A stretch of DNA of 64,000 nucleotides from Rothia aerolata (GTDB lineage: Bacteria; Actinomycetota; Actinomycetes; Actinomycetales; Micrococcaceae). Positions 1-64,000 of this stretch are shown here, in pieces. The stretch covers positions 1 through 64,000 of the forward strand of contig NZ_BMDC01000005.1 in assembly GCF_014635585.1 (NCBI RefSeq), written 5' to 3'. The notes under the pieces were generated by a model. The model did not search any database and was not told the origin of the DNA. It saw only the letters and a program-made list of their open reading frames with translations. Each line of letters opens with the position of its first letter. Positions within the stretch are counted from its first letter, which is position 1. The translations under genes and the position numbers were made by a program.

Positions 1-398
1 AAATGTTTTCAAAACATAAACAAATAAATATTTGGTATCAGTCCTAGTCAACACACCAACCACATGGTTGGCGTGTTCCTTATTGAACAAAGCACACTAT
101 TGAGTTCTCAAACAACAAACCACACCAGCCAACCAAACAAGAAGAATCCTTGTTCGTATTGATCAGGTCAGTCAATCTTGGAATGTCGACCCAACCTCAA
201 TTGGGCAACTCATCAAGCTTACCAGAGTATCAGTTTCGGAAGCAACCCGGTCACCCATGCTGCTCCTCACCATGTTCCCCTCACAATCACAACCGGAATT
301 ACCCGGTTCTATAAATTGAAGAAAACCACTCTATAAACTTATGAAATCCCGCTCTGACTAGGCAATTCATCCTTGCCCTCGTCGCGGCGACCTGTACT
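1..398 (-). promoter_or_regulatory. Leader of an rRNA operon (16S gene lies beyond the left edge)
   Basis: Read on the minus strand, 92-117 carries the TTTGAGAACTCAATAG signature found in the 16S leader of Micrococcaceae-type actinobacteria (boxA-like antitermination region). It is followed by a 12-bp stem at 50-77 with an ACAT loop, a plausible RNase III processing stem, and by an AT-rich stretch towards the left edge. The transcript would run leftwards into a 16S gene that is not in the window. No coding potential was seen. The assignment rests on sequence memory of such leaders and on the promoter immediately upstream. Confidence 0.7.
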
Positions 399-427
399 AC
401 TATACGCAGGCACAAGACCCTTCGCAA
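399..427 (-). promoter_or_regulatory. Sigma-A promoter of the rRNA operon
   Basis: On the minus strand the sequence reads TTGCGA (422-427), a 17-bp spacer, then TATAGT (399-404), which is close to the vegetative consensus with ideal spacing. It points into the rRNA leader. A second upstream promoter is common for rrn operons, but I could not place one convincingly. Confidence 0.7.
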
Positions 428-1015
428 CTCGGATTCTATAGACCTGCATCACAAACCCAGCCTTGGGTGTTGACCCAGGTCATAAGCAACCGATAAACCA
501 CCAGGTCAGGGCCGGGTTAAGGGGAAGAAAATTTTTCTCAAAAAACTTTAAAACTCCCTCAAACCACCGCTCTTTACACCAGAAAAGCCAGCTCTAAGCC
601 ACAGGCTGTGCGTTCAAAGGTCTCAATACCCCCACTGGCTAGCTTCTCGGTACACCCGAATCCCCACGGATAGTCCACAAGAAAACCCTTCGGTACACAT
701 GGAGCGCGCCAGTACACATATAGATGTGTACTGGCGCTAGGAATGTGTACCAAAGGGCAAACCCCTGGAATCCATGTGTACCGAACGGAATAGGTAAGGA
801 ATACAGGTGCACCAAAGGGTACTAACACGGAAGACAGGGCCACCACAGGAAATAGAAGGAGAACCTAGATGTACTGACTGGAATGGGCAGGGAATACAGA
901 CCTACCGAGCAACAAAGGATGAAAACCTAGATGCACTCAAACAGGCCTTGCACTTTTCCCGATCCTTTAAACGCCCTCCCACTACCCCTAATGAGTACCG
1001 CAGGGGGCCGCATGT
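428..1015. other. Intergenic region without a credible gene
   Basis: Between the rRNA promoter and the DUF1846 gene I see no reading frame with codon bias or a recognisable product. Short open frames on both strands are spurious. The stretch contains the GTAC-word hairpin element at 692-782 and degenerate GGTACACC-like words up to about 825. Confidence 0.6.
692..782. repeat. GTAC-word hairpin element, copy C (GTACACAT type)
   Basis: Words GGTACACAT (692-700) and GTACACAT (712-719) face ATGTGTAC (724-731) and ATGTGTACC (743-751), and a third ATGTGTACC lies at 774-782. The inner stem extends to GCGCCAGTACACAT around an ATAG loop. The spacings match the elements at 31396 and 39298 almost exactly, although there the word is GGTACAAG. 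The shared layout with a changed word suggests a structured family rather than chance. Function is unknown. Confidence 0.7.
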
Positions 1016-2518
1016 TTACCGCTTCTGGTAGAGGGACTTGTTCTGGAACTTCGGATCAGAGGTCACTAGCACGCCTAGGCTTCGGAAGATACCCTCATCC
1101 ACGGATCCCAGAATGGTAGTGGTGTGAACGTCGCAGCCGCGCAGGTTCTTTAGTTGTTCCAGGGCACGGGCTGCGTTCTCATCGGTGGAGGCAGAAACCG
1201 ACAGGGCAATCAGTACCTCATCAGTGTGCAGGCGCGGATTGGAGCTACCCAGATGCTGGGTCTTCAAACGCTGGATAGGCTCAATTGCCTCATCAGAGAG
1301 AAGATGCTGGTTCTCATCCAGGCCCGCCAGATAACGCAGGGCCTTGAGCAGAACAGCGGCGGAGCACCCCACCAGGTCAGAGGTCTTGGCAGAGATAATG
1401 GTGCCGTCGTGCAGTTCAATCGCAGCGCCGGGCAGACCGTTTGCTTCTTCACGCTCTCGGGCAGGAACCACCACACGGCGGTCGGTGGCTCGAACATCTG
1501 CCTTGGCCATCACCACGGCGGCCCGATCTGACTGGGTGGAATCCAGACCACCGCGGGCCTCATCAACCAGAGCCTTAAAGTAGCGGCGGATAATCTCCTG
1601 CTCGCTGGCAGCCCGACACACGGCGTCATCGGTAATGCAGTTACCCGCCATATTCACACCCATATCGGTGGGCGACTGGTAGGGGGTGGTGCCAGTGACC
1701 TTCTCCAGCAGAACCTTCAGCAGGGGGAAAGCCTCGACGTCGCGGTTGTAGTTGACGGTGGTCTCACCGTGGGCAGAGAGGTGAAAGTGGTCAATCACGT
1801 TGGCGTCATTGAGGTCAACAGTTGCCGCCTCATAGGCCAGGTTCACCGGGTGTTCCAGGGGCAGATTCCAGATGGGGAAGGTCTCAAACTTCGCGTAACC
1901 AGCCTTCACCCCGCGCTTGTTCTCGTGGTATACCTGCGAGAGGGAGGTCGCCAGCTTGCCCGAGCCAGGGCCGGGCGCGGTGACGACCACCAGATCGCGG
2001 GTAGTCTCGGCAAACTCGTTCTTGCCCAGACCCTCTTCAGAAACAATCAGGTCAGTATTGGCCGGGTAACCCGGAATCACACGGTGGCGGGCAACTTTCA
2101 GACCCAAACGTTCCAGACGTTCCTTGAAGGCAACCGCCTTGCGGTCTTCATCGTCCATCTGGGTCAGCACAATGTGCTCTACCAAGAAACCGCGTTCCCG
2201 GAACACGTCAACCAGACGCAGCACGTCGTCCTCATAGGAAATCCCCAGATCGGCCCGCACCTTGTTGCGTTCGAGATCCTTCGCGTTGATGCAGATGAGA
2301 ATCTCCACCTCATCGCGGATTTTCTCCAGCATCGCAATCTTGTTATCCGGAGTGAAACCGGGGAGCACGCGGGAAGCATGCATGTCGTCAAAGAGCTTGC
2401 CGCCCATCTCTAGGTAGAGCTTGCCGCCCAGCTGCTCGCGGCGCTGCTGAATATGCGCCGACTGCATCTCAATATACTTCTCACGATCAAAACCAATAGC
2501 ATTCACCATGGAATACAA
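1016..2518 (-). CDS. DUF1846 domain-containing protein
   Basis: The 500-residue product matches the DUF1846 family over its whole length. This is a conserved, structurally solved but functionally undefined cytoplasmic family, about 500 residues long in streptococci and actinobacteria. Recognisable stretches are [15 protein letters not shown] near the N-terminus, [37 protein letters not shown] and [12 protein letters not shown]. The frame opens with TTG at 2516-2518 preceded by GAGGTAGG. An ATG three codons in (2507-2509) is the alternative start and gives a more typical N-terminus. The gene stands between an rRNA promoter and a sugar transporter, with no obvious operon partner. Family assignment is firm; the biochemical role is unknown. 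Confidence 0.9.
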
Positions 2519-2623
2519 GCCTACCTCGCGGGCCCCTGCCCGCCGGCTGTGATGCGGAGCCGTTTTGTTCGGGGTCGAGGGGCAGGACGCCGCTGGGGCG
2601 GGTGGTCTCGGAAAGGCAGACAG

Positions 2624-3985
2624 CTAGCCCAGCTCACGCCCGGCAGTCTCGGGAACGAAGATTCGGGTAAAGAGAATTGCCAAGACCCCCAGGCCCGCAA
2701 AGATTCCAAAGGTCGGTGCCAGCCCTATTCCCGCTACCACCTGCGGGAATGTGAAGGAAACAGCGAAGTTACCCAGCCAGGATGCGAAAGTCACCGTCCC
2801 CATGCCCGCCCCGCGAGCAGAGGCAGGGAAAATCTCAGACATGAGAACCCAGGTAACCGGGGAGACTAAACCCTGCTGAAAGACCAGGAAAATTACCGAA
2901 ATCAAGAGTACGAGCCAGGCCCGAGAGGGGCCCTCCGCCAGCCCGGAGATCAACGCCAAAGCCACTAGAGAGCCGGTGGTTCCGCCCAGGCCAATGGTTA
3001 GGGCCAACCGGCGCGGAAGCCTACCGACAATCCACAGACCCAGCGCCGCTCCCACCACGGAGATAAGGCCGTTAGCGATATTGGCGGTCAGGGCGGCATC
3101 GGTATCAAAACCTGACTCACGCAGCACCTGAGTGCCGTAGTACATCAGAGCGTTAACACCGGTAATCTGCTGAGTGATGCCAATTCCGGCTCCCACGAGC
3201 AGCAGCACCAGAAGTTTTTTCGACCTGAAAAAATCAGCCAGGGTGGAGGTTCTCACGGTGGTATCAGCTGATACAGAGGCGCTTATTTCACCCAGCCTCT
3301 GAACCCCGGCGGAACCCTCCAGTCGCTGCAGGGCCACCAGCGCGTCGTCCTGTCGCCCCAAAAGCAAAAGCCAACGTGGTGACTCCGGCACCGCAAACAT
3401 TCCCAAGAAGAGGGCTAAAGCAGGAAGGATGGAGAGGGCGAACATCCAGCGCCAGATAGATTCATTCTCAAGGTAAACATTGCCCAACCAAGCATTCGTA
3501 GCGTAGGAAAGCAGCTGACCGGTAACGATCATGAACTGGTTGCGAGTTACGATTGCTCCGCGTGCATGAGCCGGTGCCAATTCAGCAAGGTAGAGGGGGA
3601 CGACGGCGGAGACCGCGCCGACCGCCAGGCCCACCACCGCGCGGAAAGAAATGAGCATTCCCAGAGAGGTGGAGAAAGCAATACCCGCTGATCCCACGCT
3701 AAAGAGGAGGGCGAGAACAAAAAGCACGCGGCGGCGGCCGAAGCGATCAACCAACTGCCCCACGGTTACTGCGCCCAAGGCAGCGCCCAACGTGAGCGCG
3801 CCGGTAACGGTTCCCTCTGCTAGGGCAGAAAGGCGGAAATCACTCTGCAAAAAGGGCAGGGCACCGTTGATAATTCCGGTGTCATAGCCAAAGAGAAAAC
3901 CGCCCAGGGTGATAATCCAGGTATAGAGGGTCAGCCTACCTTTCTGCGCTTTCCCACTACTGCCTGCTGCCTGAGACCCGCTCAT
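2624..3985 (-). CDS. Sugar porter family MFS transporter
   Basis: The 453-residue protein is a 12-helix major facilitator of the sugar porter family, which imports sugars or polyols across the cytoplasmic membrane, usually with H+. Family signatures are GFLFGYDTGIINGAL in helix 1, DRFGRRR in the loop after helix 2, PESPRWL before the central loop, QQITGVNALMYY in helix 7 and the C-terminal PETAGREL motif. The ATG is preceded by GAGGAG. The substrate (glucose, xylose, inositol or other) cannot be read from sequence. The gene is codirectional with the DUF1846 gene 105 bp downstream. Confidence 0.93.
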   Translation of the reverse strand: MSGSQAAGSSGKAQKGRLTLYTWIITLGGFLFGYDTGIINGALPFLQSDFRLSALAEGTVTGALTLGAALGAVTVGQLVDRFGRRRVLFVLALLFSVGSAGIAFSTSLGMLISFRAVVGLAVGAVSAVVPLYLAELAPAHARGAIVTRNQFMIVTGQLLSYATNAWLGNVYLENESIWRWMFALSILPALALFLGMFAVPESPRWLLLLGRQDDALVALQRLEGSAGVQRLGEISASVSADTTVRTSTLADFFRSKKLLVLLLVGAGIGITQQITGVNALMYYGTQVLRESGFDTDAALTANIANGLISVVGAALGLWIVGRLPRRLALTIGLGGTTGSLVALALISGLAEGPSRAWLVLLISVIFLVFQQGLVSPVTWVLMSEIFPASARGAGMGTVTFASWLGNFAVSFTFPQVVAGIGLAPTFGIFAGLGVLAILFTRIFVPETAGRELG

Positions 3986-4180
3986 TCACACTCCTCGAAA
4001 GAGACAACCTCGCTGTTGCCGGAGGGAGCCACTACGTTAACGTGACCATGCTATCGCGCTCTTTCGTGTTTACAGCGATATGTCAGGACAAACTTTTTGA
4101 AGAAGAATCCGCACTCAGAACTTTCCCAGGAAAGAATTATTGCGTTTTGGCTGGGGAGGGTTATAGTATTGATTCAGCGA

Positions 4181-4278
4181 GATTACTTCAGCCGTGAAGT
4201 AATTTTGTGTTTCATGGGATATGAAAACGCGCCTAATCTTGCCGAGTTGGTCGTACCTTGGCAAGGAGGCGCGTTTTC
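4181..4278. terminator. Two hairpins, the second a likely terminator of the aldo/keto reductase gene
   Basis: A 10-bp stem lies at 4181-4203 (GATTACTTCA, loop GCCG). A second stem pairs GAAAACGCGCCT (4223-4234) with AGGCGCGTTTTC (4267-4278), with an inner CCTTGCC/GGCAAGG pair. On the minus strand it follows the reductase stop codon. The rest of the 3986-4313 gap shows no convincing gene. Confidence 0.6.
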
Positions 4279-4313
4279 TGTTTAAAGAGAAGTTTTCCCT
4301 GGTGAAACCAAGG

Positions 4314-5318
4314 TTAGAAAAGGGCAATCTTCTCGGGGGCGGGGAAAATCTGATCCAGCTGTTCCAAATCCTCTGCCGAGAACTTTACCGAGGCCGCCTG
4401 AGCATTAGCCTTGACCTGCTCAATGGTGGTGGCTCCTGCAATCACCGAGGCAACCGGCTCTTGGGCAGCCAACCAGCTAAAGGCCGCCTGCACCTCGGTA
4501 ATGCCGCGCTGGGCACAGAAATCAGAGAAAGCCTCCAGCTGATCCCAGTTAGCATTCTCCAGGTATTCCGTACGGGAATGGGAGAGGCGCGAGCCCTCCG
4601 GCGCCTGAGCATTTCGCCTGTACTTGCCGGTCAGCAAACCGTTTGCCAGCGGGAAGTAGGGCAGCACGCCCAGGCCAAACTTGCGGGCGGCGGGCATAAC
4701 TTCCAGCTCCGCCCGGCGGTCCAGCAGGTTGTAGTGGTTCTCAGCAGCAATAAAGCGCTGGGTTCCCAGCTGACGGGCCACATATTCCGCCTCGGCAATC
4801 TGATAACCGGCGTGGTTAGAGTGGCCGATGTAGCGCACCTTGCCCTGCTCAATCAGGGTATCCAGCGCGGCCAGGGTTTCTTCCACCGGGGTCACGCCGT
4901 CTGGGGTGTGGTAGAAGTAGAGATCAATGTGGTCGGTCCCCAGCCGTTTCAGCGAAGCCTCCACCGCACGCATAATGTAGGCGCGGGATCCGCGAGCGCC
5001 AAAGTCGCGGCCGTTAGCCCCCTTCATATCCATTCCGAACTTGGAAACCACCACGATGTCATCTCGCGCCGATGAGCCAAGGTTTTTGAGCGCCTTGCCG
5101 AACATGGTTTCTGAGGTTCCCGGTTCTTTACCGTAGATATCGGCTACGTCAAAGAGGTTAATACCAGCCTCGAAGGCCGCGGTGATGACGTCGTTGACCC
5201 CCTGCTGGGTTTCGGTCACGGTTTTTGCCCTGCCCAGGTTGTTACAGCCCAAGCCCACGGCAGAAACCATCAGACCGGAATCACCCATGCGACGGTACTC
5301 AATTTTTTCTTCACTCAC
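4314..5318 (-). CDS. Aldo/keto reductase
   Basis: The 334-residue cytoplasmic protein is a (beta/alpha)8-barrel NADPH-dependent oxidoreductase of the AKR superfamily. The catalytic tetrad is visible: Asp and Tyr in FDVADIYG, Lys in VVSKFGM and His in LYFYHTPD. The N-terminal strand reads MGDSGLMVSAVGLGCNNLGR. The C-terminal region AGATTIEQVKANAQA is typical of the NADP-binding end. It resembles the YajO/Tas branch, but the substrate is unknown. The start is a GTG behind AAGGAGAAGG. It stands alone between metE and the sugar porter, all on the same strand. Confidence 0.92.
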   Translation of the reverse strand: MSEEKIEYRRMGDSGLMVSAVGLGCNNLGRAKTVTETQQGVNDVITAAFEAGINLFDVADIYGKEPGTSETMFGKALKNLGSSARDDIVVVSKFGMDMKGANGRDFGARGSRAYIMRAVEASLKRLGTDHIDLYFYHTPDGVTPVEETLAALDTLIEQGKVRYIGHSNHAGYQIAEAEYVARQLGTQRFIAAENHYNLLDRRAELEVMPAARKFGLGVLPYFPLANGLLTGKYRRNAQAPEGSRLSHSRTEYLENANWDQLEAFSDFCAQRGITEVQAAFSWLAAQEPVASVIAGATTIEQVKANAQAASVKFSAEDLEQLDQIFPAPEKIALF

Positions 5319-5360
5319 GGCCTTCTCCTTTGCCGGTTGATTACTGGGTCTCAGACCAGA

Positions 5361-7724
5361 CTATACGCCCACCCCGGTGGTCTGGGCGCTTCTTGCCAGT
5401 TCAGTTGCCGCCACCAGATTCTCCAGGGAGGCCCGGGTTTCTGCATAGCCTCGGGTTTTCAGACCGCAGTCGGGGTTAATCCACAGGTGCCCCTGCCGCA
5501 CTCCCTCGCGGGCTGCAGCAATGAGCTCTGAAATCTCATCAACCGAGGGAACCCGGGGCGAATGAATATCCCACACGCCGGGGCCCAAATCGCGGTCGAA
5601 AGAACTGGGCAGATCAGCGAGCAGTTCCAGACGGGAGCGGGCCGCTTCAATCGAGGTTACATCGGCGTTGAGGCCGTCAATAGAGGCAAAAATCTCGTTG
5701 AACTCCGAGTAGCAGAGGTGGGTGTGAATCTGGGTGGAGTCAGCAACCTGCGAGGTAGCCAGCCTGAAGGAGCCCACCGACCAGTCCAGGTAAGCCGCCT
5801 GGTCAGCAGCTCGCAGGGGTAGTAGCTCGCGCAGGGCAGGCTCATCCACCTGGATAATCCGGATTCCGGCCGCTTCCAAATCAGCAATTTCATCGGCCAG
5901 GGCAAGCGCCACCTGGTAGGCGGTGTCAGCCCGGGGAATGTCATCGCGCACAAAAGACCATGCCAGAATGGTCACCGGGCCGGTCAGCATACCCTTCACA
6001 TGCTTCTCGGTCAGAGACGCCGCGTAAGAAATCCACGGTACGGTAAAGGCCTCTCCCGCCAGACCTTCACCGCTGCGTTTCACATCGCCCCACAGAATTG
6101 AGGGCCTGGTGCAACGAGAGCCGTAGGACTGCACCCAGCCGTTGACGGTCGTATCAAAGCCGTCAAAGTTCTCGGCAAAATACTGCACCATGTCATTGCG
6201 CTCTGCTTCGCCGTGCACCAGTACATCCAGCCCGATTTCCTCCTGGAGACGAATCACCGAGGCAATTTCGGCCCTCAAGAATTCTTCGAACTCTGCCTGA
6301 GAGATTGCCCCTGCCCGATATGCGGCTCGCTGCTTGCGAATCTCGGGAGTCTGCGGGAAGGAGCCGATGGTTGTGGTGGGTAGTTCGGGTAGGTTCAGGG
6401 ACTTCTGCGCCGCCTGCCGCACCTGCGCAGACGCCCGCTCGAAAGCGGCGTCCTGCGCGGTGGCAGCCGCCACGCGATCGCGGATTTCGGGCACATGGAC
6501 GCCGCGCGCCCGCTCCCGCTCGGCCAGGGCAACGGTTGCCGCCTCGACTTCTGCCGAAATTGAAGCAGCCCCGTTTCTCAGTGTCTCCGCCAGGGTGAGT
6601 ACTTCGGCTACCTTTTCATCGGCAAAGGCAAGCCAGTTGCGCAGCCCCTCGTGGAGGTGATCTTCGCCGGTGAGGGTGTGCGGCACGTGCTGGAGCGAGG
6701 TGGAGGTGGCAATTGCGGCAACCTGCCCCGCGCCGTCCAGCGCTTTAAGAGCCGCCGCCAAATCTGCCCGCCAGATATTGCGGCCGTTGACCGCGCCGAG
6801 AACAAGCGCCGGGCGGCTCTCGTGCGCGCCGTCGAAGATTTCAGCCAGGCGGCTACCGTAGTGAGCGCTCACCGCGTCAACGTGCAGGGCCTCGATTCCC
6901 GATTCTGCCAGCGCGGGCAGGTTCGCCCCCAAATCTCCGTAGGGGGAAGTCACCAGCAGGGCGGGGCGCTTCTCCACCGCAGAAAGGCGCCGGTAGGTGC
7001 TTGCCACCAGTTCCGCCAGGCCGGCTTCATCCAGGCCAGAGGCCGCCAACGCCGCATCTGTGACCAGGGCAGGCTCATCGAGCTGAAGCCAGGCGAAACC
7101 GCGCTCGGCAAGGGCTGCCAGGAGCGACTCGTACTCTTCAAGCAGGTCAGCGAGGCGGGAAATCGGGGTGAAGCCCTCGGCGGCGTCGTCGGCAGCTTTA
7201 GCCAGTAGCAGGAAGGTCAGCGGACCCACCACCTGCGGGCGCAACTTCACCCCCGCCTCATCGGCAATATCGAGCTGAGCAAAAAGGCCGGCGGTGTTGA
7301 GCCTAAACTCGGTGGTCTCAGAAAGCTCGGGCACCAGGTAGTGGTAGTTGGTGTCAAACCACTTGGTCAGCTCGAGCGCCGGCTGTTCAGCGGTACCGCG
7401 TGCCAGGTCAAAGTAGCCCTCGAGGCTCAGAAGACCTTCAGCACCCAGAGAGGAGGCAAAGCGGGAGGGCACCGCAGTGAAAAGACGTACCGCATCAAGC
7501 ACCTGATCGTAGTGGGAGAAAGAGGCGGGGATTGCGTAATCTTCTTTCAACCCCAGCTCCTGCAGGCGAGTCAGGTTAGCCTTCTGCACCTGCGCCAGGG
7601 CAGAATCGAGGTCTTCACGGTTGGCAGAGCCCTTCCAGAAAGCTTCAAGTGCCTTTTTGGTTTCGCGGTGGGCGCCAATGCGGGGGTAGCCAAGAATGGT
7701 TGCGGTGGGGAAAGGGGTAGTCAT
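5361..7724 (-). CDS. metE: Cobalamin-independent methionine synthase
   Basis: 5-Methyltetrahydropteroyltriglutamate-homocysteine methyltransferase makes methionine in the cytosol without B12. The 787-residue length is typical. The N-terminal barrel begins ATILGYPRIGAHRETKKALE. The C-terminal catalytic barrel carries the zinc ligands in IHTHLCYSEF and in the NPDCGLKTRGY segment near the end. The open frame extends 22 codons further upstream, but the ATG at 7722-7724 has AGGAGA at good distance and gives the conserved N-terminus. It starts 10 bases after the metF stop codon, so metF supplies its methyl donor within one operon. The SAM riboswitch upstream of metF should control both genes. Confidence 0.97.
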   Translation of the reverse strand: MTTPFPTATILGYPRIGAHRETKKALEAFWKGSANREDLDSALAQVQKANLTRLQELGLKEDYAIPASFSHYDQVLDAVRLFTAVPSRFASSLGAEGLLSLEGYFDLARGTAEQPALELTKWFDTNYHYLVPELSETTEFRLNTAGLFAQLDIADEAGVKLRPQVVGPLTFLLLAKAADDAAEGFTPISRLADLLEEYESLLAALAERGFAWLQLDEPALVTDAALAASGLDEAGLAELVASTYRRLSAVEKRPALLVTSPYGDLGANLPALAESGIEALHVDAVSAHYGSRLAEIFDGAHESRPALVLGAVNGRNIWRADLAAALKALDGAGQVAAIATSTSLQHVPHTLTGEDHLHEGLRNWLAFADEKVAEVLTLAETLRNGAASISAEVEAATVALAERERARGVHVPEIRDRVAAATAQDAAFERASAQVRQAAQKSLNLPELPTTTIGSFPQTPEIRKQRAAYRAGAISQAEFEEFLRAEIASVIRLQEEIGLDVLVHGEAERNDMVQYFAENFDGFDTTVNGWVQSYGSRCTRPSILWGDVKRSGEGLAGEAFTVPWISYAASLTEKHVKGMLTGPVTILAWSFVRDDIPRADTAYQVALALADEIADLEAAGIRIIQVDEPALRELLPLRAADQAAYLDWSVGSFRLATSQVADSTQIHTHLCYSEFNEIFASIDGLNADVTSIEAARSRLELLADLPSSFDRDLGPGVWDIHSPRVPSVDEISELIAAAREGVRQGHLWINPDCGLKTRGYAETRASLENLVAATELARSAQTTGVGV

Positions 7725-7734
7725 AAAAAATCTC

Positions 7735-8667
7735 CTAGGAAAATGAGAGCTCGCCCAGTCTGTGGGGAAAGCGGGAAGTGTAGGGGGCAATATCGAGTTT
7801 TTCGAGCACGTCGAGTACCGCGGTGTGCTCGTTGAAGGTGTAAAAGTGCAGGCCGCTGGCGCCGGAATCTAGGGCTGCCCGGCACTGCTGGTAGGCAAAT
7901 TCCACGCCAATCTGGTGGCGTTCCAGTCGGGTATCTGCGTTTTCTAAGGCGCCCGCTAGTTTGAGCGGTATGGGCACCCCCGACATCTCGCAGAGCTTGA
8001 TGAGACGCCTCAGCGAGGTCACCGGCATAATGCCCGGAATAATCGGCAGACTCACCCCGGCCGTTTCTGCCGAATCGAGCAGGCCGGCATACTGGGCATT
8101 GTCAAAATAAACCTGCGTAATGGCGTAGTCGGCCCCTGCCCTCTGCTTGGAAAGCAGAATCTCAATGTCCTGCAAGAGGGAGGTAGATTCCGGGTGTTTA
8201 TAGGGGTAGGCTGCCACGCCCACCGAGACCTTTCCCGCCGCTAAATGGCTGAAATCTTCGCTCTCAATCCGGCGGATGAGCTCCACCAGGTAGCGGGCAA
8301 AGGGCAGTTCCAGCGGAAGGTCTTGCGAGGACGACGCCGCGTGGCCGGATGAGCCCGGTAAGTCGCCGCGCAGGGCGAGAAAGCCCCTGACTCCCAGACC
8401 GAGAATCAGCCGAACGGCAGTTTCAAGCTCAGCCACGGTATGCCCCACACAGGTGAGGTGGGCGACCGGGGTCAGCGGGGTCTCGTGAACCAGATGGTCC
8501 AGTAGCGCCAGCGTATTTTGCTTGCGGTCATTGCTCCCCGAATAGGTCACCGAAACATAGTCGGGCCGGGTAGCACACAGCTGGTCTAGAGTCTTGAAAA
8601 GAGACTCACAACTAGCTTCTGACCTGGGTGGATATAACTCGTAGGATAAAGAAGGAGGCGGTGCCAT
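7735..8667 (-). CDS. metF: Methylenetetrahydrofolate reductase
   Basis: The 310-residue flavoprotein reduces 5,10-methylene-THF to 5-methyl-THF, the methyl donor for MetE encoded just downstream. Family features include YELYPPRSEAS at the N-terminus, DYVSVTYSGS, HLTCVGHT, FLALRGDLPG, the AAYPYKHPES segment and YAITQVYFD. The start is set at ATG 8665-8667, thirteen codons inside the longest frame, because AAAGGAG stands just upstream and the metF fold begins there. The ribosome binding site and start codon lie inside a hairpin (8652-8679), beneath a SAM riboswitch. Confidence 0.95.
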   Translation of the reverse strand: MAPPPSLSYELYPPRSEASCESLFKTLDQLCATRPDYVSVTYSGSNDRKQNTLALLDHLVHETPLTPVAHLTCVGHTVAELETAVRLILGLGVRGFLALRGDLPGSSGHAASSSQDLPLELPFARYLVELIRRIESEDFSHLAAGKVSVGVAAYPYKHPESTSLLQDIEILLSKQRAGADYAITQVYFDNAQYAGLLDSAETAGVSLPIIPGIMPVTSLRRLIKLCEMSGVPIPLKLAGALENADTRLERHQIGVEFAYQQCRAALDSGASGLHFYTFNEHTAVLDVLEKLDIAPYTSRFPHRLGELSFS

Positions 8668-8679
8668 ACGGCACTCCTT
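8652..8679 (-). promoter_or_regulatory. Hairpin enclosing the metF ribosome binding site and start codon
   Basis: On the minus strand AAGGAG (8674-8679) pairs with CTCCTT (8652-8657), and GTGCC pairs with GGCAC around the ATG. This directly sequesters the Shine-Dalgarno sequence and start codon. It is a plausible translational expression platform for the riboswitch that ends 6 bases upstream. Confidence 0.6.
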
Positions 8680-8684
8680 TCGTT

Positions 8685-8783
8685 CTATCGATACTGGCGG
8701 AAGCACCTTAGCCCCTGCCCACGAGGGGCACGGCGAGGTTGCTGCGGCGTCAACGAGCCAGTTCTCTTAGCCGCTCTTGATAG
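8685..8783 (-). ncRNA. SAM riboswitch (SAM-I/SAM-IV clan) controlling metF-metE
   Basis: Read on the minus strand, the closing P1 helix is CTATC (8779-8783) with GATAG (8685-8689). Inside are ATCAAGAGCGGC, GTTGACGCCGCAGCAACC (P2 returns GCCGC to GCGGC), a GC-rich P3 arm (TGCCCC/GGGGCA) and then TAAGGTGCTTCC. This order of conserved blocks is that of the S-adenosylmethionine riboswitch clan. SAM binding would lower expression of methionine synthesis. SAM-I and SAM-IV cannot be separated confidently by eye. Confidence 0.85.
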
Positions 8784-9358
8784 ATAACGGTTTCAGTCTA
8801 TGGAGCCTCACAACAAACAAGCAAGGGGGCTTATCTAAATGACCCTCTGTGAAAAATTTGTAGGTTTCTTACAGACAAGCTCGGAGTGAAGGTTATATGA
8901 CCGAAATATTGCGCAGGGCTATTTGAGAGTCGAACCAGACAGTCACAGAAGGTAATTCCGATGGGCAGGCCAAGTCCCAAAATAAGCATGCTTATTCATT
9001 AGACCTGGAAAAATATTCACAGCTTTTCACCCGCACAGTCCTGGGAGATTTTGAAGGCGAGTACTTCTACAGATTCCACACCGAGCGTCGCAGAAAATGG
9101 AAACTCACCTTAGAAAATAAAAATTTTCTTTGAACCTTGCTGACAAACCCTTTTCTGACTAGCTAGAATGGCAGGCGTCTCGAGACAAACCACAATGTGG
9201 ACAGTGCGGCGGAAGAAAAATTTTGCCCGCCCAAACTGGCAAGCCAGCCAGAATCGGTAGCAAAAATTTTCTTCATTTCCCCCTTTGTGTTCCGCCTGTC
9301 CACTATAAAAACCACACTCCAGGTGTATTTTTATGCACCTTAACACGAATGGAAACAC
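8784..9358. other. Intergenic region between metF leader and protease gene
   Basis: No credible gene is present; the long minus-strand frame starting here is a shadow of the protease gene. It contains a 13-bp inverted repeat AGAAAAATTTTGC (9214-9226) with GCAAAAATTTTCT (9260-9272), which encloses the palindrome CTGGCAAGCCAG. Both lie about 90-140 bp before the protease start and may be regulatory. Confidence 0.5.
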
Positions 9359-10342
9359 ATGAAATTTTCGCGCGGACTTAAAGTCACTGCAGCATCCCTG
9401 ACCCTTCTCGGAGCCGCAGTCACCGGTGCCCACGCAGACACCGCCGACAACCGCCTTGTCATCGGGGGCACCAAGGCAAGCGAAGACTGGATCGTACAGC
9501 TCTCCTTCAACAGCTACGACCAGCGCGGAACCTTCGGTTGCACCGGTGAGCAGCTCAACGACGAGTGGGTTCTCACCGCCAAGCACTGCACCGATGGCTC
9601 CTACAACATGCAGGTCTACCAGTCCAACGACCAGCTCAACCGCGGTGAGCCCGTCTACGCCGACAAGCTCTACAACGCGCCGTCCGGCGACATTGCCCTG
9701 ATTCACCTCGAAGAAAAGGCACCGCTGGATAGCTACCCCGAACTCGACTTCTCCTACGAGCCCACCGTGGGTGACCGGGGCGATATCTTCGGCTATGGCA
9801 ACGGCGCCTGGAGCCAGCCCACCACCACCCTGCGTACCGCATCGGTTAAGGTTATTGGCGACAGCTACGATGCCTACTGGGGAGACGCCGTGCACCTGCG
9901 CGGTATCAACGGCGCCTCCAACCACGGCGACTCGGGTGGCCCGCTGGTGATCGACGGCAAGGTGGTTGCGGTTTGCTCCACCGGCGATGAAGCTGACCCC
10001 GGTGCCAACATCAACGCTCAGTCCAACTATGCCCTGCTCTCCCAGAGCGCAGATTGGATTGAGAGCACCACCGGTATCTCCTACGACGCCGACGACGCGG
10101 AGCCCGTAGAGACCGAGCCCGATGTAACCGAGCCCAACGAGGAGCCGGTAGCCGAGGATCCCTCAACCCTGCCCGCAGAAGAACCTGCAACTGAGGATCC
10201 CGCAGACGAGAAGCCTGCCGAGGAGCCTGTCGTTGACACCAAGGACGGCTGGGACTGGGTCTGGGACTCTGAAGACGGCTGGATTATCGAGAGCTGGTCT
10301 TCATGGTCATCCTGGTCTACCAGCTATGACCGTGCAGCCTAA
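9359..10342 (+). CDS. Secreted trypsin-like serine protease with acidic tail
   Basis: The 327-residue protein has a Sec signal peptide (KFSRGLKVTAASLTLLGA, cleavage near AHA-DT at about residue 26) and an S1 chymotrypsin-fold domain at about 33-240. The triad is complete: His76 in LTAKHC, Asp111 in SGDIALI and Ser192 in NHGDSGGPLV. Residues 245-295 are a Glu/Pro-rich spacer of repeated EEPA/EDP units. The last 30 residues are unusually rich in Trp and Ser (DGWDWVWDSEDGW, then SWSSWSSWS). No sortase motif or membrane anchor follows, so it is secreted or held by the odd tail. GGAAAC precedes the ATG. Confidence 0.92.
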   Translation: MKFSRGLKVTAASLTLLGAAVTGAHADTADNRLVIGGTKASEDWIVQLSFNSYDQRGTFGCTGEQLNDEWVLTAKHCTDGSYNMQVYQSNDQLNRGEPVYADKLYNAPSGDIALIHLEEKAPLDSYPELDFSYEPTVGDRGDIFGYGNGAWSQPTTTLRTASVKVIGDSYDAYWGDAVHLRGINGASNHGDSGGPLVIDGKVVAVCSTGDEADPGANINAQSNYALLSQSADWIESTTGISYDADDAEPVETEPDVTEPNEEPVAEDPSTLPAEEPATEDPADEKPAEEPVVDTKDGWDWVWDSEDGWIIESWSSWSSWSTSYDRAA

Positions 10343-10368
10343 TTAGTTTGGGCTAAGCCACCAGAAAG

Positions 10369-10405
10369 TGACCAAGCCACCAGTAATTTACTGGTGGCTT
10401 GGTCA
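10369..10405. terminator. Long hairpin between convergent genes
   Basis: TGACCAAGCCACCAG (10369-10383) pairs perfectly with CTGGTGGCTTGGTCA (10391-10405) around a TAATTTA loop. It separates the protease gene from the convergent csoR-like gene and lacks a strong U-tract. The stem resembles the hairpin at 12589 (GAGCCACCAGGAA), so the two are related copies. Confidence 0.7.
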
Positions 10406-10440
10406 GTTTCCGGCAGTTCGACGGCGGCAGGCAAAAACAA

Positions 10441-10707
10441 CTAGGCCAGGGAGAGGAACATCTTTTCCATCTGGGCGATGTTGAGCTCCTGCTCGCCGTC
10501 GTCCCCATTAATAACGCACTCGCGCAGTCCCGTAGCAATTACCGCGAAACCCGCCCGATCTAGGGCCTTCGAGACGGCGGCCAGCTGGGTCACGATGTCT
10601 TGACACTCGCGGCCCTCTTCAATCATCTTGATAATTCCACCGATTTGCCCCTGGGCACGCTTGAGGCGGCGAACCACGCTCTCAAGTTCATTTTTGTCTA
10701 GCTGCAT
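10441..10707 (-). CDS. CsoR/RcnR/CstR-family transcriptional repressor
   Basis: The 88-residue all-helical DNA-binding protein belongs to the DUF156 metal/persulfide sensor family. Conserved stretches are RRLKRAQGQIGGI and CQDIVTQLAAVSKALDRAGF. Two cysteines at positions 35 and 64 match the sensor cysteines. The histidine copper ligand expected four residues before the second cysteine is Gly60 here (ATGLREC). A pure Cys pair fits the persulfide-sensing CstR type better than a copper CsoR. It follows the 60-residue Cys-rich gene by 18 bp, and two ATACCCC-type operators lie upstream, so autoregulation is likely. Confidence 0.88.
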   Translation of the reverse strand: MQLDKNELESVVRRLKRAQGQIGGIIKMIEEGRECQDIVTQLAAVSKALDRAGFAVIATGLRECVINGDDGEQELNIAQMEKMFLSLA

Positions 10708-10725
10708 ACCTTAACTTTAGACCTC

Positions 10726-10908
10726 TTAGCGGCCGAAGAGCTTGGAGAGAAATCCGCCCTGGGACGACGCCGCGGCGCGCTCGACCTCTGTGTGCTGACC
10801 ATTGCACCACTGACCGGCGGGAACGCTCTTGCGTACCGAGTCAATGTGCTGGCCACAGCCCGTCCAGGTAGTTTTCTGGCAGACCTTGCAGGTAGTGGGA
10901 CGACACAT
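10726..10908 (-). CDS. Small Cys-rich conserved actinobacterial protein
   Basis: This 60-residue protein begins MCRPTTCKVCQKTTWTGCGQ, with a CxxC pair followed by TWxGCGxH and a further Cys, so a zinc or thiol site is probable. It ends in GGFLSKLFGR. I recognise the pattern as a conserved uncharacterised actinobacterial family but know no function. The ATG has GGAG at 8 bases. It is the first gene behind the paired ATACCCC operators and precedes the CsoR/CstR-like repressor, which suggests induction by metal or sulfur stress. Confidence 0.75.
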   Translation of the reverse strand: MCRPTTCKVCQKTTWTGCGQHIDSVRKSVPAGQWCNGQHTEVERAAASSQGGFLSKLFGR

Positions 10909-10946
10909 GGTTTTGCTCCATTCTCTTGTTCAACACTCCCAGCGTA

Positions 10947-10986
10947 ATACCCCCAGGGGTATATATGCAAATACTCCTGGGGGTAT
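10947..10986 (-). promoter_or_regulatory. Paired CsoR/CstR-type operators
   Basis: ATACCCCCAGGGGTAT (10947-10962) and ATACTCCTGGGGGTAT (10971-10986) are two near-palindromes centred 24 bp apart, with AT-rich TATATG between them. The ATACCC...GGGTAT pattern is the known binding-site type of CsoR/CstR repressors, and the sites sit directly upstream of the Cys-rich gene and repressor. The assignment to this repressor is inference from adjacency. Confidence 0.8.
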
Positions 10987-11120
10987 TGAACACCTCGGTG
11001 AGAAGCAAAATTGCTTCATTGTTTCCCTAGCCATCTCACGGCAAGGTCTATTTTTCTTCCGATTCAGAATCCCCTGATATAACTAGAGGACTAAGAACCA
11101 CTCCCACTAGGAGCCATATC

Positions 11121-12572
11121 ATGCACACCCCAACCACAGCCCCCACCTCAGCCAGCAAGAAAATCTCCCGCCGCGCCGTCCTTACAACAACTGCCGCGGG
11201 AACTCTCGCCGTAGCAACGACCTCTCTCGCCCCCGCCCGGGCAGCTGAACCACGCAGCATCAAACAAACCGCGGGCCTGGTCAGCGATTCCAGGGCGGTA
11301 GAACGAGAGAGCCTGCCGGTAGCGCTGAGGGAAGAAACCGAAAGCTGGATCCGATTTCCCTTCCACCAGTTCGAGGTAGAGGTAGCACCCCAGGCCACAG
11401 AAGTTCAGTTTGAATGGCAGGGCAGCACCAACCCCGGAGCGCGCCTACGCCTGATGGTTTTCTCGCCCAGCCTCAACGGTTACGAAGAGATCACCCACAC
11501 CTTTGCCGATGCCCAGGGCAACGCCAGCTTCAACCTGCTCCTCACCGCTACGAACCGGGTGGAGAACGGCAAGATACTGGTGACGGTACAGCACTCAGCG
11601 GGCTGGGCCGGCAACAACCTATCGCAGCGGTTCACCCCCGTAACCCCGGAAAACCCAGCCGACACCGACCGCGCCACCTACGACTTCACCCTGGTCTGGG
11701 AAACCGATACCCAGTTCTACAGCGAAGAATTTCCCCAGCGCCAGCGCGATATCCACGACTACCTGCTGCGCAACCGCACCAGTATGAACATCCAGTATCT
11801 CTTTCACACCGGGGACATTGTGGATGAGTACTATGAGCCCCATCAGTTTGCCAACGCTGATACCGCCTACAGCGTTCTCGATCAGGAAAACTACCCCTAC
11901 GGCGTCCTCGCCGGTAACCACGATGTTCTCGATGCCCAGAAGGCAATGGACTACTCCGAATACAGCAGGTACTTTGGCCTGCACCGTTTTCAGACCAAGC
12001 CCTGGTTCGGCGGAGACCACAAAAACAACCGCGGCCACTTTGATCTCGTCAGCGCTGGCGGCCACGACTTTTTGATGCTCTTTATGGGCTGGGGCGCCGA
12101 AGACGAAGAAATTGCCTGGATGAACCGGGTGCTGGCAGACTACCCCGAACGCACCGCCATTGTGGCGCTCCACCAGTACATTGACCCCGCGGGAAGGCTC
12201 GCTGAAACCCCGCAGCGGATCAAAGACGAGGTGATCGCTGTCAATAACAACGTTCGCATGGTGCTTTCCGGCCACCACCACGGCGCGATGGTCACCAGGG
12301 ACTACTTTGGCGACCGTACGGTGGTTAATGTTCTCTTTGACCCGCAAGATTTGCCAGAAGGAGGTCAGTCTTTCCTGCGACTGATGCACTTCGATAACTA
12401 TGGAGGAGTAGTAACCTCGCGAACCTACTCCCCCTATCTCAAGAAGTACAACAGCTCCGCCCCGGAACTGCCCCGGCAGTACCAGGACTTCACCATCCCC
12501 TACTCTGATTTGGGCCTAAAGGCTCGAAAGAAAACCCTGCTGACCAAGGAATTCCAGGCCAGGGCGGTTTAG
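11121..12572 (+). CDS. Tat-exported metallophosphoesterase
   Basis: The 483-residue calcineurin-like phosphoesterase has a twin-arginine signal (KKISRRAVLTTTAAG, cleavage near ARA at about residue 37). It therefore folds in the cytosol and acts outside. The metal-binding series is present: DTQFY, GDIVDEY (GD), GNHDVLD (GNH) and GHHHG. A beta-rich N-terminal part of about 130 residues precedes the catalytic domain. The substrate is unknown; phosphodiesters or nucleotides are possible. AGGAG lies 8 bases before the ATG. The start is about 215 bp right of the csoR-type promoter and divergent from it. Confidence 0.9.
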   Translation: MHTPTTAPTSASKKISRRAVLTTTAAGTLAVATTSLAPARAAEPRSIKQTAGLVSDSRAVERESLPVALREETESWIRFPFHQFEVEVAPQATEVQFEWQGSTNPGARLRLMVFSPSLNGYEEITHTFADAQGNASFNLLLTATNRVENGKILVTVQHSAGWAGNNLSQRFTPVTPENPADTDRATYDFTLVWETDTQFYSEEFPQRQRDIHDYLLRNRTSMNIQYLFHTGDIVDEYYEPHQFANADTAYSVLDQENYPYGVLAGNHDVLDAQKAMDYSEYSRYFGLHRFQTKPWFGGDHKNNRGHFDLVSAGGHDFLMLFMGWGAEDEEIAWMNRVLADYPERTAIVALHQYIDPAGRLAETPQRIKDEVIAVNNNVRMVLSGHHHGAMVTRDYFGDRTVVNVLFDPQDLPEGGQSFLRLMHFDNYGGVVTSRTYSPYLKKYNSSAPELPRQYQDFTIPYSDLGLKARKKTLLTKEFQARAV

Positions 12573-12588
12573 GGTGCCACGCCACTCT

Positions 12589-12633
12589 TAAGTGACTGAG
12601 CCACCAGGAATTTCCTGGTGGCTCAGTCACTTA
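12589..12633. terminator. Long hairpin between convergent genes
   Basis: TAAGTGACTGAGCCACCAGG and its complement form a stem of about 20 bp around a short AATTT core. It separates the phosphoesterase gene from the convergent MFS gene. The stem is related to the one at 10369. Confidence 0.75.
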
Positions 12634-12663
12634 ATGGTGGCTCGATGGGAAGAGGCTCAGCCC

Positions 12664-14187
12664 CTAGTGGGATACCAGCTTCTTACCCCGCGGCAAGATA
12701 AAGCCAACCACAATGGCCACCAGCGAAAGGAAAGCGCCCACCATCAGCGCCAGGTGCACACCGGCTGCCTGAGCCTCAACACCGCTACCGCCGTGGGCTG
12801 TGGCACCAATACCCATCAGCGCCACAAAAATCGCGGTGGCCGCGGCGGAGGCAACCTGCTGCACCGTCGTCATTGCAGAGGAGCCGTAGGGGGTCAGCCG
12901 CTGGGGCAGAGCGCCGAGTCCCAGACCCATCATGGGGGTGGAGATAAAGGGAACGGAGGCGCTCAGCAGAATATAGGTAAAGACGATGTAGGCGGCAGAA
13001 GTGTTCTCGTCGAAGAAGGTCATCAGCCAGACGGCGCCGGAGAAGACGAACGCGCCGGGCAGCACCAGGGCGCGAGCGCCAAACTTATCGGAGAGGTTAC
13101 CCACTACCGGCGAAAGCAGGGCGGAAAGTGCGCCACCGGGTAGGAGCATCAGGCCGGTCTGCAGGGCGCTCATGCCCAGCACGCCGGTGGTGTAGAGCGG
13201 GAGCAGAACCGAAGAACCGAGCAGCACGCCCATAGCGGTGGAGGTCATCAGCACGGTCAGCACAAAGCCGTAGTAGGTGAAAACCCGCAGGTCCATGAAG
13301 GGGGAGGCACCCTTCTGCAGCTGTAGCTGGCGCCAGACAAAAACCACCAGAATCAGCGCGGAGACCACGATCAGAATCCAGGGGTTCAGGGTGAAGCCGT
13401 TGTCCGCAGAGGACGACGCCGCCGCGGCTGCCTCGCCCGCGCCACCGTGGCCTGCACCCAGCTGAGATAGGCCCATCACCAGGCCACCGAAGCCCAGGGT
13501 GGAGAGAATCATGGAGAGAATATCGAGTTTCTGGTCAGCTCCGCCCTCGGGCAGTTCTCTGGGGGCTAGCTTGAAGCCCACGACCAGGGCGATCACGCCA
13601 ATGGGCAGTACCGAGAGGAAGAGCCAGTGCCAGGTTGCCATGCCCAGAATCAGGCCGGACACAGTGGGACCCAACGCGGGTGCAGCCGAGATAACCATGC
13701 CGATCAGTCCCATAGCCCGGCCGATTTTAGCGGCGGGCACAAGGCGCATCATGGTGGTCATGAGCAGGGGCATAATAATGCCGGTTCCCATAGCCTGAAG
13801 AATACGGCCCGCCAGCAGGAAAGAGAAGGCGGGGGCAAGACCGGCAAGCAGGGCGCCCAGGGAGAAGAGCGCCATAGCTCCGGTAAACACCGAGCGAATG
13901 CTAAAACGCGAGATGATAAAGCCCGATGCCGGGGTTACCACGGCCATGGTCAGCATAAAGCCGGTGGATGACCACTGCGCGGTGCTGGCGGTGATACCAA
14001 AATCTTCAATCAGGCTGGGCAGCGCTACACCCAGCAGGGTCTCATTCAGAATCAGCACAAAGGCAGAAACCACCATGACCGCCAGCAGCAGAAAATCTGC
14101 ACGGTCAAGTTTCTGGTTAGCGGGCTGAACCGGTACGGTGCCGGTGACCGGGATTGGCCCGGTATGGGGCGGAACTGCATTACTCAT
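12664..14187 (-). CDS. DHA2-family MFS drug exporter (14 TM)
   Basis: The 507-residue membrane protein has the EmrB/QacA-type architecture of about 14 helices. Motif C-like residues occur in MVISAAPALGPTVSGLILG and motif A-like residues in SGFIISRFSIRSVF. Hydrophilic Ala/Ser-rich residues (GEAAAAASSSADNG) form the central loop between helices 6 and 7. The protein probably exports toxic organic compounds by proton antiport; the substrate is unknown. The ATG has AAGGA upstream. A palindromic site at 14207-14224 close to the start suggests a TetR-like regulator encoded elsewhere. Confidence 0.9.
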   Translation of the reverse strand: MSNAVPPHTGPIPVTGTVPVQPANQKLDRADFLLLAVMVVSAFVLILNETLLGVALPSLIEDFGITASTAQWSSTGFMLTMAVVTPASGFIISRFSIRSVFTGAMALFSLGALLAGLAPAFSFLLAGRILQAMGTGIIMPLLMTTMMRLVPAAKIGRAMGLIGMVISAAPALGPTVSGLILGMATWHWLFLSVLPIGVIALVVGFKLAPRELPEGGADQKLDILSMILSTLGFGGLVMGLSQLGAGHGGAGEAAAAASSSADNGFTLNPWILIVVSALILVVFVWRQLQLQKGASPFMDLRVFTYYGFVLTVLMTSTAMGVLLGSSVLLPLYTTGVLGMSALQTGLMLLPGGALSALLSPVVGNLSDKFGARALVLPGAFVFSGAVWLMTFFDENTSAAYIVFTYILLSASVPFISTPMMGLGLGALPQRLTPYGSSAMTTVQQVASAAATAIFVALMGIGATAHGGSGVEAQAAGVHLALMVGAFLSLVAIVVGFILPRGKKLVSH

Positions 14188-14206
14188 TAGGAAATCCTTG
14201 AAAAAT

Positions 14207-14224
14207 CAACTGTATGTACAGCTG
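14207..14224. promoter_or_regulatory. Palindromic operator-like site before the MFS gene
   Basis: CAACTGTATGTACAGCTG is an 18-bp inverted repeat with one mismatch. It begins 20 bases upstream of the MFS start codon, where a repressor would block initiation. No regulator gene is adjacent. Confidence 0.5.
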
Positions 14225-14295
14225 ACAACTTTATAGGTATTTCATTCGACGCGTAATAGCGGGGAGGCGGGTTTTTACTCACAGTACTTAAGACC

Positions 14296-14365
14296 GCGAG
14301 GGGTCACATATCATTCACTTTTTGCCTCTTGTGGGCACTTTTTTGAACGATATGTGACCCCTCGC
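14296..14365. repeat. Dispersed 70-bp inverted-repeat element, copy 1
   Basis: GCGAGGGGTCACATATC...TTCACTTTTTGCC...GATATGTGACCCCTCGC forms a stem of about 22 bp with a loop of about 25 bases. Copy 2 lies at 63392-63461 with the same length and stem and a conserved TTCACTTTTTGCC loop start. It lies downstream of the ChaB-domain gene and may end its transcript. Confidence 0.85.
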
Positions 14366-14381
14366 GGGGAGTGGGGAGGGC

Positions 14382-15263
14382 TTATTTGGCCAGAGCTATA
14401 ATCAGTTGCTCCTTGTTCATGCCCGACCGGCCCGGAATTTTCAGCTCCTGCGCCCGCTTGTAGAGCTGGGCGCGGGTCATGCTCGCTAGCTCCTGGGACG
14501 TCGCCTGCGCGGCTTCCTCCGCCAGTTCGGCTCCCTGCAGGGAAGTATCGGTGAGGTTGACGGCGGTCAGCGGCTCATCGTCGATAACCTCGGTGAGGTC
14601 CTCTTCGGCGAAGGTCTCCTCTGCTAGATCCTGGGCAAGCTCGGGATCCTCGGTGTCTTCGGGGTCAAGCCCCTCGTACTCTCCAGCCTCTACCAGCTCG
14701 TCAATCTCGCTGGCAATCTCCAGGTAGTCTTCCCCGGAGCCCGAGAAAGCCTCAAGGTCCTCTGGTTCCACAAGCTCTGCGTCAAGAATCGGGTCAACCT
14801 TAGGGGCGTTGACGGTCTTCTTTTTGGAAGGCTTCTTCTTGGACTTCTCTGCACTCTTCTTAGAATCAGACTTCTTAGACTCTTTCTTCTTAGCAGGTGC
14901 CTTAGCCTCTGCCTTCTTAGAGTCTTTCTTCTTCGCTGAATCTTTCTTCTTAGCCTTTTCTTTGTCTTTCTTAGACTCTGCCTTTTTCTCAGAGGCCTTC
15001 TTGCCCTCAGACTTCTTGCCGGAGGCACTTACCTGAGCGGCGTCGTCCTTCTTATTCTTCTTCTTAGAGTCAGCCTCTTCAATGCGCACCCAGCGGCCCT
15101 TGACCAGCTCGTACTTCTTCTCGAGCTTCTTGTAGGCCTTGCTGTAGGCGCGGTCGGTGTCTTTGTGCTTGCTGTAGTTCTTTTCAAAAGCCTCAACAAA
15201 GCGCTTCTGGGCCTTTTTCTCTGCCTTTTTGAGAGCTTTAGGAAGGGTGGGCTTCTTCGCCAT
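14382..15263 (-). CDS. ChaB-domain protein with Lys-rich linker and Rho_N domain
   Basis: The 293-residue protein has three parts. Residues 5-62 resemble the ChaB fold (LPKALKKAEKKAQKRFVEAF ... AYKKLEKKYE). Residues 65-155 are an extremely Lys-rich linker of KKK/SKK repeats, histone-tail-like, followed by an acidic stretch (about 160-240). The last 36 residues are a Rho_N/SAP-like domain (TRAQLYKRAQELKIPGRSGM). This layout occurs in actinobacteria, and nucleic-acid binding is a reasonable inference. I chose the second ATG (MAKKP, 15261-15263) because GAGGTG lies 9-10 bases before it; an ATG two codons earlier is too close to that site. Confidence 0.85.
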   Translation of the reverse strand: MAKKPTLPKALKKAEKKAQKRFVEAFEKNYSKHKDTDRAYSKAYKKLEKKYELVKGRWVRIEEADSKKKNKKDDAAQVSASGKKSEGKKASEKKAESKKDKEKAKKKDSAKKKDSKKAEAKAPAKKKESKKSDSKKSAEKSKKKPSKKKTVNAPKVDPILDAELVEPEDLEAFSGSGEDYLEIASEIDELVEAGEYEGLDPEDTEDPELAQDLAEETFAEEDLTEVIDDEPLTAVNLTDTSLQGAELAEEAAQATSQELASMTRAQLYKRAQELKIPGRSGMNKEQLIIALAK

Positions 15264-15445
15264 TCTCATTCACCTCGATAACAATAAGGGGTCTTATCTC
15301 TAGCCTATCGGTTCGAAGCTAAAACCCAGAGGCACGCCCCGGCAAAAGGGCGCAAATAATGCCTGCCGAGCTCAGTCGCTTCACCGGTCGCTGAATCTGG
15401 CCGCCCTCATACCCCGCTGACCCGCAGAAACCCTAAGATAGTGGC

Positions 15446-17434
15446 ATGACTAACAAACCATCTGGAATTGACCTTCAGTACAAAGACGATTCAGTCAAAC
15501 CCGGCGACGACTTCTATCGCTTTATCAACGGTAAGTGGCTGGATACCCACGAGATTCCCGCCGACCGCTCCAAGGACGGCGGCATGTACACCCTGCGCGA
15601 TGAGGCAGAGAAGAACGTCCGCGAGATTATCGAGAAAATCTCCGCCGAGCAGCCCGGCTCGCGCATTGGTGCCCTCTACAACGCCTTTATGGACACCGAG
15701 AAGATTAATAAGGACGCCGCCGCCCCGCTGCTTGCCGAGGTGCAGCCCATTGCTGCGGCGGCTGACCGTGAGGCCCTGCTACAACTGGTGGCAGAGGCAG
15801 ACCGCTCCGGGGTCTCAACCCCCTTCGGTTGGTACACCAGCATTGATGCTAAGAACCCCGAGGTTTACGTGGTCTACCTGTCGCAGTCTGGTCTTGGTCT
15901 GCCCGATGAAAGCTACTACCGCGAAGACAAGTACGAAGAAATCCGGGCGGCCTACACCAAGCACATTGCCCGCATGTTCGAGATGACCAACCTGGCAGAG
16001 CCCTTCGGTGTTTCGGCAGATGAGGCCGCCCAGCGCATCATGGCCTTTGAAACCGAACTCGCCAGCCACCACTGGGACAAGGTGACCCTGCGCGATGCTG
16101 ACAAGCGCTACAACCCCTACGCGGCGTCGTCCTTAAACGAATCCTTCCCCGGCTTCGACTTTAGCGCCTGGATTACCGCGCTGGGCTCCTCGGTGGAAGA
16201 CTTCGCAACCGTGGTGGTGGGCCAGCCCTCCTACTTTGAGGCGGCGGCAAAGATTTGGAAAAACGGCTCCCTGGAAGACTGGAAGCTCTACCTGGCCTGG
16301 GCCACCATTCGGGCGCGGGCACCCTACCTGCACGACGAGCTGGTACAGGCCAACTTCGACTTCTACGGCAAGACCCTCTCGGGCACCGAAGAGCTGCGCG
16401 AGCGCTGGAAGCGCGGGGTCTCGGTGATTGAGTCGAACCTGGGCGAAGAGCTGGGTAAGGAATACGTTGCCGTGCATTTCCCGCCCGAGCACAAGGCAAA
16501 GATGATGGCGCTGGTGGAGAACCTGCTTGAAGCCTACCGCCGCTCCATCACCGAGCTCGACTGGATGACCGACGCCACCCGCGAGCGCGCCCTGGAGAAG
16601 CTCTCAAAGTTCGTCACCAAGATTGGCTACCCCGACCGCTGGCGGGACTACTCTGCTCTGGAACTGGTGGAGGGCGACCTGCTGGAGAACCTGCGCCGCT
16701 GCTCGCTCTTTGAGCACAACTTTATGCTGGGCCGCATTGGCAAGCCGGTTGATGAGCACGAGTGGCTCATGAGCCCGCAGACCGTGAACGCCTACTACAT
16801 GCCTCCCGCCAACGAGATCGTGTTCCCCGCGGCGATTCTGCAGGCCCCCTACTTTGACCCGGACGCCGACGATGCCGCCAACTACGGCGGTATCGGTTCG
16901 GTGATCGGCCACGAAATCGGCCACGGCTTTGATGATCAGGGCTCTAAGTACGACGGCACCGGCGCGCTGAACAACTGGTGGACCGACGAAGACCGCGCTG
17001 AGTTCTCCGCCCGCACCGCCAACCTGGTCAAGCAGTACTCCGCCTACACCCCCGCTGGTCTGGACCCTGAGAACTACAAGGTCAACGGGGAGTTGACCCT
17101 GGGCGAGAACATCGGCGACTTGGGCGGCCTCTCTATTGCCCTGCGCGCCTACAAGATTGCCCTGGAAGAACAGGGGCTTGATCTGGAATCGGCACCGGTG
17201 ATTGACGGGCTCACCGCAGCCCAGCGCATCTTCCTCGCCTGGGCAGCTGGCTGGCGCACCAAGTCCCGCCCCCAGCACGCCCAGATGATGCTCTCGGTAG
17301 ACCCCCACTCCCCCGACGAGTTCCGAGTCAACGGCGTGGTGCGCAACGTGGATGAGTGGTACTCCGCCTTCGACATCTCCGAGGACGACGCCCTCTACCT
17401 GGCCCCGGAGGAGCGAGTGAAAATCTGGGTCTAG
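15446..17434 (+). CDS. M13-family zinc endopeptidase (neprilysin/PepO-like)
   Basis: The 662-residue peptidase has the M13 zinc site VIGHEIGHGFDDQ (HExxH) and the downstream third ligand and support in ENIGDLGGL. The N-terminal lobe starts with DDSVKPGDDFYRFINGKW. There is no signal peptide, so it acts in the cytosol on oligopeptides as PepO-type enzymes do. The C-terminal motif VDPHSPDEFRVNGVVRN is typical. The ATG has no clear ribosome binding site, but a TAAGAT -10-like hexamer ends about 7 bases upstream, which fits a leaderless transcript. Confidence 0.95.
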   Translation: MTNKPSGIDLQYKDDSVKPGDDFYRFINGKWLDTHEIPADRSKDGGMYTLRDEAEKNVREIIEKISAEQPGSRIGALYNAFMDTEKINKDAAAPLLAEVQPIAAAADREALLQLVAEADRSGVSTPFGWYTSIDAKNPEVYVVYLSQSGLGLPDESYYREDKYEEIRAAYTKHIARMFEMTNLAEPFGVSADEAAQRIMAFETELASHHWDKVTLRDADKRYNPYAASSLNESFPGFDFSAWITALGSSVEDFATVVVGQPSYFEAAAKIWKNGSLEDWKLYLAWATIRARAPYLHDELVQANFDFYGKTLSGTEELRERWKRGVSVIESNLGEELGKEYVAVHFPPEHKAKMMALVENLLEAYRRSITELDWMTDATRERALEKLSKFVTKIGYPDRWRDYSALELVEGDLLENLRRCSLFEHNFMLGRIGKPVDEHEWLMSPQTVNAYYMPPANEIVFPAAILQAPYFDPDADDAANYGGIGSVIGHEIGHGFDDQGSKYDGTGALNNWWTDEDRAEFSARTANLVKQYSAYTPAGLDPENYKVNGELTLGENIGDLGGLSIALRAYKIALEEQGLDLESAPVIDGLTAAQRIFLAWAAGWRTKSRPQHAQMMLSVDPHSPDEFRVNGVVRNVDEWYSAFDISEDDALYLAPEERVKIWV

Positions 17435-17497
17435 CTTTGTGAAAGCCCAGTAAGGGCAAACGCAGGAAGAAGGACGGCGCTTCCAAGCTTGGACAGA

Positions 17498-17572
17498 GAC
17501 AATAAGTCGCGGTCAGTCAACTGGCATCGGGTCTGGCGTTTAAGGGAGGTTGACTGACCGCGACTTATTGTC
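17498..17572. terminator. Long perfect hairpin between convergent genes
   Basis: A 24-bp perfect stem (17498-17521 with 17549-17572, core AAGTCGCGGTCAGTCAAC) with a 27-base loop separates the M13 peptidase and purU genes. Its right arm ends 7 bases before the purU stop codon. Confidence 0.8.
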
Positions 17573-17579
17573 GTTAGCG

Positions 17580-18461
17580 CTACTTCAGCACCACCGTGCG
17601 GGTGCCGTTGAGGAAGACCCGCGACTCACAGTGCAGCCGCACCGCCTCGGCCAGGGCCTTGCACTCAGAATCACGGCCGGCCGCCACCAGGTCTTCGGGG
17701 CCATAGGCGTGATCCACGTGGATCAGCTGCTGGGAAATGATGGGGCCCTCATCCAGCTCCTCGTTAACATAGTGGGCGGTGGCGCCAATGGTCTTCACAC
17801 CGCGGGCGTAAGCCTGGTGGTAGGGCTTCGCCCCCTTGAAAGCTGGCAGGAAGGAGTGGTGGATATTAATGACCCTGCCCTCCAGCTTGCGGGAAAGCTC
17901 GTCGGAGAGAATCTGCATGTAACGCGCCAAAACCACCAGCTCGACGTCCAGCTTATCCACCAGTGCGAGAAGCTGCCGCTCGGCGTCGTCCTTGGTCTCT
18001 TTCGTAACCGGAATATGGTGGTAGTCAATGCCGTGCCACTCCACCAGCTCCTTATTATCGGGGTGATTCGACACCACGCCCACAATCTCAATGGGCAGGG
18101 CACCAATGCGGGAGCGGTAGAGAAGGTCATTGAGGCAGTGGTCTGACTTGGAGACCATAATCAGGGTGCGGGTCTTGGCATCCTTGGGATTGATGGAAAA
18201 ATCGCCGGAAAGATTTTGGGCAACCTGGGCGAAAGCGGCACGCATTTCGGTAAGCACCCGGGAATCGGTGCGGTTGACCGAAAAATCCACGCGAATGAAG
18301 AAGCGCTCGGTATAGAGGTCATCAAACTGCTTGAGATCGTAAATGTAGACGCCCTCAAACTTCATGAGGGTACTCACGATAGCGTGGGTCAGGCCGCTAT
18401 CGCAGGGGCAGGCAAACGCCAAAACAAAGCGCTGGGTGTTTTCGGGATTGGGTACGGGCAC
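17580..18461 (-). CDS. purU: Formyltetrahydrofolate deformylase
   Basis: PurU hydrolyses 10-formyl-THF to formate and THF, balancing one-carbon pools. The 293-residue protein has an N-terminal ACT domain (RFVLAFACPCDSGLTHAIVS, about residues 10-90) and a C-terminal formyltransferase fold. The catalytic Asn-His-Asp set is visible in INIHHSFLPAFKGAKPYHQA, HYVNEE and ELDEGPII. The start is GTG with AAGGAG upstream. It lies convergent to the M13 peptidase gene and codirectional with the surface-protein gene to its right. Confidence 0.95.
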   Translation of the reverse strand: MPVPNPENTQRFVLAFACPCDSGLTHAIVSTLMKFEGVYIYDLKQFDDLYTERFFIRVDFSVNRTDSRVLTEMRAAFAQVAQNLSGDFSINPKDAKTRTLIMVSKSDHCLNDLLYRSRIGALPIEIVGVVSNHPDNKELVEWHGIDYHHIPVTKETKDDAERQLLALVDKLDVELVVLARYMQILSDELSRKLEGRVINIHHSFLPAFKGAKPYHQAYARGVKTIGATAHYVNEELDEGPIISQQLIHVDHAYGPEDLVAAGRDSECKALAEAVRLHCESRVFLNGTRTVVLK

Positions 18462-18556
18462 CGGTGTCTCCTTCGTGTTTTCCCTCTATCTTGCTATTGC
18501 TTGCTGAACGGGCGCAAAACGGGGCCCGCCGAATGAGACCGAACCCGAAAGTCAGC

Positions 18557-18614
18557 GGTGCAGAAAAGCGGTTTTCGGCTACGAATTTGGCGCCGAAAAC
18601 CGCTTTTCTGCACC
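18557..18614. terminator. Long perfect hairpin downstream of the surface-protein gene
   Basis: GGTGCAGAAAAGCGGTTTTC (stem 18557-18579) pairs perfectly over 23 bp with 18592-18614 around a 12-base loop. On the minus strand it lies just after the stop of the wall-anchored protein gene. Confidence 0.75.
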
Positions 18615-18646
18615 AGTGACCTGGTTGGGCGAGAGCAAATAGAGCG

Positions 18647-20842
18647 CTAGCTCTTTCGACGGCGTCGTGCCGTCAGAGCCACGCCCACCGTCAGAAGTAC
18701 CAGGCCGGTGACCGTAACCGAAGCGGCTCCAAAGCCAGTCTGGGCCAGGGATGCCGGAGCCTGCGATAGCTCAGGGCCAGCCACCTGGTTTTCGGCCCCA
18801 CCCTGGGGCGAGAGAGCCTGGTCTCCAGCGGACTCAGCGTTTGCCTGCCGCAGGGCCGGGTTGAAAAGGTCCGGTGAAATCGCCGAGGCACCCTGTCCCA
18901 AGTCCGCGGGGGCAGATAAAGCCGGTTCGGCTTCTGTGTTTTCTACCGGTTCTGCCGCTTCTTCAGGCAGGACGGCGTCCGGGGCAGTTTCGCCCGCAGG
19001 GTCAGCCGGGGCCGCGGTGGGGTTCTCGGAGGGCAGTTCAGCAACCACCTCTGAGGAAGAAGTATCAGAGGGTTCAGCAGGAGACTCCGTGGCTTCTTCC
19101 GAGGGAGCTTCTTCCGCAGGCATCTCGGTGGGCTCACCGGGAGCAGTCGGCTCGGGGACGGGCTCAGAACTCGGTCCAGGCGCAGGCTCTTCTGAGGGTT
19201 CAGCAGTCGGTTCCTCCGTGCCTACAGGGGCGGGTTCCTCAGCGTTTTCAAGCACCTCAAAGGAACCGCTACCGCTCTGCGGGGTGGTGTTTTCAAACGG
19301 ATTTTCGAGCTTCACAGAAGAGGTGGCTGCATTCATATCGGGGTGGGGAATCACGTCAACCCGGGGGAAGGTGCCGTTCATATACTTGCTTGCTTCAAAG
19401 TACTGCTCGGCTACACCGTCTGTCACCACAGACTTAAAGGCGAGAGTCGGGTAGACCTCCTCTCCCTCGCTGAAAAGGCCACCGCCGATGAAACCGCGGA
19501 AGTTCTTGTCTTTAAACTCCACCCGCAGCTTAGAGATATTGGGGTCACCGGTGGGTTCAACGGTCACCGTGTAGTCACCAGAGGTGGGGGTGTAGAAGGA
19601 GGTCGGCAAAACAGTATTGCGGGCATCGGGAATCTCCACCGGCCAGTCTCCATTGCCGGAAGATGATGAGACCGAGGCTGCCTCACCCGGCATAAACTCA
19701 AGGGGCGCGGAAATCCAGCGGGCGGCGTCGTCCTCACCCTCAGCGGGGGTGAAAACCGCCTGAATCTGCGAGTTCTCAGAGCCCAGCATTTCAGGCCATA
19801 CAGCCTTGCCGTCTTTGACCTCAAGGTCGGTCAAGAAGTAGCCGTTGATAAAGAGGGTCAGGGTGCCAGACTTGGCCGAGCCGGAGGAGAAGGAAATGTC
19901 GGTGAGCTTCTCGTCGCCGGCGTTTTCCCGGCCGGTGTGGGGAGCCAGAGAGAGCTGGTAGTCAGCGGAAGAAAGATCGCCCGTGGGAGCCGCATTGTAG
20001 CGGTCCTGGGTTGAAACCGAGGTGACTACTCCCTCGCCAGAGACAGGCTTCTGCCCGCCCACCTGCCACACCAGGGTGGTGGGTTCGGAGGCAATTGCGC
20101 GGCTACCATCGGCGCTTCTTGCCACCGTACGATAGGTAACCTCATAGCGGCCGGGCTTGGAGAACAGGGTGTAATTGTGGCTGTGGGTGCCCTGGTGGAG
20201 CAGGTAGGAGTGCAGCCCTAAAGAGGTGGAACTGAGCATGCGCCGGGCATCTGCCTTGGTGCCCCAGTCGGTAAAGCGGAAGAGATCCATGGTGCCGGGG
20301 CCATTGACGGAAAGAATGTCGGTAGCAAAGGTTCCATCGCGGAATTCTTCTACCGGAATTGCGCTGTCAGCACCCAGGCCCGCCCAGATGGGATCCTGGT
20401 TGTAGCGGGGAAGCTGCGGAGCCATGTAGTAGTCGCGGCCGGGCTCGCCCAGCCACTCAAGCGCCGGGTGGCCGTCCGTGGTGAAGATGTACTGGTTGAG
20501 CCCTTCGCCTTCACCAGACCAGCCCTTGCCCACCCAGTTGACGGTCTGTTCCAGGGGCACATCTTCGGGGCCGTTGCCGTGCAGGTTGGCCTCGCTCTTG
20601 AGGGCAAAGTTCCCGTTTTCCCAGAAGGCCTTGGGGGCATCAACGTGGCCCTGGGTGGCCACGTATTTGCCGTCGTCCGGGCCCGCTACAGCCGGGGTAA
20701 TACAGCCCAGAGCTAGGGCGAGCGCCAGGCTGGCAACCGCCGAGGCGCGGGTGAGAAGAAGATGGGATTGAGATGAGGGACGACGCCGCGGGCGGCGCGC
20801 TGAGGTGCTGGGGTCTGCGAAGTGCTGCTTGCTTTGTGTGTG
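18647..20842 (-). CDS. Wall-anchored repeat protein of the anchored-repeat ABC transporter system
   Basis: The protein of about 731 residues has a signal peptide (HLLLTRASAVASLALALALG), at least two domains of the actinobacterial surface-anchored repeat type and a long Pro/Glu/Ser/Thr stalk. It ends in a sortase motif LAQTG followed by a hydrophobic helix and RRRRKS. Repeat signatures are GPGTMDLFRFTDWG, HQGTHSHNYTLFSKPG and YEVTYRTVARSADG. Such proteins accompany zinc/manganese ABC transporters and may bind metal or haem at the wall through their His residues. The start is set at MHTQSKQHF; the longest frame begins 26 codons earlier, inside the promoter region. It is divergent from the transporter operon across a Fur/Zur-type box. 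Confidence 0.85.
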   Translation of the reverse strand, partial: HTQSKQHFADPSTSARRPRRRPSSQSHLLLTRASAVASLALALALGCITPAVAGPDDGKYVATQGHVDAPKAFWENGNFALKSEANLHGNGPEDVPLEQTVNWVGKGWSGEGEGLNQYIFTTDGHPALEWLGEPGRDYYMAPQLPRYNQDPIWAGLGADSAIPVEEFRDGTFATDILSVNGPGTMDLFRFTDWGTKADARRMLSSTSLGLHSYLLHQGTHSHNYTLFSKPGRYEVTYRTVARSADGSRAIASEPTTLVWQVGGQKPVSGEGVVTSVSTQDRYNAAPTGDLSSADYQLSLAPHTGRENAGDEKLTDISFSSGSAKSGTLTLFINGYFLTDLEVKDGKAVWPEMLGSENSQIQAVFTPAEGEDDAARWISAPLEFMPGEAASVSSSSGNGDWPVEIPDARNTVLPTSFYTPTSGDYTVTVEPTGDPNISKLRVEFKDKNFRGFIGGGLFSEGEEVYPTLAFKSVVTDGVAEQYFEASKYMNGTFPRVDVIPHPDMNAATSSVKLENPFENTTPQSGSGSFEVLENAEEPAPVGTEEPTAEPSEEPAPGPSSEPVPEPTAPGEPTEMPAEEAPSEEATESPAEPSDTSSSEVVAELPSENPTAAPADPAGETAPDAVLPEEAAEPVENTEAEPALSAPADLGQGASAISPDLFNPALRQANAESAGDQALSPQGGAENQVAGPELSQAPASLAQTGFGAASVTVTGLVLLTVGVALTARRRRKS

Positions 20843-20923
20843 CATAGCTGTCTTTCTAGCTGAGGTGCCCCGCGCGAGATGCGGAGGAGGGCTGAGTGTG
20901 AACAAGCAGAACCATAGCATAAT

Positions 20924-20938
20924 TGATAATGATTATCA
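20924..20938. promoter_or_regulatory. Fur/Zur-type box in the divergent promoter
   Basis: TGATAATGATTATCA is a perfect 7-1-7 palindrome, the classical Fur-superfamily operator shape. It lies midway between the two divergent transcription units of a Znu-like metal uptake island. On the minus strand a TATGCT -10-like hexamer follows. Zinc control by Zur is the most economical reading, but iron or manganese regulators use similar boxes. Confidence 0.85.
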
Positions 20939-21014
20939 TTAAGGATATTGTACTGCTGTTGGCGCACCTCGCCACGCACTCACACATTCCTCTAAAGAAC
21001 TAGAAAGTTCGCAC

Positions 21015-22001
21015 ATGAAAACTAAATCTACCTACCGTTTTATTGCCGCAGGTGTGCTGACTCTGGGCCTGACCGCCGGCTCCCTTCCCGCCCACGCGGC
21101 CAGTGCCACCCACATTATTGAAAGCGTACATACCGACGCAATTTCAGCAGATATCACCAACAAGCAGCTGGATCTTTTCTCCTACGCCGACCTTCCCGAA
21201 ACCGGCCACACCAAGCTCAATGCCGATGACATTGCCTTTTACCTGCCCGATAATCCCGCCACCCGCATGAGGGTTCCCGCGGGCTACGAGTTCATTGCCG
21301 CCGAGGGTCAGCAGGTATGGTTTGCTCCCCAGAACCAGATTCAGGGAGTGCTCTGGCCCGGCTGGAATACCCAGGATATTTCCCCCGGCGAGGTTGCCGG
21401 CGACTCGCTGACCATGGAACTGGTGGGGGCAGAGACTCCCCAGGGCGGATCGGTTGAAATCTTCCAGTCGCCCCAGCTCGGGCAAGACGGACCGGTACGC
21501 ATTTGGTCAAGCGACGAAAATTTTAAGTCCTACCAGCAGCCGGTGAACTCCCACGTGCACGCCAACTGGGCTTTTACCCAGAAGGGCATCTACAAGCTCA
21601 CCTTTAGGGTTTCGGGCACCCTGGTAGACGGCACGCCCGTCTCTGACCAGCAGACCTACGTATTTGGGGTGGGCGAGAAGCCGCAGGACGGCGCCGTCGA
21701 GACTCCCAGCCCCGCGGCAACTACTCCTGCCGCCCCGGTAGAGCCTTCGGCTCCTGCTGAAACCGCCCCTCCTGCCTCTGTGGCACCCGCTGCCCCTGTT
21801 ACCTCTGAGGCTCCGGCAGCTCCTGCTGAGCAGCCCCCTGCCGACCAGCCCACCACCAGCCAGCCGAGTGCTCCTGCACCTGAGGCCCCGCGCCCACCCG
21901 CCCCGGCGGCGTCCACCCCACAGAGTGCAGCCCCCAAGGTTTCCCAGCCGGCACAGCCCAAGGCCACCTCCCCCGCCCCCCGCAGTAGAGGTAGCCCCTG
22001 A
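21015..22001 (+). CDS. Anchored-repeat surface protein, N-terminal part (frameshifted)
   Basis: This 328-residue frame has a signal peptide (MKTKSTYRFIAAGVLTLGLT...AHA) and one complete surface-anchored repeat domain (about 35-222). Signatures include VLWPGWNTQDISPGEV, VNSHVHANWAFTQKGIYKLT and a VFGVGEK ending. A Pro/Ala-rich stalk follows. It stops at TGA 21999-22001 shortly after a run of six C. The +1 frame continues the same stalk without a break, so the full product was probably one protein of about 740 residues ending at 23238. Without the second half it lacks a wall anchor and would be secreted. Confidence 0.8.
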   Translation: MKTKSTYRFIAAGVLTLGLTAGSLPAHAASATHIIESVHTDAISADITNKQLDLFSYADLPETGHTKLNADDIAFYLPDNPATRMRVPAGYEFIAAEGQQVWFAPQNQIQGVLWPGWNTQDISPGEVAGDSLTMELVGAETPQGGSVEIFQSPQLGQDGPVRIWSSDENFKSYQQPVNSHVHANWAFTQKGIYKLTFRVSGTLVDGTPVSDQQTYVFGVGEKPQDGAVETPSPAATTPAAPVEPSAPAETAPPASVAPAAPVTSEAPAAPAEQPPADQPTTSQPSAPAPEAPRPPAPAASTPQSAAPKVSQPAQPKATSPAPRSRGSP

Positions 22002-23238
22002 AGCCGAGGCTCCCGCAGCGCAAGCTCCTGCCGAAACGACTCCTGAAGAAGGAGCCCCCGCCGCAGGTAGCGCTGGTTCAGGCGTAACCTCCTCGGGTAG
22101 CTCTTCGGCTGCTCAGTCAACCGGTAACCAGCCCGCAGCCCCGCTCGAGCAGTGCATGGCGGTGGAAGAGGTGGTTGAGGCCGCTCCCGCTCAAGACAAC
22201 TCTGACCGGGCAAAAGCCGGCGCAAACACCGCCTCGAACAGTGACAAGGCTGAGTTCCGCCCCGCCGTGCTGAAAGCAGATCGACCAGCTTTCACCATTC
22301 AGACCGCAGTAAATTCCGGCCAGAACCGGGCAACCGACGGCCACTTTGACTTCGGTGCGGTACTGGCAGGCGGTAACCTCTCGGCTCAGATTAAAGACGA
22401 CCGCACCCAGCCCGCCCGCTGGGGCGCCCCGCAGGACTTCACCTTTGTACTCGGTGATGCCGCAAAGACCAAGCTGCCCGGTGGCATGGAAAATATAGCG
22501 CCCGCCGGTAGCGAGGTCTACCTGATCGGCGCCACCCAGCAGGCGGGAGTGCCCTGGCTAGGCTGGAACACCCAGAACCCCGAGCTGATTAAGCAGGCCA
22601 GCGGACCCGTGACCCTGAGCCTCAAGTCAGTGAACGGACCGGGCAAGATGTCGGTCTTCCTCTCGGGCAACTTTGGCGGTAAGGGAACCACCGTTTTTGA
22701 CGGCCCCGGCAGCTCCTTCGAGGTGCCCATCAACACCCACCAGCACGGTAACTGGGTCTTTACCAAGGCGGGCCACTATACCGCCACCGTAGAGTGGTCG
22801 GTCAAGCTGAAGAACGGCTCCACCAAGACCGCCCAGGGCACCCTGCACTTTGAGGTGGGCGACGCCAAGGACGCCGCCGGCTCGGCTTCCGATGCAGCGG
22901 CAGGTTCCGAGAACCGCGGCTCGGGAGAGGCAGGCTCTCAGGGGGGTCAGCAGGGCAATGATTCCAAGGCCGAGAAGCAGCGGGGCACCGTCGATGAGGC
23001 CAGCGGTATTGTTACCAAGCCCGATGGATCCAAGGTGAAGATTGTGGGCAAGACTGCCTCAGGTGCTGACTGCAACCTTTCCGGCGAAGAGCTCAAGAAT
23101 GCCCAGCAGGCCTCTGCCCGAGGAGAGCTCGCCTACACCGGCTCATCGCACGTCTTAGCCCTGGTAGTCGGTGGCGCCCTGCTCACCCTGGCCGGTGCAG
23201 CTGCCCTGCTGGTGGCCCGACTGCGCAAGAATGCGTAA
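21868..23238 (+). CDS. Anchored-repeat surface protein, C-terminal part (frameshifted)
   Basis: The genuine sequence begins near 21985, where the frame reads AVEVAPEAEAPAAQAP in continuation of the upstream stalk. The residues from the nominal ATG at 21868 are an out-of-frame reading of the first half. It contains a second repeat domain (about residues 145-335: FTIQTAVNSGQNRATDGHFD, VPWLGWNTQNPEL, NTHQHGNWVFTKAGHYTATV), a Gly/Ser linker, a LAYTG sortase motif, a hydrophobic helix and RLRKNA. It has no signal peptide of its own. Expression as part of a full wall protein would need one C fewer in the tract. Confidence 0.75.
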   Translation: MLLHLRPRAHPPRRRPPHRVQPPRFPSRHSPRPPPPPPAVEVAPEAEAPAAQAPAETTPEEGAPAAGSAGSGVTSSGSSSAAQSTGNQPAAPLEQCMAVEEVVEAAPAQDNSDRAKAGANTASNSDKAEFRPAVLKADRPAFTIQTAVNSGQNRATDGHFDFGAVLAGGNLSAQIKDDRTQPARWGAPQDFTFVLGDAAKTKLPGGMENIAPAGSEVYLIGATQQAGVPWLGWNTQNPELIKQASGPVTLSLKSVNGPGKMSVFLSGNFGGKGTTVFDGPGSSFEVPINTHQHGNWVFTKAGHYTATVEWSVKLKNGSTKTAQGTLHFEVGDAKDAAGSASDAAAGSENRGSGEAGSQGGQQGNDSKAEKQRGTVDEASGIVTKPDGSKVKIVGKTASGADCNLSGEELKNAQQASARGELAYTGSSHVLALVVGGALLTLAGAAALLVARLRKNA

Positions 23239-24748
23239 ATCGCTCGGAATTCTGGCTACCCTCTGCCTGCTTCTCTGCACCTCCTGCTCCGCCCCCACCG
23301 GTAGTTTGAAAGCCCTGGGGGCAGGTGCAGAGAAGCCGCAGGTGGTTGCCACAACCGCTGTGATTGCAGACCTTGTTCGGAGCGTTGCCGGAGACAGAGC
23401 TCAGGTCACCTCGCTCATTCCGCAGGGAGCGGACCCTCACTCCTACGAGCCCTCCCTGCGGAATATTCGCGACGTGGCATATGCCGATGTAGCCTTCACC
23501 AACGGCATGTTGCTGGAGCCAAACAAGCTGCTAAAAGCCGTGGAATCCAACCTTCCCAGCGATGCCCGGCAGGTAGCAATCGCCGAAAACATTGAGAGCT
23601 ACGGGGGCAAACTCGAGCCCATGGTTGAGGATTCTTCCTTAGACTCCATCTGGCTGGGGCTGCGCGTAGAGGCACCCCACGCCACAAGCGATTCCACCGA
23701 TACCGTGACCTTCCATGCTGAATCAGCTGAGGGCCCGGGCCGCATGGCAGCTTTCATCACCCAGACCTTTGGTGCGGTAGAGGTGGTTGCCTCAACGGAA
23801 GAAGCCGGTTCCACCGACCTCCCCCTAGCTGCCCACACCCACCTTTCCTGGGGCTTTACCGCCCCGGGCGAGTACCGGCTCACCGTCTCCGCCGATGCCC
23901 CGGAAGGCTACGCGGATGTGCCGGGCAGCGCCGTCCACTTTGTCGTGGGTGAAGACCCCAGCAGCGCCGCCGCCCGGCTGGGAGCCGACACCGCGATACT
24001 CGATGCCGGCCACGCCGACCTCACCGCGCAGGTGGAAACCGGCAAACTGGTGATTCGCACCGATACCGACGGCGAGGTGAAGGAGTACGACCCGGCCCAC
24101 ACAGTGATTGCGGTGCCCTCCAACACCCTGCAGGAGATTCCCGCTGGCTCCCAGTACAGATTCCTGGGTTCGGGAGGCGACCAGGTCTACCTGCTGGCCC
24201 AGGCCGTCGTGGGCAAGCACGTGCACGGGGAGATCGACCCCCATCTGTGGCACTCGGTGCCCAACGCCATTGCCGCGGTACAGCTCATTCGAGACACCCT
24301 GGTGGCCCAAGACCCGGCCGGGGCTAACGTTTATAAGAAAAACGCTGCCAACCTGATAGAGGAACTCGAGAATCTTGACCGCGAGCTAGCCGAGACCTAC
24401 GGTTCACTCCCTCAGGGGGCGAAAAACCTGGTGACCACCCATGACGGCTACCGCTATCTCGCCACCACCTACGGGCTGAAGGTTGCGGGCTTCGTTTCAC
24501 CGGCACCGGGGTCGGAACCCAGCATTCAGCAAAGGCACCGCCTGCGCCAGACCGTAGAAGATCTGCACGTACCCGCCCTCTACCTGGAGCACGGTTCCCT
24601 ACAGGTTGCCCCGGTTCTTGAGCAGGTAGGGAAAGAGACCAACACCCGGGTCTGTGAGCTCTACTCAGATTCTCTCGACGCTCAAGCACCCCACTACGCC
24701 GATATGATGCGCGCCAACGCGCAGACCATCACCACCTGTTCACGATAG
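23231..24748 (+). CDS. Metal-binding substrate-binding lipoprotein with inserted repeat domain
   Basis: The 505-residue protein is a ZnuA/TroA-like solute-binding lipoprotein (signal ending LCTSCSAP; lipid anchor on the Cys). The first lobe carries GADPHSYEPS. After about residue 120 the fold is interrupted by a surface-anchored repeat domain of roughly 110 residues (SLDSIWLGLRVEAPHAT ... SAVHFVVGED) and a linker. The second lobe then resumes with HGEIDPHLWHSVPNA and NLVTTHDGYRYLA, which provide the other metal histidines. The start ATG at 23231 overlaps the previous gene by 8 bases; the longer frame has no signal peptide. The architecture fits the actinobacterial 'anchored repeat' transporter family. 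Confidence 0.9.
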   Translation: MRKSLGILATLCLLLCTSCSAPTGSLKALGAGAEKPQVVATTAVIADLVRSVAGDRAQVTSLIPQGADPHSYEPSLRNIRDVAYADVAFTNGMLLEPNKLLKAVESNLPSDARQVAIAENIESYGGKLEPMVEDSSLDSIWLGLRVEAPHATSDSTDTVTFHAESAEGPGRMAAFITQTFGAVEVVASTEEAGSTDLPLAAHTHLSWGFTAPGEYRLTVSADAPEGYADVPGSAVHFVVGEDPSSAAARLGADTAILDAGHADLTAQVETGKLVIRTDTDGEVKEYDPAHTVIAVPSNTLQEIPAGSQYRFLGSGGDQVYLLAQAVVGKHVHGEIDPHLWHSVPNAIAAVQLIRDTLVAQDPAGANVYKKNAANLIEELENLDRELAETYGSLPQGAKNLVTTHDGYRYLATTYGLKVAGFVSPAPGSEPSIQQRHRLRQTVEDLHVPALYLEHGSLQVAPVLEQVGKETNTRVCELYSDSLDAQAPHYADMMRANAQTITTCSR

Positions 24749-24756
24749 GAAAATCA

Positions 24757-25716
24757 GTGAAAATAACACGCACACTCGTTTGCGCGGGAGCCTCTGCGCT
24801 ACTGGCCCTGGGCCTGCCCGCCGCACGGGCAGAGGAAAATGCCCCGGCCGAAGAAAAGGCACTGGAACAGAGCCTCTCCGCCAGCGAACCCGTAGAAACC
24901 GGCCACACCGAAATCTCTCACGGCCACGTGGATATGGGCCCCACCTTTGTTGACGGCAAGTGGGAGCTCATGTTCCATGATGACCACGGAACCGAACCCG
25001 TGTGGCGCCTGCCTGAAGACGTGGTGCTCAAGGGCGGAGATAGCGCCCTGCTACCCAAGCCCGATGACCCCCGCTACAACTTTGTCTCCGCCGATGCCGG
25101 CGAAGAAGTCTACGTTATTCCCCAGACCGAAGCCGAAGGTGTGGTCTGGCCCGGTTGGAACACCCAGGATCCAGAGGTTCTCTCCCGGCTCGACCAGGGG
25201 GTAACCTTCACCCTGGATAAGGTAGAAGGCCCCGGCCAGTTCAGTCTCTACCTGGAAAACGGCAACTTCTCGGAGCCTGAGGTGCTCTGGTCTTCTGATA
25301 AGTCTGAAAAGCAGGATATTTTCGTAGAGCCCAACACCCACACCCACGCCAACTGGGTTTTCACCGAGCCGGGCGCCTACTTTCTCACCGTAACGGTTCA
25401 CGCTGACCTCGCCGATGGCAGCCACGTTACCGATACCGAACGTCTCCAGTTTGCCGTGGGCGATTCTGTCTCTGCCGACCAGGTTTTTGAGCAGGCAGCG
25501 GCGAAGGGGCCGGTAGATTCTGCCGGTTCGGCGGGTGCTGAGGACGACGCCGCGGCAGCTTCCGATGCGGACGCTGCGGCTTCTGAAGGCGGGCTTTCGG
25601 CTACTACTCTTGCAGTTTTGATTGCTCTGGCTCTTCTGGTGCTGGCCGCCCTGGGCTTCCTGCTGCTTCGCCGCGGCCGATCGGCTCGCTCCCAGGCTGA
25701 AAGCGAGCTGAAGTGA
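24757..25716 (+). CDS. Membrane-anchored surface repeat protein
   Basis: The 319-residue protein has a signal peptide (CAGASALLALGLPAARA), one anchored-repeat domain (about 45-235) and a C-terminal helix (TTLAVLIALALLVLAALGFL) with a basic tail. Repeat signatures are ETGHTEISHGHVDMG, VVWPGWNTQDPEV and NTHTHANWVFTEPGAYFLTV. It has no LPxTG-like motif, so it stays in the membrane. The many histidines near the N-terminus and in NTHTHANW may bind metal. The start is GTG behind TAGGAAA, 8 bases after the lipoprotein stop. It overlaps the ATPase gene by four bases. Confidence 0.87.
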   Translation: MKITRTLVCAGASALLALGLPAARAEENAPAEEKALEQSLSASEPVETGHTEISHGHVDMGPTFVDGKWELMFHDDHGTEPVWRLPEDVVLKGGDSALLPKPDDPRYNFVSADAGEEVYVIPQTEAEGVVWPGWNTQDPEVLSRLDQGVTFTLDKVEGPGQFSLYLENGNFSEPEVLWSSDKSEKQDIFVEPNTHTHANWVFTEPGAYFLTVTVHADLADGSHVTDTERLQFAVGDSVSADQVFEQAAAKGPVDSAGSAGAEDDAAAASDADAAASEGGLSATTLAVLIALALLVLAALGFLLLRRGRSARSQAESELK

Positions 25717-26474
25717 GTCAGCCCTCCCCCCTCCTCAAGCTACAGGCGGTCGATGCTGGCTACCCCGGCCGCAGTGTACTCAGCGGAGTAAATTTCACCC
25801 TTGAAGCCGGAGAATTCGCCGGACTAATCGGTGCCAACGGGGCGGGTAAAACCACCCTCTTTCGCACCGTGCTCGGCCTTATCAAACCCCTGAGCGGTGA
25901 GGTTACCATCGCGGGAAAACCTCCCAAAACAGTGCGGTCTGGAATCGGCTACGTGCCCCAGAAACACCTCTTCGCCTGGGATTTTCCCATCACCATTGCT
26001 GAGACCGTGATGACAGGGCGCACCCACCTCATGGGCATGTGGCGCAGAGCCGGGAAAGAAGACTGGAAACAGGTTTTCACGGCCCTAGAACGGGTGGGAC
26101 TCACCGACCTGCGCAACCGACCAATTGCCGAGCTCTCGGGTGGGCAGAGGCAGCGCGTCTTGCTGGCCCGGGCCCTTTCCACCGCGCCGTCCTTACTACT
26201 GCTCGACGAACCTTTTACCGGCGTAGACGCCCCCACCCAAACGATGCTCATCGAACTCTATCGGTCGCTGGTGGCTGAGGGTATGACCATACTGATGTCC
26301 ACGCACGATATGTACTCAGCGGCAACCTCCTGTTCGCGCATTATCGGCCTGCGGGGCGGGGTTGACCTTGATGCCCCGGCAGATCACTTCTCGGTGGAGG
26401 CCCTGCACCGCTGGCTTCTGGGGGCTGACCTGGCTGCACCTGCGAACCTAGCTAGCTGCGAGGTATCCGCATGA
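25713..26474 (+). CDS. ABC transporter ATP-binding protein (Znu/Mnt type)
   Basis: The 253-residue ATPase powers metal uptake with the permease encoded next. Walker A is GANGAGKTT, the Q-loop GYVPQKH, the signature LSGGQRQRVLLARALS, Walker B LLLLDEPF and the switch His STHD. It starts with GTG inside the stop region of the preceding gene (GTGA overlap) and overlaps the permease by ATGA, so the three genes are translationally coupled. Partner proteins point to zinc or manganese. Confidence 0.95.
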   Translation: MSQPSPLLKLQAVDAGYPGRSVLSGVNFTLEAGEFAGLIGANGAGKTTLFRTVLGLIKPLSGEVTIAGKPPKTVRSGIGYVPQKHLFAWDFPITIAETVMTGRTHLMGMWRRAGKEDWKQVFTALERVGLTDLRNRPIAELSGGQRQRVLLARALSTAPSLLLLDEPFTGVDAPTQTMLIELYRSLVAEGMTILMSTHDMYSAATSCSRIIGLRGGVDLDAPADHFSVEALHRWLLGADLAAPANLASCEVSA

Positions 26475-27325
26475 TTACCCCGCTGGATTTTATCGCTGAC
26501 CTCTTCAACCCCAATCTGAGCTTTCTTCCGCGAGCGCTGGCGGCGGTGGTGATCTCTTCGATTGTCACCGGGGTGGTGGGCTGCCACGTGGTCATGCGGG
26601 GCATGGTCTTTATTGGCGACGCCGTGGCGCATTCTGTCTTTCCGGGCCTAGCCGTTGCCTTTGTGCTGGGAAGCAACCTGCTGGTGGGCGGGCTGGTTGC
26701 CGGTGTTCTTACCGCAATTTTGGTGGCTATCTTCTCGCAGAACCAGAAACTCCGCGAAGATTCCGTGATCGGCATATTTTTTGCTGGTGCCTTTGCCCTG
26801 GGTATCGTGGTGATTTCCCTTTCCCCCGGTTACTCGGGGTCAGTGCAGGACTTTCTCTTTGGCTCCATTGTGGGAATCTCCGGTGGAGACGTGCTGATTT
26901 CCGCCTGCGTGGCACTGGGGATTCTGGGGGTACTGGGACTTTTTCACCGGCATATTGTCACCGTTTCCCTCGACCGGGAAAGCGCCCGGGCCGCCGGGCT
27001 GCCGGTGCTCTGGATTGATATTGCCCTCTACGTTCTGGTGACCGTCTCGGTGGTTATTTCACTCAAAACCCTGGGCAACGTGCTGGTGCTGGCTCTGATT
27101 GTGATTCCGCCGTCTGCGGCACGCCTGGCCTGCTCCCGGCTAGGACCCATGATGGTTTTTGCCCCTCTTTTTGGCTGCCTGTCTTCTACCCTGGGGCTCT
27201 ACTTCTCCTGGGCCTTTAATCTGCCGGTGGGCGGCACAATCGTACTGACCATGATTACCGGCTTCTTGCTGACCACCTTGGTGCGGCCGGTAGCGGGTCT
27301 AAAGATGAGATTCCGGGCGGCATAA
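26471..27325 (+). CDS. ABC transporter permease (ZnuB/anchored-repeat type)
   Basis: The 284-residue membrane protein belongs to the ABC-3 family, with about 8-9 helices. Family stretches are VVGCHVVMRGMVFIGDAVAHSVF near the N-terminus, GIFFAGAFALGIVVIS, QDFLFGSIVGIS and GNVLVLALIVIPPSAARL. It forms the membrane channel for the ATPase encoded immediately upstream. It is the last gene of the island, and a long hairpin follows five bases after its stop. Confidence 0.95.
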   Translation: MITPLDFIADLFNPNLSFLPRALAAVVISSIVTGVVGCHVVMRGMVFIGDAVAHSVFPGLAVAFVLGSNLLVGGLVAGVLTAILVAIFSQNQKLREDSVIGIFFAGAFALGIVVISLSPGYSGSVQDFLFGSIVGISGGDVLISACVALGILGVLGLFHRHIVTVSLDRESARAAGLPVLWIDIALYVLVTVSVVISLKTLGNVLVLALIVIPPSAARLACSRLGPMMVFAPLFGCLSSTLGLYFSWAFNLPVGGTIVLTMITGFLLTTLVRPVAGLKMRFRAA

Positions 27326-27329
27326 GTTC

Positions 27330-27392
27330 TCCCTGGGGTTAGTGCCGTTTCCCTGTGGAAAATTGCCAGGGAAACGGCGCTAACCCCAGGGA
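27330..27392. terminator. Long hairpin between convergent genes
   Basis: A 26-bp stem (27330-27355 with 27367-27392, one G-T pair) around an 11-base loop ends the metal transporter operon and the convergent MFS gene. The stem core is CCTGGGGTTAGTGCCG. Confidence 0.8.
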
Positions 27393-27407
27393 AAACCCGC
27401 GGGGAAA

Positions 27408-28985
27408 CTAGTGTTCAGCGGGCTCCGCATGGGGGTCAGCCCCGCGGAGCATCAAAAATGCCATGCCAGCTGTTGCAAGCATCAGCACAGCGCTAATGGC
27501 TGCGGTGATCACAACGCCCGAATCGAAAGCGTGGGCGGCGGCGTCCAGCAGAGAAGCACCCAGGGAGCCGCCCACTTCCTCAGCCACCCGGGTGGCCCCG
27601 CCCAGGGTCTCGCTTGCCGAGTAAGCCTGGGCTTCGCTGAGCCCAGTAGGCAAAGCAATGGAGGCGCTGTAGGCAGCGGTGAGAATACCACCCAGAACGG
27701 CGGTGCCCATCACGGCCCCGGTCTCATAGGAGGTTTCAGAAATCGCCGAGGCTGCCCCCGCTTTTTCGGGCTTCACAGAAGAGAGCATGAGGTCGTTGGA
27801 GAGAGTCTCCGACATGCCTACGCCCAATCCCAAAATCAGGAAGGCAACCATGAGTACCGCGTTAGATTCTCCGCCGAGCACCACAACCAAGCCGTAGGCA
27901 AGAGCATTCAGCAACATGCCGCCTGCCACCAGGTAGGCGGGATGAATCTTAGGTACCAGGCGCACCACCAGCAGACCGGCCACCATGGTCACCAGGGTGC
28001 CCGGAACCAAGAAGAGCCCAGCCTCCATAGCGCTCATACCCGAGACCAGCTGCAGGTGCTGGGAGACAAAATAAATGAAACCGACCATGGACATCATGGC
28101 AAGCAGGTTTGCTGAAATTGCGCCGGTAAAGACCTTATTGGTGAAGAGGCGAACGTCCAGCATAGGGGTCTCCCTGCCCAGCTGACGGCGCACAAAGAAG
28201 TAGCCCAGCACCAGCCCCAGCAGAGCAGAAATAAAGAAAGCGACATCGAGGCCCTCTTTAGCCACGTGCTTGATTGCAAAGGTCAGCGAGGTCATTGCAA
28301 CCATCACCAGGCCAATTGAAACCGGGTCAACGGGGCCGGGACTAGGGTCTTTAGATTCAGGAATCAGAAAGGGCGCCAGCAGCAGAAAAGGAATCAGCAC
28401 GGGAACCGCCATCATAAAAACCGCGCCCCAGCTGAAGTGCTCCAAGATAAAGCCGCCCACCACGGGGCCAAGCGCCGCACCGGAGCCGAAACCCGCCGCC
28501 CAAATCGCCAGCGCGGTGCGGCGTTCATTGGGGTTGAGGAATATATTGCGAATTAGGGAGAGGGTGGAGGGCATGAGCATAGCGCCGAAAAAGCCCAGGC
28601 CAGCGCGCGCGACGATCAGCCATTCAGCGGACGGCGCGAAGGCGGCCAGCGCTGAAACGGCGGCAAAGCCGGTGGAGCCGATTATCAGCAGTTTTTTGCG
28701 GCCAATGCGGTCGCCGATAGAGCCCATGGGCACTAGCAGCCCCGCCAGAACCAGCGAGTAGGCGTCGATAATCCAGAGTTGCTGAAGGCCGGTGGGTTCT
28801 AGCGCCTGCGCAATTTTAGGAATCGCGAAAGAAAGCACCGTGTTATCGATGGAGACCAGAAGCACGGGGAGCATCAAGACCGCCAGCGCGCTCCAGCGTT
28901 GGCGGGGTGTGGTTTTTGCCTGGCCGGTATAGCGAACCGGATCAGGGTTGGGATTGACCACCGGTATGGGTGCTGTCAGCGGCAT
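27408..28985 (-). CDS. DHA2-family MFS multidrug exporter (QacA/SmvA-like)
   Basis: The 525-residue protein has about 14 helices. The first helix has VSIDNTVLSFAIPKIAQAL, with the acidic residue typical of QacA-like cation exporters. Motif A is GSIGDRIGRKKLL and motif C lies near GFGSGAALGPVVGGFIL. Export of lipophilic cations or biocides is likely. The ATG has GGGGGAG upstream. The divergent TetR gene starts 97 bp away, and two operator-like direct repeats lie between them, giving a classic pump/repressor pair. Confidence 0.92.
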   Translation of the reverse strand: MPLTAPIPVVNPNPDPVRYTGQAKTTPRQRWSALAVLMLPVLLVSIDNTVLSFAIPKIAQALEPTGLQQLWIIDAYSLVLAGLLVPMGSIGDRIGRKKLLIIGSTGFAAVSALAAFAPSAEWLIVARAGLGFFGAMLMPSTLSLIRNIFLNPNERRTALAIWAAGFGSGAALGPVVGGFILEHFSWGAVFMMAVPVLIPFLLLAPFLIPESKDPSPGPVDPVSIGLVMVAMTSLTFAIKHVAKEGLDVAFFISALLGLVLGYFFVRRQLGRETPMLDVRLFTNKVFTGAISANLLAMMSMVGFIYFVSQHLQLVSGMSAMEAGLFLVPGTLVTMVAGLLVVRLVPKIHPAYLVAGGMLLNALAYGLVVVLGGESNAVLMVAFLILGLGVGMSETLSNDLMLSSVKPEKAGAASAISETSYETGAVMGTAVLGGILTAAYSASIALPTGLSEAQAYSASETLGGATRVAEEVGGSLGASLLDAAAHAFDSGVVITAAISAVLMLATAGMAFLMLRGADPHAEPAEH

Positions 28986-29004
28986 GTTCTCCCCCGTTTC
29001 TTAA

Positions 29005-29053
29005 CTGTACCAACTAGACGGTTTACCTCAGGTTACTGTACCAACTGGACGGT
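29005..29053. promoter_or_regulatory. Two direct-repeat operators between MFS and TetR genes
   Basis: CTGTACCAACTAGACGGT (29005-29022) and CTGTACCAACTGGACGGT (29036-29053) are 31 bp apart, three helical turns, and differ at one base. Each has partial dyad symmetry (ACC...GGT). They fill the divergent promoter and are the likely TetR binding sites. Confidence 0.75.
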
Positions 29054-29081
29054 CAAGTGGCAATGCATTAGATTTGTGACC

Positions 29082-29600
29082 ATGAGCGCGAAAGAGAAAA
29101 TTCTTCAGGCCTACGAGTCAATCCTCATCAACGAGGGAGAAAAAGCAGCCACCATGGACTCCGTGGCACGCGCCGCCGGGGTCTCCAAGGGCGGTTTGCT
29201 CTACCACTTCCCTTCCAAAGAGGCTATGGCGGCGGGGGTGGTTGAGCGCTTCACCGCTCTTGCCCAGCAGGATTTAGAGCTCATGCAAAACTCAGCAGAG
29301 GGTGCTAGCACCTACTACATCAACGTTTCCTTTTACGAGGATTCCGACTTTGACCGCTCCATCGTGGCAGTTTCCCGCCTGGCGCAGGAGTCTAACCGGG
29401 CGGCGTCCGCAGCGCTAAAGGAGTCGCAGGACGCCGTAACCCGGCTGATCGAGCAAGAGGTGGGGGACTCCGCCACGGCTCGCGCTATTGTTCTTCTGGC
29501 AGACGGCATGTACTACAACGCGGCGTTTATGGGTACCGAGGGGCAGGCAGAAAACGATCGAGAAATCCTGCTGGCAGCGGTGAAAAAGCTGAGGGGATAG
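29082..29600 (+). CDS. TetR-family transcriptional regulator
   Basis: The 172-residue repressor has a TetR N-terminal helix-turn-helix (MDSVARAAGVSKGGLLYHFP at about residues 25-44) and a ligand-binding C-terminal part. I start it at ATG 29082 (MSAKEKILQAYES); the longer frame covers the operators and has no family similarity. A TTAGAT hexamer 10 bases before the ATG and the absence of a ribosome binding site suggest a leaderless transcript. It probably represses the divergent QacA-like exporter and itself. Confidence 0.92.
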   Translation: MSAKEKILQAYESILINEGEKAATMDSVARAAGVSKGGLLYHFPSKEAMAAGVVERFTALAQQDLELMQNSAEGASTYYINVSFYEDSDFDRSIVAVSRLAQESNRAASAALKESQDAVTRLIEQEVGDSATARAIVLLADGMYYNAAFMGTEGQAENDREILLAAVKKLRG

Positions 29601-29617
29601 CACCTGCACCAAGAAGT

Positions 29618-31093
29618 TTAGGTTCCGCAGAAACTTCTAAAGAAACGGGACTGCTCGGGGGCAGATTCTAGGTCTTCACAACCGGGCTTATGTTTATAGG
29701 GTTCTCGAATCGCCGAGAGGAGCCGCTCTAGGGGTTCTTGGTCGCCGGCTTCCACGGCGCGAAGGGCGGCGTCGAGGGCAAGATTGCGGGGAATATAGAC
29801 GGGGTTGGCTTGCTCCATAAGCTCCCGCGCAGCCTGTTCGGAAGTTCCGGTCTCGGCCCGCAAGCGCAACAGCTCAGCCCACCACTCTTTCAGCAGACCG
29901 GAATGAGAACTCATCTGCCCGAGCGCCTCAGGCAGCTCAATCCCTTCTTCGTTCTCTGCCAGCACCCTGAAGAACCCCGTGAAGTCCAGCGAGTCCACCT
30001 CAAGCAGGTCAAAGGTTTTCTCTACTAGGGCATATACCTCAGCGAGAATATCCGCAGGGGCACCCTGCACGTCCAAGCCGAATTTGCGCGCAAAAACCCG
30101 GGCGGCGGCGTCCTGATAAAAATCTTCAAACCCTTCAAGCACAAAAGTTGCGCGGTCAATCGCGCGATTCGGGTCTTCGTCGATAAGGTCCAGCAGCACC
30201 TCGGCAAAACGGGTGAGGTTCCAGCGAGTTACCGCCGGCTGGTTCTTGAACCGGTAGCGGCCCTGCCGGTCAATAGACGAATAGACAGCATCCCGCGAGA
30301 AAGCATCGATAAAAGCGCAGGGACCAAAGTCGATTGCCTCACCCGAAATCGCCACGTTATCGGTGTTGAGTACCCCGTGCACAAAGCCCAGACCGCTCCA
30401 GGCAGCCACGAGTTCCGCCTGACTTTTTACCACCGCCTGCAGAAACTCCAAGGCGGGGTTCTCTGCATTTTTCACCTCGGGATAGTGGCGGTTGAGCGCG
30501 TATTCCACCAGGTCAGACCGAGTTTTTGGCTCGCACTGCATGGCGGCGAACTGAAAGGTCCCCACCCTGATATGCGATGCCGCCACCCGCACCAAAATAC
30601 CGGCGGGCTCCGGCAGGGGCGAACGACGCCGCACGGTTTCACCTGTCTCAATCACCGCGAGCGCGCGACTGGTCGGCAGACCCAGAGCGTGCAGGGATTC
30701 ACCGATGACCGCCTCCCGCCAGACAGCCGAAAGGGGCGCCTTGCCGTCTGAGCCGGGTCTGGAGAACATGGTGGTGCCGCTACCCTTGAGGTGCAGGTCT
30801 TTACCAGCCAGCTCGCCGACTAAATGAGCTCGGCCATCCCCGAGCACCGGGGAGAGCTGGCCAAATTGAAAGCCCGAATAGGCAAGGGCGTAGGTGTTTG
30901 ATTCGGGGCCCGCTTGGCCGGTAAGCCACTGTAGACCCGCCGGGGTTTTGAGGAAGTCGGCGTCGAGGCCGAGTTCACGGGCCAGGGGCTCGTTGACCCA
31001 GGTGACTTTAGAGCCAGCGGGGATATCAGGTTCTGCCGCGAAGGCGAGCTCCCCGAAGGCTGTGGCGTAAGTGTGTTCAAGGGTGGGTGCCAT
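29618..31093 (-). CDS. selO: SelO/YdiU-family protein adenylyltransferase
   Basis: The 491-residue pseudokinase-fold enzyme transfers AMP from ATP to Ser/Thr/Tyr side chains of proteins and is linked to redox stress. Typical stretches are YALAYSGFQFGQLSPVLGDG, LHLKGSGTTMFSRPGSDGKA, AVIGESLHALGLPTSRALA, NTDNVAISGEAIDFGPCAF (with the DFG-like metal site) and FARKFGLD. Length is normal. No clear ribosome binding site precedes the ATG, and TAGACT lies at -10 spacing, so it may be leaderless. A mazF remnant on the same strand ends 15 bp upstream. Confidence 0.95.
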   Translation of the reverse strand: MAPTLEHTYATAFGELAFAAEPDIPAGSKVTWVNEPLARELGLDADFLKTPAGLQWLTGQAGPESNTYALAYSGFQFGQLSPVLGDGRAHLVGELAGKDLHLKGSGTTMFSRPGSDGKAPLSAVWREAVIGESLHALGLPTSRALAVIETGETVRRRSPLPEPAGILVRVAASHIRVGTFQFAAMQCEPKTRSDLVEYALNRHYPEVKNAENPALEFLQAVVKSQAELVAAWSGLGFVHGVLNTDNVAISGEAIDFGPCAFIDAFSRDAVYSSIDRQGRYRFKNQPAVTRWNLTRFAEVLLDLIDEDPNRAIDRATFVLEGFEDFYQDAAARVFARKFGLDVQGAPADILAEVYALVEKTFDLLEVDSLDFTGFFRVLAENEEGIELPEALGQMSSHSGLLKEWWAELLRLRAETGTSEQAARELMEQANPVYIPRNLALDAALRAVEAGDQEPLERLLSAIREPYKHKPGCEDLESAPEQSRFFRSFCGT

Positions 31094-31108
31094 AGAACCA
31101 GTCTAAAT

Positions 31109-31372
31109 CTAGAGAGCAAGGTGCAGCTTCAGCGCGTAGTCAATCTGCCACATGGTTCGAGAGCTCAAAGTACCCAGGTAGTCGCCCAAACGATTCACTG
31201 ACACCGTGCGAATCTGTTCCGCCCGTGCCTTAGATTCTTTGCCCAGTCCACTTTCATGAGCTGGTAATAACACCTGAAATGGTGCAACAAACCTAACGTT
31301 ACTTGTTATCGGCAGAACGGTGACAGTTCCTCTCAAAGACTCTGCAACTATAGCTACAGGCTCTCGGTACAT
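31109..31372 (-). pseudogene. 5'-truncated MazF/PemK-type toxin remnant
   Basis: The 87-codon fragment reads EPVAIVAESLRGTVTVLPIT, LLPAHESGLGKESKARAEQ and RLGDYLGTLSSRTMWQIDYA, matching the last three quarters of MazF/PemK endoribonucleases. The N-terminal strand with the RGDIVWVDL-type motif is missing, and no MazE antitoxin gene is present. The sequence just upstream is the GTAC-word hairpin element. The remnant is therefore an inactivated toxin-antitoxin locus. Confidence 0.75.
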
Positions 31373-31395
31373 GTAAACACCGGCAAATCTTCTAA

Positions 31396-31564
31396 GGTAC
31401 AAGTGTGGTCCCCGGGTACAAGACAATACTTGTACCCGGGGACCACGCTTGTACCCTAGATAGCCCGGCAAGAAGAAACTTGTACCTTGTCCCCACCAAG
31501 TTTTCCCGAGTGGCCATTTTTATACCGAAAATCAGCCAAAAACGGTCTAAAAATGGCCACTCGG
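31396..31564. repeat. GTAC-word hairpin element, copy A
   Basis: GGTACAAG at 31396-31403 and 31415-31422 faces CTTGTACC at 31429-31436 and 31448-31455, with a third CTTGTACC at 31479-31486. The stem is about 27 bp long with one mismatch and an ACAATA loop. A second hairpin follows (GAGTGGCCATTTTTATACCG with CGGTCTAAAAATGGCCACTC, to 31564). Copy B at 39298-39465 has the same parts at the same spacing. The element lies between the mazF remnant and the DJ-1 gene. Confidence 0.85.
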
Positions 31565-31704
31565 CAGGGGGGAGGGAGCCAGCAAGGCGCCTCTCCGCGC
31601 TCAGTGAACCTGACGCAGTGCCCTTTTCATAAACCCACCTGTGCTGAAATGATAGGGAAGGTAGAAATAATCAGCACACTGCCCATTGGCAGAAAGGAAA
31701 GACA

Positions 31705-32241
31705 ATGACTGATCTGACCGGTAAGAAGGTTCTCGCGCTAGCAAGCCAGGGCGTGGAGCAGATTGAGTTCACCTCGCCCCGCGAGGCTCTGGAAAAGGCC
31801 GGCGCTGAGGTAACCTTGGCCTCCCCCGACGGCAAGGAGTTCCAGGGCATGGAGAGCGACTGGGAGAAGAAGGATTTCTTCACCCCCGACCTGAAGGTGG
31901 CAGAGGCCAAGGCCGACGATTACGATGCCCTCCTGCTGCCCGGCGGCACCCTCAACGCAGATGCTATGCGTCTTGATGAGGACGCCCGCGCCCTCGTTCG
32001 CGAGTTCCTGGCAGCTGAGAAGCCCGTTGCCGCTATCTGCCACGCCCCCTGGCTGCTCATTGACGCCGGCGTGGCCGAGGGCCGCAAGCTGACTTCTTTC
32101 ACCTCGGTGGTTCCCGACCTTAAGAATGCCGGCGCCAACTGGGTTGATGAAGAGGTTGTGGTAGATGGTTCCCTGATTACCAGCCGCAACCCCAACGACC
32201 TCGAGGCTTTCAACGCCGCTATCATTGAGAAGCTGGCATAA
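31705..32241 (+). CDS. DJ-1/PfpI family protein
   Basis: The 178-residue cytoplasmic protein is of the PfpI/YhbO type, proposed to act as glyoxalase, deglycase or stress chaperone. The nucleophile elbow is AAICHAPWLL with the catalytic Cys, preceded by YDALLLPGGTLNADAMR. The C-terminal segment reads LITSRNPNDLEAFN. AAAGGA precedes the ATG. It may share a transcript with the antibiotic biosynthesis monooxygenase-domain gene 170 bp downstream, though a long hairpin lies between them. Confidence 0.93.
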   Translation: MTDLTGKKVLALASQGVEQIEFTSPREALEKAGAEVTLASPDGKEFQGMESDWEKKDFFTPDLKVAEAKADDYDALLLPGGTLNADAMRLDEDARALVREFLAAEKPVAAICHAPWLLIDAGVAEGRKLTSFTSVVPDLKNAGANWVDEEVVVDGSLITSRNPNDLEAFNAAIIEKLA

Positions 32242-32265
32242 GTTTTATTCGGTTTCCCTGCCTCA

Positions 32266-32361
32266 TGCGCAGGCGCCCGCTAACTGACCCTCTCGCGGCT
32301 CGCGCGGACGCTCGCACGCGATTCACGCCAGCCCCAGCCAGTTAGCGGGTCCGCCTGCGCA
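32266..32361. terminator. Long-loop hairpin after the DJ-1 gene
   Basis: TGCGCAGGCGCCCGCTAACTG (32266-32286) pairs with CAGTTAGCGGGTCCGCCTGCGCA (32339-32361, two-base bulge). The loop of about 52 bases contains CTCGCGCG and CGCTCGCAC, words shared with the loop of the hairpin at 34633. It is a repeat-like intergenic structure rather than a simple terminator. Confidence 0.6.
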
Positions 32362-32410
32362 TAAGGCCAGTAGGGCTTTCGAATAAACTTTTTAGAGAAA
32401 GAAGAATTAC

Positions 32411-32731
32411 ATGATTTTTATTGTTGTGAAGTACCAGGTCAAAGACGGCAAGCGCGATGAGTTCCTGGTTGCCACCCGCGAGTTCACCGAGGCTACCCGC
32501 GCGGAGCCCGGCAACAAGTGGTTCGAGTGGTCGCTGAGCGTTGAGGACCCCAACGAGGTTGTGCTGGTTGAGGCGTTTGAGGACGACGCCGCCGCGGCTC
32601 ACGTGAATTCCGAGCACTTTGCGAAGGGCCTGGAGGCTATGAGGCCCTGGCTGACGGCAACCCCTAAGATTATTTCCCGCACCATTGAGGGCCAGGACTG
32701 GGATCGGATGGGCGAGCTCCAGGTTGATTAG
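32411..32731 (+). CDS. Antibiotic biosynthesis monooxygenase-domain protein (putative quinol monooxygenase)
   Basis: The 106-residue dimeric ferredoxin-like fold protein has ABM-family features: MIFIVVKYQVKDGKRDEFL, NKWFEWSLSVEDPNEVVLVE and HVNSEHFAKGLEAM. Homologues such as YgiN oxidise quinols or act without cofactor; the substrate is unknown. AGAAAGAAG precedes the ATG. Confidence 0.88.
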   Translation: MIFIVVKYQVKDGKRDEFLVATREFTEATRAEPGNKWFEWSLSVEDPNEVVLVEAFEDDAAAAHVNSEHFAKGLEAMRPWLTATPKIISRTIEGQDWDRMGELQVD

Positions 32732-32958
32732 CGCGAAGCGCACATCAACTCGGAGCGAGCCCGAGTAAAGGATGCCGCCCCACCGCGAAGAGAGCTACAG
32801 AGTGCTCGAGAAGCGGAAGGGGTGGCGTCCTTATTTTTATGGCGGGCGGGAGTGGCGGGGGTTTGCGCAAAACCTCCCCGCGGGGCGTCTTTTTTCACTA
32901 GAATGGGAGAGCTGCTTTAATTTTTTTTGACCGGAACTAGTTGCAGGAGTTTTATTTG

Positions 32959-33783
32959 ATGGTGACCCCTAGCCAGGAGCCCCAGAATCCAGTGGAACCA
33001 CAGGAAGAGAACCATAGTGGTGCTGTGACTCTTGCGGTGTCTACCGTGATTCTTGCACTGCGTAAGAAAGAGGGCGAGTCGCGCCATTCTTTGTGGTTGC
33101 CGCTGGTGCGTCGTTTGCGGGAGCCCTATAAGGGTCAGTGGGCTCTGCCGGGTGGCCCGCTGGCTGCTGATTTGTCTTTGGAGCAGGCTGCCGGTTCTAC
33201 GCTGAAGCGGGCAACCGGTCTGGTTCCCGGTTATCTGGAGCAGCTGTATGCGTTTGGTGAGGTGATGCGCACCCCTGACCACAAGATTCATCGTGATGGT
33301 TCTGGTCCGCTACCTGTTCCTACCGAGGGTGGGGAGAATGACCGCACGGTATCGGTGGTCTACTGGGCTTCGATTCCGGCAACCGAGGTGAGCCGCACCC
33401 GCGTGCACGAGAACATCCGTTGGTTCCCGGTAGACGAGCTGCCCGTTCTGGCTTTTGACCACAATGAGATTGTTGAGTACGCAAAGTACCGCCTGCAGCG
33501 CAAGGTGGAGCATTCCCGTATTGCCCACTCTTTCCTGGGTGAGCAGTTCACTCTGGCGCAACTGCGGGAGGTCTACGAGGCTATTTTGGGTCGCGAGCTT
33601 GATCCGGCGAATTTCCGCCGCCAGATTGCCGCGTCTAAGTCGATTATTGATACCGGCAAGCGCGTAGAGGGTACCCGCCACCGCCCGCCGCGCCTCTACC
33701 GCTACGACCATTCTTTGGCCTTTGCTGACCAGGGCCCGCTGGGCATGTACCGCGCCGCCCAGCACGAGGCTGCCCAGCACTAG
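32959..33783 (+). CDS. NrtR-like NUDIX transcriptional regulator
   Basis: The 274-residue protein combines an N-terminal NUDIX fold (about residues 20-165) with a C-terminal winged helix (LGEQFTLAQLREVYEAILG to RHRPPRLYRYD). This is the architecture of NrtR, which senses ADP-ribose and represses NAD synthesis or salvage genes. The NUDIX box is degenerate: the segment GGPLAADLSLEQAAGSTLKR lacks the REUxEE catalytic glutamates, as expected for a sensor. The start is ATG 32959 with CAGGAG upstream; a TTG six codons earlier is possible. The next gene begins 3 bases after its stop, so the two are cotranscribed. Confidence 0.88.
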   Translation: MVTPSQEPQNPVEPQEENHSGAVTLAVSTVILALRKKEGESRHSLWLPLVRRLREPYKGQWALPGGPLAADLSLEQAAGSTLKRATGLVPGYLEQLYAFGEVMRTPDHKIHRDGSGPLPVPTEGGENDRTVSVVYWASIPATEVSRTRVHENIRWFPVDELPVLAFDHNEIVEYAKYRLQRKVEHSRIAHSFLGEQFTLAQLREVYEAILGRELDPANFRRQIAASKSIIDTGKRVEGTRHRPPRLYRYDHSLAFADQGPLGMYRAAQHEAAQH

Positions 33784-33786
33784 ATT

Positions 33787-34611
33787 ATGGCAGGCGTGAG
33801 AGTTTATCGTTCGCTGGCCCTGGGGGCACTGGGTCTTCTGGCGCTGGCGGGGTGCGGCGCGTCGTCCACCGAGCAGGCCGCCCCGGCGCCGTCCAAGACC
33901 GAATATCAGGACGGCCAGGCGGCAAAGGTGGTTTCGGTTCAGTCAGCGAACTCGCTGACGGTGGACGTGGACGGCGCCACCGAGCAGGTACGTATGGTCA
34001 ATGTTGCTGCGCCCACGGAGAATAATAATGAGATGTCGGGTGCCTGTCTGGTGCAGGAATCTGCCGACTACCTCAAGAAAAAGCTACCCGAGGGCACCGA
34101 AATTACCCTGCAATTTGACGATGCCCAGATTGGTAGCACCGGCGCCCTGGACGCGGCGGTGTATCTTGGCGACGAGCTGATTAACGCCGATGTGGTGGGG
34201 GCGGGCATGGCCACCACCACCTATGCCACCGCCAAGGACGAGTTCTACTCGGAAATTTCTCAGGCCCAGCAGAGCGCCGCCGAGAAGAAAGTGGGCCTCT
34301 ACGACCCGTCGATTGACTGCACCATTCCCTATCAGATTGCCCAAGCGCAGCAAAAGGTCAAATCTGCCGGGGAGCTCGGTGAAGAGGCTGACCGGGAGCG
34401 GGTTTATAAGGAGGCGTCGACGCTCTACAACCAGCTCTCTGAGGCAACCCAAGCACCGGCCCAGTGGGTTGGTTCTATTGTGACCCTCGATTCTGTGAGC
34501 ACCCAGCTGGATGATCTCAGGGGGGCTCTGGACAAGAACTACTACGACGAGAACGGCATGAGCGAGGCCGACTACGCTTCGGCGACGGCGACGACGGGCC
34601 GGCCTGGGTAG
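33787..34611 (+). CDS. SNase-like lipoprotein, catalytic residues altered
   Basis: The 274-residue protein has a lipoprotein signal (ALGLLALAGCG) and a staphylococcal-nuclease OB-fold at about 45-180. The calcium/arginine site normally reading RxxGIDTPE is VRMVNVAAPTE, and the second catalytic arginine region reads TGALDAAVYLGDEL without Arg. Nuclease activity is therefore doubtful, and the domain may be a binding module. A helical C-terminal part (about 190-274) has no recognised domain. It is encoded 3 bases after the NrtR-like gene. Confidence 0.8.
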   Translation: MAGVRVYRSLALGALGLLALAGCGASSTEQAAPAPSKTEYQDGQAAKVVSVQSANSLTVDVDGATEQVRMVNVAAPTENNNEMSGACLVQESADYLKKKLPEGTEITLQFDDAQIGSTGALDAAVYLGDELINADVVGAGMATTTYATAKDEFYSEISQAQQSAAEKKVGLYDPSIDCTIPYQIAQAQQKVKSAGELGEEADRERVYKEASTLYNQLSEATQAPAQWVGSIVTLDSVSTQLDDLRGALDKNYYDENGMSEADYASATATTGRPG

Positions 34612-34632
34612 GGGCTGCGGGTAGGGAAAGCA

Positions 34633-34760
34633 CAAGGGGTATCGCTCCGGTTAACCTCCCTTAAACGTACGCTTCGCGATTCCGCTCACTCTTATGTGCT
34701 CGCGCGCTCGCACTTGTTTCGCTACATCCCGATGCCAGTTGACCGGAGCGATACCCCTTG
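34633..34760. terminator. Long-loop hairpin between convergent genes
   Basis: CAAGGGGTATCGCTCCGGTT (stem 34633-34655) pairs over 23 bp with 34738-34760, with one G-T pair. The 82-base loop contains GCTCGCGCGCTCGCAC, similar to the loop at 32266. It separates the SNase-like and aminotransferase genes. Confidence 0.65.
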
Positions 34761-34768
34761 GAGATCTC

Positions 34769-35887
34769 CTACAGCCTATCCAGGTAGTCGCTGATGAGTC
34801 GCAGGCCCTCCCGCAAGGTCTCTTCGTCACAGGTGTAGCCCAGGCGGTAGTGGCCCTCCACGCCGAAAGCGGAGCCTGGCGTCAAAAGCACCCCGTGGGT
34901 TTCGAGAATACCCACAGCGAAGGTGCGGGAGTCCACGGGAGCTTCCAGGCGTAGAAGAGCCGCCGAGCCGGCGTCCGGGGCAATCCAGGAGGCGCGGGAC
35001 TCCCCCTCCAACCACTGCTCCACGATCGCACGGTTGCGGTTGATGATGGAGCGGGAACGGTTGAGCAGAGCCTCTTTGTTTTCAAGGGCCAGAGCCGCCA
35101 GCAGGTCGTCGAGGGCCCCCACCGAGATAATCGAGTAGTCGCGCTGGTCGCCAAAAGCGGCCTGCAGGCCCTCGGGCACCACGGCCCAGCCCACGCGTAG
35201 ACCGGGTAGGGAGTATGCCTTGGAAACTCCGCCGGTGGCTATGCCCCTCTCGTAGAGATCGGCGATAGACTCTGCCGGCTCCACGCCCTCTGCTTCAACC
35301 CCGCGGTAGACTTCATCACAGAGAATGAAAGCGTCTACCGACCGGGCAACCTCCACGATTTCCGCCAGCATCTCGGTGGGAATCAGCGTGCCGGTGGGGT
35401 TGTTGGGGTTGGTGAGGCAGATGAGCTTGGTAGAGGGCTTGACGGCGCTGCGCAGCTGCTGCAAATCGGGCAGGTAGCGGTTCTCCGGCAGCAGGGGTAG
35501 CACGGTGGTCTCAGCCCCAATAGACTCGGCAATGGCCGCGTGCTGATCGTAGGAGGGGCTGAAAGAAATCACGTGGTCTTCAGTGCCGGTGAGCACCAGG
35601 TGGGCCAGGTGGTTGGCACCAATGGTTCCGTGGGCCAGCACCACCCGCTCGGGGCTAACCGTGCGGTAGGTGGAGGCAATCGCCGTCCTTACCCTCTCAG
35701 AGCCGGGAATCGCCCCGTAGCTGAGGCGGGTGTCGAGGAGTTCGTCGACGGCGCTCTCCCCCGCCCCCACGAGCTCCAGCAGTTCGCGGGTAGACAGGGC
35801 CGAGATGGAGGTTTCAGCGAGGTTGAGACGGGCGCGGTCTTCAAACTCGTTGAGCCACAGCTCCACGCCAAAGGGGGCGATTTTCAT
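34769..35887 (-). CDS. PLP-dependent class I/II aminotransferase
   Basis: The 372-residue fold-type I enzyme has the Schiff-base lysine in TGGVSKAYSLPGLRVGWA, the PLP-phosphate/ring contacts in LTNPNNPTGTL and ILCDEVYRG, and the C-terminal arginine region YRLGYTCDEE. Several homologues are annotated as aspartate-type or capreomycidine synthase-like enzymes, but the substrate is unknown. Its start codon is 8 bases from the stop of the amino acid permease upstream on the same strand, so an amino-acid uptake and transamination operon is likely. Confidence 0.9.
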   Translation of the reverse strand: MKIAPFGVELWLNEFEDRARLNLAETSISALSTRELLELVGAGESAVDELLDTRLSYGAIPGSERVRTAIASTYRTVSPERVVLAHGTIGANHLAHLVLTGTEDHVISFSPSYDQHAAIAESIGAETTVLPLLPENRYLPDLQQLRSAVKPSTKLICLTNPNNPTGTLIPTEMLAEIVEVARSVDAFILCDEVYRGVEAEGVEPAESIADLYERGIATGGVSKAYSLPGLRVGWAVVPEGLQAAFGDQRDYSIISVGALDDLLAALALENKEALLNRSRSIINRNRAIVEQWLEGESRASWIAPDAGSAALLRLEAPVDSRTFAVGILETHGVLLTPGSAFGVEGHYRLGYTCDEETLREGLRLISDYLDRL

Positions 35888-35895
35888 GGGTTCTC

Positions 35896-37329
35896 CTAAG
35901 CCTGAACTTCGCCGGCTTCGATCGCGTGGCCGAGCTTGGAGTGCTTATAGCCGTAGGCGAAGTAGTAGAGGTAGGCAACAACAATCCACAGCGCGCAGAC
36001 AAGCAGGGTAATTGCCTGTAGCTGGCTAATAACCACCAGGCAGCCCAGCGCCGAGAGAATGGGCACCACGGGGTAGAAAGGCACCTTGAAAGTGCGGGGC
36101 AGATCAGGGTGGGTTCGGCGCAGAACCATCACACCGATGGAGACCACGAAGAAGGCCAGCAGGGTGCCCACCGAGGTCATCTCTGCCAGGAAGTTAATGG
36201 GAATAACGCCCGCCAGAATAGCCACAGCAACCGAGACAATCCAGGTGTTGGCCACCGGGGTCTTGGACTTGCTATCGACCTTGGCAAAGACGGGAGGAAT
36301 AATGCCGTCGTGGGACATGGAGTAGAGAATGCGGGTCTGGCCGTAGAGCACCACCAGCACCACCGAGATGATGGAGATAATGGCGCCCGCCGCCAGGGCG
36401 GTAGAGAAGATGGTTGAGCCGGTGACAGCGGTGAGGATAGCCGCCAGTCCTGCCTCCTGGCCGTCAAACTGATCAACGGGCTGCGCGGCGATGGCCACGG
36501 TGGCTACGGCAACGTAGAAGGTAGTCACGATAACCAGCGAAAGAATGATTGCCAGGGGCATGTTGCGGCCGGGGTTCTTGGCTTCTGCGCCGGCGGTGGT
36601 CACGGCGTCCAGACCCACGAAGGTAAAGAAGACCACGCCCGCTGCGCCGAGAATTCCGCTGGCACCGGCGTTCCAGAAACCGGCAAAGTGATCGGTGTTC
36701 CAGCCCTGAATACCGATAGCCACAAAGAGGGCCAGCACAATCAGCTTGATAGCCACCATCACGGCGTTGGCGGTGGTGGACTCGCGAGCGCCGCGGGTCA
36801 GCAGAAAGCCGCAGGCGAGAATAAGGACGACGGCGGGCAGGTTGATGACACCGCCCTCCTCGGGGGCGTAGGAGAGGGCTTCGGGCAGGGTGAAACCAAA
36901 GAGGTTGTTCAAGAGCTCATTGATGTACTGGGACCATCCCACCGCAACCGCTGCCACGGAAACGCCGTATTCGAGCACCATGCAGGCGCCGATGAGCACG
37001 GCCACGCCCTCACCCAGGGTGGCGTAGGCGTAGGAGTAGGAAGAACCAGCTACCGGTACCGCGCCCGCCATTTCGGCGTAGCAGAGGGCGGTGAGGCCAG
37101 CGACCACGCCCGCGATGATGAAGGAGACGATAGCTGCCGGGCCCGCCATGGGAACGGTATCGGAGAGAATGAAGAAGATACCGGTACCGATGGTGGCACC
37201 CACGCCGAGGGAGACCAGCTGGGGCAGACCGATGTTGCGCACCAGACCGGGGCGGTCATGCGGGTTACCGTGACCGATATGTTCGTGAATGGGCTTGCGG
37301 CTTTTAAGCCGCTGTAGGACAGTTGCCAC
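35896..37329 (-). CDS. APC-family amino acid permease (cationic amino acid transporter type)
   Basis: The 477-residue protein has about 12-14 helices and the consensus first helix LVSLGVGATIGTGIFFILSD, followed by CYAEMAGAVPVAGSSYSYAY and the conserved loop AGAEAKNPGRNMPLAI. It resembles the CAT/YfnA branch, importing cationic or neutral amino acids. I start at GTG 37327-37329 because AAGGAG lies 8 bases upstream; the longer frame runs through an IS scrap and operator-like DNA. It is probably cotranscribed with the aminotransferase gene. Confidence 0.92.
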   Translation of the reverse strand: MATVLQRLKSRKPIHEHIGHGNPHDRPGLVRNIGLPQLVSLGVGATIGTGIFFILSDTVPMAGPAAIVSFIIAGVVAGLTALCYAEMAGAVPVAGSSYSYAYATLGEGVAVLIGACMVLEYGVSVAAVAVGWSQYINELLNNLFGFTLPEALSYAPEEGGVINLPAVVLILACGFLLTRGARESTTANAVMVAIKLIVLALFVAIGIQGWNTDHFAGFWNAGASGILGAAGVVFFTFVGLDAVTTAGAEAKNPGRNMPLAIILSLVIVTTFYVAVATVAIAAQPVDQFDGQEAGLAAILTAVTGSTIFSTALAAGAIISIISVVLVVLYGQTRILYSMSHDGIIPPVFAKVDSKSKTPVANTWIVSVAVAILAGVIPINFLAEMTSVGTLLAFFVVSIGVMVLRRTHPDLPRTFKVPFYPVVPILSALGCLVVISQLQAITLLVCALWIVVAYLYYFAYGYKHSKLGHAIEAGEVQA

Positions 37330-37369
37330 GCCGGGTCTCCTTGGGGCTCCACGTTTTGAAAGAATACTT

Positions 37370-37385
37370 ATACATTCTAGTGTAT
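37370..37385. promoter_or_regulatory. Palindromic site upstream of the permease gene
   Basis: ATACATTCTAGTGTAT is an inverted repeat (ATACA/TGTAT) in an AT-rich stretch 41 bp before the permease start. It may be an operator or overlap the promoter. No regulator is adjacent. Confidence 0.35.
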
Positions 37386-37439
37386 GCATATTTGAGTTGG
37401 TGGAGGCAGGGCAGGTGGCATGAATCGCATATTCGGCCC

Positions 37440-37530
37440 CTAGTTGGAGTAGAGACCGAGAACGGCACTTCCCGCTTAGTAGGGGTGGCCAGACCCAGTC
37501 CCGCATACAACCCTTATCAAGGGTTGCCAA
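37440..37530 (-). mobile_element. Scrap of an IS5-like transposase gene
   Basis: The minus strand reads TLDKG followed, after a frame change, by YAGLGLATPTKREVPF. This matches the DKGYAGLGLAAPTLRKPG segment of the degenerate transposase at 45612-45905. Only about 90 bp are recognisable. Confidence 0.55.
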
Positions 37531-37572
37531 AGGATTGCTCATAAAGATACCCAAAGAAGCAAAAATGCCAAA

Positions 37573-37758
37573 TTATTTACCTTTTTTGCGGGAAAGCCCA
37601 AACACACCTATCGCAACAATCCCGAAACTCAACCCAGTATAGATTGGATTAAACCATAGAATTTCTGGATTATTCTCAAAAAATGGTGTTCTTACAAAGA
37701 AGGCAACAATGCCAATCAATATCATAAGAACAAAAGCAGAATTTTTAATAAGTTTCAT
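37573..37758 (-). CDS. Small AT-rich membrane protein
   Basis: The 61-residue product has two predicted membrane helices (NSAFVLMILIGIVAFFV and PIYTGLSFGIVAIGVFGL) and a basic C-terminus (SRKKGK). Base composition is far more AT-rich than neighbouring genes, suggesting transfer. The ribosome binding site is weak, with AGGA about 17 bases upstream. It resembles the two small membrane proteins beside the RHS gene in size and composition but not obviously in sequence. It could be an orphan immunity protein or a spurious frame. The 259 bp to its right hold nothing I recognise. Confidence 0.45.
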   Translation of the reverse strand: MKLIKNSAFVLMILIGIVAFFVRTPFFENNPEILWFNPIYTGLSFGIVAIGVFGLSRKKGK

Positions 37759-38068
37759 TTTAGTTAAATTGGTTCCTAAATAACGTAAAGTTAGATTTTA
37801 ACTCCTCAGGGGGAGCCTACAGCAACAGCCATGGTTGGAGGAAGAGGGCACCAACCCACAAAGCTCCTCTACGGCCAGACATAGCTGGTCGCGGAAGTAC
37901 CTTGCTGGTCGCAAAACCCAGCTCGAGAGTATAGTAATTCCTACCATATCAAGTTGCCCTACTCGCGACACTTCTGAGAGAAGAACCACTCACTAGAACC
38001 ATTCAAAGGAATCAAAGATGATTCCCCTCTCTCAATGCCCGCAGTGTAGTACAAACCTATTAAACGAA

Positions 38069-38482
38069 ATGACCGCTTACGAATTAAAAGTGGAGGGTAT
38101 GAGTTTCGCCTACCCTCGCCGTCCCCATCTCATCAAAGATTTAAATACAACTTTTCGCCCGGGAGCTACTGTTCTCTTGGGTCCCAACGGTGCCGGAAAA
38201 ACTACACTCTTATCTCTACTGGCAACCATCCACAACCCCAATCAGGGGTCTATTAGGTTAGTCGATTCGGAAAATGAACACTCCGCCATATCCAGCAAGG
38301 AAATAGCTAAGTATAGGCAACACATCGCATGGCTACCGCAACGGTTTGAACCGGTCTCTGGCCTAACGGTTAAGGAGCATGTGGCCTATTCAGGTTGGCT
38401 TAAAGGCATAAGGAGGTATCTGGGGGTCAGAAGCAGCAGCTCTGTTACTTTTTATCTCTGCCCCGCTAGCTTCCCTGTGTAG
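38069..38482 (+). pseudogene. Truncated ABC transporter ATP-binding protein
   Basis: The frame encodes the first half of an ABC ATPase: MTAYELKVEGMSFAYPRRP, Walker A LGPNGAGKTTL and a Q-loop IAWLPQRFEPVSGL. Similarity ends at about residue 120 (HVAYSGWLKGI). The signature, Walker B and switch motifs are missing, so it cannot hydrolyse ATP as a full unit. An ATG 17 codons earlier (38018) is in frame but adds unrelated sequence. With the membrane remnant downstream, this is a decayed exporter locus of the bacteriocin or immunity type. Confidence 0.7.
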
Positions 38483-38561
38483 CGCATTAGAAGCAAGCTC
38501 GGAGAGAAGAAGGTTTGGAGTTATTAACCTAGCTACTCGTTCTGTTTTTAGGTGAGTACTC

Positions 38562-39164
38562 TTGCGAACATGGCCCAGTATTCTAGGAGCATGGGTAGTT
38601 CACACCTATGCGGTTCTCTTTCTTCTGGTAAAAGCTGGTCATAGCTACGGAAGTTATCTTCCAATAACATTAGCTGGATACTATGCAGCAATCGCTCTAC
38701 ATTCCCTGTGCGGGTATGCTCTTGGATATTACCTGCCCAAAATCTTAGCGATTTGTTGCGCGCTTGCCGGATCGTACGGTTGGGTAGCTTTCGCCTGGAC
38801 GATTGAGCCTGTGCAGGTTAGGTATATGGCAGGCCCTGCCCTTGCACTTTGCTGTTCCCTTAGCGGGCAACTAGATGTAGCGCCCCAGTGGACTTTACTC
38901 TTATTTTCCTTTTTCGTGACTATAGCTGCTTACTTTGGACTAGCAGGGCTACTGGCAGAGAGAGGCAACAAATTCCGACTAGCCTACCGGGGTGGTAGAG
39001 CAATCCTCTGGGTTGCCTTTTGTTGTTTATTCGCCCGGAACTCTTCGGGAGAGATTTATTGGTGGGCCTGGTGTATAGATCGCTACTACAGCAATCACTA
39101 TGCCTGGTTATTCAGCCTTCTATGCATAGTTTTATTATTTTTCAGATACTTATACCGCCGCTAA
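38562..39164 (+). CDS. Integral membrane protein, possible remnant of an ABC transporter operon
   Basis: The 200-residue frame has about five or six hydrophobic segments (VVHTYAVLFLLVKAG, LPITLAGYYAAIALHSLCGY, ILAICCALAGSYGWVAFAW, WTLLLFSFFVTIAAYFGLA, YAWLFSLLCIVLLFFRYLY). No family was recognised. Initiation would be at TTG, since no ATG with a ribosome binding site is seen and a stop codon lies three codons upstream, so the 5' end may be lost. Position after a truncated ABC ATPase suggests it was the membrane part of that system. Confidence 0.5.
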   Translation: MRTWPSILGAWVVHTYAVLFLLVKAGHSYGSYLPITLAGYYAAIALHSLCGYALGYYLPKILAICCALAGSYGWVAFAWTIEPVQVRYMAGPALALCCSLSGQLDVAPQWTLLLFSFFVTIAAYFGLAGLLAERGNKFRLAYRGGRAILWVAFCCLFARNSSGEIYWWAWCIDRYYSNHYAWLFSLLCIVLLFFRYLYRR

Positions 39165-39297
39165 AGCTGGTCTTGAGCAAGCCTCACAAGCTAACCTCAA
39201 CCCTCCGCCACCCAAAATACAATATCTGCGGTATAGTATTCGGGTTTTAAGCTGAATCAGGCTTTTGGTACACGTAGATTCCCGCTGGGTTCCTCAA

Positions 39298-39465
39298 GGT
39301 ACAAGCCTGGTCCCTAAGTACAAGACAATACTTGTACCTGGGGACTTTGCTTGTACCCTAGGGGCGCGGTAAGAAGAAACTTGTACCTTATCGTCACCGA
39401 GCTTTCCCGAGAAGCCATTTATATACCGAAAATCGGAGAAAAACGGTCTAAAAATGGCCTTTCGG
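39298..39465. repeat. GTAC-word hairpin element, copy B
   Basis: Words lie at 39298-39305, 39317-39324, 39331-39338, 39350-39357 and 39380-39387, with the same ACAATA loop and spacing as copy A. The second hairpin (GCCATTTATATACCG with CGGTCTAAAAATGGC) is also kept. Stem bases differ from copy A, partly by changes that keep G-U pairing. It lies at the right edge of the decay island. Confidence 0.85.
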
Positions 39466-39520
39466 CGATTAAGGCAGACTACACAACTGCCTTGTTTCAT
39501 CAAGTCGCCGCTTCATAACC

Positions 39521-39558
39521 AAAAAGCCGCCGCTCCCACACGGGGAACGGCGGCTTCT
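39521..39558 (-). terminator. Intrinsic terminator of sodA
   Basis: On the minus strand AGAAGCCGCCGTTCCCC pairs with GGGAGCGGCGGCTTTTT, with a 4-base loop and a T-run after the stem. It begins about 30 bases past the sodA stop codon. Confidence 0.85.
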
Positions 39559-39589
39559 CTCAAACCTCTGAGGGTCTTATACCGGGGGC

Positions 39590-40222
39590 TTATGCCTCGG
39601 GGATAATCAGGCCCTTGGTCTGGGAAACAGCGCGGTCAAAGCGCTCAGCAACATCTGCCCAGTTGACGATGTTCCAGAAAGCCTTAACGTAGTCGCCCTT
39701 GACGTTCTGGTAGTCCAGGTAGAAGGCGTGCTCCCACATATCCAGCTGCAGAACGGGAATCAGGCCAACGGAGATGTTGCCCTGCTGATCGTAGAGCTGC
39801 TCGATCACCAGGCGCTTACCCACGGTGTCCCAAGCCAGAATTGCCCAGCCGGAGCCCTGAATGGTGGTAGCAACGTTGGTGAAGTGGTCACGGAAACCGT
39901 CGAAGGAACCGAAGAACTCGTCAATTGCTGCTGCCAGCTCACCGGTGGGCTTGTCGCCGCCCTCGGGAGACAGGTTCTTCCAGAAAACCGAGTGGTTGGT
40001 GTGGCCACCCAGGTTGAATGCAAGATCCTTAGACAGCTTGCCTACGTTAGCGAAATCGCCCTTGGCGCGTGCTTCTTCGAGCTTCTCCAGAGCGGTGTTA
40101 GCGCCTGCTACATAGGTTGCATGGTGCTTATCGTGGTGCAGCTCCATAATGCGAGCCGAGATGTGGGGCTCAAGTGCTGCGTAATCGTACGGGAGATCGG
40201 GGAGAACATACTTCTCTGCCAT
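39590..40222 (-). CDS. sodA: Superoxide dismutase (Mn/Fe)
   Basis: The 210-residue enzyme converts superoxide to peroxide and oxygen. Metal ligands are in the HHDKHHATY helix, in [16 protein letters not shown] and in the [13 protein letters not shown] signature (DxWEHAYY). [11 protein letters not shown] with Gly/Gln placement suits the Mn form. It has no signal peptide. A strong terminator follows. It is transcribed divergently from the AhpD-like gene, another peroxide-stress protein. Confidence 0.97.
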
Positions 40223-40425
40223 GAGGAGTCACCTTTCTATCTATATAAATAACTTCCAAAACCTCAGTATACGCACTATAAATAGTGTTGTCTGTATCAT
40301 GCTAAGAACTTTTACCGGCTGTTCAGCTAAGGGAAAACACCGGAATAAGCCCTCCCAAAATAGTTGACGCATGAAATACTTTGCAGACACCCCTAGAGTA
40401 GCCGATGAAGGTATAGATTGAGACC

Positions 40426-40902
40426 ATGACAGACTCCCAGCGCCAAGACCCCCTGCACTTTTATCTGGATAAGAGCGACCCCTCCGCCTGGAAGGCCGTG
40501 GGGGCCCTCTCGACTGCCGCCAAGGCATCAGCCCAGGCAGCAGGCCTCAGCGACCAGCTGATTGAGCTGGTCTTTCTTCGTGTCTCGCAGATTAATGGTT
40601 GCTCCTACTGCCTCAACGTTCATTCCAAGCGGGCAACCCGGGCAGGAGTTAACGCCCAGCGCCAGGCCCTGCTGGCAGCCTGGGAAGAAACCGATGTCTA
40701 TACCGATCAGGAGAAGGCGGCGCTCTATCTTGCGGAGACCGTGACCGAGCTACCCGCCAAAGACGAGCGCGATTTTGCCCAGCTCTTCACCCACGGCGCC
40801 CTTACCGACGAGCAGTACGGCGCTGTGCAGTGGCTCGCCATTGTTATGAACGTGACCAACCGTATTTCCATCATGTCCAACCACCCGGTCAAGCACGACT
40901 AA
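40426..40902 (+). CDS. Carboxymuconolactone decarboxylase/AhpD-like protein
   Basis: The 158-residue protein carries the AhpD core motif in NGCSYCLNVHSKRA (CxxC with a following His), the thiol redox centre of alkylhydroperoxidase-like proteins. The rest is helical. It starts 15 bp before a pirin gene, and the two are often linked in redox-stress operons. TATAGA lies 8 bases before the ATG and no ribosome binding site is clear, so translation may be leaderless. Confidence 0.92.
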   Translation: MTDSQRQDPLHFYLDKSDPSAWKAVGALSTAAKASAQAAGLSDQLIELVFLRVSQINGCSYCLNVHSKRATRAGVNAQRQALLAAWEETDVYTDQEKAALYLAETVTELPAKDERDFAQLFTHGALTDEQYGAVQWLAIVMNVTNRISIMSNHPVKHD

Positions 40903-40917
40903 TCCTAGGAGCAGACT

Positions 40918-42015
40918 ATGAGCAACACCGACCCCCGCGATACCGAGCGGTCTAATCCCTCGTCTAACGGACTTTCCAACGGAGTAACCGTTCACTCCAC
41001 CGAGAAGGGCCCGGTTGAAATTCTGGAACCGCGCGAGGTTCCCCTGGGCGGCCCCCGCGCCATGACCGTGCATCGGTCTCTTCCCCAGAAGGCACGCTCG
41101 CTCGTTGGCGCCTGGTGCTTTCTCGATGCTTACGGCCCCGACCGGGTTTCCGACAGTGGTGGCATGAAGGTTGCCCGCCACCCCCACACCGGCCTGGCCA
41201 CCGTCTCCTGGCTGTTTGAGGGAAACATTGACCACATTGATTCTGCCGGTAACTGGGCTACCGTGCGCCCGGGCTGGGTGAACCTGATGAATGCCGGCAA
41301 AGGTATTACCCATTCGGAATATTCTTCTGACACCACCGAGGTGCTACACGGTCTTCAGCTCTGGTACGCCCTGCCCGATGAGCACCGCTTCGGTGAACCC
41401 CGCCTGGATTCCTACCTGCCGCCGCTGATTGAGGGCGAGGGCTACACCGCCCGCGTCTTCCTCGGCTCCCTGCTCGGTTCTACCTCCCCGGTGGAGACCC
41501 ACATTCCGCTCACCGGCGCAGAGTTCCGCCTTGACGCCGGCGCCACCCTGGAAATTCCCGTGCCCGAGGACCACGAGCACGGCATTATTCAGGTGACGGG
41601 TTCTATCTCCCTCGACGGGGTTGAGGTTCCCGAAAATGCCATTGGCGTTGCCCCCACCGGCCGCAGCGCACTCACCCTAACCGCCGGCAGCGAGCCGGTG
41701 ACCGCCGTCCTCATCGGTGGCGAACCCCTGGGCGAGCAAATCGTGATGTGGTGGAACTTCGTGGGCCGCACCCACGAGGAAGTCGAGCTCTGGCGCAAGC
41801 GTTACATGCAGGAGATGGGCTTTGACCCCGCTGACGAAAACTCCCCCGCTCCCACCGGCGAGACCGTGGGCGAGGTTCTGCCGACCGAGCTGCTGGGTGA
41901 GTCTTATCAGGACGACGACACCGCCTACCCGCAGTTCGGCGAGTTTCCGCCCAACCAGCCCACGCCCATTCCCGCTCCCCAGCTTCCCAATGCCCGCCTG
42001 AGATTGCGCGGCTAA
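40918..42015 (+). CDS. Pirin family protein
   Basis: The 365-residue bicupin protein has pirin signatures: GAWCFLDAYGP, the metal-binding RHPHTGLATVSWLFEG (HxH), GWVNLMNAGKGITHSE and LHGLQLWYALP. Bacterial pirins are metal-dependent quercetinases or regulators of enzymes; the role here is unknown. AGGAG precedes the ATG. The gene lies in a short operon after the AhpD-like gene and before a small acetyltransferase gene. Confidence 0.94.
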   Translation: MSNTDPRDTERSNPSSNGLSNGVTVHSTEKGPVEILEPREVPLGGPRAMTVHRSLPQKARSLVGAWCFLDAYGPDRVSDSGGMKVARHPHTGLATVSWLFEGNIDHIDSAGNWATVRPGWVNLMNAGKGITHSEYSSDTTEVLHGLQLWYALPDEHRFGEPRLDSYLPPLIEGEGYTARVFLGSLLGSTSPVETHIPLTGAEFRLDAGATLEIPVPEDHEHGIIQVTGSISLDGVEVPENAIGVAPTGRSALTLTAGSEPVTAVLIGGEPLGEQIVMWWNFVGRTHEEVELWRKRYMQEMGFDPADENSPAPTGETVGEVLPTELLGESYQDDDTAYPQFGEFPPNQPTPIPAPQLPNARLRLRG

Positions 42016-42040
42016 AAGTATTCCCAGAAAGGAAAATACA

Positions 42041-42412
42041 ATGTCACCCACCGTTGATGCACCGGAAGTACGCGTAGGTGAAGCCGAGGGTCACTCGGCC
42101 TACCTGCTCTTTGCCGATGACTCGGGCGAGCCGGCAGGCTTCACCCTCTTTTTCCCTTATGACGAGGACGGCGAGGCCCAGCGTATCTTCCCCCACACCG
42201 TGGTCAAAGATGAGTTTGGCGGGCACGGCCTAGCATCCGTGCTGGTCAAAGAAGCGCTGGACGCCTCTATCGCAGAGGGCTTCACCATCGTGGCCCTGTG
42301 CCCCTACATCAAAACCTGGCTCAAGAAGCACCCCGACTACGCCCAGCACACCGTTGAGCCCAACCGGGGCCACATTGATACGGTCTCGCAGGCGGTCAAG
42401 TCCTCCCGCTAG
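42041..42412 (+). CDS. GNAT-type N-acetyltransferase
   Basis: The 123-residue protein belongs to the short GCN5-related family seen in YjdJ-like proteins. It includes EDGEAQRIFPHTVVKDEFGG, the acetyl-CoA loop region GGHGLASVLVKEALD and CPYIKTWLKKHPDY. The substrate is unknown. AAAGGA precedes the ATG. It is the last gene of the AhpD-pirin operon and is convergent with the broken permease gene. Confidence 0.9.
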   Translation: MSPTVDAPEVRVGEAEGHSAYLLFADDSGEPAGFTLFFPYDEDGEAQRIFPHTVVKDEFGGHGLASVLVKEALDASIAEGFTIVALCPYIKTWLKKHPDYAQHTVEPNRGHIDTVSQAVKSSR

Positions 42413-42421
42413 CCAAGCCGA

Positions 42422-43855
42422 CTAGCTCCGCGGCGTCGTCCTCTTCTTCGCCAGCACCAGGTAGTAGACCAGGTAGCAGAGGCCCACAAAGGGCACGGTG
42501 TAGAAGAGGGCGGGGCGCTGGGTGGGGTCGAAAACAATGAGCAGGCAGGAAAGCGCCGACATGATGAGCGCTGCCCAGGAAAGCCAGGGGTAGCCGGGGG
42601 CGCGATAGGCGAGATCCTCAAGCCGGTTTCCGGCGGCGAGGTAGCGGCGGCGGAAGACGATGTGGCTAGCGGCAATAGAAACCCACACCAGCACCACAGC
42701 AAGACCGGAAATAGAAACCAGCACCATGTAGACGGTCTCGGCGGCAATTACGCTGGAGAGCAGGGCAAAAAGCCCGCCCACCATACAGATGCACATGGCC
42801 AGGAAAGGCACTCCCGACTTATTGACCCGGGCAATGCGGGCGGGAATCATGCCCTCGTTGGCGAGAGATCACAACATGCGGGTTGAGGCATAAAGGCCGG
42901 AGTTAGCCGCCGATAAAATGGCGGTGAGAATAACGAAATTCATGATGTCTGCGGCATAGGGAATGCCGATTTTCTCAAAGACAATCACAAAGGGAGAGGC
43001 ATCTACGCCGGCTTCTTTGTAAGGAATCAAAGAGGCCATCACGATAATCGCCCCAATAAAGAAAATCACCAGGCGCCAGAGGGTGCCGTGGATTGCCCGG
43101 GGAACGGTCTTTTCAGGGTCCCCCGCTTCACCGGCGGCAATACCAATGAGTTCGGTACCCGAGAAGGCAAAGTTCACCGCCAGCATCACGGTAAAGACGG
43201 CGCCGAAGCCGTTGGGAAAGAGGCCATCTTCAAAAAGGTGGGTGAAGCCGGGCGCTGGCTCTGTAGAACCGGAGCCGCCCAGGGGAATAGCGCCGAACAT
43301 GGCCAGGGCACCCAAAATAATGAAAACAATAATCGCCGCTACCTTAATGAGGGCCAGCCAGGATTCGGTTTCGGCAAAGACCTTCACCGAGACCGCGTTG
43401 AGCAGGAAAATCAGCACGATAAAGGCGGCGCTCCAGATCCACACAGGGGTGTTGGGAAACCACTGCTGCATGATAATTCCCGAGGCCGTGAACTCTGAGC
43501 CCAGCGCGATAGTCCAGGTGAGCCAGTAGAGCACCGCCACGGTAAAGCCGGTGCCCGGCCCCAGAAACTTGGTGGCGTAGACGTGGAAGGAGCCTGTCCA
43601 GGGCATAGCCACCGAGAGCTCTGCCAGGCACATCATCACCAGGTAGACGATGAGTGCGCCCACCGCGTAGGCAAGCACGGTTCCGAAGGGGCCCGCCTGG
43701 TTGATGGTGTAGCCAGAACTTAGAAACAGGCCGGTGCCGATAACCCCGCCCAGGGAGAGCATGAGCATGTGGCGGCTGCTCATCTTGCGTTCGAGGTGCT
43801 GCGTTTTTTCGCCGGTCTCGGGCGCCGCCCCGATACCCTGCCCTGTCTCTTTCAT
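42422..43855 (-). pseudogene. mmuP: Amino acid permease (probable S-methylmethionine permease) with one in-frame stop
   Basis: Two frames in the same phase (43855-42869 and 42868-42422) form one 477-codon APC/AAT-family permease. The break is a single TGA at 42869-42871, where the conserved RMLWSLANEGMIP stretch expects Trp (TGG). Features before it include [20 protein letters not shown] and [19 protein letters not shown]; features after it include ARVNKSGVPFLAM and several helices. Adjacency to mmuM, which demethylates S-methylmethionine, suggests MmuP. A truncated 328-residue protein would lack the last four helices and is probably inactive. A sequencing error is the main alternative. Confidence 0.8.
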
Positions 43856-43929
43856 TGGATTCTTTCTTTTCGCCGGTCAACCGGTGGGCTATGGTAATTT
43901 CAACGATTTGGTACGAGAAAGAGGTTGTT

Positions 43930-44865
43930 ATGGTGCAGTCGCTCAGCGGGCTACTTGAGGCAGTGGAGCACCCGATTATTGACGGCGCGATGGCCACAGA
44001 ACTTGAGAAACTTGGCGTGGATACGGCTCAAGAGCTCTGGTCTGCGGCGGCATTGCTCAATCAGCCCGAGGCGATTGCTGCTGTTCACCGCTCCTATTTT
44101 GAGGCCGGTGCCCACGTGGCAACCACCAACACGTACCAGGCAAATATAGCCGCTTTTGAAGCGCGGGGCCTTACCGCCGCCCAAAGTGCGGACCTTATTA
44201 AGAGGGCGGTTCACATTGCTGTTGAGGTGCGTAATAATTTTGCTGCTTCTGTGCAGGACGGCGCTCCGCGGCTGGTTGCCGGATCGGTGGGGCCCTACGG
44301 TGCCTACCTGGCAGACGGGTCAGAGTACACCGGTGCCTACCGACTCACCGATGCTGAGTTTCGGGATTTCCACCGCCAGCGTCTAGCCCTGATGCTTGAG
44401 GCTGGCGCTGACTTTCTAGCCCTAGAGACCATGCCCTCTGGCCCCGAGGTGCTGGCCCTGCTGGGCTTGCTTGCCGATGAATTCCCGGAGTCTGAAGCCT
44501 GGCTTTCGCTGTCTCTGGAAGATTCAGAACACCTACGAGACGGCACTTCTTTAGTGGCTCTGGCCGATGCAATCAACGCCAGCCAGCAGGTGAAGGCGGT
44601 GGGGCTGAACTGCACTGCCTTGGAAAACGTGGCTCCGGCGCTAGCTGTTTTGGGAGGCCTTGTGGATAAACCCCTGCTGGTCTACCCCAACTCCGGCGAA
44701 ATTTATCATGCAGATACTAAAACCTGGTCTGCTGCACCGCAGTCTCAGAGCTTCGGGGCTTTGGTGCCCGACTGGATTGAGAAAGGGGCGGTGCTGGTGG
44801 GCGGCTGCTGCCGCACCACCCCGGCAGACATCTCTGAAATCGCCTCGGCGGTGGCCGACGGCTAG
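43930..44865 (+). CDS. mmuM: Homocysteine S-methyltransferase
   Basis: The 311-residue enzyme moves a methyl group from S-methylmethionine (or SAM) to homocysteine, giving methionine. Features are PIIDGAMATELEKLGVD, the zinc cysteines in VGLNCTALENV and VGGCCRTTPADI, and TNTYQANIAAFE. The ATG at 43930 has AAAGAGG upstream; the longer frame runs into the divergent permease promoter. With its permease partner broken by a stop codon, it may now use only internal substrate. Confidence 0.93.
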   Translation: MVQSLSGLLEAVEHPIIDGAMATELEKLGVDTAQELWSAAALLNQPEAIAAVHRSYFEAGAHVATTNTYQANIAAFEARGLTAAQSADLIKRAVHIAVEVRNNFAASVQDGAPRLVAGSVGPYGAYLADGSEYTGAYRLTDAEFRDFHRQRLALMLEAGADFLALETMPSGPEVLALLGLLADEFPESEAWLSLSLEDSEHLRDGTSLVALADAINASQQVKAVGLNCTALENVAPALAVLGGLVDKPLLVYPNSGEIYHADTKTWSAAPQSQSFGALVPDWIEKGAVLVGGCCRTTPADISEIASAVADG

Positions 44866-44883
44866 CCACCTGTGGGTTAAGTG

Positions 44884-45378
44884 CACAGAGTTTTCCACAG
44901 GAGTGGAAAACTCTGTGGAATATTCGAACATAGATCCCATCTCTTGGCTCACAGACCTGAAATCTCGGTAAATATAAGCCGAAAAGCATTCGAACACCCT
45001 CGAAAAGTCTTCGAAAATCACAGCTGTGTAAGTAATCCACACTGTGGATAAAGCCTGTGGAAAAAGGCCTTAAAACCCCCGCTTTAAGGGGAAAACCGGG
45101 TGTGGAATCCACAGTCTCCCGCAAAAGAGAGCCCATTCCACAGTTTTAAGTGGAAATTGTTCACAGACTTATCCACAGGTGTGGAAAAACCCACCCACAC
45201 CCACAGAAACCTACCCTGCGTGGCGCAGGAATCGAGCGCCGTCCAGCAAGAAAACACTACAAACCGACAAAATTCCGTAGAAAATACCCAACCTGCCCGG
45301 TTTTTTCTTAAGGCTCACACCGCTGTAATCACAGCCGTGTAAGTTTTCCACGCTGTGGATAAATCCTGTGGAAAAGGG
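44884..45378. other. Cluster of DnaA-box-like sequences
   Basis: Three perfect DnaA boxes (TTATCCACA or complement) lie at 45043-45051, 45169-45177 and 45354-45362, with a one-mismatch box at 45033. About twelve TGTGGA/TCCACA words occur in fewer than 500 bp. A 15-bp perfect hairpin (CACAGAGTTTTCCAC, 44884-44917) opens the cluster. No gene is present. Neither dnaA nor dnaN is nearby, so this looks like a DnaA-titrating or regulatory cluster, or a stray origin, rather than oriC itself. Confidence 0.7.
45018..45067 (+). repeat. Direct repeat of about 50 bp within the DnaA-box cluster (partner 45329-45378)
   Basis: Both copies read TCACAGC-GTGTAAGT, a TCCAC word, CTGTGGATAAA and CCTGTGGAAAA in the same order with only a few differences, 311 bp apart. 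Each contains one perfect DnaA box. Confidence 0.75.
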
Positions 45379-45379
45379 G

Positions 45380-45629
45380 TTATGCGCCAATGGGAAGAGT
45401 AATGTCCACCTGCCACTTATCCTCCACCCGGCCAGAAGAGAAAGTGCCGCCTAAGAGCTCACACCTCTCTCGAAGACCCGCCAGCCCATAGCCCATGCTC
45501 AGGTATTCTTTGCGATGCGGGGTCTCCCCCACTGCGTTTTGGCAGGTAATACGAAACAGTGTGCTCTCAACGAGGAGAGAGACATTCACCGGCTGGCCTG
45601 GCCCACCGTGCTTAATCACGTTGAGGTTT
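45380..45629 (-). pseudogene. C-terminal fragment of a NarL-type sensor histidine kinase
   Basis: The fragment carries the end of an HATPase domain: NVIKHGGPGQPVNVSLL (N-box) and MGYGLAGLRERCELLGGTF (G-box of the DesK/NarX type), then a normal C-terminus. All upstream sequence is lost at the boundary of the degenerate IS element at 45630. No partner response regulator remains nearby. Confidence 0.75.
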
Positions 45630-46503
45630 ATTCATAAGGTGCCCCAACCACCCAAAAAAAATCAGCCCCCGCCCCACAGAAAACACTCTCTTATACAAGC
45701 TCAAAAGTCGCCTGAACCCAGTAAGCAGAATACGCCAAGTCTTGATCTGAGCAATGCCCCGCTCAACCACCGACCTCAACCGATTCAGCACCCGATTATT
45801 CTTCTTCTGCTCACACCCCAGTCGTTGCCCAGGCTTACGCAGGGTCGGGGCAGCCAGCCCTAAGCCCGCATATCCTTTATCAGCCAGAGTCGAAGAGTCT
45901 AGCAAACGGTCAAGACCGTGAGCACGGAAGACATGAGCATCATGCCTAGCCCCAGGAAGCGGTCCAGTGATGGCCGAAAGCTTTCCATCAAGGGTGCAGA
46001 TGACCTGGTAGGTAAGGCCAGTACGCCTGTGCTTGCCTAAGAAATTTGCTTTCCTAGTGAACTCCAGCTCCAGGTGGGTACAAGCGTTCCGTCAATGACC
46101 AGGGGCCCGGGTGCTTCCAGGCTCTTTTTCAAGGGCTGCTCCAGGGACTTGAGGGTCTTTTCAAGGCCTTGCTCGTGGTGCTAATGATCCGGGAAATGGT
46201 GGGCTGAGAGACCCCAGCAAGGTGGGCTAGGGTTTCTTAGGTGATGTTTTGTCGGTAGCTGAGCAGGGTGACTTTCAGGGCTTGAGCCAGGGTAAGCCTG
46301 CGGGGTTTCTCAGCTGGTTTGACCCAGGTGAGGTGGTTGGTCAAGACTGTCAGTAGCGTGGCGAATCGCATGGGGTGAGCCCGGTTGTACGCTGGTGCGG
46401 CAACGGTCTTTCCAGTATGGCTTGAGGTTATTTGCAGTGATTTAATCCTCTTATTTTTGCCGCTGGTGAGGTTGGGATGTGCCCCCTTATGAATAATCCT
46501 CAT
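45612..46503 (-). pseudogene. Degenerate IS5-like (DDE_Tnp_4) transposase
   Basis: The N-terminal part (46503-46237) has a helix-turn-helix start (RRLTLAQALKVTLLSYRQNIT) cut by a TAA, after which the frame continues ETLAHLAGVSQPTISRIIS. The C-terminal part (45905-45612) keeps LADKGYAGLGLAAPTLRKPG, RVLNRLRSVVERGIAQIKTW and RRLLSLYKRVFS, including the catalytic Glu. Several stops and frame changes lie between. It cannot make active transposase. Confidence 0.8.
45630..46494 (-). mobile_element. Degenerate insertion sequence, about 865 bp
   Basis: Imperfect terminal inverted repeats delimit it: ATTCATAAGGTGCCCCAACC at 45630 on the left and the complement of ATTCATAAGGGGGCACATCC on the right, ending at 46494. 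It carries the broken transposase gene and cuts off the sensor kinase gene. A 2-bp TA may be the target duplication. Relatives in this window are scraps at 37440 and 51330. Confidence 0.75.
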
Positions 46504-46653
46504 TACATTTCGTTAAATAAACCTGTGATTCCAATATTCGGCACACCCTAGCATCCTCTACAAAAATATCTAATAAATTCATAATTATTCACCGATTAGC
46601 ATCTGTATACGCATACACACATCGATTAATATTCGCTGGATGAAACGGAAGGA

Positions 46654-46680
46654 ATCAAACACATCACGAGAAACAACCGT
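46654..46680 (-). repeat. Displaced 27-bp fragment of the RHS core (match to 47737-47763)
   Basis: The 27 bases are identical to part of the RHS gene and translate on the minus strand to TVVSRDVFD; the flanks continue as SFRF against PFRY in the intact gene. The fragment lies beyond the two small membrane genes. It is the footprint expected of an orphan RHS C-terminal module left after toxin-tip exchange. The rest of 46504-46752 is AT-rich and shows no gene. Confidence 0.7.
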
Positions 46681-46752
46681 CCTCCCAACATGCGTACTAC
46701 AAGAGGGAATGGAGCCCCCTATATAAGGACGGCCCACTCGCTCTAGAAAAAT

Positions 46753-46944
46753 TTACTTATTTTTCCCATAAAAATCTTTATTCAGCTTTATAATCAGCAG
46801 AAATGACAATAAAAAGACCACCCCGAAAACTACTACGCTAGATATTAAAATAGCCCTATTATCACCGAATAAAAATCCTATAACTATTGACGCGATAGCC
46901 ACCAACCATAAAGGTACCAGATACTTAATATTTTTAGAATTCAT
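46753..46944 (-). CDS. Small membrane protein downstream of RHS (candidate immunity protein)
   Basis: The 63-residue protein has two membrane helices (YLVPLWLVAIASIVIGFLF and AILISSVVVFGVVFLLSFLL) and a basic tail. Its ATG directly follows the TAG of the preceding small gene, so translation is coupled. The gene is AT-rich compared with the chromosome. Position as third gene of the SLH-RHS cluster makes an immunity or membrane-adaptor role plausible. No family was recognised. Confidence 0.6.
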   Translation of the reverse strand: MNSKNIKYLVPLWLVAIASIVIGFLFGDNRAILISSVVVFGVVFLLSFLLIIKLNKDFYGKNK

Positions 46945-47181
46945 CTACTTGCCACCAAATCCTAAGAAAGATTCAACCACGAAGAATACCCCGACTAACG
47001 AAAATAGAACTGCAGTTCCTATGTAGAATAGCTTATCGGAAAATGTCCCTGGAGGCACTCCCGGTAAAGTGTAGATGTTAGGATTACCAATTCTGTTTTT
47101 GTAATTTTTTATTCTATAAATAGTAACCGACAGACCAATCACTATAAATAATAGTCCTATTATAAGTACAGCTTGTCCCAT
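46945..47181 (-). CDS. Small membrane protein downstream of RHS (candidate immunity protein)
   Basis: The 78-residue protein has helices at its start (AVLIIGLLFIVIGLSVTIY) and end (KLFYIGTAVLFSLVGVFFVV), separated by a polar loop of about 30 residues (NPNIYTLPGVPPGTF). It begins 21 bp after the RHS stop, with AGGA upstream. It is likely cotranscribed with RHS. Small membrane immunities are common for membrane-acting polymorphic toxins, but no homologue was recognised. Confidence 0.62.
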   Translation of the reverse strand: MGQAVLIIGLLFIVIGLSVTIYRIKNYKNRIGNPNIYTLPGVPPGTFSDKLFYIGTAVLFSLVGVFFVVESFLGFGGK

Positions 47182-47202
47182 AATTCTTTATCATTCCTAA
47201 AA

Positions 47203-50200
47203 TTAACCCATGATTGGTATGCTAAGTCCAGCACCAATACTGCACCCGGCACCTATTCCCGCTACACCACCTATTGATGCTGAGCTACCACCTGCGTCAT
47301 CCATGCTTCCCTCAACGTATCCACCGAGCCCATAGGCAGCTGAGCACCCTACGCCCTGCTCAATTTTAGTGTCCTCTCTAGTACCATCAAAGGATTCATC
47401 GGTGATACCAAATTTAAGATTGGCATCAGCTTCGAAGCCAGCTCCCGCTCCAATATTTAAATCAGCATGATCCTCATTAAAAGTGGTTCCAAATGAAACA
47501 CAGAATCCAAAGCATCCTTCTAAAGATACTTCAAATGCATCTCGACCTACCGGGTCAAAATTATTCACTGGATCGGCACCGGCATATGCATAACGATTAG
47601 CATTCACCGGATCAAACGGAGCATCCAACGAATCCTGCTGCGTCCATACACCCTGATTAGGATCATAGAAACGAACACCAAAGAGATAACGCCCCGTACC
47701 ACGACGATCCACCATGCCAAAACGATAACGGAACGGATCAAACACATCACGAGAAACAACCGTTGTCTTCTCATCACGAGCGCCATAAGGATCAAACTCT
47801 TTATATGTCGAGGTTGTACCGTCATCTTTCACCAAACGAATATCAGAATCCACCGGATCAGAAATATACATATGCACACTCTTCTTATCCGTATCACGTA
47901 AGAACAACGGATTGCCCGTCACCGGATCGTGCTCTACAAAAGCAGTAGCACCCTCATGGCGGATCTTCTCCACCATCGGATTACCATAACGATCATTCAA
48001 ACCGTGGGTATATACAAAGGTTCCCTCTTTCGAGGACTGCTGAGCAATCAACTGCTTCTGGCTCATCCCAGCAAAAGTATTCGTCGTAGTATTCGACCCA
48101 TCTTTCAAAGCTGAGCCCACATTTTGATTTACCGTGTTATAGGTCAGATTAGTCTGATCAGAAGAAATCAGGTTGCCATCAGCGTCATATTTCCAGTTAT
48201 CACTGGTCACCTGATTCTGCGCATTGAAAGTATCACCATCAGTAATGACCTGGCCATCGCCCTTGGTTTGTACGGTCTTGATTTTATTACCACGCACATC
48301 ATAGGTGTACTCATACTTACCCTCCGGGCTACCGGGAGTATTCACCGTCAGCAAATGCCCCGCTTTATCATAAGTATAGGATGTGACGAACCCATTACCG
48401 GCGGTAGGGTTAGCGGTATACATCGCTTGAATCTTGTCCACAGCATTCGTTGCATCCATCGGGCATGAACGAGGATCAACACCAGGCACATAACAATACT
48501 TCTTCTCAGATAGGGTTACCGCGCCATCAGGATTCTGCGGTGTCACAGGTGCTTCTTTAGCTTTTTGGATTTTCTCGCCAATCAAATTACCGGAGCGATC
48601 ATAATCAGAATGCTTCCACACTTCCCAATTCTGCGCACCAGTATTAGCATCAGCCCCATACCAGGTATCCGTGCGACGTCCACGATCATCGGTGGCGAAC
48701 TTAATCGTCTTTTTCACACCTGATTCCGTGTAGTCCACGCTATCGAGTGTGCCACCTGCGGTGTAGTTGTAATTATTCGTCAAACCGTCCAAGGTTTTAG
48801 CAATCAGCTTGCCCTCACGGTCATACTTATAATCAATCTTAGTCGTCTGCGCAGCCTCACTGCCAACAGCAGCCTGCCAAACAGATTGAGAGATTACCTC
48901 ACCACGAGTGCTGTAAGTGAAAGTAGTTCTCTGAGTAGAAACGCCCTTAGAACGGCTAGCCACCGAAGTCACTCGTCCCAAAGCATCATACGTCGTATCC
49001 TGCACAGCATCAGCCGCAGTAGAGCCCTTAGGGTAAGAGGCAACCTTAGTGACCAAAGAAGTATTGCCTTCATAGGTGTATTTGATAACACCACCACGGC
49101 CCGTAGTCTTAGAAGTCAATCGCCCCAAGTCATCATAAGTATAGGACTCAGCGGTCAGTGAGCCACCCTTGGCTGGAATTACCTTACTCAGCAACCCATC
49201 AGCGGTGTACTCGTACTTGGTAGAGTTGCCCACGTTGCCAGGAGCTGTCGCGTAAGCTGGGGTACCATTGGGGTTGTACCCTACTTCAGCGGTTGCGGCC
49301 AGTGCGTTCGTTGATTTAGCTAAGGCACCAGATGCTGCATAGGTATAGGTACTTTTGTTCCCGCGAGCATCGGTAGATGATGAGGGTGAGTACTTTGTAT
49401 TATCAGTTTTATTCGCGTAATCAAAACTGCTCTTCTCACCGTTAGGACCGATAGCAGAAGTGAGTGAATTACTGTTATTAGCCCCGTAGCTGTAGGTCTC
49501 GGTACCAGCTGTTGCGCCTATACCAGAAGTATAAGAGCCAATATTAAGCTGCGGAGTGTAAGTTGCTGACTGAGTGCGGCCATCAGCATCCACAATAGAG
49601 GAAACCCTCTTATCACTAGGGTTGAGGTTATAGGTAATATGCGCACCCGTTGCTACCGCTACCCCAGCATTAGTGTTAGCACCAGCCACCAATGTCTTGG
49701 TGCCATCAGTGTAATCAAAACGAGTAATCGCCTCAGTGGTCGGTGCCTCGGCAGTACCGGGGATTGCGATCTTCACCACGCGGTTCTTGGAGTCATAACT
49801 GATTTTAGTGTAGCCGCCGCCTGCAGTGGAAACCTTAGAAATGCGACCGGCAGCATCATATTCAATAGTGGTTTTCAAACCACGTGGATTAGTTAAAGAA
49901 ACATACTTACCGTTAGCGCTATCCAGCTTCCAGGAAAGTCGTAACTTATCTTTAGTGGCACCAGAGCCAATCGTATCGGTGATAAGACCAACACTATCTG
50001 GGGTAGTTCCTGGAATCATGAAAGCATTGCGTGCCGCAGCTGGACCTTGCCAACCAGTTTGCTGCGATGGCAGGCCATCGGCATTGGTGAGACTGGTTTC
50101 GTTGCCGTTACGATCAACTACCTTCTGCGGGTAACCGTCCAAGCTGAAGTAGGTAGTTGATGCCGCGTCCCAGGTCAGTAGCTGGTAACCGTCGGTTACT

Positions 50201-50430
50201 TTCTTCAGGCTGTAGCGTTTACCAGCTGGCGCGGTGTACATACCTGGTGTGGTCGCATTCGGTGTGAAGACGACACGTTCACCGCTGGAATTTACGAAGA
50301 CGATATTAGCGTTTTCAGTGAAAAGGTTACCAGCGCCTAGTGCTGCGATACGCCAGTTATTACGAGTACCGGTGCCGGTGGTTAGCGGGGTGAGCGAGTT
50401 GTGGGTGAAGGCAATGCCATCTACATTCAT
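47203..50430 (-). CDS. RHS/YD-repeat secreted protein with variable C-terminal tail
   Basis: The 1075-residue protein consists of many YD repeats (such as YDAAGRISKVST, YDDLGRLTSKTTGRGG, YTYDVRGNKIKTV) forming the RHS cocoon. It ends in the RHS-associated core: RYLFGVRFYDPNQGVWTQQD, NRYAYAGADP and NFDPVG at about 957-962. After DPVG comes a 113-residue tail rich in Gly, Ala and Ser with five Cys (CFGFCVSFG, GVGCSAAYG, GAGCSIGAG). It has no recognised toxin motif; membrane insertion is conceivable. The signal peptide lies upstream in another frame (50496-50657), so a frameshift near 50515 separates export signal and body. The operon is SLH gene, this gene, then two small membrane genes. Confidence 0.9.
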   Translation of the reverse strand: MNVDGIAFTHNSLTPLTTGTGTRNNWRIAALGAGNLFTENANIVFVNSSGERVVFTPNATTPGMYTAPAGKRYSLKKVTDGYQLLTWDAASTTYFSLDGYPQKVVDRNGNETSLTNADGLPSQQTGWQGPAAARNAFMIPGTTPDSVGLITDTIGSGATKDKLRLSWKLDSANGKYVSLTNPRGLKTTIEYDAAGRISKVSTAGGGYTKISYDSKNRVVKIAIPGTAEAPTTEAITRFDYTDGTKTLVAGANTNAGVAVATGAHITYNLNPSDKRVSSIVDADGRTQSATYTPQLNIGSYTSGIGATAGTETYSYGANNSNSLTSAIGPNGEKSSFDYANKTDNTKYSPSSSTDARGNKSTYTYAASGALAKSTNALAATAEVGYNPNGTPAYATAPGNVGNSTKYEYTADGLLSKVIPAKGGSLTAESYTYDDLGRLTSKTTGRGGVIKYTYEGNTSLVTKVASYPKGSTAADAVQDTTYDALGRVTSVASRSKGVSTQRTTFTYSTRGEVISQSVWQAAVGSEAAQTTKIDYKYDREGKLIAKTLDGLTNNYNYTAGGTLDSVDYTESGVKKTIKFATDDRGRRTDTWYGADANTGAQNWEVWKHSDYDRSGNLIGEKIQKAKEAPVTPQNPDGAVTLSEKKYCYVPGVDPRSCPMDATNAVDKIQAMYTANPTAGNGFVTSYTYDKAGHLLTVNTPGSPEGKYEYTYDVRGNKIKTVQTKGDGQVITDGDTFNAQNQVTSDNWKYDADGNLISSDQTNLTYNTVNQNVGSALKDGSNTTTNTFAGMSQKQLIAQQSSKEGTFVYTHGLNDRYGNPMVEKIRHEGATAFVEHDPVTGNPLFLRDTDKKSVHMYISDPVDSDIRLVKDDGTTSTYKEFDPYGARDEKTTVVSRDVFDPFRYRFGMVDRRGTGRYLFGVRFYDPNQGVWTQQDSLDAPFDPVNANRYAYAGADPVNNFDPVGRDAFEVSLEGCFGFCVSFGTTFNEDHADLNIGAGAGFEADANLKFGITDESFDGTREDTKIEQGVGCSAAYGLGGYVEGSMDDAGGSSASIGGVAGIGAGCSIGAGLSIPIMG

Positions 50431-50495
50431 GCTGGTATTTAAGTTACCGGTGCCTACATCCAGGGAGCCGGTGATTCCTGCGCCTAGTGGGATGC

Positions 50496-50657
50496 TCAGG
50501 TTGGTTGCTGAGGTGCGCGGTGCCCGGTGAGGTTATTTTCTTTGGCTTGGGTCGAGACAGGTAGCTCTGTAGCCAAGGCCGGTGAGGTGGACAGTGGGCT
50601 ACAGATCAGCCCTAGGGTCAGGAGCGCGGTGACTGCTGTGGTTGTTTTGTGGTTCAT
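50496..50657 (-). pseudogene. Signal-peptide part of the RHS gene, out of frame
   Basis: ATG 50655-50657 opens MNHKTTTAVTALLTLGLI, a good Sec signal ending near SPALATE, then QAKENNLTG. It stops at 50496. In the RHS frame the same DNA reads TSATNLSIPLGAGITG and leads directly into the RHS body, so a one-base slip around the CACCGGGCACCGCG stretch (about 50510-50525) splits one gene. It starts 2 bases after the SLH-gene stop. Confidence 0.7.
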
Positions 50658-50659
50658 AT

Positions 50660-51052
50660 CTAAAATCCAAAAATCTGGTGGTATCGGTAGAGGAAGGCGC
50701 ACACGGCGTAGCGTTCAATGGGTTCAAGTGGCTTGTAAGTGCCATCGTTCCAGCCTGTAGCGATTTTCATATCGCGTAACCAACAGATTTCTTTGTAGAA
50801 CTCTGTGGTCGGTGAGGTATCAACAAAGTATTGGGCAAAAGTTTGTCTGTCGATGATAGCATCCGGGCGGAAGGTGCCATCAGGGTATCCCGGTAGCAGT
50901 GTTTTGTTGATGGCCCAGGTCATTTCTGTGTAGAACAGGGTTCCTGGTTTGATATCGCTATAGGTGGTTAACGCGGTGGATGGGGGCGCGGAAAGTGTGA
51001 GTCCTAGCGCCGCTAGCAGTGCTGCGGCGAGGGTAGCTCTGCGTGTGAGCAT
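50660..51052 (-). CDS. Secreted protein with two SLH-type repeats
   Basis: The 130-residue protein has a signal peptide (RRATLAAALLAALGLTLSAP) and two S-layer-homology repeats: YSDIKPGTLFYTEMTWAINK ... GYPDGTFRPDAIIDRQTFA and EFYKEICWLRDMKIATGWND ... GTYKPLEPIERYAVCAFLY. Such domains hold proteins at the cell wall. It is the first gene of the RHS cluster, and its stop codon is 2 bases from the RHS signal-peptide start, suggesting that it tethers or displays the RHS product. Confidence 0.85.
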   Translation of the reverse strand: MLTRRATLAAALLAALGLTLSAPPSTALTTYSDIKPGTLFYTEMTWAINKTLLPGYPDGTFRPDAIIDRQTFAQYFVDTSPTTEFYKEICWLRDMKIATGWNDGTYKPLEPIERYAVCAFLYRYHQIFGF

Positions 51053-51329
51053 AGTGGTTTCTTTCTTATTGAAGTGTTGTGGAATACAACGCTTCTTAAG
51101 ACTACCCTTATTTAGAATAATCTCAGGTTCAACACAGTAAAAACTCAGTCTTGTGAAGCAATAACTAAATTGTTACGCCCTTTAACTTCAATTTTACTAG
51201 GCGAAACTAGCCCACTCCTGTAATCGCTTTCTACGTCTTATCACCAAATAACCGGAGGATCCAGGAATGCAATGTGAATGGAAAATGCAACCTATGAACT
51301 TTACATTGGTATGTACTGAGGATTGTTCA
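51053..51329. other. AT-rich intergenic region upstream of the SLH gene
   Basis: This stretch is more AT-rich than the chromosome and probably holds the promoter of the SLH-RHS operon on the minus strand. No gene, tRNA or strong hairpin was seen. Confidence 0.5.
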
Positions 51330-51655
51330 AAAGTAGGCACACACCCCAACCCCACCAACTAGACAACGGCCCCACCAAGGGCGGCAACCTAGAGGATAAA
51401 TCTTCACAAATATTCTCAAGCTGCACCAGGAAGAACCGTTGCACCACCAGCGTACAACCCGTTACCTTTTAAGAGCGGTACACAGTCAACATCAAACCAG
51501 GTAACGGGGTAGCTAGCCCCAGGCCCACATAACCTTTATTAGCAAGCGTCGAAGAATGCAGAAGCTCATCTAGCCCATGAGCCCTGAAAGCATAGGCATC
51601 ATGCCTAGCCCCAGGTAACGGGCGCACCCCCACCAAACCTTATTTCTTCCCCTAA
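51330..51655 (-). mobile_element. Remnant of an IS related to the element at 45630
   Basis: The plus strand shares blocks with the left half of the IS at 45630, notably CATCATGCCTAGCCCCAGG, TAGCCCCAGGCCCACATAACC-like sequence and an end resembling CACCCCAACC. No reading frame survives. Together with the IS at 45630 it brackets the SLH-RHS cluster. Confidence 0.65.
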
Positions 51656-51669
51656 GGGAATTCATACCC

Positions 51670-52236
51670 CTAGTCAGCTGTCTTCTCGGCCTGGGCGGTC
51701 TTCGGCTCTACATTATCGAGCACGGTCACGTTGGAGAGGTTGATAATGTCTGAGGGCTTCGCACCCAGAATTGCCTCACCAATCTTGGCCAGCTGGCGTA
51801 CGTGGCGAAGATTCAGGCGGTCGAAGATTTGACGGCGCACCTCGCAGACATGCCCCGGAGCAGCGGCGCGCACCTTTTCCAGTCCGGCCGGCAGAAGATG
51901 ACAAACCGACACGCGGCGATCCTTCTCCCAGATAGAACGCTCGACCAGGTTGTCTTTCTCAAGGCGAGTAACCACCCGGGAGAGTCGGGGCAACAGGGTG
52001 TTGGTCTGGCGCGCCAGCTCCGTCATGGTCAGCGCATGCTCGGCAGACTCAGAGAGCATAGCCAGCACCATGTACTCCACAAAACTCATATCAGAGTCGC
52101 GCTGGAGCTGATTCTCCAGCTGACCGGGCAGGTTAAACATAATCGACGAGAGGAAGAGCCAGCCCTCTCTCTCCTCTTCGCTCAGCCAGGGAACCTCATC
52201 GTGAGATACTGCCTTTTCCTGACCTTCTTCTGCCAC
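51670..52236 (-). CDS. MarR-family transcriptional regulator
   Basis: The 188-residue protein has a MarR winged helix (about residues 50-135): FVEYMVLAMLSE, LTMTELARQTNTLLPRLSRV (recognition helix), RLEKDNLVERSIWEKDRRVS (wing) and CHLLPAGLEKV. The start is GTG with GGAGG 7 bases upstream. It is divergent from nhaA1 and may sense ions or small aromatics; the target is not evident. Confidence 0.93.
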   Translation of the reverse strand: MAEEGQEKAVSHDEVPWLSEEEREGWLFLSSIMFNLPGQLENQLQRDSDMSFVEYMVLAMLSESAEHALTMTELARQTNTLLPRLSRVVTRLEKDNLVERSIWEKDRRVSVCHLLPAGLEKVRAAAPGHVCEVRRQIFDRLNLRHVRQLAKIGEAILGAKPSDIINLSNVTVLDNVEPKTAQAEKTAD

Positions 52237-52544
52237 GGTTTACCTCCGGTTCACTTGACGTGTAAATAGTTTCTGCCTTGATACCAGTCTAATACGGCTT
52301 ATCTGAGATTGGGATGTACTTTTTAGCCGATGAGGTAAGAATCTCTGTGACATACGGCGTTAATCTTGCGTCGCACTTACGCGACACCACCCCTAGATAC
52401 TAAGCCTTGCTTATGGTAGGGTTGCTTTCTTGACGAGCGCGGGAAGTTCCGCACGCACGTCTCTGGTGTGCCGGGAAGTCTGGTCGGCCTGCCGCGAAAA
52501 ACTCGCCGCAGAAGAAAGTACTCGACGTTCTGACCGGGAGAACC
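52237..52544. promoter_or_regulatory. Divergent intergenic region of marR-like gene and nhaA1
   Basis: These 308 bp hold the two promoters. No gene is credible. A GC-rich leader precedes nhaA1 with inverted segments (TGCGTCGC...GCGAC near 52365), but no known riboswitch pattern was recognised. Confidence 0.45.
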
Positions 52545-53912
52545 ATGTCTTCAGAGAACACCAACGCCACGCTCTCGCGGGGCACCTACAAGGAATCTCA
52601 GCGCATCTCCGAGATTCTGCGCAAGGAATCAGTGGGCGGCTTTGTACTGCTGGGTGCCACTGTTCTGGCTCTCATTCTGGCCAATAGCCCCGCAGCTGAC
52701 TTCTATTTCAACCTGCGTGATACCCACCTGGGTAAAGACATCGGAGACTTCCACCTGGATCTCTCCCTGGCCCACTGGGCAGCAGACGGCCTACTGGCGG
52801 TCTTCTTCTTCATGGCCGGCCTAGAGCTTAAAAAAGAATTCGTAGTGGGCGATCTGCGTAACCCCTCCAAGGCCCTGGTGCCCGTGGTTGCAGCAGCCGG
52901 CGGTGTAGCGGTTCCCGCCATCATCTACACCCTCATCAACCTCAACGGTAGCGCCGAAGCACTCGGCGGCTGGGCAATCCCCGCCGCAACCGACATTGCC
53001 TTCGCGGTCGCCGTCCTCGCGGTGATCGGCACCCACCTGCCCTCAGCGCTGCGCATCTTCCTGCTGACCCTGGCGGTGGTCGATGACCTCATCGCGATTG
53101 TTATCATCGCCCTCTTCTACACCACCGAACTGAAGATCTCCTACCTGCTGATCTCCATCGTCCCCATTCTGATTTACGCCTTTATCGCGCGTAAGGGCGA
53201 GACCACCTTCCACCTGAAGCCCCTGGCCTCCTGGCTGATTCTGCTACCCATCGGCTTCATCGTCTGGGCGCTCTTCCTGAACTCGGGTATTCACGCCACC
53301 ATCGCCGGTGTGGTGCTGGCTTTCATGATTCCTGTCAAGCACAACAAGCGCACCGAGCAGGCGGGTGCCCACCACGGCCTGGCCGAGCACATGGAACACA
53401 TGGTTCGCCCCTTCTCCGCGGGCTTCTGCGTGCCCGTGTTCGCCTTCTTCTCAGCAGGCGTGGCAATTGGCGGCTGGTCGGGCTTCACCGAAGCGGTCTC
53501 CCAGCCCATCGCCCTGGGCATTATCGTTGCGCTGGTGGGTGGCAAGATGATCGGTATCTTCGGCTCCACATGGCTGGTCACCCGCTTCCGCGGTGCCAAC
53601 CTTGACTCCGACATCAAGTGGATTGACGTGCTGGGCCTGTCTGCCCTGGCCGGTATCGGCTTCACTGTCTCCCTGCTGATTGCCGAACTCTCCTTCGGCG
53701 TGGGCTCCGACTACAACGACTACTCCAAGATTGCTATTCTCTCCGCCTCGGTACTGGCGGCGGTGCTCGGCTCCATTATTCTGGGCTCCCGCAACCGCTA
53801 CTACAAGAAGCTCGGCGAGAAGGAAAGCCTGGACGAAAACCAGGACGGCATTCCCGATGTCTACTCGGACGACGGCTCGGGAATCGGCGGTGCCTCGGTG
53901 CGGGCAAACTAG
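52545..53912 (+). CDS. nhaA: Na+/H+ antiporter NhaA, first tandem copy
   Basis: The 455-residue, 12-helix antiporter exports Na+ or Li+ for H+. It carries [20 protein letters not shown], the substrate aspartates in [34 protein letters not shown] and [16 protein letters not shown]. The C-terminus is extended by [20 protein letters not shown], a DxNxDGxxD calcium-type loop not usual for NhaA. GGGAG precedes the ATG. A paralogue follows 250 bp downstream, and 78 bp encoding the tail are identical in both. Confidence 0.95.
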
Positions 53913-53918
53913 GCGGAA

Positions 53919-53987
53919 GGACGGCGCAACGGGCGGGCCTTAACACATCGTCGCCCAGCCGCCCAGCGCCGTCCACTATATAAAAAA
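53919..53987 (+). terminator. Terminator after nhaA copy 1
   Basis: GGACGGCGC (53919-53927) pairs with GCGCCGTCC (53966-53974), with further GGGCGG/CCGCCC pairing inside, followed by an A/T-rich ATATAAAAAAG. Confidence 0.7.
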
Positions 53988-54162
53988 GAATAATCAGCCT
54001 ACATGCTCAGACCGCTGATTTTCAGTACAGTGGAAAGAAAGCCTCCGACGGCCGCGTTCGACAGCGCCCCTGCTTCACAACGCAAGAGCTCCTAGAGACG
54101 TAGCCACGTGACCGCCGCGGGTTCAGTACACTATTCCAACCTGAAAGGTCACGCGCGCGAGT

Positions 54163-55572
54163 ATGACTGAGACTAAGCCCGTGCCTAACGGCACCGACCC
54201 CCAGAAGAAGGCTAGCCAGAATAACACCGCCTTTTCCCGCGGTACCTATTCTGAGTACTCCCGCATTTCCGAGATTCTGCGCAAAGAATCTCTGGGTGGC
54301 TTCATACTGCTAGCTGCCACTGCGCTGGCTATTATTCTCTCGAACTCCCCACTGTCAGATACCTACTTTGGTGTGCGCGATACCGAGCTGGGCTTTGACA
54401 TTCCCGGCTTCCACCACCTGGTGATGGCGGTCAATCACTGGGCTGCTGACGGCCTGCTGGTGGTCTTCTTCTTCCTCACCGGTTTGGAGCTGAAGAAAGA
54501 GTTCGTTATCGGTGACCTGCGGGATCCGGGCCGCGCCATTGTACCCATTGCCGCAGCCTTTGGCGGTGTGGCAGCGCCCGCCATTATCTTCTTTGCTATC
54601 AATGCCGGTCACGAGACCGCCGTGGGCGGCTGGGCGATTCCCACCGCTACCGACATTGCCTTTGCGGTGGCCGTGATTACCGCGGTGGGCCGCTACCTGC
54701 CCTCTGCCCTGCGTACCTTCTTGCTGACCCTGGCGGTGGTTGATGATCTCATTGCAATCTTCATCATCGCGATCTTCTACACCAGCGACTTCAAGCCCCT
54801 CTACCTGGGTCTGGCAATTATTCCGATTGTTCTCTACGCGGTGATTGCCCACAAGGGTGAAAAGTTCTTCCATCTCAACAAGTGGGGAGCCTGGGTTATT
54901 CTTCTGCCCCTGGGCATTATCACCTGGGCGCTCTTCCTCGAATCCGGTATTCACGCCACAATCTCCGGCGTGGTACTGGGCTTCTGCGTGCCGGTGATCT
55001 ACAACAAGAAATCCAAGGCAGCCGGCGCAGATGCCGGCCTGGCCGAGGTACTGGAACATCGCCTGCGCCCGCTTTCCTCTTTGGTCTGCGTACCCCTCTT
55101 CGCCTTCTTCTCCGCCGGCGTGAACGTGGGCGGCTTCTCGGGCCTGGGCACCGCGCTCACCGACTCGGTGGCTATCGGCATTATCCTGGGCCTGGTAGTC
55201 GGCAAGACCGTGGGTATTACCCTCACCACCTGGTTGGTCACCCGCTTCCGCAAAGCCAATCTAGACCCCGATATTAAGTGGGTTGATGTTATCTGCATGG
55301 CCGTGACCGGCGGTATTGGTTTTACCGTCTCGCTACTGGTCGCCGAGCTCTCCTTCCCCGATGGCTCCCCCCACACCGAAGACGCCAAGATCGCTATTCT
55401 GGTGGGCTCCGTGACCGCGGCTGTCATCGGTGGTGTTTTGCTCTCTATCCGCAATAAGCACTACAAGAACATCTACCTCAAGGAAAACCTGGACGAAAAC
55501 CAGGACGGCATTCCCGATGTCTACTCGGACGACGGCTCGGGAATCGGCGGTGCCTCGGTGCGGGCTAAGTAA
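54163..55572 (+). CDS. nhaA: Na+/H+ antiporter NhaA, second tandem copy
   Basis: This 469-residue paralogue of the preceding antiporter has [54 protein letters not shown] and LESGIHATISGVVLGF. It shares the calcium-loop-like tail, encoded by DNA identical over 78 bp (55488-55565 with 53828-53905), while the rest has diverged clearly. The ribosome binding site is weak (AAGG 14 bases upstream). The two copies probably differ in pH or ion range. It has its own terminator and leader. Confidence 0.95.
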   Translation: MTETKPVPNGTDPQKKASQNNTAFSRGTYSEYSRISEILRKESLGGFILLAATALAIILSNSPLSDTYFGVRDTELGFDIPGFHHLVMAVNHWAADGLLVVFFFLTGLELKKEFVIGDLRDPGRAIVPIAAAFGGVAAPAIIFFAINAGHETAVGGWAIPTATDIAFAVAVITAVGRYLPSALRTFLLTLAVVDDLIAIFIIAIFYTSDFKPLYLGLAIIPIVLYAVIAHKGEKFFHLNKWGAWVILLPLGIITWALFLESGIHATISGVVLGFCVPVIYNKKSKAAGADAGLAEVLEHRLRPLSSLVCVPLFAFFSAGVNVGGFSGLGTALTDSVAIGIILGLVVGKTVGITLTTWLVTRFRKANLDPDIKWVDVICMAVTGGIGFTVSLLVAELSFPDGSPHTEDAKIAILVGSVTAAVIGGVLLSIRNKHYKNIYLKENLDENQDGIPDVYSDDGSGIGGASVRAK

Positions 55573-55576
55573 AGGA

Positions 55577-55633
55577 AAGGACGGCGCGCCGCCGGCCCGC
55601 CCGTCGCTCCGCCCAGCGCCGTCCTCCTTTTTC
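55577..55633 (+). terminator. Terminator after nhaA copy 2
   Basis: AGGACGGCGC (55578-55587) pairs with GCGCCGTCCT (55616-55625) across a GC-rich loop and is followed by CCTTTTTC. The stem words match those after copy 1. Confidence 0.8.
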
Positions 55634-55756
55634 GCTCCCCACCTTCGCGTGTCATTTACCTTAAGCACCTTCGCCAGGGTTTAGGCTTATTCTGATTTGT
55701 GTTGCACAAAAGCAACCCACACACTCTTGATCTGCCCGCCCCTGTCGGCGGGGCCC

Positions 55757-55820
55757 AGCACAGAAATCACCGATGAATCGCAGTTGATACGGTTCGAGCG
55801 GTATTTCTGTGCTCTTTTTT
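55757..55820 (+). terminator. Terminator-like hairpin in the AGCS leader (candidate attenuator)
   Basis: AGCACAGAAAT (55757-55767) pairs with ATTTCTGTGCT (55803-55813), followed by CTTTTTT, only 16 bases before the symporter start codon. A separate GC hairpin (GCCCGCC...GGCGGGGC) lies just upstream and shares bases. This is the layout of a transcription attenuator. The known glycine riboswitch core was not recognised. Confidence 0.65.
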
Positions 55821-55836
55821 GGTAAAGGAGCATTGA

Positions 55837-57372
55837 ATGGATGCTTTTCTCAGCGTCATTAACAGCATCAATGACGCCACTGCGGGTGCCTCAGAGGCTG
55901 TCGGTAATCTTGCCGGTAGTATCTGGGATATTTTCTGCATCTTTCTGGTGGCAGCAGGCCTCGCAATTACTTTCTTGACCCGCGGTGTACAGTTCCGCTC
56001 CATTAAAGAGATGTTCCGCGCCGTCGGCGAGCCCTCGGGCACCGAGGCAGACGGCCGCAAGGGCATTTCTTCTTTCCGCGCGTTTACCGTTTCGGCGGCG
56101 TCCCGCGTGGGTACCGGCAACATTGCCGGCGTGGCTATCGCGATTACCATGGGTGGCCCCGGCGCCGTCTTTTGGATGTGGGTGATTGCCGGTATTGGCG
56201 CGGCATCGGCTTTCGCCGAGTCTCTGCTGGGCCAGCTCTATAAGCAGAAGGGCAGGGATTCCTACATTGGTGGCCCCGCCTATTACATGAAGCACGGTCT
56301 GAGGGCTCACTGGATGGGCGTGCTCTTCGCCCTGCTGATTATCGTCACCTACGCCTTTGTTTTCGTGGCGGTGCAGACCAACGCGGTAGTTGAGGCTGCC
56401 GCTAACTCCTTCAGCGTGGACGTCGCCGACGGCGAGGGTATGGGCTTCCGCCTGATTCTGGGCCTGGTGATTATGCTCGTTGCCGCCGCCATCATCTTTG
56501 GTGGCGTGCGCGCTATTTCCTCGGTGACCGAGATTCTGGTGCCCGTGATGGCGGTGCTCTACCTGGTGCTGGGCCTGCTGGTAGTGGTGCTGAACCTGGG
56601 CGATGTTCCCCATGTGATCGCCATGATTTTTGAGGGTGCTCTGGGTATTCGCGAGTTTGCCGTGGGCGGCATTATGGGCGCTATTACCTGGGGTATGCGC
56701 CGCGGTGTGCTCTCCAACGAGGCGGGTATCGGTACCGCGCCCAACGCCGGTGCTACCGCTACCATCTCCCACCCCGCCAAGCAGGGTTTTGTGCAGGCTC
56801 TGGGCGTTTACTTTGATACCTGGCTGGTCTGCTCGATTACCGCTTTCATCGTGCTGCTCTCTGACCCCGCCTACGGCGACCGCGACAAGGGTGCCTCGCT
56901 GACCCAGGATGCCCTGGCGCTTCAGCTGGGTGACTGGGCGGTGCACTTCCTCACCGTAGCGATTATTCTCTTCGCTTTCTCCTCGGTGATTGGTAACTAC
57001 TACTACGGCGAGTCCAACATGCGCTTTATGACCGAGAACAAGGTTGCGCTGACTGTCTACCGCGTGCTGGTGCTGGTTTTCATCATCTTCGGTTCAATTA
57101 CCTCCCTCTCCCTGGTGTGGAACCTGGCAGATATTCTCAACGCTGCCATGGTGGTGCTGAACCTGGGCGCTGTGGGCCTGCTCATGCCCAAGGTGATGAA
57201 AGTGCTGAAAAACTACGAGGTGCAGTGCAAGGCTGGCCTGGAGCCCATCTTCAAGGCAACCGATATGCCCGAGATTAAAAACCTGGCTGCCTGGGACGGT
57301 ACCGATGAGGTCTGCTCCCGCGATTTCTGGGAGAAAGTATCCCGGGAAAAGGCCGCTAAGAAAATAAAATAA
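55837..57372 (+). CDS. Alanine/glycine:cation symporter (AGCS family)
   Basis: The 511-residue, about 11-helix symporter takes up alanine or glycine with Na+. Family motifs are TRGVQFRSIKEMFRAVGEP, ASRVGTGNIAGVAIAITMGG, GPAYYMKHGL, RGVLSNEAGIGTAPNAGATA and FFWMWV-like helix residues. AAAGGAG precedes the ATG. It is read through a leader with a terminator-like hairpin, suggesting control by attenuation. It fits functionally with the neighbouring Na+/H+ antiporters that maintain the Na+ gradient. Confidence 0.95.
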   Translation: MDAFLSVINSINDATAGASEAVGNLAGSIWDIFCIFLVAAGLAITFLTRGVQFRSIKEMFRAVGEPSGTEADGRKGISSFRAFTVSAASRVGTGNIAGVAIAITMGGPGAVFWMWVIAGIGAASAFAESLLGQLYKQKGRDSYIGGPAYYMKHGLRAHWMGVLFALLIIVTYAFVFVAVQTNAVVEAAANSFSVDVADGEGMGFRLILGLVIMLVAAAIIFGGVRAISSVTEILVPVMAVLYLVLGLLVVVLNLGDVPHVIAMIFEGALGIREFAVGGIMGAITWGMRRGVLSNEAGIGTAPNAGATATISHPAKQGFVQALGVYFDTWLVCSITAFIVLLSDPAYGDRDKGASLTQDALALQLGDWAVHFLTVAIILFAFSSVIGNYYYGESNMRFMTENKVALTVYRVLVLVFIIFGSITSLSLVWNLADILNAAMVVLNLGAVGLLMPKVMKVLKNYEVQCKAGLEPIFKATDMPEIKNLAAWDGTDEVCSRDFWEKVSREKAAKKIK

Positions 57373-57383
57373 ACCGGCTTAAA

Positions 57384-57430
57384 TAAAAATAGTGGCGGGG
57401 CGCTATCAAGCGCTCCGCCGCTATTTTTAT
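57384..57430. terminator. Bidirectional terminator between symporter and lysozyme genes
   Basis: TAAAAATAGTGGCGGGGCGC pairs with GCGCTCCGCCGCTATTTTTA around an ATCAA-type loop, giving A/T-rich ends on both strands between two convergent genes. Confidence 0.9.
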
Positions 57431-57448
57431 ATCGGGTTTGTTAGAGAA

Positions 57449-59275
57449 TTAGGAAAGCCAAATTCCTCGGCTAGCAGACCAGTTAATGGTTTTTCCGTTC
57501 TCGAACTTCACGTAGTAGCTACCGTCGGCCCGGCGAATCTCGTCGGTTACTGGCAAACCGTAGGTGTTGATGTGCCCCCTGTTGATCCAGTAGGTGGAGA
57601 TTGCTCCACCGCGATGGATGGTGTGGGTGCCGGTTCGGGCGCTCCAGTAGGCCGCGGTTACGTAGTTGCCCTTGCGGTAGTACTGCTTCCAGCCGTAGCC
57701 GTAGCGTTCTTCGTCAATAGCAGGGTAGCCCCACTTGAACTCGAAGCCCGCACGGGCGTAGGCGGAGCCCAGGGCACCGGTCCACTTAACGTGGTGGGAG
57801 CCGGTGGTGGGGCTCCAGTAGATGGTGCGAGAGTTAGAGAAGTTCTGCACGTAGCCGCCGTCAACACTGCGGAACTCGTTGCCGGTGGGGTAGCCGAAGA
57901 CGCTCTGACCGCCGTGGGAGTAGTAGTAGGCGGCAATGCCGTTAACCACCTGATACTGCGAGGCGAGGCGGCGCTGTTCTTCCTGACGACGTCGCTCGGC
58001 CTCTGCCAGAGCACGCTGGGTGCTCACGGGCTTGTAGCCGGCGTTGGAGGCAAAGTTCTGCAGTTCGTTGTAGGTACCGTTGAAGACATTGGAGTCACCG
58101 GAGAAAGGCCCGGTTGAGGAGTACTGCCAGATGTCGTAGGTGGAGTAGCCCGAGGGCATAGCACCGGGCACAGTGTTGTAGGCCGCGATATGCAGGGGCA
58201 GGTGGTTGAGGTCGCTCATGCCACCCACGCAGTAGGTCCACCAGTTGGTGGTGGTGTAGACGGCGGGGTAGCGGCCGGTGAGCTTCTTGTAGGTCTCGGT
58301 AAAGTCCACAACCCAGCTGCGCAGCTGGCTGGGGCTCATGCTGTAGCAGGTGTTACCGAGCGCTGCATAGGGGTTGTACTCGATGTCGAGCAGGCCGGGC
58401 AGGGTCTTGCCGTCGGCGCTCCAGCCGCCGCCGTTAGCTACGAAGTAGCGGGCCTGGTCTGCACCCGATGAGGCGGTGGGAATTGCAAAGTGGTAGCCGC
58501 CGCGCTTCATGCCCACGCTAGTGGAGCCGATGTACTGACGGGAAAACTGGGGAGAGGTGTAGGTCATACCCTCGGTTGCCTTCACGTAGGCGAAGCGGGC
58601 GCCCTGGGAGTATTCTGCCGCCCAGTTGACGGTGGGCTGCCAGCCCGAGACGTCCATACCGAGCACGCCGGAGCCGGTGGGGCTGGTTGCTACGGTCTTG
58701 AAGGTGGCTGAGTGCTGGGCCAGGGCCGGGGTAACGGTCAGGCCGCGGTTGCCCTCGAGGGTTGCACCGGTGGTCGGCTCTGCCGCCTTAGCCAGGTTGC
58801 TGAGTCCGCGCAGCGGGTGCACGCGGTCAAAGCCGACGGAGGCTACCTTCTGGGACGAGGACGCCGCGGGGTTGACCTTGGCGGCTTCGGCAGGGGCTAC
58901 TTTCTCAACATCGCTCACGACGTCAACGCCCTGCTTTGCCTGCTCAACCTCTTTCTCACCCAGTTCAAGGGATTCTTCGGAGAGGTTGTTGGTGTCTTTG
59001 AGCGGCTTAATACCCTGGCCCAGGGTTGCGCCCGGGTTGCCGTCGCCGTTGACCGGAGGAGCGGCGTCCAACTGCGGGTGGTTCAGCACGTCTTCTTCGG
59101 GGAGCAGTTCTTTGACCTGCTCGGTTTCCTGGCCGGTGGTGATCTGTGCAAGATCGTCTGCCGAGCCGGTGGTTTGCTCTGCTGAGTAGGCGGGTGCCAA
59201 AGAGCTAAATGCCAGAGCTACTGTCAGTGAAAGCACTGCCAGAGGCTTTGCGGGGGAGTATTTTGTTCTTTTCAT
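57449..59275 (-). CDS. Secreted GH25 lysozyme with LGFP repeats
   Basis: The 608-residue protein has a signal peptide (LAVLSLTVALAFSSLAPAYS), an acidic Ala/Glu-rich spacer of about 150 residues, a GH25 muramidase (about 205-400) and a C-terminal LGFP-repeat region. In GH25, LGMDVSGWQ and LLDIEYNPY carry the catalytic acids, with VKATEGMTY between them. LGFP-like units are SVFGYPTGNEF, KWGYPAIDEERYG and TYGLPVTDEIRR, wall-binding units typical of mycolata and related actinobacteria. It cuts peptidoglycan and may act in growth or competition. No ribosome binding site is obvious before the ATG. Confidence 0.92.
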   Translation of the reverse strand: MKRTKYSPAKPLAVLSLTVALAFSSLAPAYSAEQTTGSADDLAQITTGQETEQVKELLPEEDVLNHPQLDAAPPVNGDGNPGATLGQGIKPLKDTNNLSEESLELGEKEVEQAKQGVDVVSDVEKVAPAEAAKVNPAASSSQKVASVGFDRVHPLRGLSNLAKAAEPTTGATLEGNRGLTVTPALAQHSATFKTVATSPTGSGVLGMDVSGWQPTVNWAAEYSQGARFAYVKATEGMTYTSPQFSRQYIGSTSVGMKRGGYHFAIPTASSGADQARYFVANGGGWSADGKTLPGLLDIEYNPYAALGNTCYSMSPSQLRSWVVDFTETYKKLTGRYPAVYTTTNWWTYCVGGMSDLNHLPLHIAAYNTVPGAMPSGYSTYDIWQYSSTGPFSGDSNVFNGTYNELQNFASNAGYKPVSTQRALAEAERRRQEEQRRLASQYQVVNGIAAYYYSHGGQSVFGYPTGNEFRSVDGGYVQNFSNSRTIYWSPTTGSHHVKWTGALGSAYARAGFEFKWGYPAIDEERYGYGWKQYYRKGNYVTAAYWSARTGTHTIHRGGAISTYWINRGHINTYGLPVTDEIRRADGSYYVKFENGKTINWSASRGIWLS

Positions 59276-59508
59276 GTGTGTATGTGTATAAAAATTTTTT
59301 CAGGGGCATTAATGGAGCAATAAAGTTGCTCTCGAAATATTTAATATAGGCCATTTGGGGGACATTTTGCCGATAAAAACCGGGCATAAAGAAAAATTTT
59401 TCCCCTCTCGCTAGGCAGTCTTCACGATAGCCACCGTCAATTCACTACCCGTTCATATATGCGGTTTATGATGACTTTGACTCACATCACGTTTTCGTTA
59501 GGATTTCT
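59276..59508. promoter_or_regulatory. Divergent promoter region of lysozyme and nucleotidase genes
   Basis: An AT-rich stretch with minus-strand TATACA just before the lysozyme start and the plus-strand promoter of the nucleotidase gene. No gene is present; the 60-codon frame starting here is a shadow. Confidence 0.5.
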
Positions 59509-61914
59509 ATGTCTTTGCGTCTTACCCGCACCGGTGCCGCCGGTGCAGTTACCCTTGCCCTGGTTATCGTCCCGCTGACCGCCTCCCCCGCCTTTTCTGC
59601 GGAGGAAACCCGCACCCTGCAGCTGCTGAACATCAACGATTTCCACGGCCGCATTAGCACCGATATTGGCATGGGTCTGGCGGGTACCATTCAGGCCCAG
59701 CGGGCCGAGAACCCCAACACGTTGCTGCTCTCGGCCGGCGATAACGTCTCGGCCTCGCTGTATGTCTCTAGTGTTCAGGACGACGCTCCCACGATTGACT
59801 ACCTCAACGCCCTGGGCCTACAGGCTTCGGCCACCGGCAACCACGAGTACGACCGCGGCCTGGATGACCTACAGAACCGCCTGAGCAACCTGGCGCAGTT
59901 CCCCTATCTGGCAGCAAACGTTACCGATAAGAACACCGGTGAGCCGGTGAGCGACCCCTTTGTGATCCTTGAAGCCCCCGATGGCACCAAGGTTGCGGTG
60001 ATCGGCACCGTCACCCAGGAGACCCCGCAGCTGACCGATCCCTCTGCCCTGGCCGGCGTCAATTTTGGTGATCCGGTTCAGGCCACCAACCGCTACGCGG
60101 CCCAGCTCTCTGACGGCGATGAATCCAACGGTGAGGCAGACGTGATTGTTGCCGAGTACCACGAGGGCGTGAACACTGCCGCCCCCGAAAGCGACCCGAT
60201 TATTACCGGCACCAGCCCCGCCGTCGACGTCATTTTTACCGGCCACACCCACGAGGAATACGTGATTGACGCGCCGGTACCCGGCGAACCCGGCACCACC
60301 CGCCCGGTGCTTCAGACCGGCAACTACGGCGATAATCTCGGCGATGTGACCCTCACCCTGGATTCCCAAAACAAGGTGGTGGGCTACGAGGCAACCCTGC
60401 ACGAGCGCGGAGCCGTGCCCAGCGCAGAGCAGATTGCGGCCGACCCGGTACTGGCCGAGACCAACCGTATTCTCAACGAGGCTAACGCCTACGCCGAGGA
60501 GCAGGGTAACGTTGCCGTAGCTCCCCTAGACGGCAAAATTACCACCGGCTGGGATGCTGCCCAGCAGGATTCCAAGGGCGGCTTCGACCAGCGCAACCTG
60601 GAATCCACTATGGGCCACCTGGTAGCTGACATGTACCTCTCGGCGGCAAACTCCACCGGCCGCACCCCCGCCGATATTGGCATTGTGAACCCCGGTGGCC
60701 TGCGCGATGAGTTCCCCGCCGGCCTGCGCAACTCTCTTGCCACCGAGGCGGGCACCCTGACCGTTGCCGATATTGTCTCCGTAGCTCCCTTCGCTAATAA
60801 CCTCTGGACCACCCAGCTCACCGGTGCCCAGCTGCGCCAGGTGCTGGAGGAGCAGTGGCAGCAGGACGCCACCGGAGCTATGGCTACCCGCCCCTACCTG
60901 CAGCTGGGGCTTTCTTCCAACGTCACCTACACCTACACCGGCTCCCCCGATGCCGAGGGTTATGCAACGCGCGGCTCCAACATCGATGAAATCTATGTCA
61001 ACGGCAAGAAGGTGCAGGATTCCGACACCTTTACCGTAGCGATTCCCTCTTTCTTACTCGGCGGTGGCGATAACTTCACCACCCTCTCCCAGGGCACTAA
61101 CGCCCAGGACACCGCTCTGGTCGATTCCGATGCTTTCATCGCCTACCTGCAGGGCATGGACTCCGTGGCTCCCCGCTTTGAGAAGCAGGCGGTGCGCGTG
61201 GCTGATTTGGCGGATACTTACGACCTCTCCGGCAACCTGACCTTCAGCCTCTCAGACCTGAACACCCGCTCCTATGACGTTCCCGAGCTCACGGCCCTTG
61301 ACGTGATGGTTGACGGAATTAAGGTGGGGACCGTGGAGGTTGCCTCCGGTGCCACCACCGTCGATCTGCCCCTGGCCAACCTGGGTATTGGCGCGGGCGA
61401 GCACGAGATTCTTCTGACCGACCCCACCGGCGTTGTGGGCACCGAGGTGCGCTTGAGTGCCAACTTCACTGCGGAGGCTGCTGAAGCTCCCGGCGCTGAG
61501 GTTCCTAACCAGGACGACGCCGCACCGGCTCCTGACGTTCAGACTCCCGCCGAGGACGGCGCCGCGGTAGCGCCTACCGTGCCTGAGGCTCAGGCTCCCG
61601 CCACTGACGACGGCGCTGCGGTAGCACCCGCTGCCCCGGCCGGCTCCACCGGCGAGACCGCTACCGAAATCACTGAGTCAGCTGAGGTAGCTGCGGCGGA
61701 ATCTTCCTCCAGCGAGCAGCAGACCGGAACCCACTCTGCTCAGAAGAGCGACTCCCCCAGCCTGACCACCCCGCAGGCAGAGCAGCAGAACTCGAGCGGC
61801 GGCGTCCTCGCCTCCACCGGCTTTAGTGGGCTTCAACTCGCCCTGGCGAGCGCGGCAGTGGTGGCTCTGGGTGCAATAATGGTGATGTTTGCACGTCGTC
61901 CCAAGAAACACTAA
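59509..61914 (+). CDS. Wall-anchored 5'-nucleotidase/UshA-like protein
   Basis: The 801-residue surface enzyme has a signal peptide (ending FSA-EE), a metallophosphoesterase domain (LLNINDFHGRIS, LLSAGDNVSAS, GNHEYDRG, FTGHTHEEY) and a 5'-nucleotidase C-terminal domain (QRNLESTMGHLVADMYL, IVNPGGLRDEFPAG, SFLLGGGDNF). An Ala/Pro-rich stalk follows, then LASTG with a hydrophobic helix and RRPKKH, a sortase anchor. It dephosphorylates extracellular nucleotides for salvage and may make adenosine. AGGA precedes the ATG. Confidence 0.94.
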   Translation: MSLRLTRTGAAGAVTLALVIVPLTASPAFSAEETRTLQLLNINDFHGRISTDIGMGLAGTIQAQRAENPNTLLLSAGDNVSASLYVSSVQDDAPTIDYLNALGLQASATGNHEYDRGLDDLQNRLSNLAQFPYLAANVTDKNTGEPVSDPFVILEAPDGTKVAVIGTVTQETPQLTDPSALAGVNFGDPVQATNRYAAQLSDGDESNGEADVIVAEYHEGVNTAAPESDPIITGTSPAVDVIFTGHTHEEYVIDAPVPGEPGTTRPVLQTGNYGDNLGDVTLTLDSQNKVVGYEATLHERGAVPSAEQIAADPVLAETNRILNEANAYAEEQGNVAVAPLDGKITTGWDAAQQDSKGGFDQRNLESTMGHLVADMYLSAANSTGRTPADIGIVNPGGLRDEFPAGLRNSLATEAGTLTVADIVSVAPFANNLWTTQLTGAQLRQVLEEQWQQDATGAMATRPYLQLGLSSNVTYTYTGSPDAEGYATRGSNIDEIYVNGKKVQDSDTFTVAIPSFLLGGGDNFTTLSQGTNAQDTALVDSDAFIAYLQGMDSVAPRFEKQAVRVADLADTYDLSGNLTFSLSDLNTRSYDVPELTALDVMVDGIKVGTVEVASGATTVDLPLANLGIGAGEHEILLTDPTGVVGTEVRLSANFTAEAAEAPGAEVPNQDDAAPAPDVQTPAEDGAAVAPTVPEAQAPATDDGAAVAPAAPAGSTGETATEITESAEVAAAESSSSEQQTGTHSAQKSDSPSLTTPQAEQQNSSGGVLASTGFSGLQLALASAAVVALGAIMVMFARRPKKH

Positions 61915-61930
61915 TTAGGAGCGCCCCCTC

Positions 61931-63370
61931 GTGAGCATATTTGAATCCTCGGCACCGGTAAATTTTCCGCTGGAGCAGGTCAATACCTGGTTTCGCCGCA
62001 GGGGGGCGCTCACCCGCATTACCCCGCACTGGGCGGGGTCAGTGATTGAAGAGGCCGCCGTTGCCCCGGGCAGCCGGGCTAAGCTCAAGTCGGGTGTGCC
62101 CGGCACCCGCAGCGTGATTACCATGCCCTGGGTCAGCGAGGTGACTCGCGTAGAGGAAACCTCCTTCACCGACCGCCAGCTCAAGGGCCCCTTCAAGGAG
62201 TGGGAGCACACCCACGACCTGCTGGGTACCGCAGGTGCGACCGTGGTGCGCGACTCGATTCGCTACGAGCTTCTGCCCGAGTCTGAGATCAAGGCAAAGG
62301 CTAAGGCGGGCGAGCCCGTTCGCGCTTCGTCGCTGGTGAGCATGCGCCGGTTTACCCAGCGGTTTAGCGGCAAGCAGGTGGAAAAGCACATCGAGGCGAT
62401 GCTGGCAGAGCGCACCCGCCGTCTTGAAGCCGATCTGGCCTTTCAGCAGCGCTACGCTCACGAGCCAATCACGGTGGTGATTGCCGGGGCCTCGGGCACG
62501 GTGGGTCGGCAGGTTCAGGCCCTGCTGACCGGCGGTGGCCACACCGTGCGCACGCTGGTGCGCCGCGAACCCCGCACCGAGAACGAGTTCCGCTGGAACC
62601 CCGCACGGGGCGGCATCGACGAAGCTGCCTTTGACGGCGCTCAGGCAGTGATTCACCTGGGTGGTGCCTCGATTAACACCCGGTTTAGCGAGAAAAACAA
62701 GAAGCGGATTCTTGAGTCCCGCGTGAACTCCACCCACCTGCTGGCCCAAACTCTGGCCAAGCTCGCCCCGCAGGGTGGGCCCCAGACCTTCATCTGCGCC
62801 TCAGCGATCGGCTACTACGGAGCCAACCGCAGTGGAGAGCTTCTCAGCGAAGAGTCCAAACCGGGCGGGGACTTTCTCGCCTTTGTCTGCAAGCGCTGGG
62901 AGGAAGTCTGCGACCCCGCCCGCGAAGCTGGAATCCGCGTGGTCAACGTGCGTACCGGCGTCGTACAGTCTGCCCTGGGTGGGGCCCTGCGCATGCAGCT
63001 GCCCCTCTTTCTCTCGGGTGCCGGGGCGGTGCTGGGCAAGGGTGAAAACGTTCAGTCCTGGATTTCCCTCGACGACATTGCCGGCATCTACGTTCACGCT
63101 CTTTTCACCGACACCCTTGAGGGCCCGGTCAATGCGGTAGCACCGGCGCCGGTTACCGCCAAGAAGCTGGCAAAGACCGTGGGTAAGGCGGTGGGCCGCC
63201 CGGTACTTCTGCGCGCGCCCAAGCTTGCGCCCGCCCTGCTTTTGGGCAAGGACGGCGTAGAGCAGCTGGTGCTGGCAGACCAGACAGTCAGCTGCGATAA
63301 GTTGCAGGAGAGCGGCTACGAGTTCTTTGAGACTGATTTGCTCACGGCAATGAGGCACGAGCTGGGCTAG
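61931..63370 (+). CDS. TIGR01777-family epimerase with N-terminal SRPBCC-like domain
   Basis: The 479-residue protein has an N-terminal START/SRPBCC-like part (about 1-165) and a short-chain dehydrogenase-like domain. The latter shows the nucleotide motif VVIAGASGTVGRQVQALLTG, GGASINTRF, SAIGYYGANRSGE and SWISLDDIAGIYVHAL, characteristic of TIGR01777 (YfcH-like) proteins of unknown substrate. The start is GTG with AGGAG upstream, 16 bases after the nucleotidase stop. Confidence 0.93.
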   Translation: MSIFESSAPVNFPLEQVNTWFRRRGALTRITPHWAGSVIEEAAVAPGSRAKLKSGVPGTRSVITMPWVSEVTRVEETSFTDRQLKGPFKEWEHTHDLLGTAGATVVRDSIRYELLPESEIKAKAKAGEPVRASSLVSMRRFTQRFSGKQVEKHIEAMLAERTRRLEADLAFQQRYAHEPITVVIAGASGTVGRQVQALLTGGGHTVRTLVRREPRTENEFRWNPARGGIDEAAFDGAQAVIHLGGASINTRFSEKNKKRILESRVNSTHLLAQTLAKLAPQGGPQTFICASAIGYYGANRSGELLSEESKPGGDFLAFVCKRWEEVCDPAREAGIRVVNVRTGVVQSALGGALRMQLPLFLSGAGAVLGKGENVQSWISLDDIAGIYVHALFTDTLEGPVNAVAPAPVTAKKLAKTVGKAVGRPVLLRAPKLAPALLLGKDGVEQLVLADQTVSCDKLQESGYEFFETDLLTAMRHELG

Positions 63371-63391
63371 GCTTGCCTCCTCTTTTCCTCC

Positions 63392-63461
63392 GCGAGGGGT
63401 CACATACCGTTCACTTTTTGCCTATTTTGGGGCTTATTTTGAACGATATGTGACCCCTCGC
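63392..63461. repeat. Dispersed 70-bp inverted-repeat element, copy 2
   Basis: GCGAGGGGTCACATACCG...GATATGTGACCCCTCGC has the same length, stem and TTCACTTTTTGCC loop start as copy 1 at 14296-14365. Here it lies between the epimerase and PLDc_N genes. Confidence 0.85.
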
Positions 63462-63490
63462 AATTTGGGGGTGTGAGATAATCTAGCCCT

Positions 63491-63922
63491 ATGAATCTCG
63501 AGACAGACGCCGCCCCCGCAGACCCCACCCTTCTCAGCTGGTTGGTTCTTGGCATGATTCTGCTGGGTATCGCGCTGGCGCTCTACTGCATTTTCACCAT
63601 CTACCGCAACAAGCACTTCGATGAGGTGCACAAGCTCGGCTGGCTGCTGCTTGCCCTGGCCCTGCCCATCTTCGGCCCTATCGCCTGGATGGTGCGCTCC
63701 CACCAGGAGAAAAAACACCGGGCACGGCCTGACTATGTAGAAGCTTCCGTCGGGGGCGAGGATTGGCAGGACGGCGCCGTCCCCGCCTCAGAGCATCCCC
63801 GCACCTTTCGCCCGCGGACCGTGGCGGCTACTTCAGATGTGGAAAACCTCAATACCGGCGACTCCCCCGAGAACCCTTTTATCACTCAGAACCAGGACGG
63901 CACTCGGGGGCTGAAGTTCTAA
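63491..63922 (+). CDS. PLDc_N domain membrane protein
   Basis: The 143-residue protein has two helices (LVLGMILLGIALALYCIFTI and GWLLLALALPIFGPIAWMV) that form the PLDc_N/phospholipase D nuclease-N-like membrane domain. A polar C-terminal tail of about 70 residues is probably cytoplasmic. The domain usually occurs as a small stand-alone membrane protein of unknown role in actinobacteria. The ATG lies 29 bp after the 70-bp inverted repeat. Confidence 0.85.
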   Translation: MNLETDAAPADPTLLSWLVLGMILLGIALALYCIFTIYRNKHFDEVHKLGWLLLALALPIFGPIAWMVRSHQEKKHRARPDYVEASVGGEDWQDGAVPASEHPRTFRPRTVAATSDVENLNTGDSPENPFITQNQDGTRGLKF

Positions 63923-63932
63923 AATCCACAGC

Positions 63933-64000
63933 CTACTTACGCTTGCGCAGGGCAGAAACAATCACGGCTGAGAGGCCGGCCGCCACCGAAGCCCCGGCAA
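63933..64000 (-). CDS. C-terminal end of a membrane- or wall-anchored protein (partial)
   Basis: The minus strand ends AGASVAAGLSAVIVSALRKRK and a TAG stop at 63933-63935. A short hydrophobic helix with a basic tail is what follows a sortase motif in surface proteins, but the motif itself would lie beyond the window. The gene is convergent with the PLDc_N gene. Confidence 0.6.
   Translation of the reverse strand, partial: AGASVAAGLSAVIVSALRKRK

What the first reader, a model, noticed from the sequence alone, without database searches (positions are those of the whole stretch)
46504..51052. SLH-RHS-small membrane protein cluster as a candidate wall-displayed polymorphic toxin system
A two-repeat SLH protein, a 1075-residue RHS protein and two small membrane proteins form a tight operon with coupled starts. 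The RHS core ends in the usual DPVG boundary, followed by a 113-residue tail with Gly-rich repeats and five Cys and no known toxin motif. Small two-helix membrane proteins directly downstream are what one expects as immunity to a membrane-acting tip. The whole cluster is AT-shifted and bracketed by related IS remnants.
Basis: partly seen in the sequence, partly recalled or inferred. Interest (0 to 1): 0.75.

Follow-up and report, generated by a model that had tools for sequence, protein, structure and literature searches.

The report
Surface toxin module with swappable tip
A stretch of bacterial DNA encodes a giant cell-surface protein whose short end piece looks like an exchangeable, membrane-attacking weapon against rival bacteria, followed by two small membrane proteins that look like the antidote; related bacteria carry the same layout with different end pieces.

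Summary
The cluster is real; the polymorphic-toxin reading is well supported, with corrections. SLH, RHS and two small two-helix (2TM) genes lie as described. The tail has four Cys, not five. The RHS body is out of frame with its signal peptide, unlike two relatives, so this copy is probably not exported.

Of 45 matching core ends in 35 of 395 family genomes, 41 tails were assessable: 38 have an even, nonzero Cys number and 33 are directly followed by a 2TM ORF (controls 9/240 and 285/8000; other RHS proteins 0/8). Tandem modules, extra 2TM genes and unrelated tails on related cores occur.

The window tail belongs to a rarer beta-patterned class. A low-confidence model (pLDDT 54.8) matches the Rhodococcus equi Vap barrel (Z 12.4, next unrelated 6.9), without sequence support.

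Most likely: an Rhs-type polymorphic toxin with an extracellular, disulfide-bonded, membrane-acting tip and a 2TM immunity pair. Toxicity and immunity are inferred, not shown.

The parts
50660..51052 (-). SLH protein, 130 aa, signal-peptide-like start, two SLH repeats; probable wall-anchoring partner
   Evidence: Pfam SLH E 1.4e-13; longer homologues (216 and 206 aa) upstream of RHS in L033 and L034
50496..50657 (-). N-terminal piece of the RHS gene: signal-peptide-like ORF in a different frame from the RHS body
   Evidence: one frame in L033 and L034
47203..50430 (-). RHS/YD-repeat body, 1075 aa from the first in-frame ATG (stop-to-stop frame 1109 codons), core ending DPVG
47206..47544 (-). 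C-terminal tail = candidate toxin tip, 113 aa, Gly-rich, Cys at 11, 15, 67, 101, beta-amphipathic, predicted eight strands
   Evidence: homologous tails in L033 (two), L039, L130, L124, L147, L148
46945..47181 (-). Protein X, 78 aa, two hydrophobic segments: candidate immunity protein
   Evidence: 47% identical over 74 aa to a 2TM protein beside a homologous tail in G028
46753..46944 (-). Protein Y, 63 aa, two hydrophobic segments: second candidate immunity protein
46579..46680 (-). Decayed copy of the RHS core 3' end: scar of an older, displaced (orphan) tail module
   Evidence: blastn to the RHS gene, two colinear pieces, E 1e-11 and 4e-4
45612..46508 (-). Decayed IS (DDE_Tnp_4 type) next to the orphan scar
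   Evidence: Pfam DDE_Tnp_4 E 6.7e-9 for ORF 45612-45905; matches to the upstream remnant
51311..51640 (.). Related IS remnant upstream of the cluster, pieces in both orientations
   Evidence: 75.8% over 120 columns plus two shorter inverted pieces

Best explanation
This is a polymorphic toxin locus of the Rhs type, in a copy that is frame-broken at its start. In intact relatives the RHS protein would be exported through its signal peptide and held at the wall with the SLH partner (inferred). The YD-repeat shell would enclose a short C-terminal tip that begins at the DPxG boundary. Once released near a neighbour's membrane, the tip would fold outside the cytoplasm as a disulfide-bonded, Gly-rich eight-stranded beta domain and damage the membrane (inferred). 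The two small two-helix membrane proteins X and Y would sit in the producer's membrane and block the tip as a pair (inferred, by analogy with ExiC/ExiD). Tips and partners move as units by recombination in the shared core end, pushing older modules downstream as orphans (layout shown in relatives, and by the scar in the window). Here the frame break probably stops delivery, while X and Y stay open.
For: Module layout. L033 has SLH, full RHS with tail A, a 2TM ORF, a 99.8% identical 439-bp copy of the core end that stops inside the DPxG motif, tail B and two more 2TM ORFs. G028 has two tandem tail-X-Y units without a full RHS. G031 has tail-X-Y followed by three further 2TM ORFs, one 43% identical over 68 aa to the X of G004 and one resembling its Y over 27 aa. 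G007 contig 1 carries an unrelated hydrophobic tail plus its own 2TM ORF. Numbers: 33 of 41 assessable tails are followed by a 2TM ORF, against 9 of 240 other ORFs and 285 of 8000 random positions and 0 of 8 RHS proteins of another type. Tail and 2TM similarity covary: Mantel r 0.53, p 0.0005; rank correlation 0.11, p 0.008; 33 modules. Even, nonzero Cys number in 38 of 41 tails and 16 of 17 cluster representatives. Beta class: amphipathicity z 2.0-3.9 in five tails; two or more chained 2TM ORFs in 7 of 11, against 2 of 35 other tails.
Against: No toxicity or immunity has been measured. 8 of 41 tails lack a detected 2TM partner. Partners of the window and Kocuria tails show no pairwise similarity (z -0.9 and 0.9); detectable partner homology for the window rests on G028. 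Two beta-class tails do not show the beta pattern clearly (G189 z 1.3; G004, frame-damaged, z -0.4), and one tail outside the class reaches z 2.1. The structure model is weak (pLDDT 54.8 and 41.5). The counted loci are related by descent, so simple P values overstate significance. The control ORFs include spurious ones. The window copy is frame-broken. Exchange within one species could not be tested.
Confidence: 0.72

Rival explanations
1. The tip is an extracellular beta domain that does not perforate membranes but binds an envelope target (a membrane protein, lipid II or a wall polymer). X and Y protect by guarding that target.
For: The beta-class tails are less hydrophobic than most others (mean hydropathy -0.16 to 0.45). 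VapB, an eight-stranded barrel, is described as avidin-like and suggestive of a binding function (abstract start of PMC4089522 in the listing). CDI ionophores use membrane-protein receptors (abstract of PMC11630599).
Against: 32 of 41 tails on related cores have a mean hydropathy of about 0.5 or more and mostly use the same type of 2TM partner, which suggests a shared membrane target.
Confidence: 0.2
2. X and Y are accessory proteins for export, folding or processing of the RHS protein, not immunity proteins.
For: They sit directly downstream on the same strand with near-coupled starts.
Against: Partner genes differ with the tail while the core is conserved. They persist beside tails without a full RHS (G028) and as extra ORFs without a tail of their own (G031).
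Confidence: 0.08
3. The cluster is a decaying surface or adhesion RHS protein with chance small membrane genes.
For: Frame break, flanking IS remnants, orphan scar.
Against: Relatives keep the layout intact (L033, L034), and the 2TM linkage far exceeds controls.
Confidence: 0.06

Closest known systems
Rhs/WapA polymorphic toxins with orphan modules (Bacillus WapA, recalled; Streptococcus suis WapA, PMC12704120, passages read)
   Same: YD-repeat shell, signal peptide (in relatives), variable C-terminal tip after the core, partner gene directly downstream, truncated downstream duplications
   Different: Tips here look membrane-type with small 2TM partners; a separate SLH gene precedes RHS in three loci; the window copy is frame-broken
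Tse5, an Rhs pore-forming toxin of Pseudomonas aeruginosa (PMC10684867, passages read)
   Same: Rhs shell delivering a membrane-active C-terminal fragment that depolarises targets
   Different: Delivered by T6SS in a Gram-negative; no sequence comparison made here
EsxX with ExiC/ExiD (PMC12744356, abstract and one section read)
   Same: Membrane-depolarising toxin with a glycine zipper; a pair of membrane proteins gives immunity from outside and also occurs as orphans in non-producers
   Different: LXG/T7SS delivery; ExiC and ExiD are called polytopic and were not compared here; a separate cytoplasmic antidote pair exists there
CDI ionophore toxins and CdiI (PMC11630599, abstract read)
   Same: Family of tips that dissipate membrane potential, with highly polymorphic partners
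   Different: Predicted five-helix bundles with entry domains, carried by CdiA in E. coli
Rhodococcus equi Vap proteins VapB, VapD, VapG (PMC4118825 and PMC10100859, passages read)
   Same: Model of the tail superposes at Z 11.3-12.4 over 101-105 residues; Gly-rich barrel; VapA permeabilises liposomes
   Different: No match to the Pfam model; the tail has Cys pairs and is an RHS tip; model confidence is low

Membership tests
Rhs/YD-repeat polymorphic toxin | YD/RHS repeats with an Rhs-associated core end and a DPxG-type boundary | tested here: met
Rhs/YD-repeat polymorphic toxin | Variable C-terminal tip on a conserved core | tested here: met
   17 tail clusters among 33 modules; across species only
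Rhs/YD-repeat polymorphic toxin | Partner gene directly downstream that varies with the tip | tested here: met
   33 of 41; Mantel r 0.53, p 0.0005
Rhs/YD-repeat polymorphic toxin | Orphan tip/partner modules with a piece of core | tested here: met
   L033, L039, window scar
Rhs/YD-repeat polymorphic toxin | Tip is toxic and partner protects | not testable with these tools
   needs an experiment
WapA (Gram-positive, Sec-exported, wall-associated Rhs) | Signal peptide in frame with the RHS body | tested here: not met
   frame break in the window copy; in one frame in L033 and L034, signal peptide judged by eye
WapA (Gram-positive, Sec-exported, wall-associated Rhs) | Wall attachment of the RHS protein | tested here: inconclusive
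   separate SLH gene next door; interaction untested
Vap family (PF05526) | Sequence match to the family model | tested here: not met
   no Pfam match at E<=10 for six tails and at E<=1 for two more; PF05526 search of 7 genomes gave one match at E 3.5, on another contig than the tail
Vap family (PF05526) | Eight-stranded barrel with the Vap strand order | tested here: inconclusive
   Z 12.4 to 4csb; the same four Vap entries lead for L033 tail A at Z 5.7-6.2; pLDDT 54.8 and 41.5
Membrane-acting toxin with membrane immunity pair (EsxX/ExiCD-like) | Two membrane proteins beside the toxin, also found as orphans | tested here: met
   7 of 11 beta-class tails with two or more chained 2TM ORFs; extra pair in G031 related to G004's
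Membrane-acting toxin with membrane immunity pair (EsxX/ExiCD-like) | Depolarises membranes | not testable with these tools
   needs an experiment

The most novel reading that the evidence does not exclude
The beta-class RHS tips are a new kind of interbacterial toxin built on the unusual Vap barrel, made for the extracellular side by two disulfides (C1-C2 across the first hairpin, C3-C4 between strands 5 and 8, which are neighbours in the Vap strand order but not in a simple meander) and blocked by a pair of two-helix membrane proteins. The Vap virulence proteins of R. equi and these Micrococcales weapon tips would then share an origin as membrane-disturbing barrels.
Probability: 0.33. Interest if true: 0.85.

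Novelty: new variant of a known kind. Interest (0 to 1): 0.66.

Why it matters
To my knowledge (recalled) Rhs polymorphic toxins are best known for enzymatic tips that act in the cytoplasm. Here a bacterial family (Micrococcaceae, inferred from its one named member, a Kocuria MAG) appears to carry an Rhs lineage given largely to short, Cys-paired, membrane-type tips with tiny two-helix partners: a genome-mined collection of bacteriocin-like domains with candidate antidotes, easy to assay in laboratory strains. If the barrel reading holds, it would also give a testable origin for the Vap virulence proteins, whose mode of action is said to have remained elusive (abstract start of PMC8329714 in the listing).

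Tried and rejected
Searches that led nowhere: no Pfam or NCBIfam family for the window tail; PDB sequence profile search gave only carbon monoxide dehydrogenase at E 0.12, taken as chance; plasmid tblastn with the tail at E<=1 found nothing; 7 phage records match the RHS protein distantly, 21-25% identity; one viral contig relative at 37% has a different, longer tail; no PADLOC match for RHS, X and Y. A class-wide search of 236 genomes with the beta-class profile found only the window itself. In the family tail search 16 of the 21 matching genomes lie at E 0.0018-0.01 in other Gly-rich frames and were set aside as chance without inspection. Of the five weak X genomes three regions were fetched but not analysed.

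Dropped rows: 4 of the 45 places were dropped before counting (contig end in G031; IS-cut tails in G007 and G018; stop inside the core piece in G028). Three frame-damaged tails (G004, G032, G372) are among the 41 but dropped in the second Cys count (37 of 38). The 33 modules are 32 of the 33 tails with a partner (G004 dropped) plus G028 tail 1. The other-type RHS control covers 8 chosen loci; further low-identity RHS matches were not fetched. G006, a decayed relative without a core end, was not analysed further.

Considered and rejected: phage or plasmid origin of the cluster; X as a widely distributed protein; a simple meander outer-membrane barrel for the tail (de novo barrel, OprF at Z 6.4-6.9), less favoured than the Vap match. 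By Foldseek E-value, fluorescent proteins rank above Vap but with TM-scores of 0.21-0.27; viral matches have TM-scores of about 0.1-0.4; neither was used. Five Microbacteriaceae plasmid RHS loci were looked at for annotation only.
Full report
WHAT IS THERE. On the minus strand the window holds an SLH gene (50660-51052), a signal-peptide-like ORF starting right after it (50657 to 50496), an RHS body (47203-50430), and two small ORFs X (46945-47181) and Y (46753-46944). Pfam and NCBIfam confirm SLH, RHS repeats and the Rhs-associated core. The core ends DPVG and is followed by a 113-aa tail with four Cys. The cluster is AT-rich (0.472; tail plus small genes 0.390; rest of window 0.587), and related decayed IS pieces lie on both sides.

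First, the signal peptide and the RHS body are in different frames in this genome, while the Kocuria locus (L033) and a same-genus locus (G031, L034) have them in one frame. This copy is therefore probably not exported, unless the assembly is wrong there. Second, downstream of Y there is a decayed duplicate of the RHS core end (46579-46680; E 1e-11 and 4e-4), followed by the decayed IS: the scar of an older module.

RELATIVES SHOW MODULES. The RHS protein was searched in 35 genus genomes; 13 matched, 8 of them (the window's own included) with stretches of 68% identity or more, the rest only at 25-35%; five of the close matches are core-end pieces of 34-100 residues. Kocuria L033 has SLH, full RHS, tail A, a 2TM ORF, a 439-bp 99.8% identical copy of the core end that stops inside the DPxG motif, tail B, and two 2TM ORFs, with three more small ORFs beyond. 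G028 has two tandem tail-X-Y units, the second decayed, and no full RHS. G031 has a tail end, X, Y and three further 2TM ORFs; one is 43% identical over 68 aa to the X of species G004 and another resembles G004's Y over 27 aa. G031's tail is split over two contigs, so their adjacency is inferred. G007 contig 1 carries an unrelated hydrophobic tail followed by its own 2TM ORF.

FAMILY-WIDE TEST. A profile of the core end matched 45 places in 35 of 395 family genomes. Four places were dropped before counting (contig end, two IS-cut tails, one stop in the core piece). Of 41 assessable tails, 33 are followed by an ORF of 40-110 aa with two or more hydrophobic segments starting -45 to +250 from the stop. 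In loci L112-L131 9 of 240 non-RHS ORFs of 150 aa or more, and 285 of 8000 random positions, meet the same test. Eight RHS proteins of another, longer type in the genus give 0 of 8, though two of them are followed by longer ORFs of 272 and 289 aa with several hydrophobic segments. Hydrophobic segments were called by a simple hydropathy window, not by a trained predictor.

TAILS AND PARTNERS. Tails fall into 17 clusters among 33 modules, and tail similarity correlates with partner similarity (Mantel r 0.53, p 0.0005; rank correlation 0.11, p 0.008). The first figure rests on a few close pairs, and several homologous tails have partners without detectable similarity. 32 of 41 tails have a mean hydropathy of about 0.5 or more. 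Of 41 tails 27 have two Cys, 9 four, 2 six, 2 three and 1 none; 16 of 17 cluster representatives have an even number. Paired Cys suggest disulfides and hence action outside the cytoplasm (inference).

THE WINDOW'S CLASS. The window tail has homologues in L033 (two), G028, G283 and G189, and in two genomes of another family of the same order, G734 and G595. I call this the beta class; four other tails also have four Cys but do not belong to it. Of these eight tails six have the CxxxC-type start and two later Cys (in G189 the third lies about six residues off the alignment column). G028 and G734 lack both the third and the fourth; none lacks only one. This suggests that C3 pairs with C4; G734 has two extra Cys upstream. 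Five of the tails tested show beta amphipathicity (z 3.9 for the window; 2.0-2.7 in four others); G189 is at 1.3, the frame-damaged G004 tail at -0.4, and one tail outside the class reaches 2.1. Two or more chained 2TM ORFs follow 7 of 11 tails of this class, decayed ones included, against 2 of 35 others.

FOLD. AlphaFold2 with only three sequences gives an eight-stranded all-beta model at pLDDT 54.8, the other four models at 30-35. Foldseek gives no E below 0.005, but probability 1.00 and TM 0.54-0.60 for R. equi VapD and VapB. VIA-align gives the Vap entries Z 12.4, 12.3, 11.3 and 11.3; the next row is 6.9. With L033 tail A first, pLDDT is 41.5, yet the same four entries lead at Z 5.7-6.2, next 4.0; a Z of 6 would not count by itself, and the two runs share one alignment. 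Sequence offers no support. The paper on VapD gives the strand order 1-2-3-8-5-6-7-4 (PMC4118825, passages): strands 5 and 8, which carry C67 and C101 in the model, are neighbours in that order but not in a simple meander.

MECHANISM. Shown by sequence: modular tips on a conserved core, linked and partly covarying 2TM partners, orphan modules. Inferred: export by Sec, SLH-assisted display, membrane damage from outside, immunity by X and Y. The nearest mechanistic parallels are Tse5 for an Rhs shell releasing a pore-former (PMC10684867, passages), CDI ionophores (PMC11630599, abstract) and above all EsxX, where two membrane proteins together protect from the extracellular toxin and occur as orphans in non-producers (PMC12744356, abstract and section 11).

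KNOWN OR NEW. Rhs polymorphic toxins with orphan modules are known, also in Gram-positives (PMC12704120, passages). Zhang et al. list a pore-forming tip domain (W-TIP), then restricted to proteobacteria, and a two-TM immunity family, Imm17 (PMC3482391, passages). In the library, no paper holds Rhs with S-layer homology, toxin and immunity or Rothia with RHS repeat. Of the 12 papers listed for Vap terms only one holds both VapA and polymorphic toxin, a review on translation-inhibiting toxin-antitoxins (PMC7180214, listing only); of 18 papers for a related query the 8 listed do not name R. equi. The general Rhs and membrane-toxin searches showed the top 15 of 91, 20 of 89, 12 of 150 and 2 of 2 papers (listings), none with a title or abstract start on such tips in Micrococcaceae. 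These searches cover open-licence papers only. The genus of the window is probably Rothia, judged from genome size, GC and family; this was not tested.

Noticed in passing
window 52545-53912 and 54163-55572: Two adjacent, similar genes that look like NhaA-type Na+/H+ antiporters (name recalled, not tested) next to the cluster.
   Followed up: no
window 38018-39164: Another AT-rich patch with a short ABC ATPase-like ORF (Walker A-like GPNGAGKTT), perhaps truncated, and a membrane-like ORF.
   Followed up: no
L035 about 5100-5200 (G007 contig 4) and L040 about 4644-4790 (G018): The RHS tail reads the same 20 residues and is followed by the same transposase-like sequence (IS6-like, name recalled) in two species, as if cut by one kind of insertion.
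   Followed up: partly
L041 4888-5092 (G007 contig 1): Start of an SLH gene lies directly against an RHS core end, as if an internal deletion removed most of the locus.
   Followed up: partly
L038 about 4300-4994 (G032): RHS core end followed, in another frame, by a Gly-rich stretch and further on a small hydrophobic ORF.
   Followed up: partly
L150-L157: Other, longer RHS proteins in the genus (1526-2490 aa, no obvious signal peptide by eye, long tails with 0-1 Cys), a second, different Rhs type.
   Followed up: partly
L123 (G390), L126 (G374), L113 (G231), L112 (G215): Two or three RHS core ends with different tails and 2TM partners in one genome, within about 1.4 to 12 kb of each other.
   Followed up: partly
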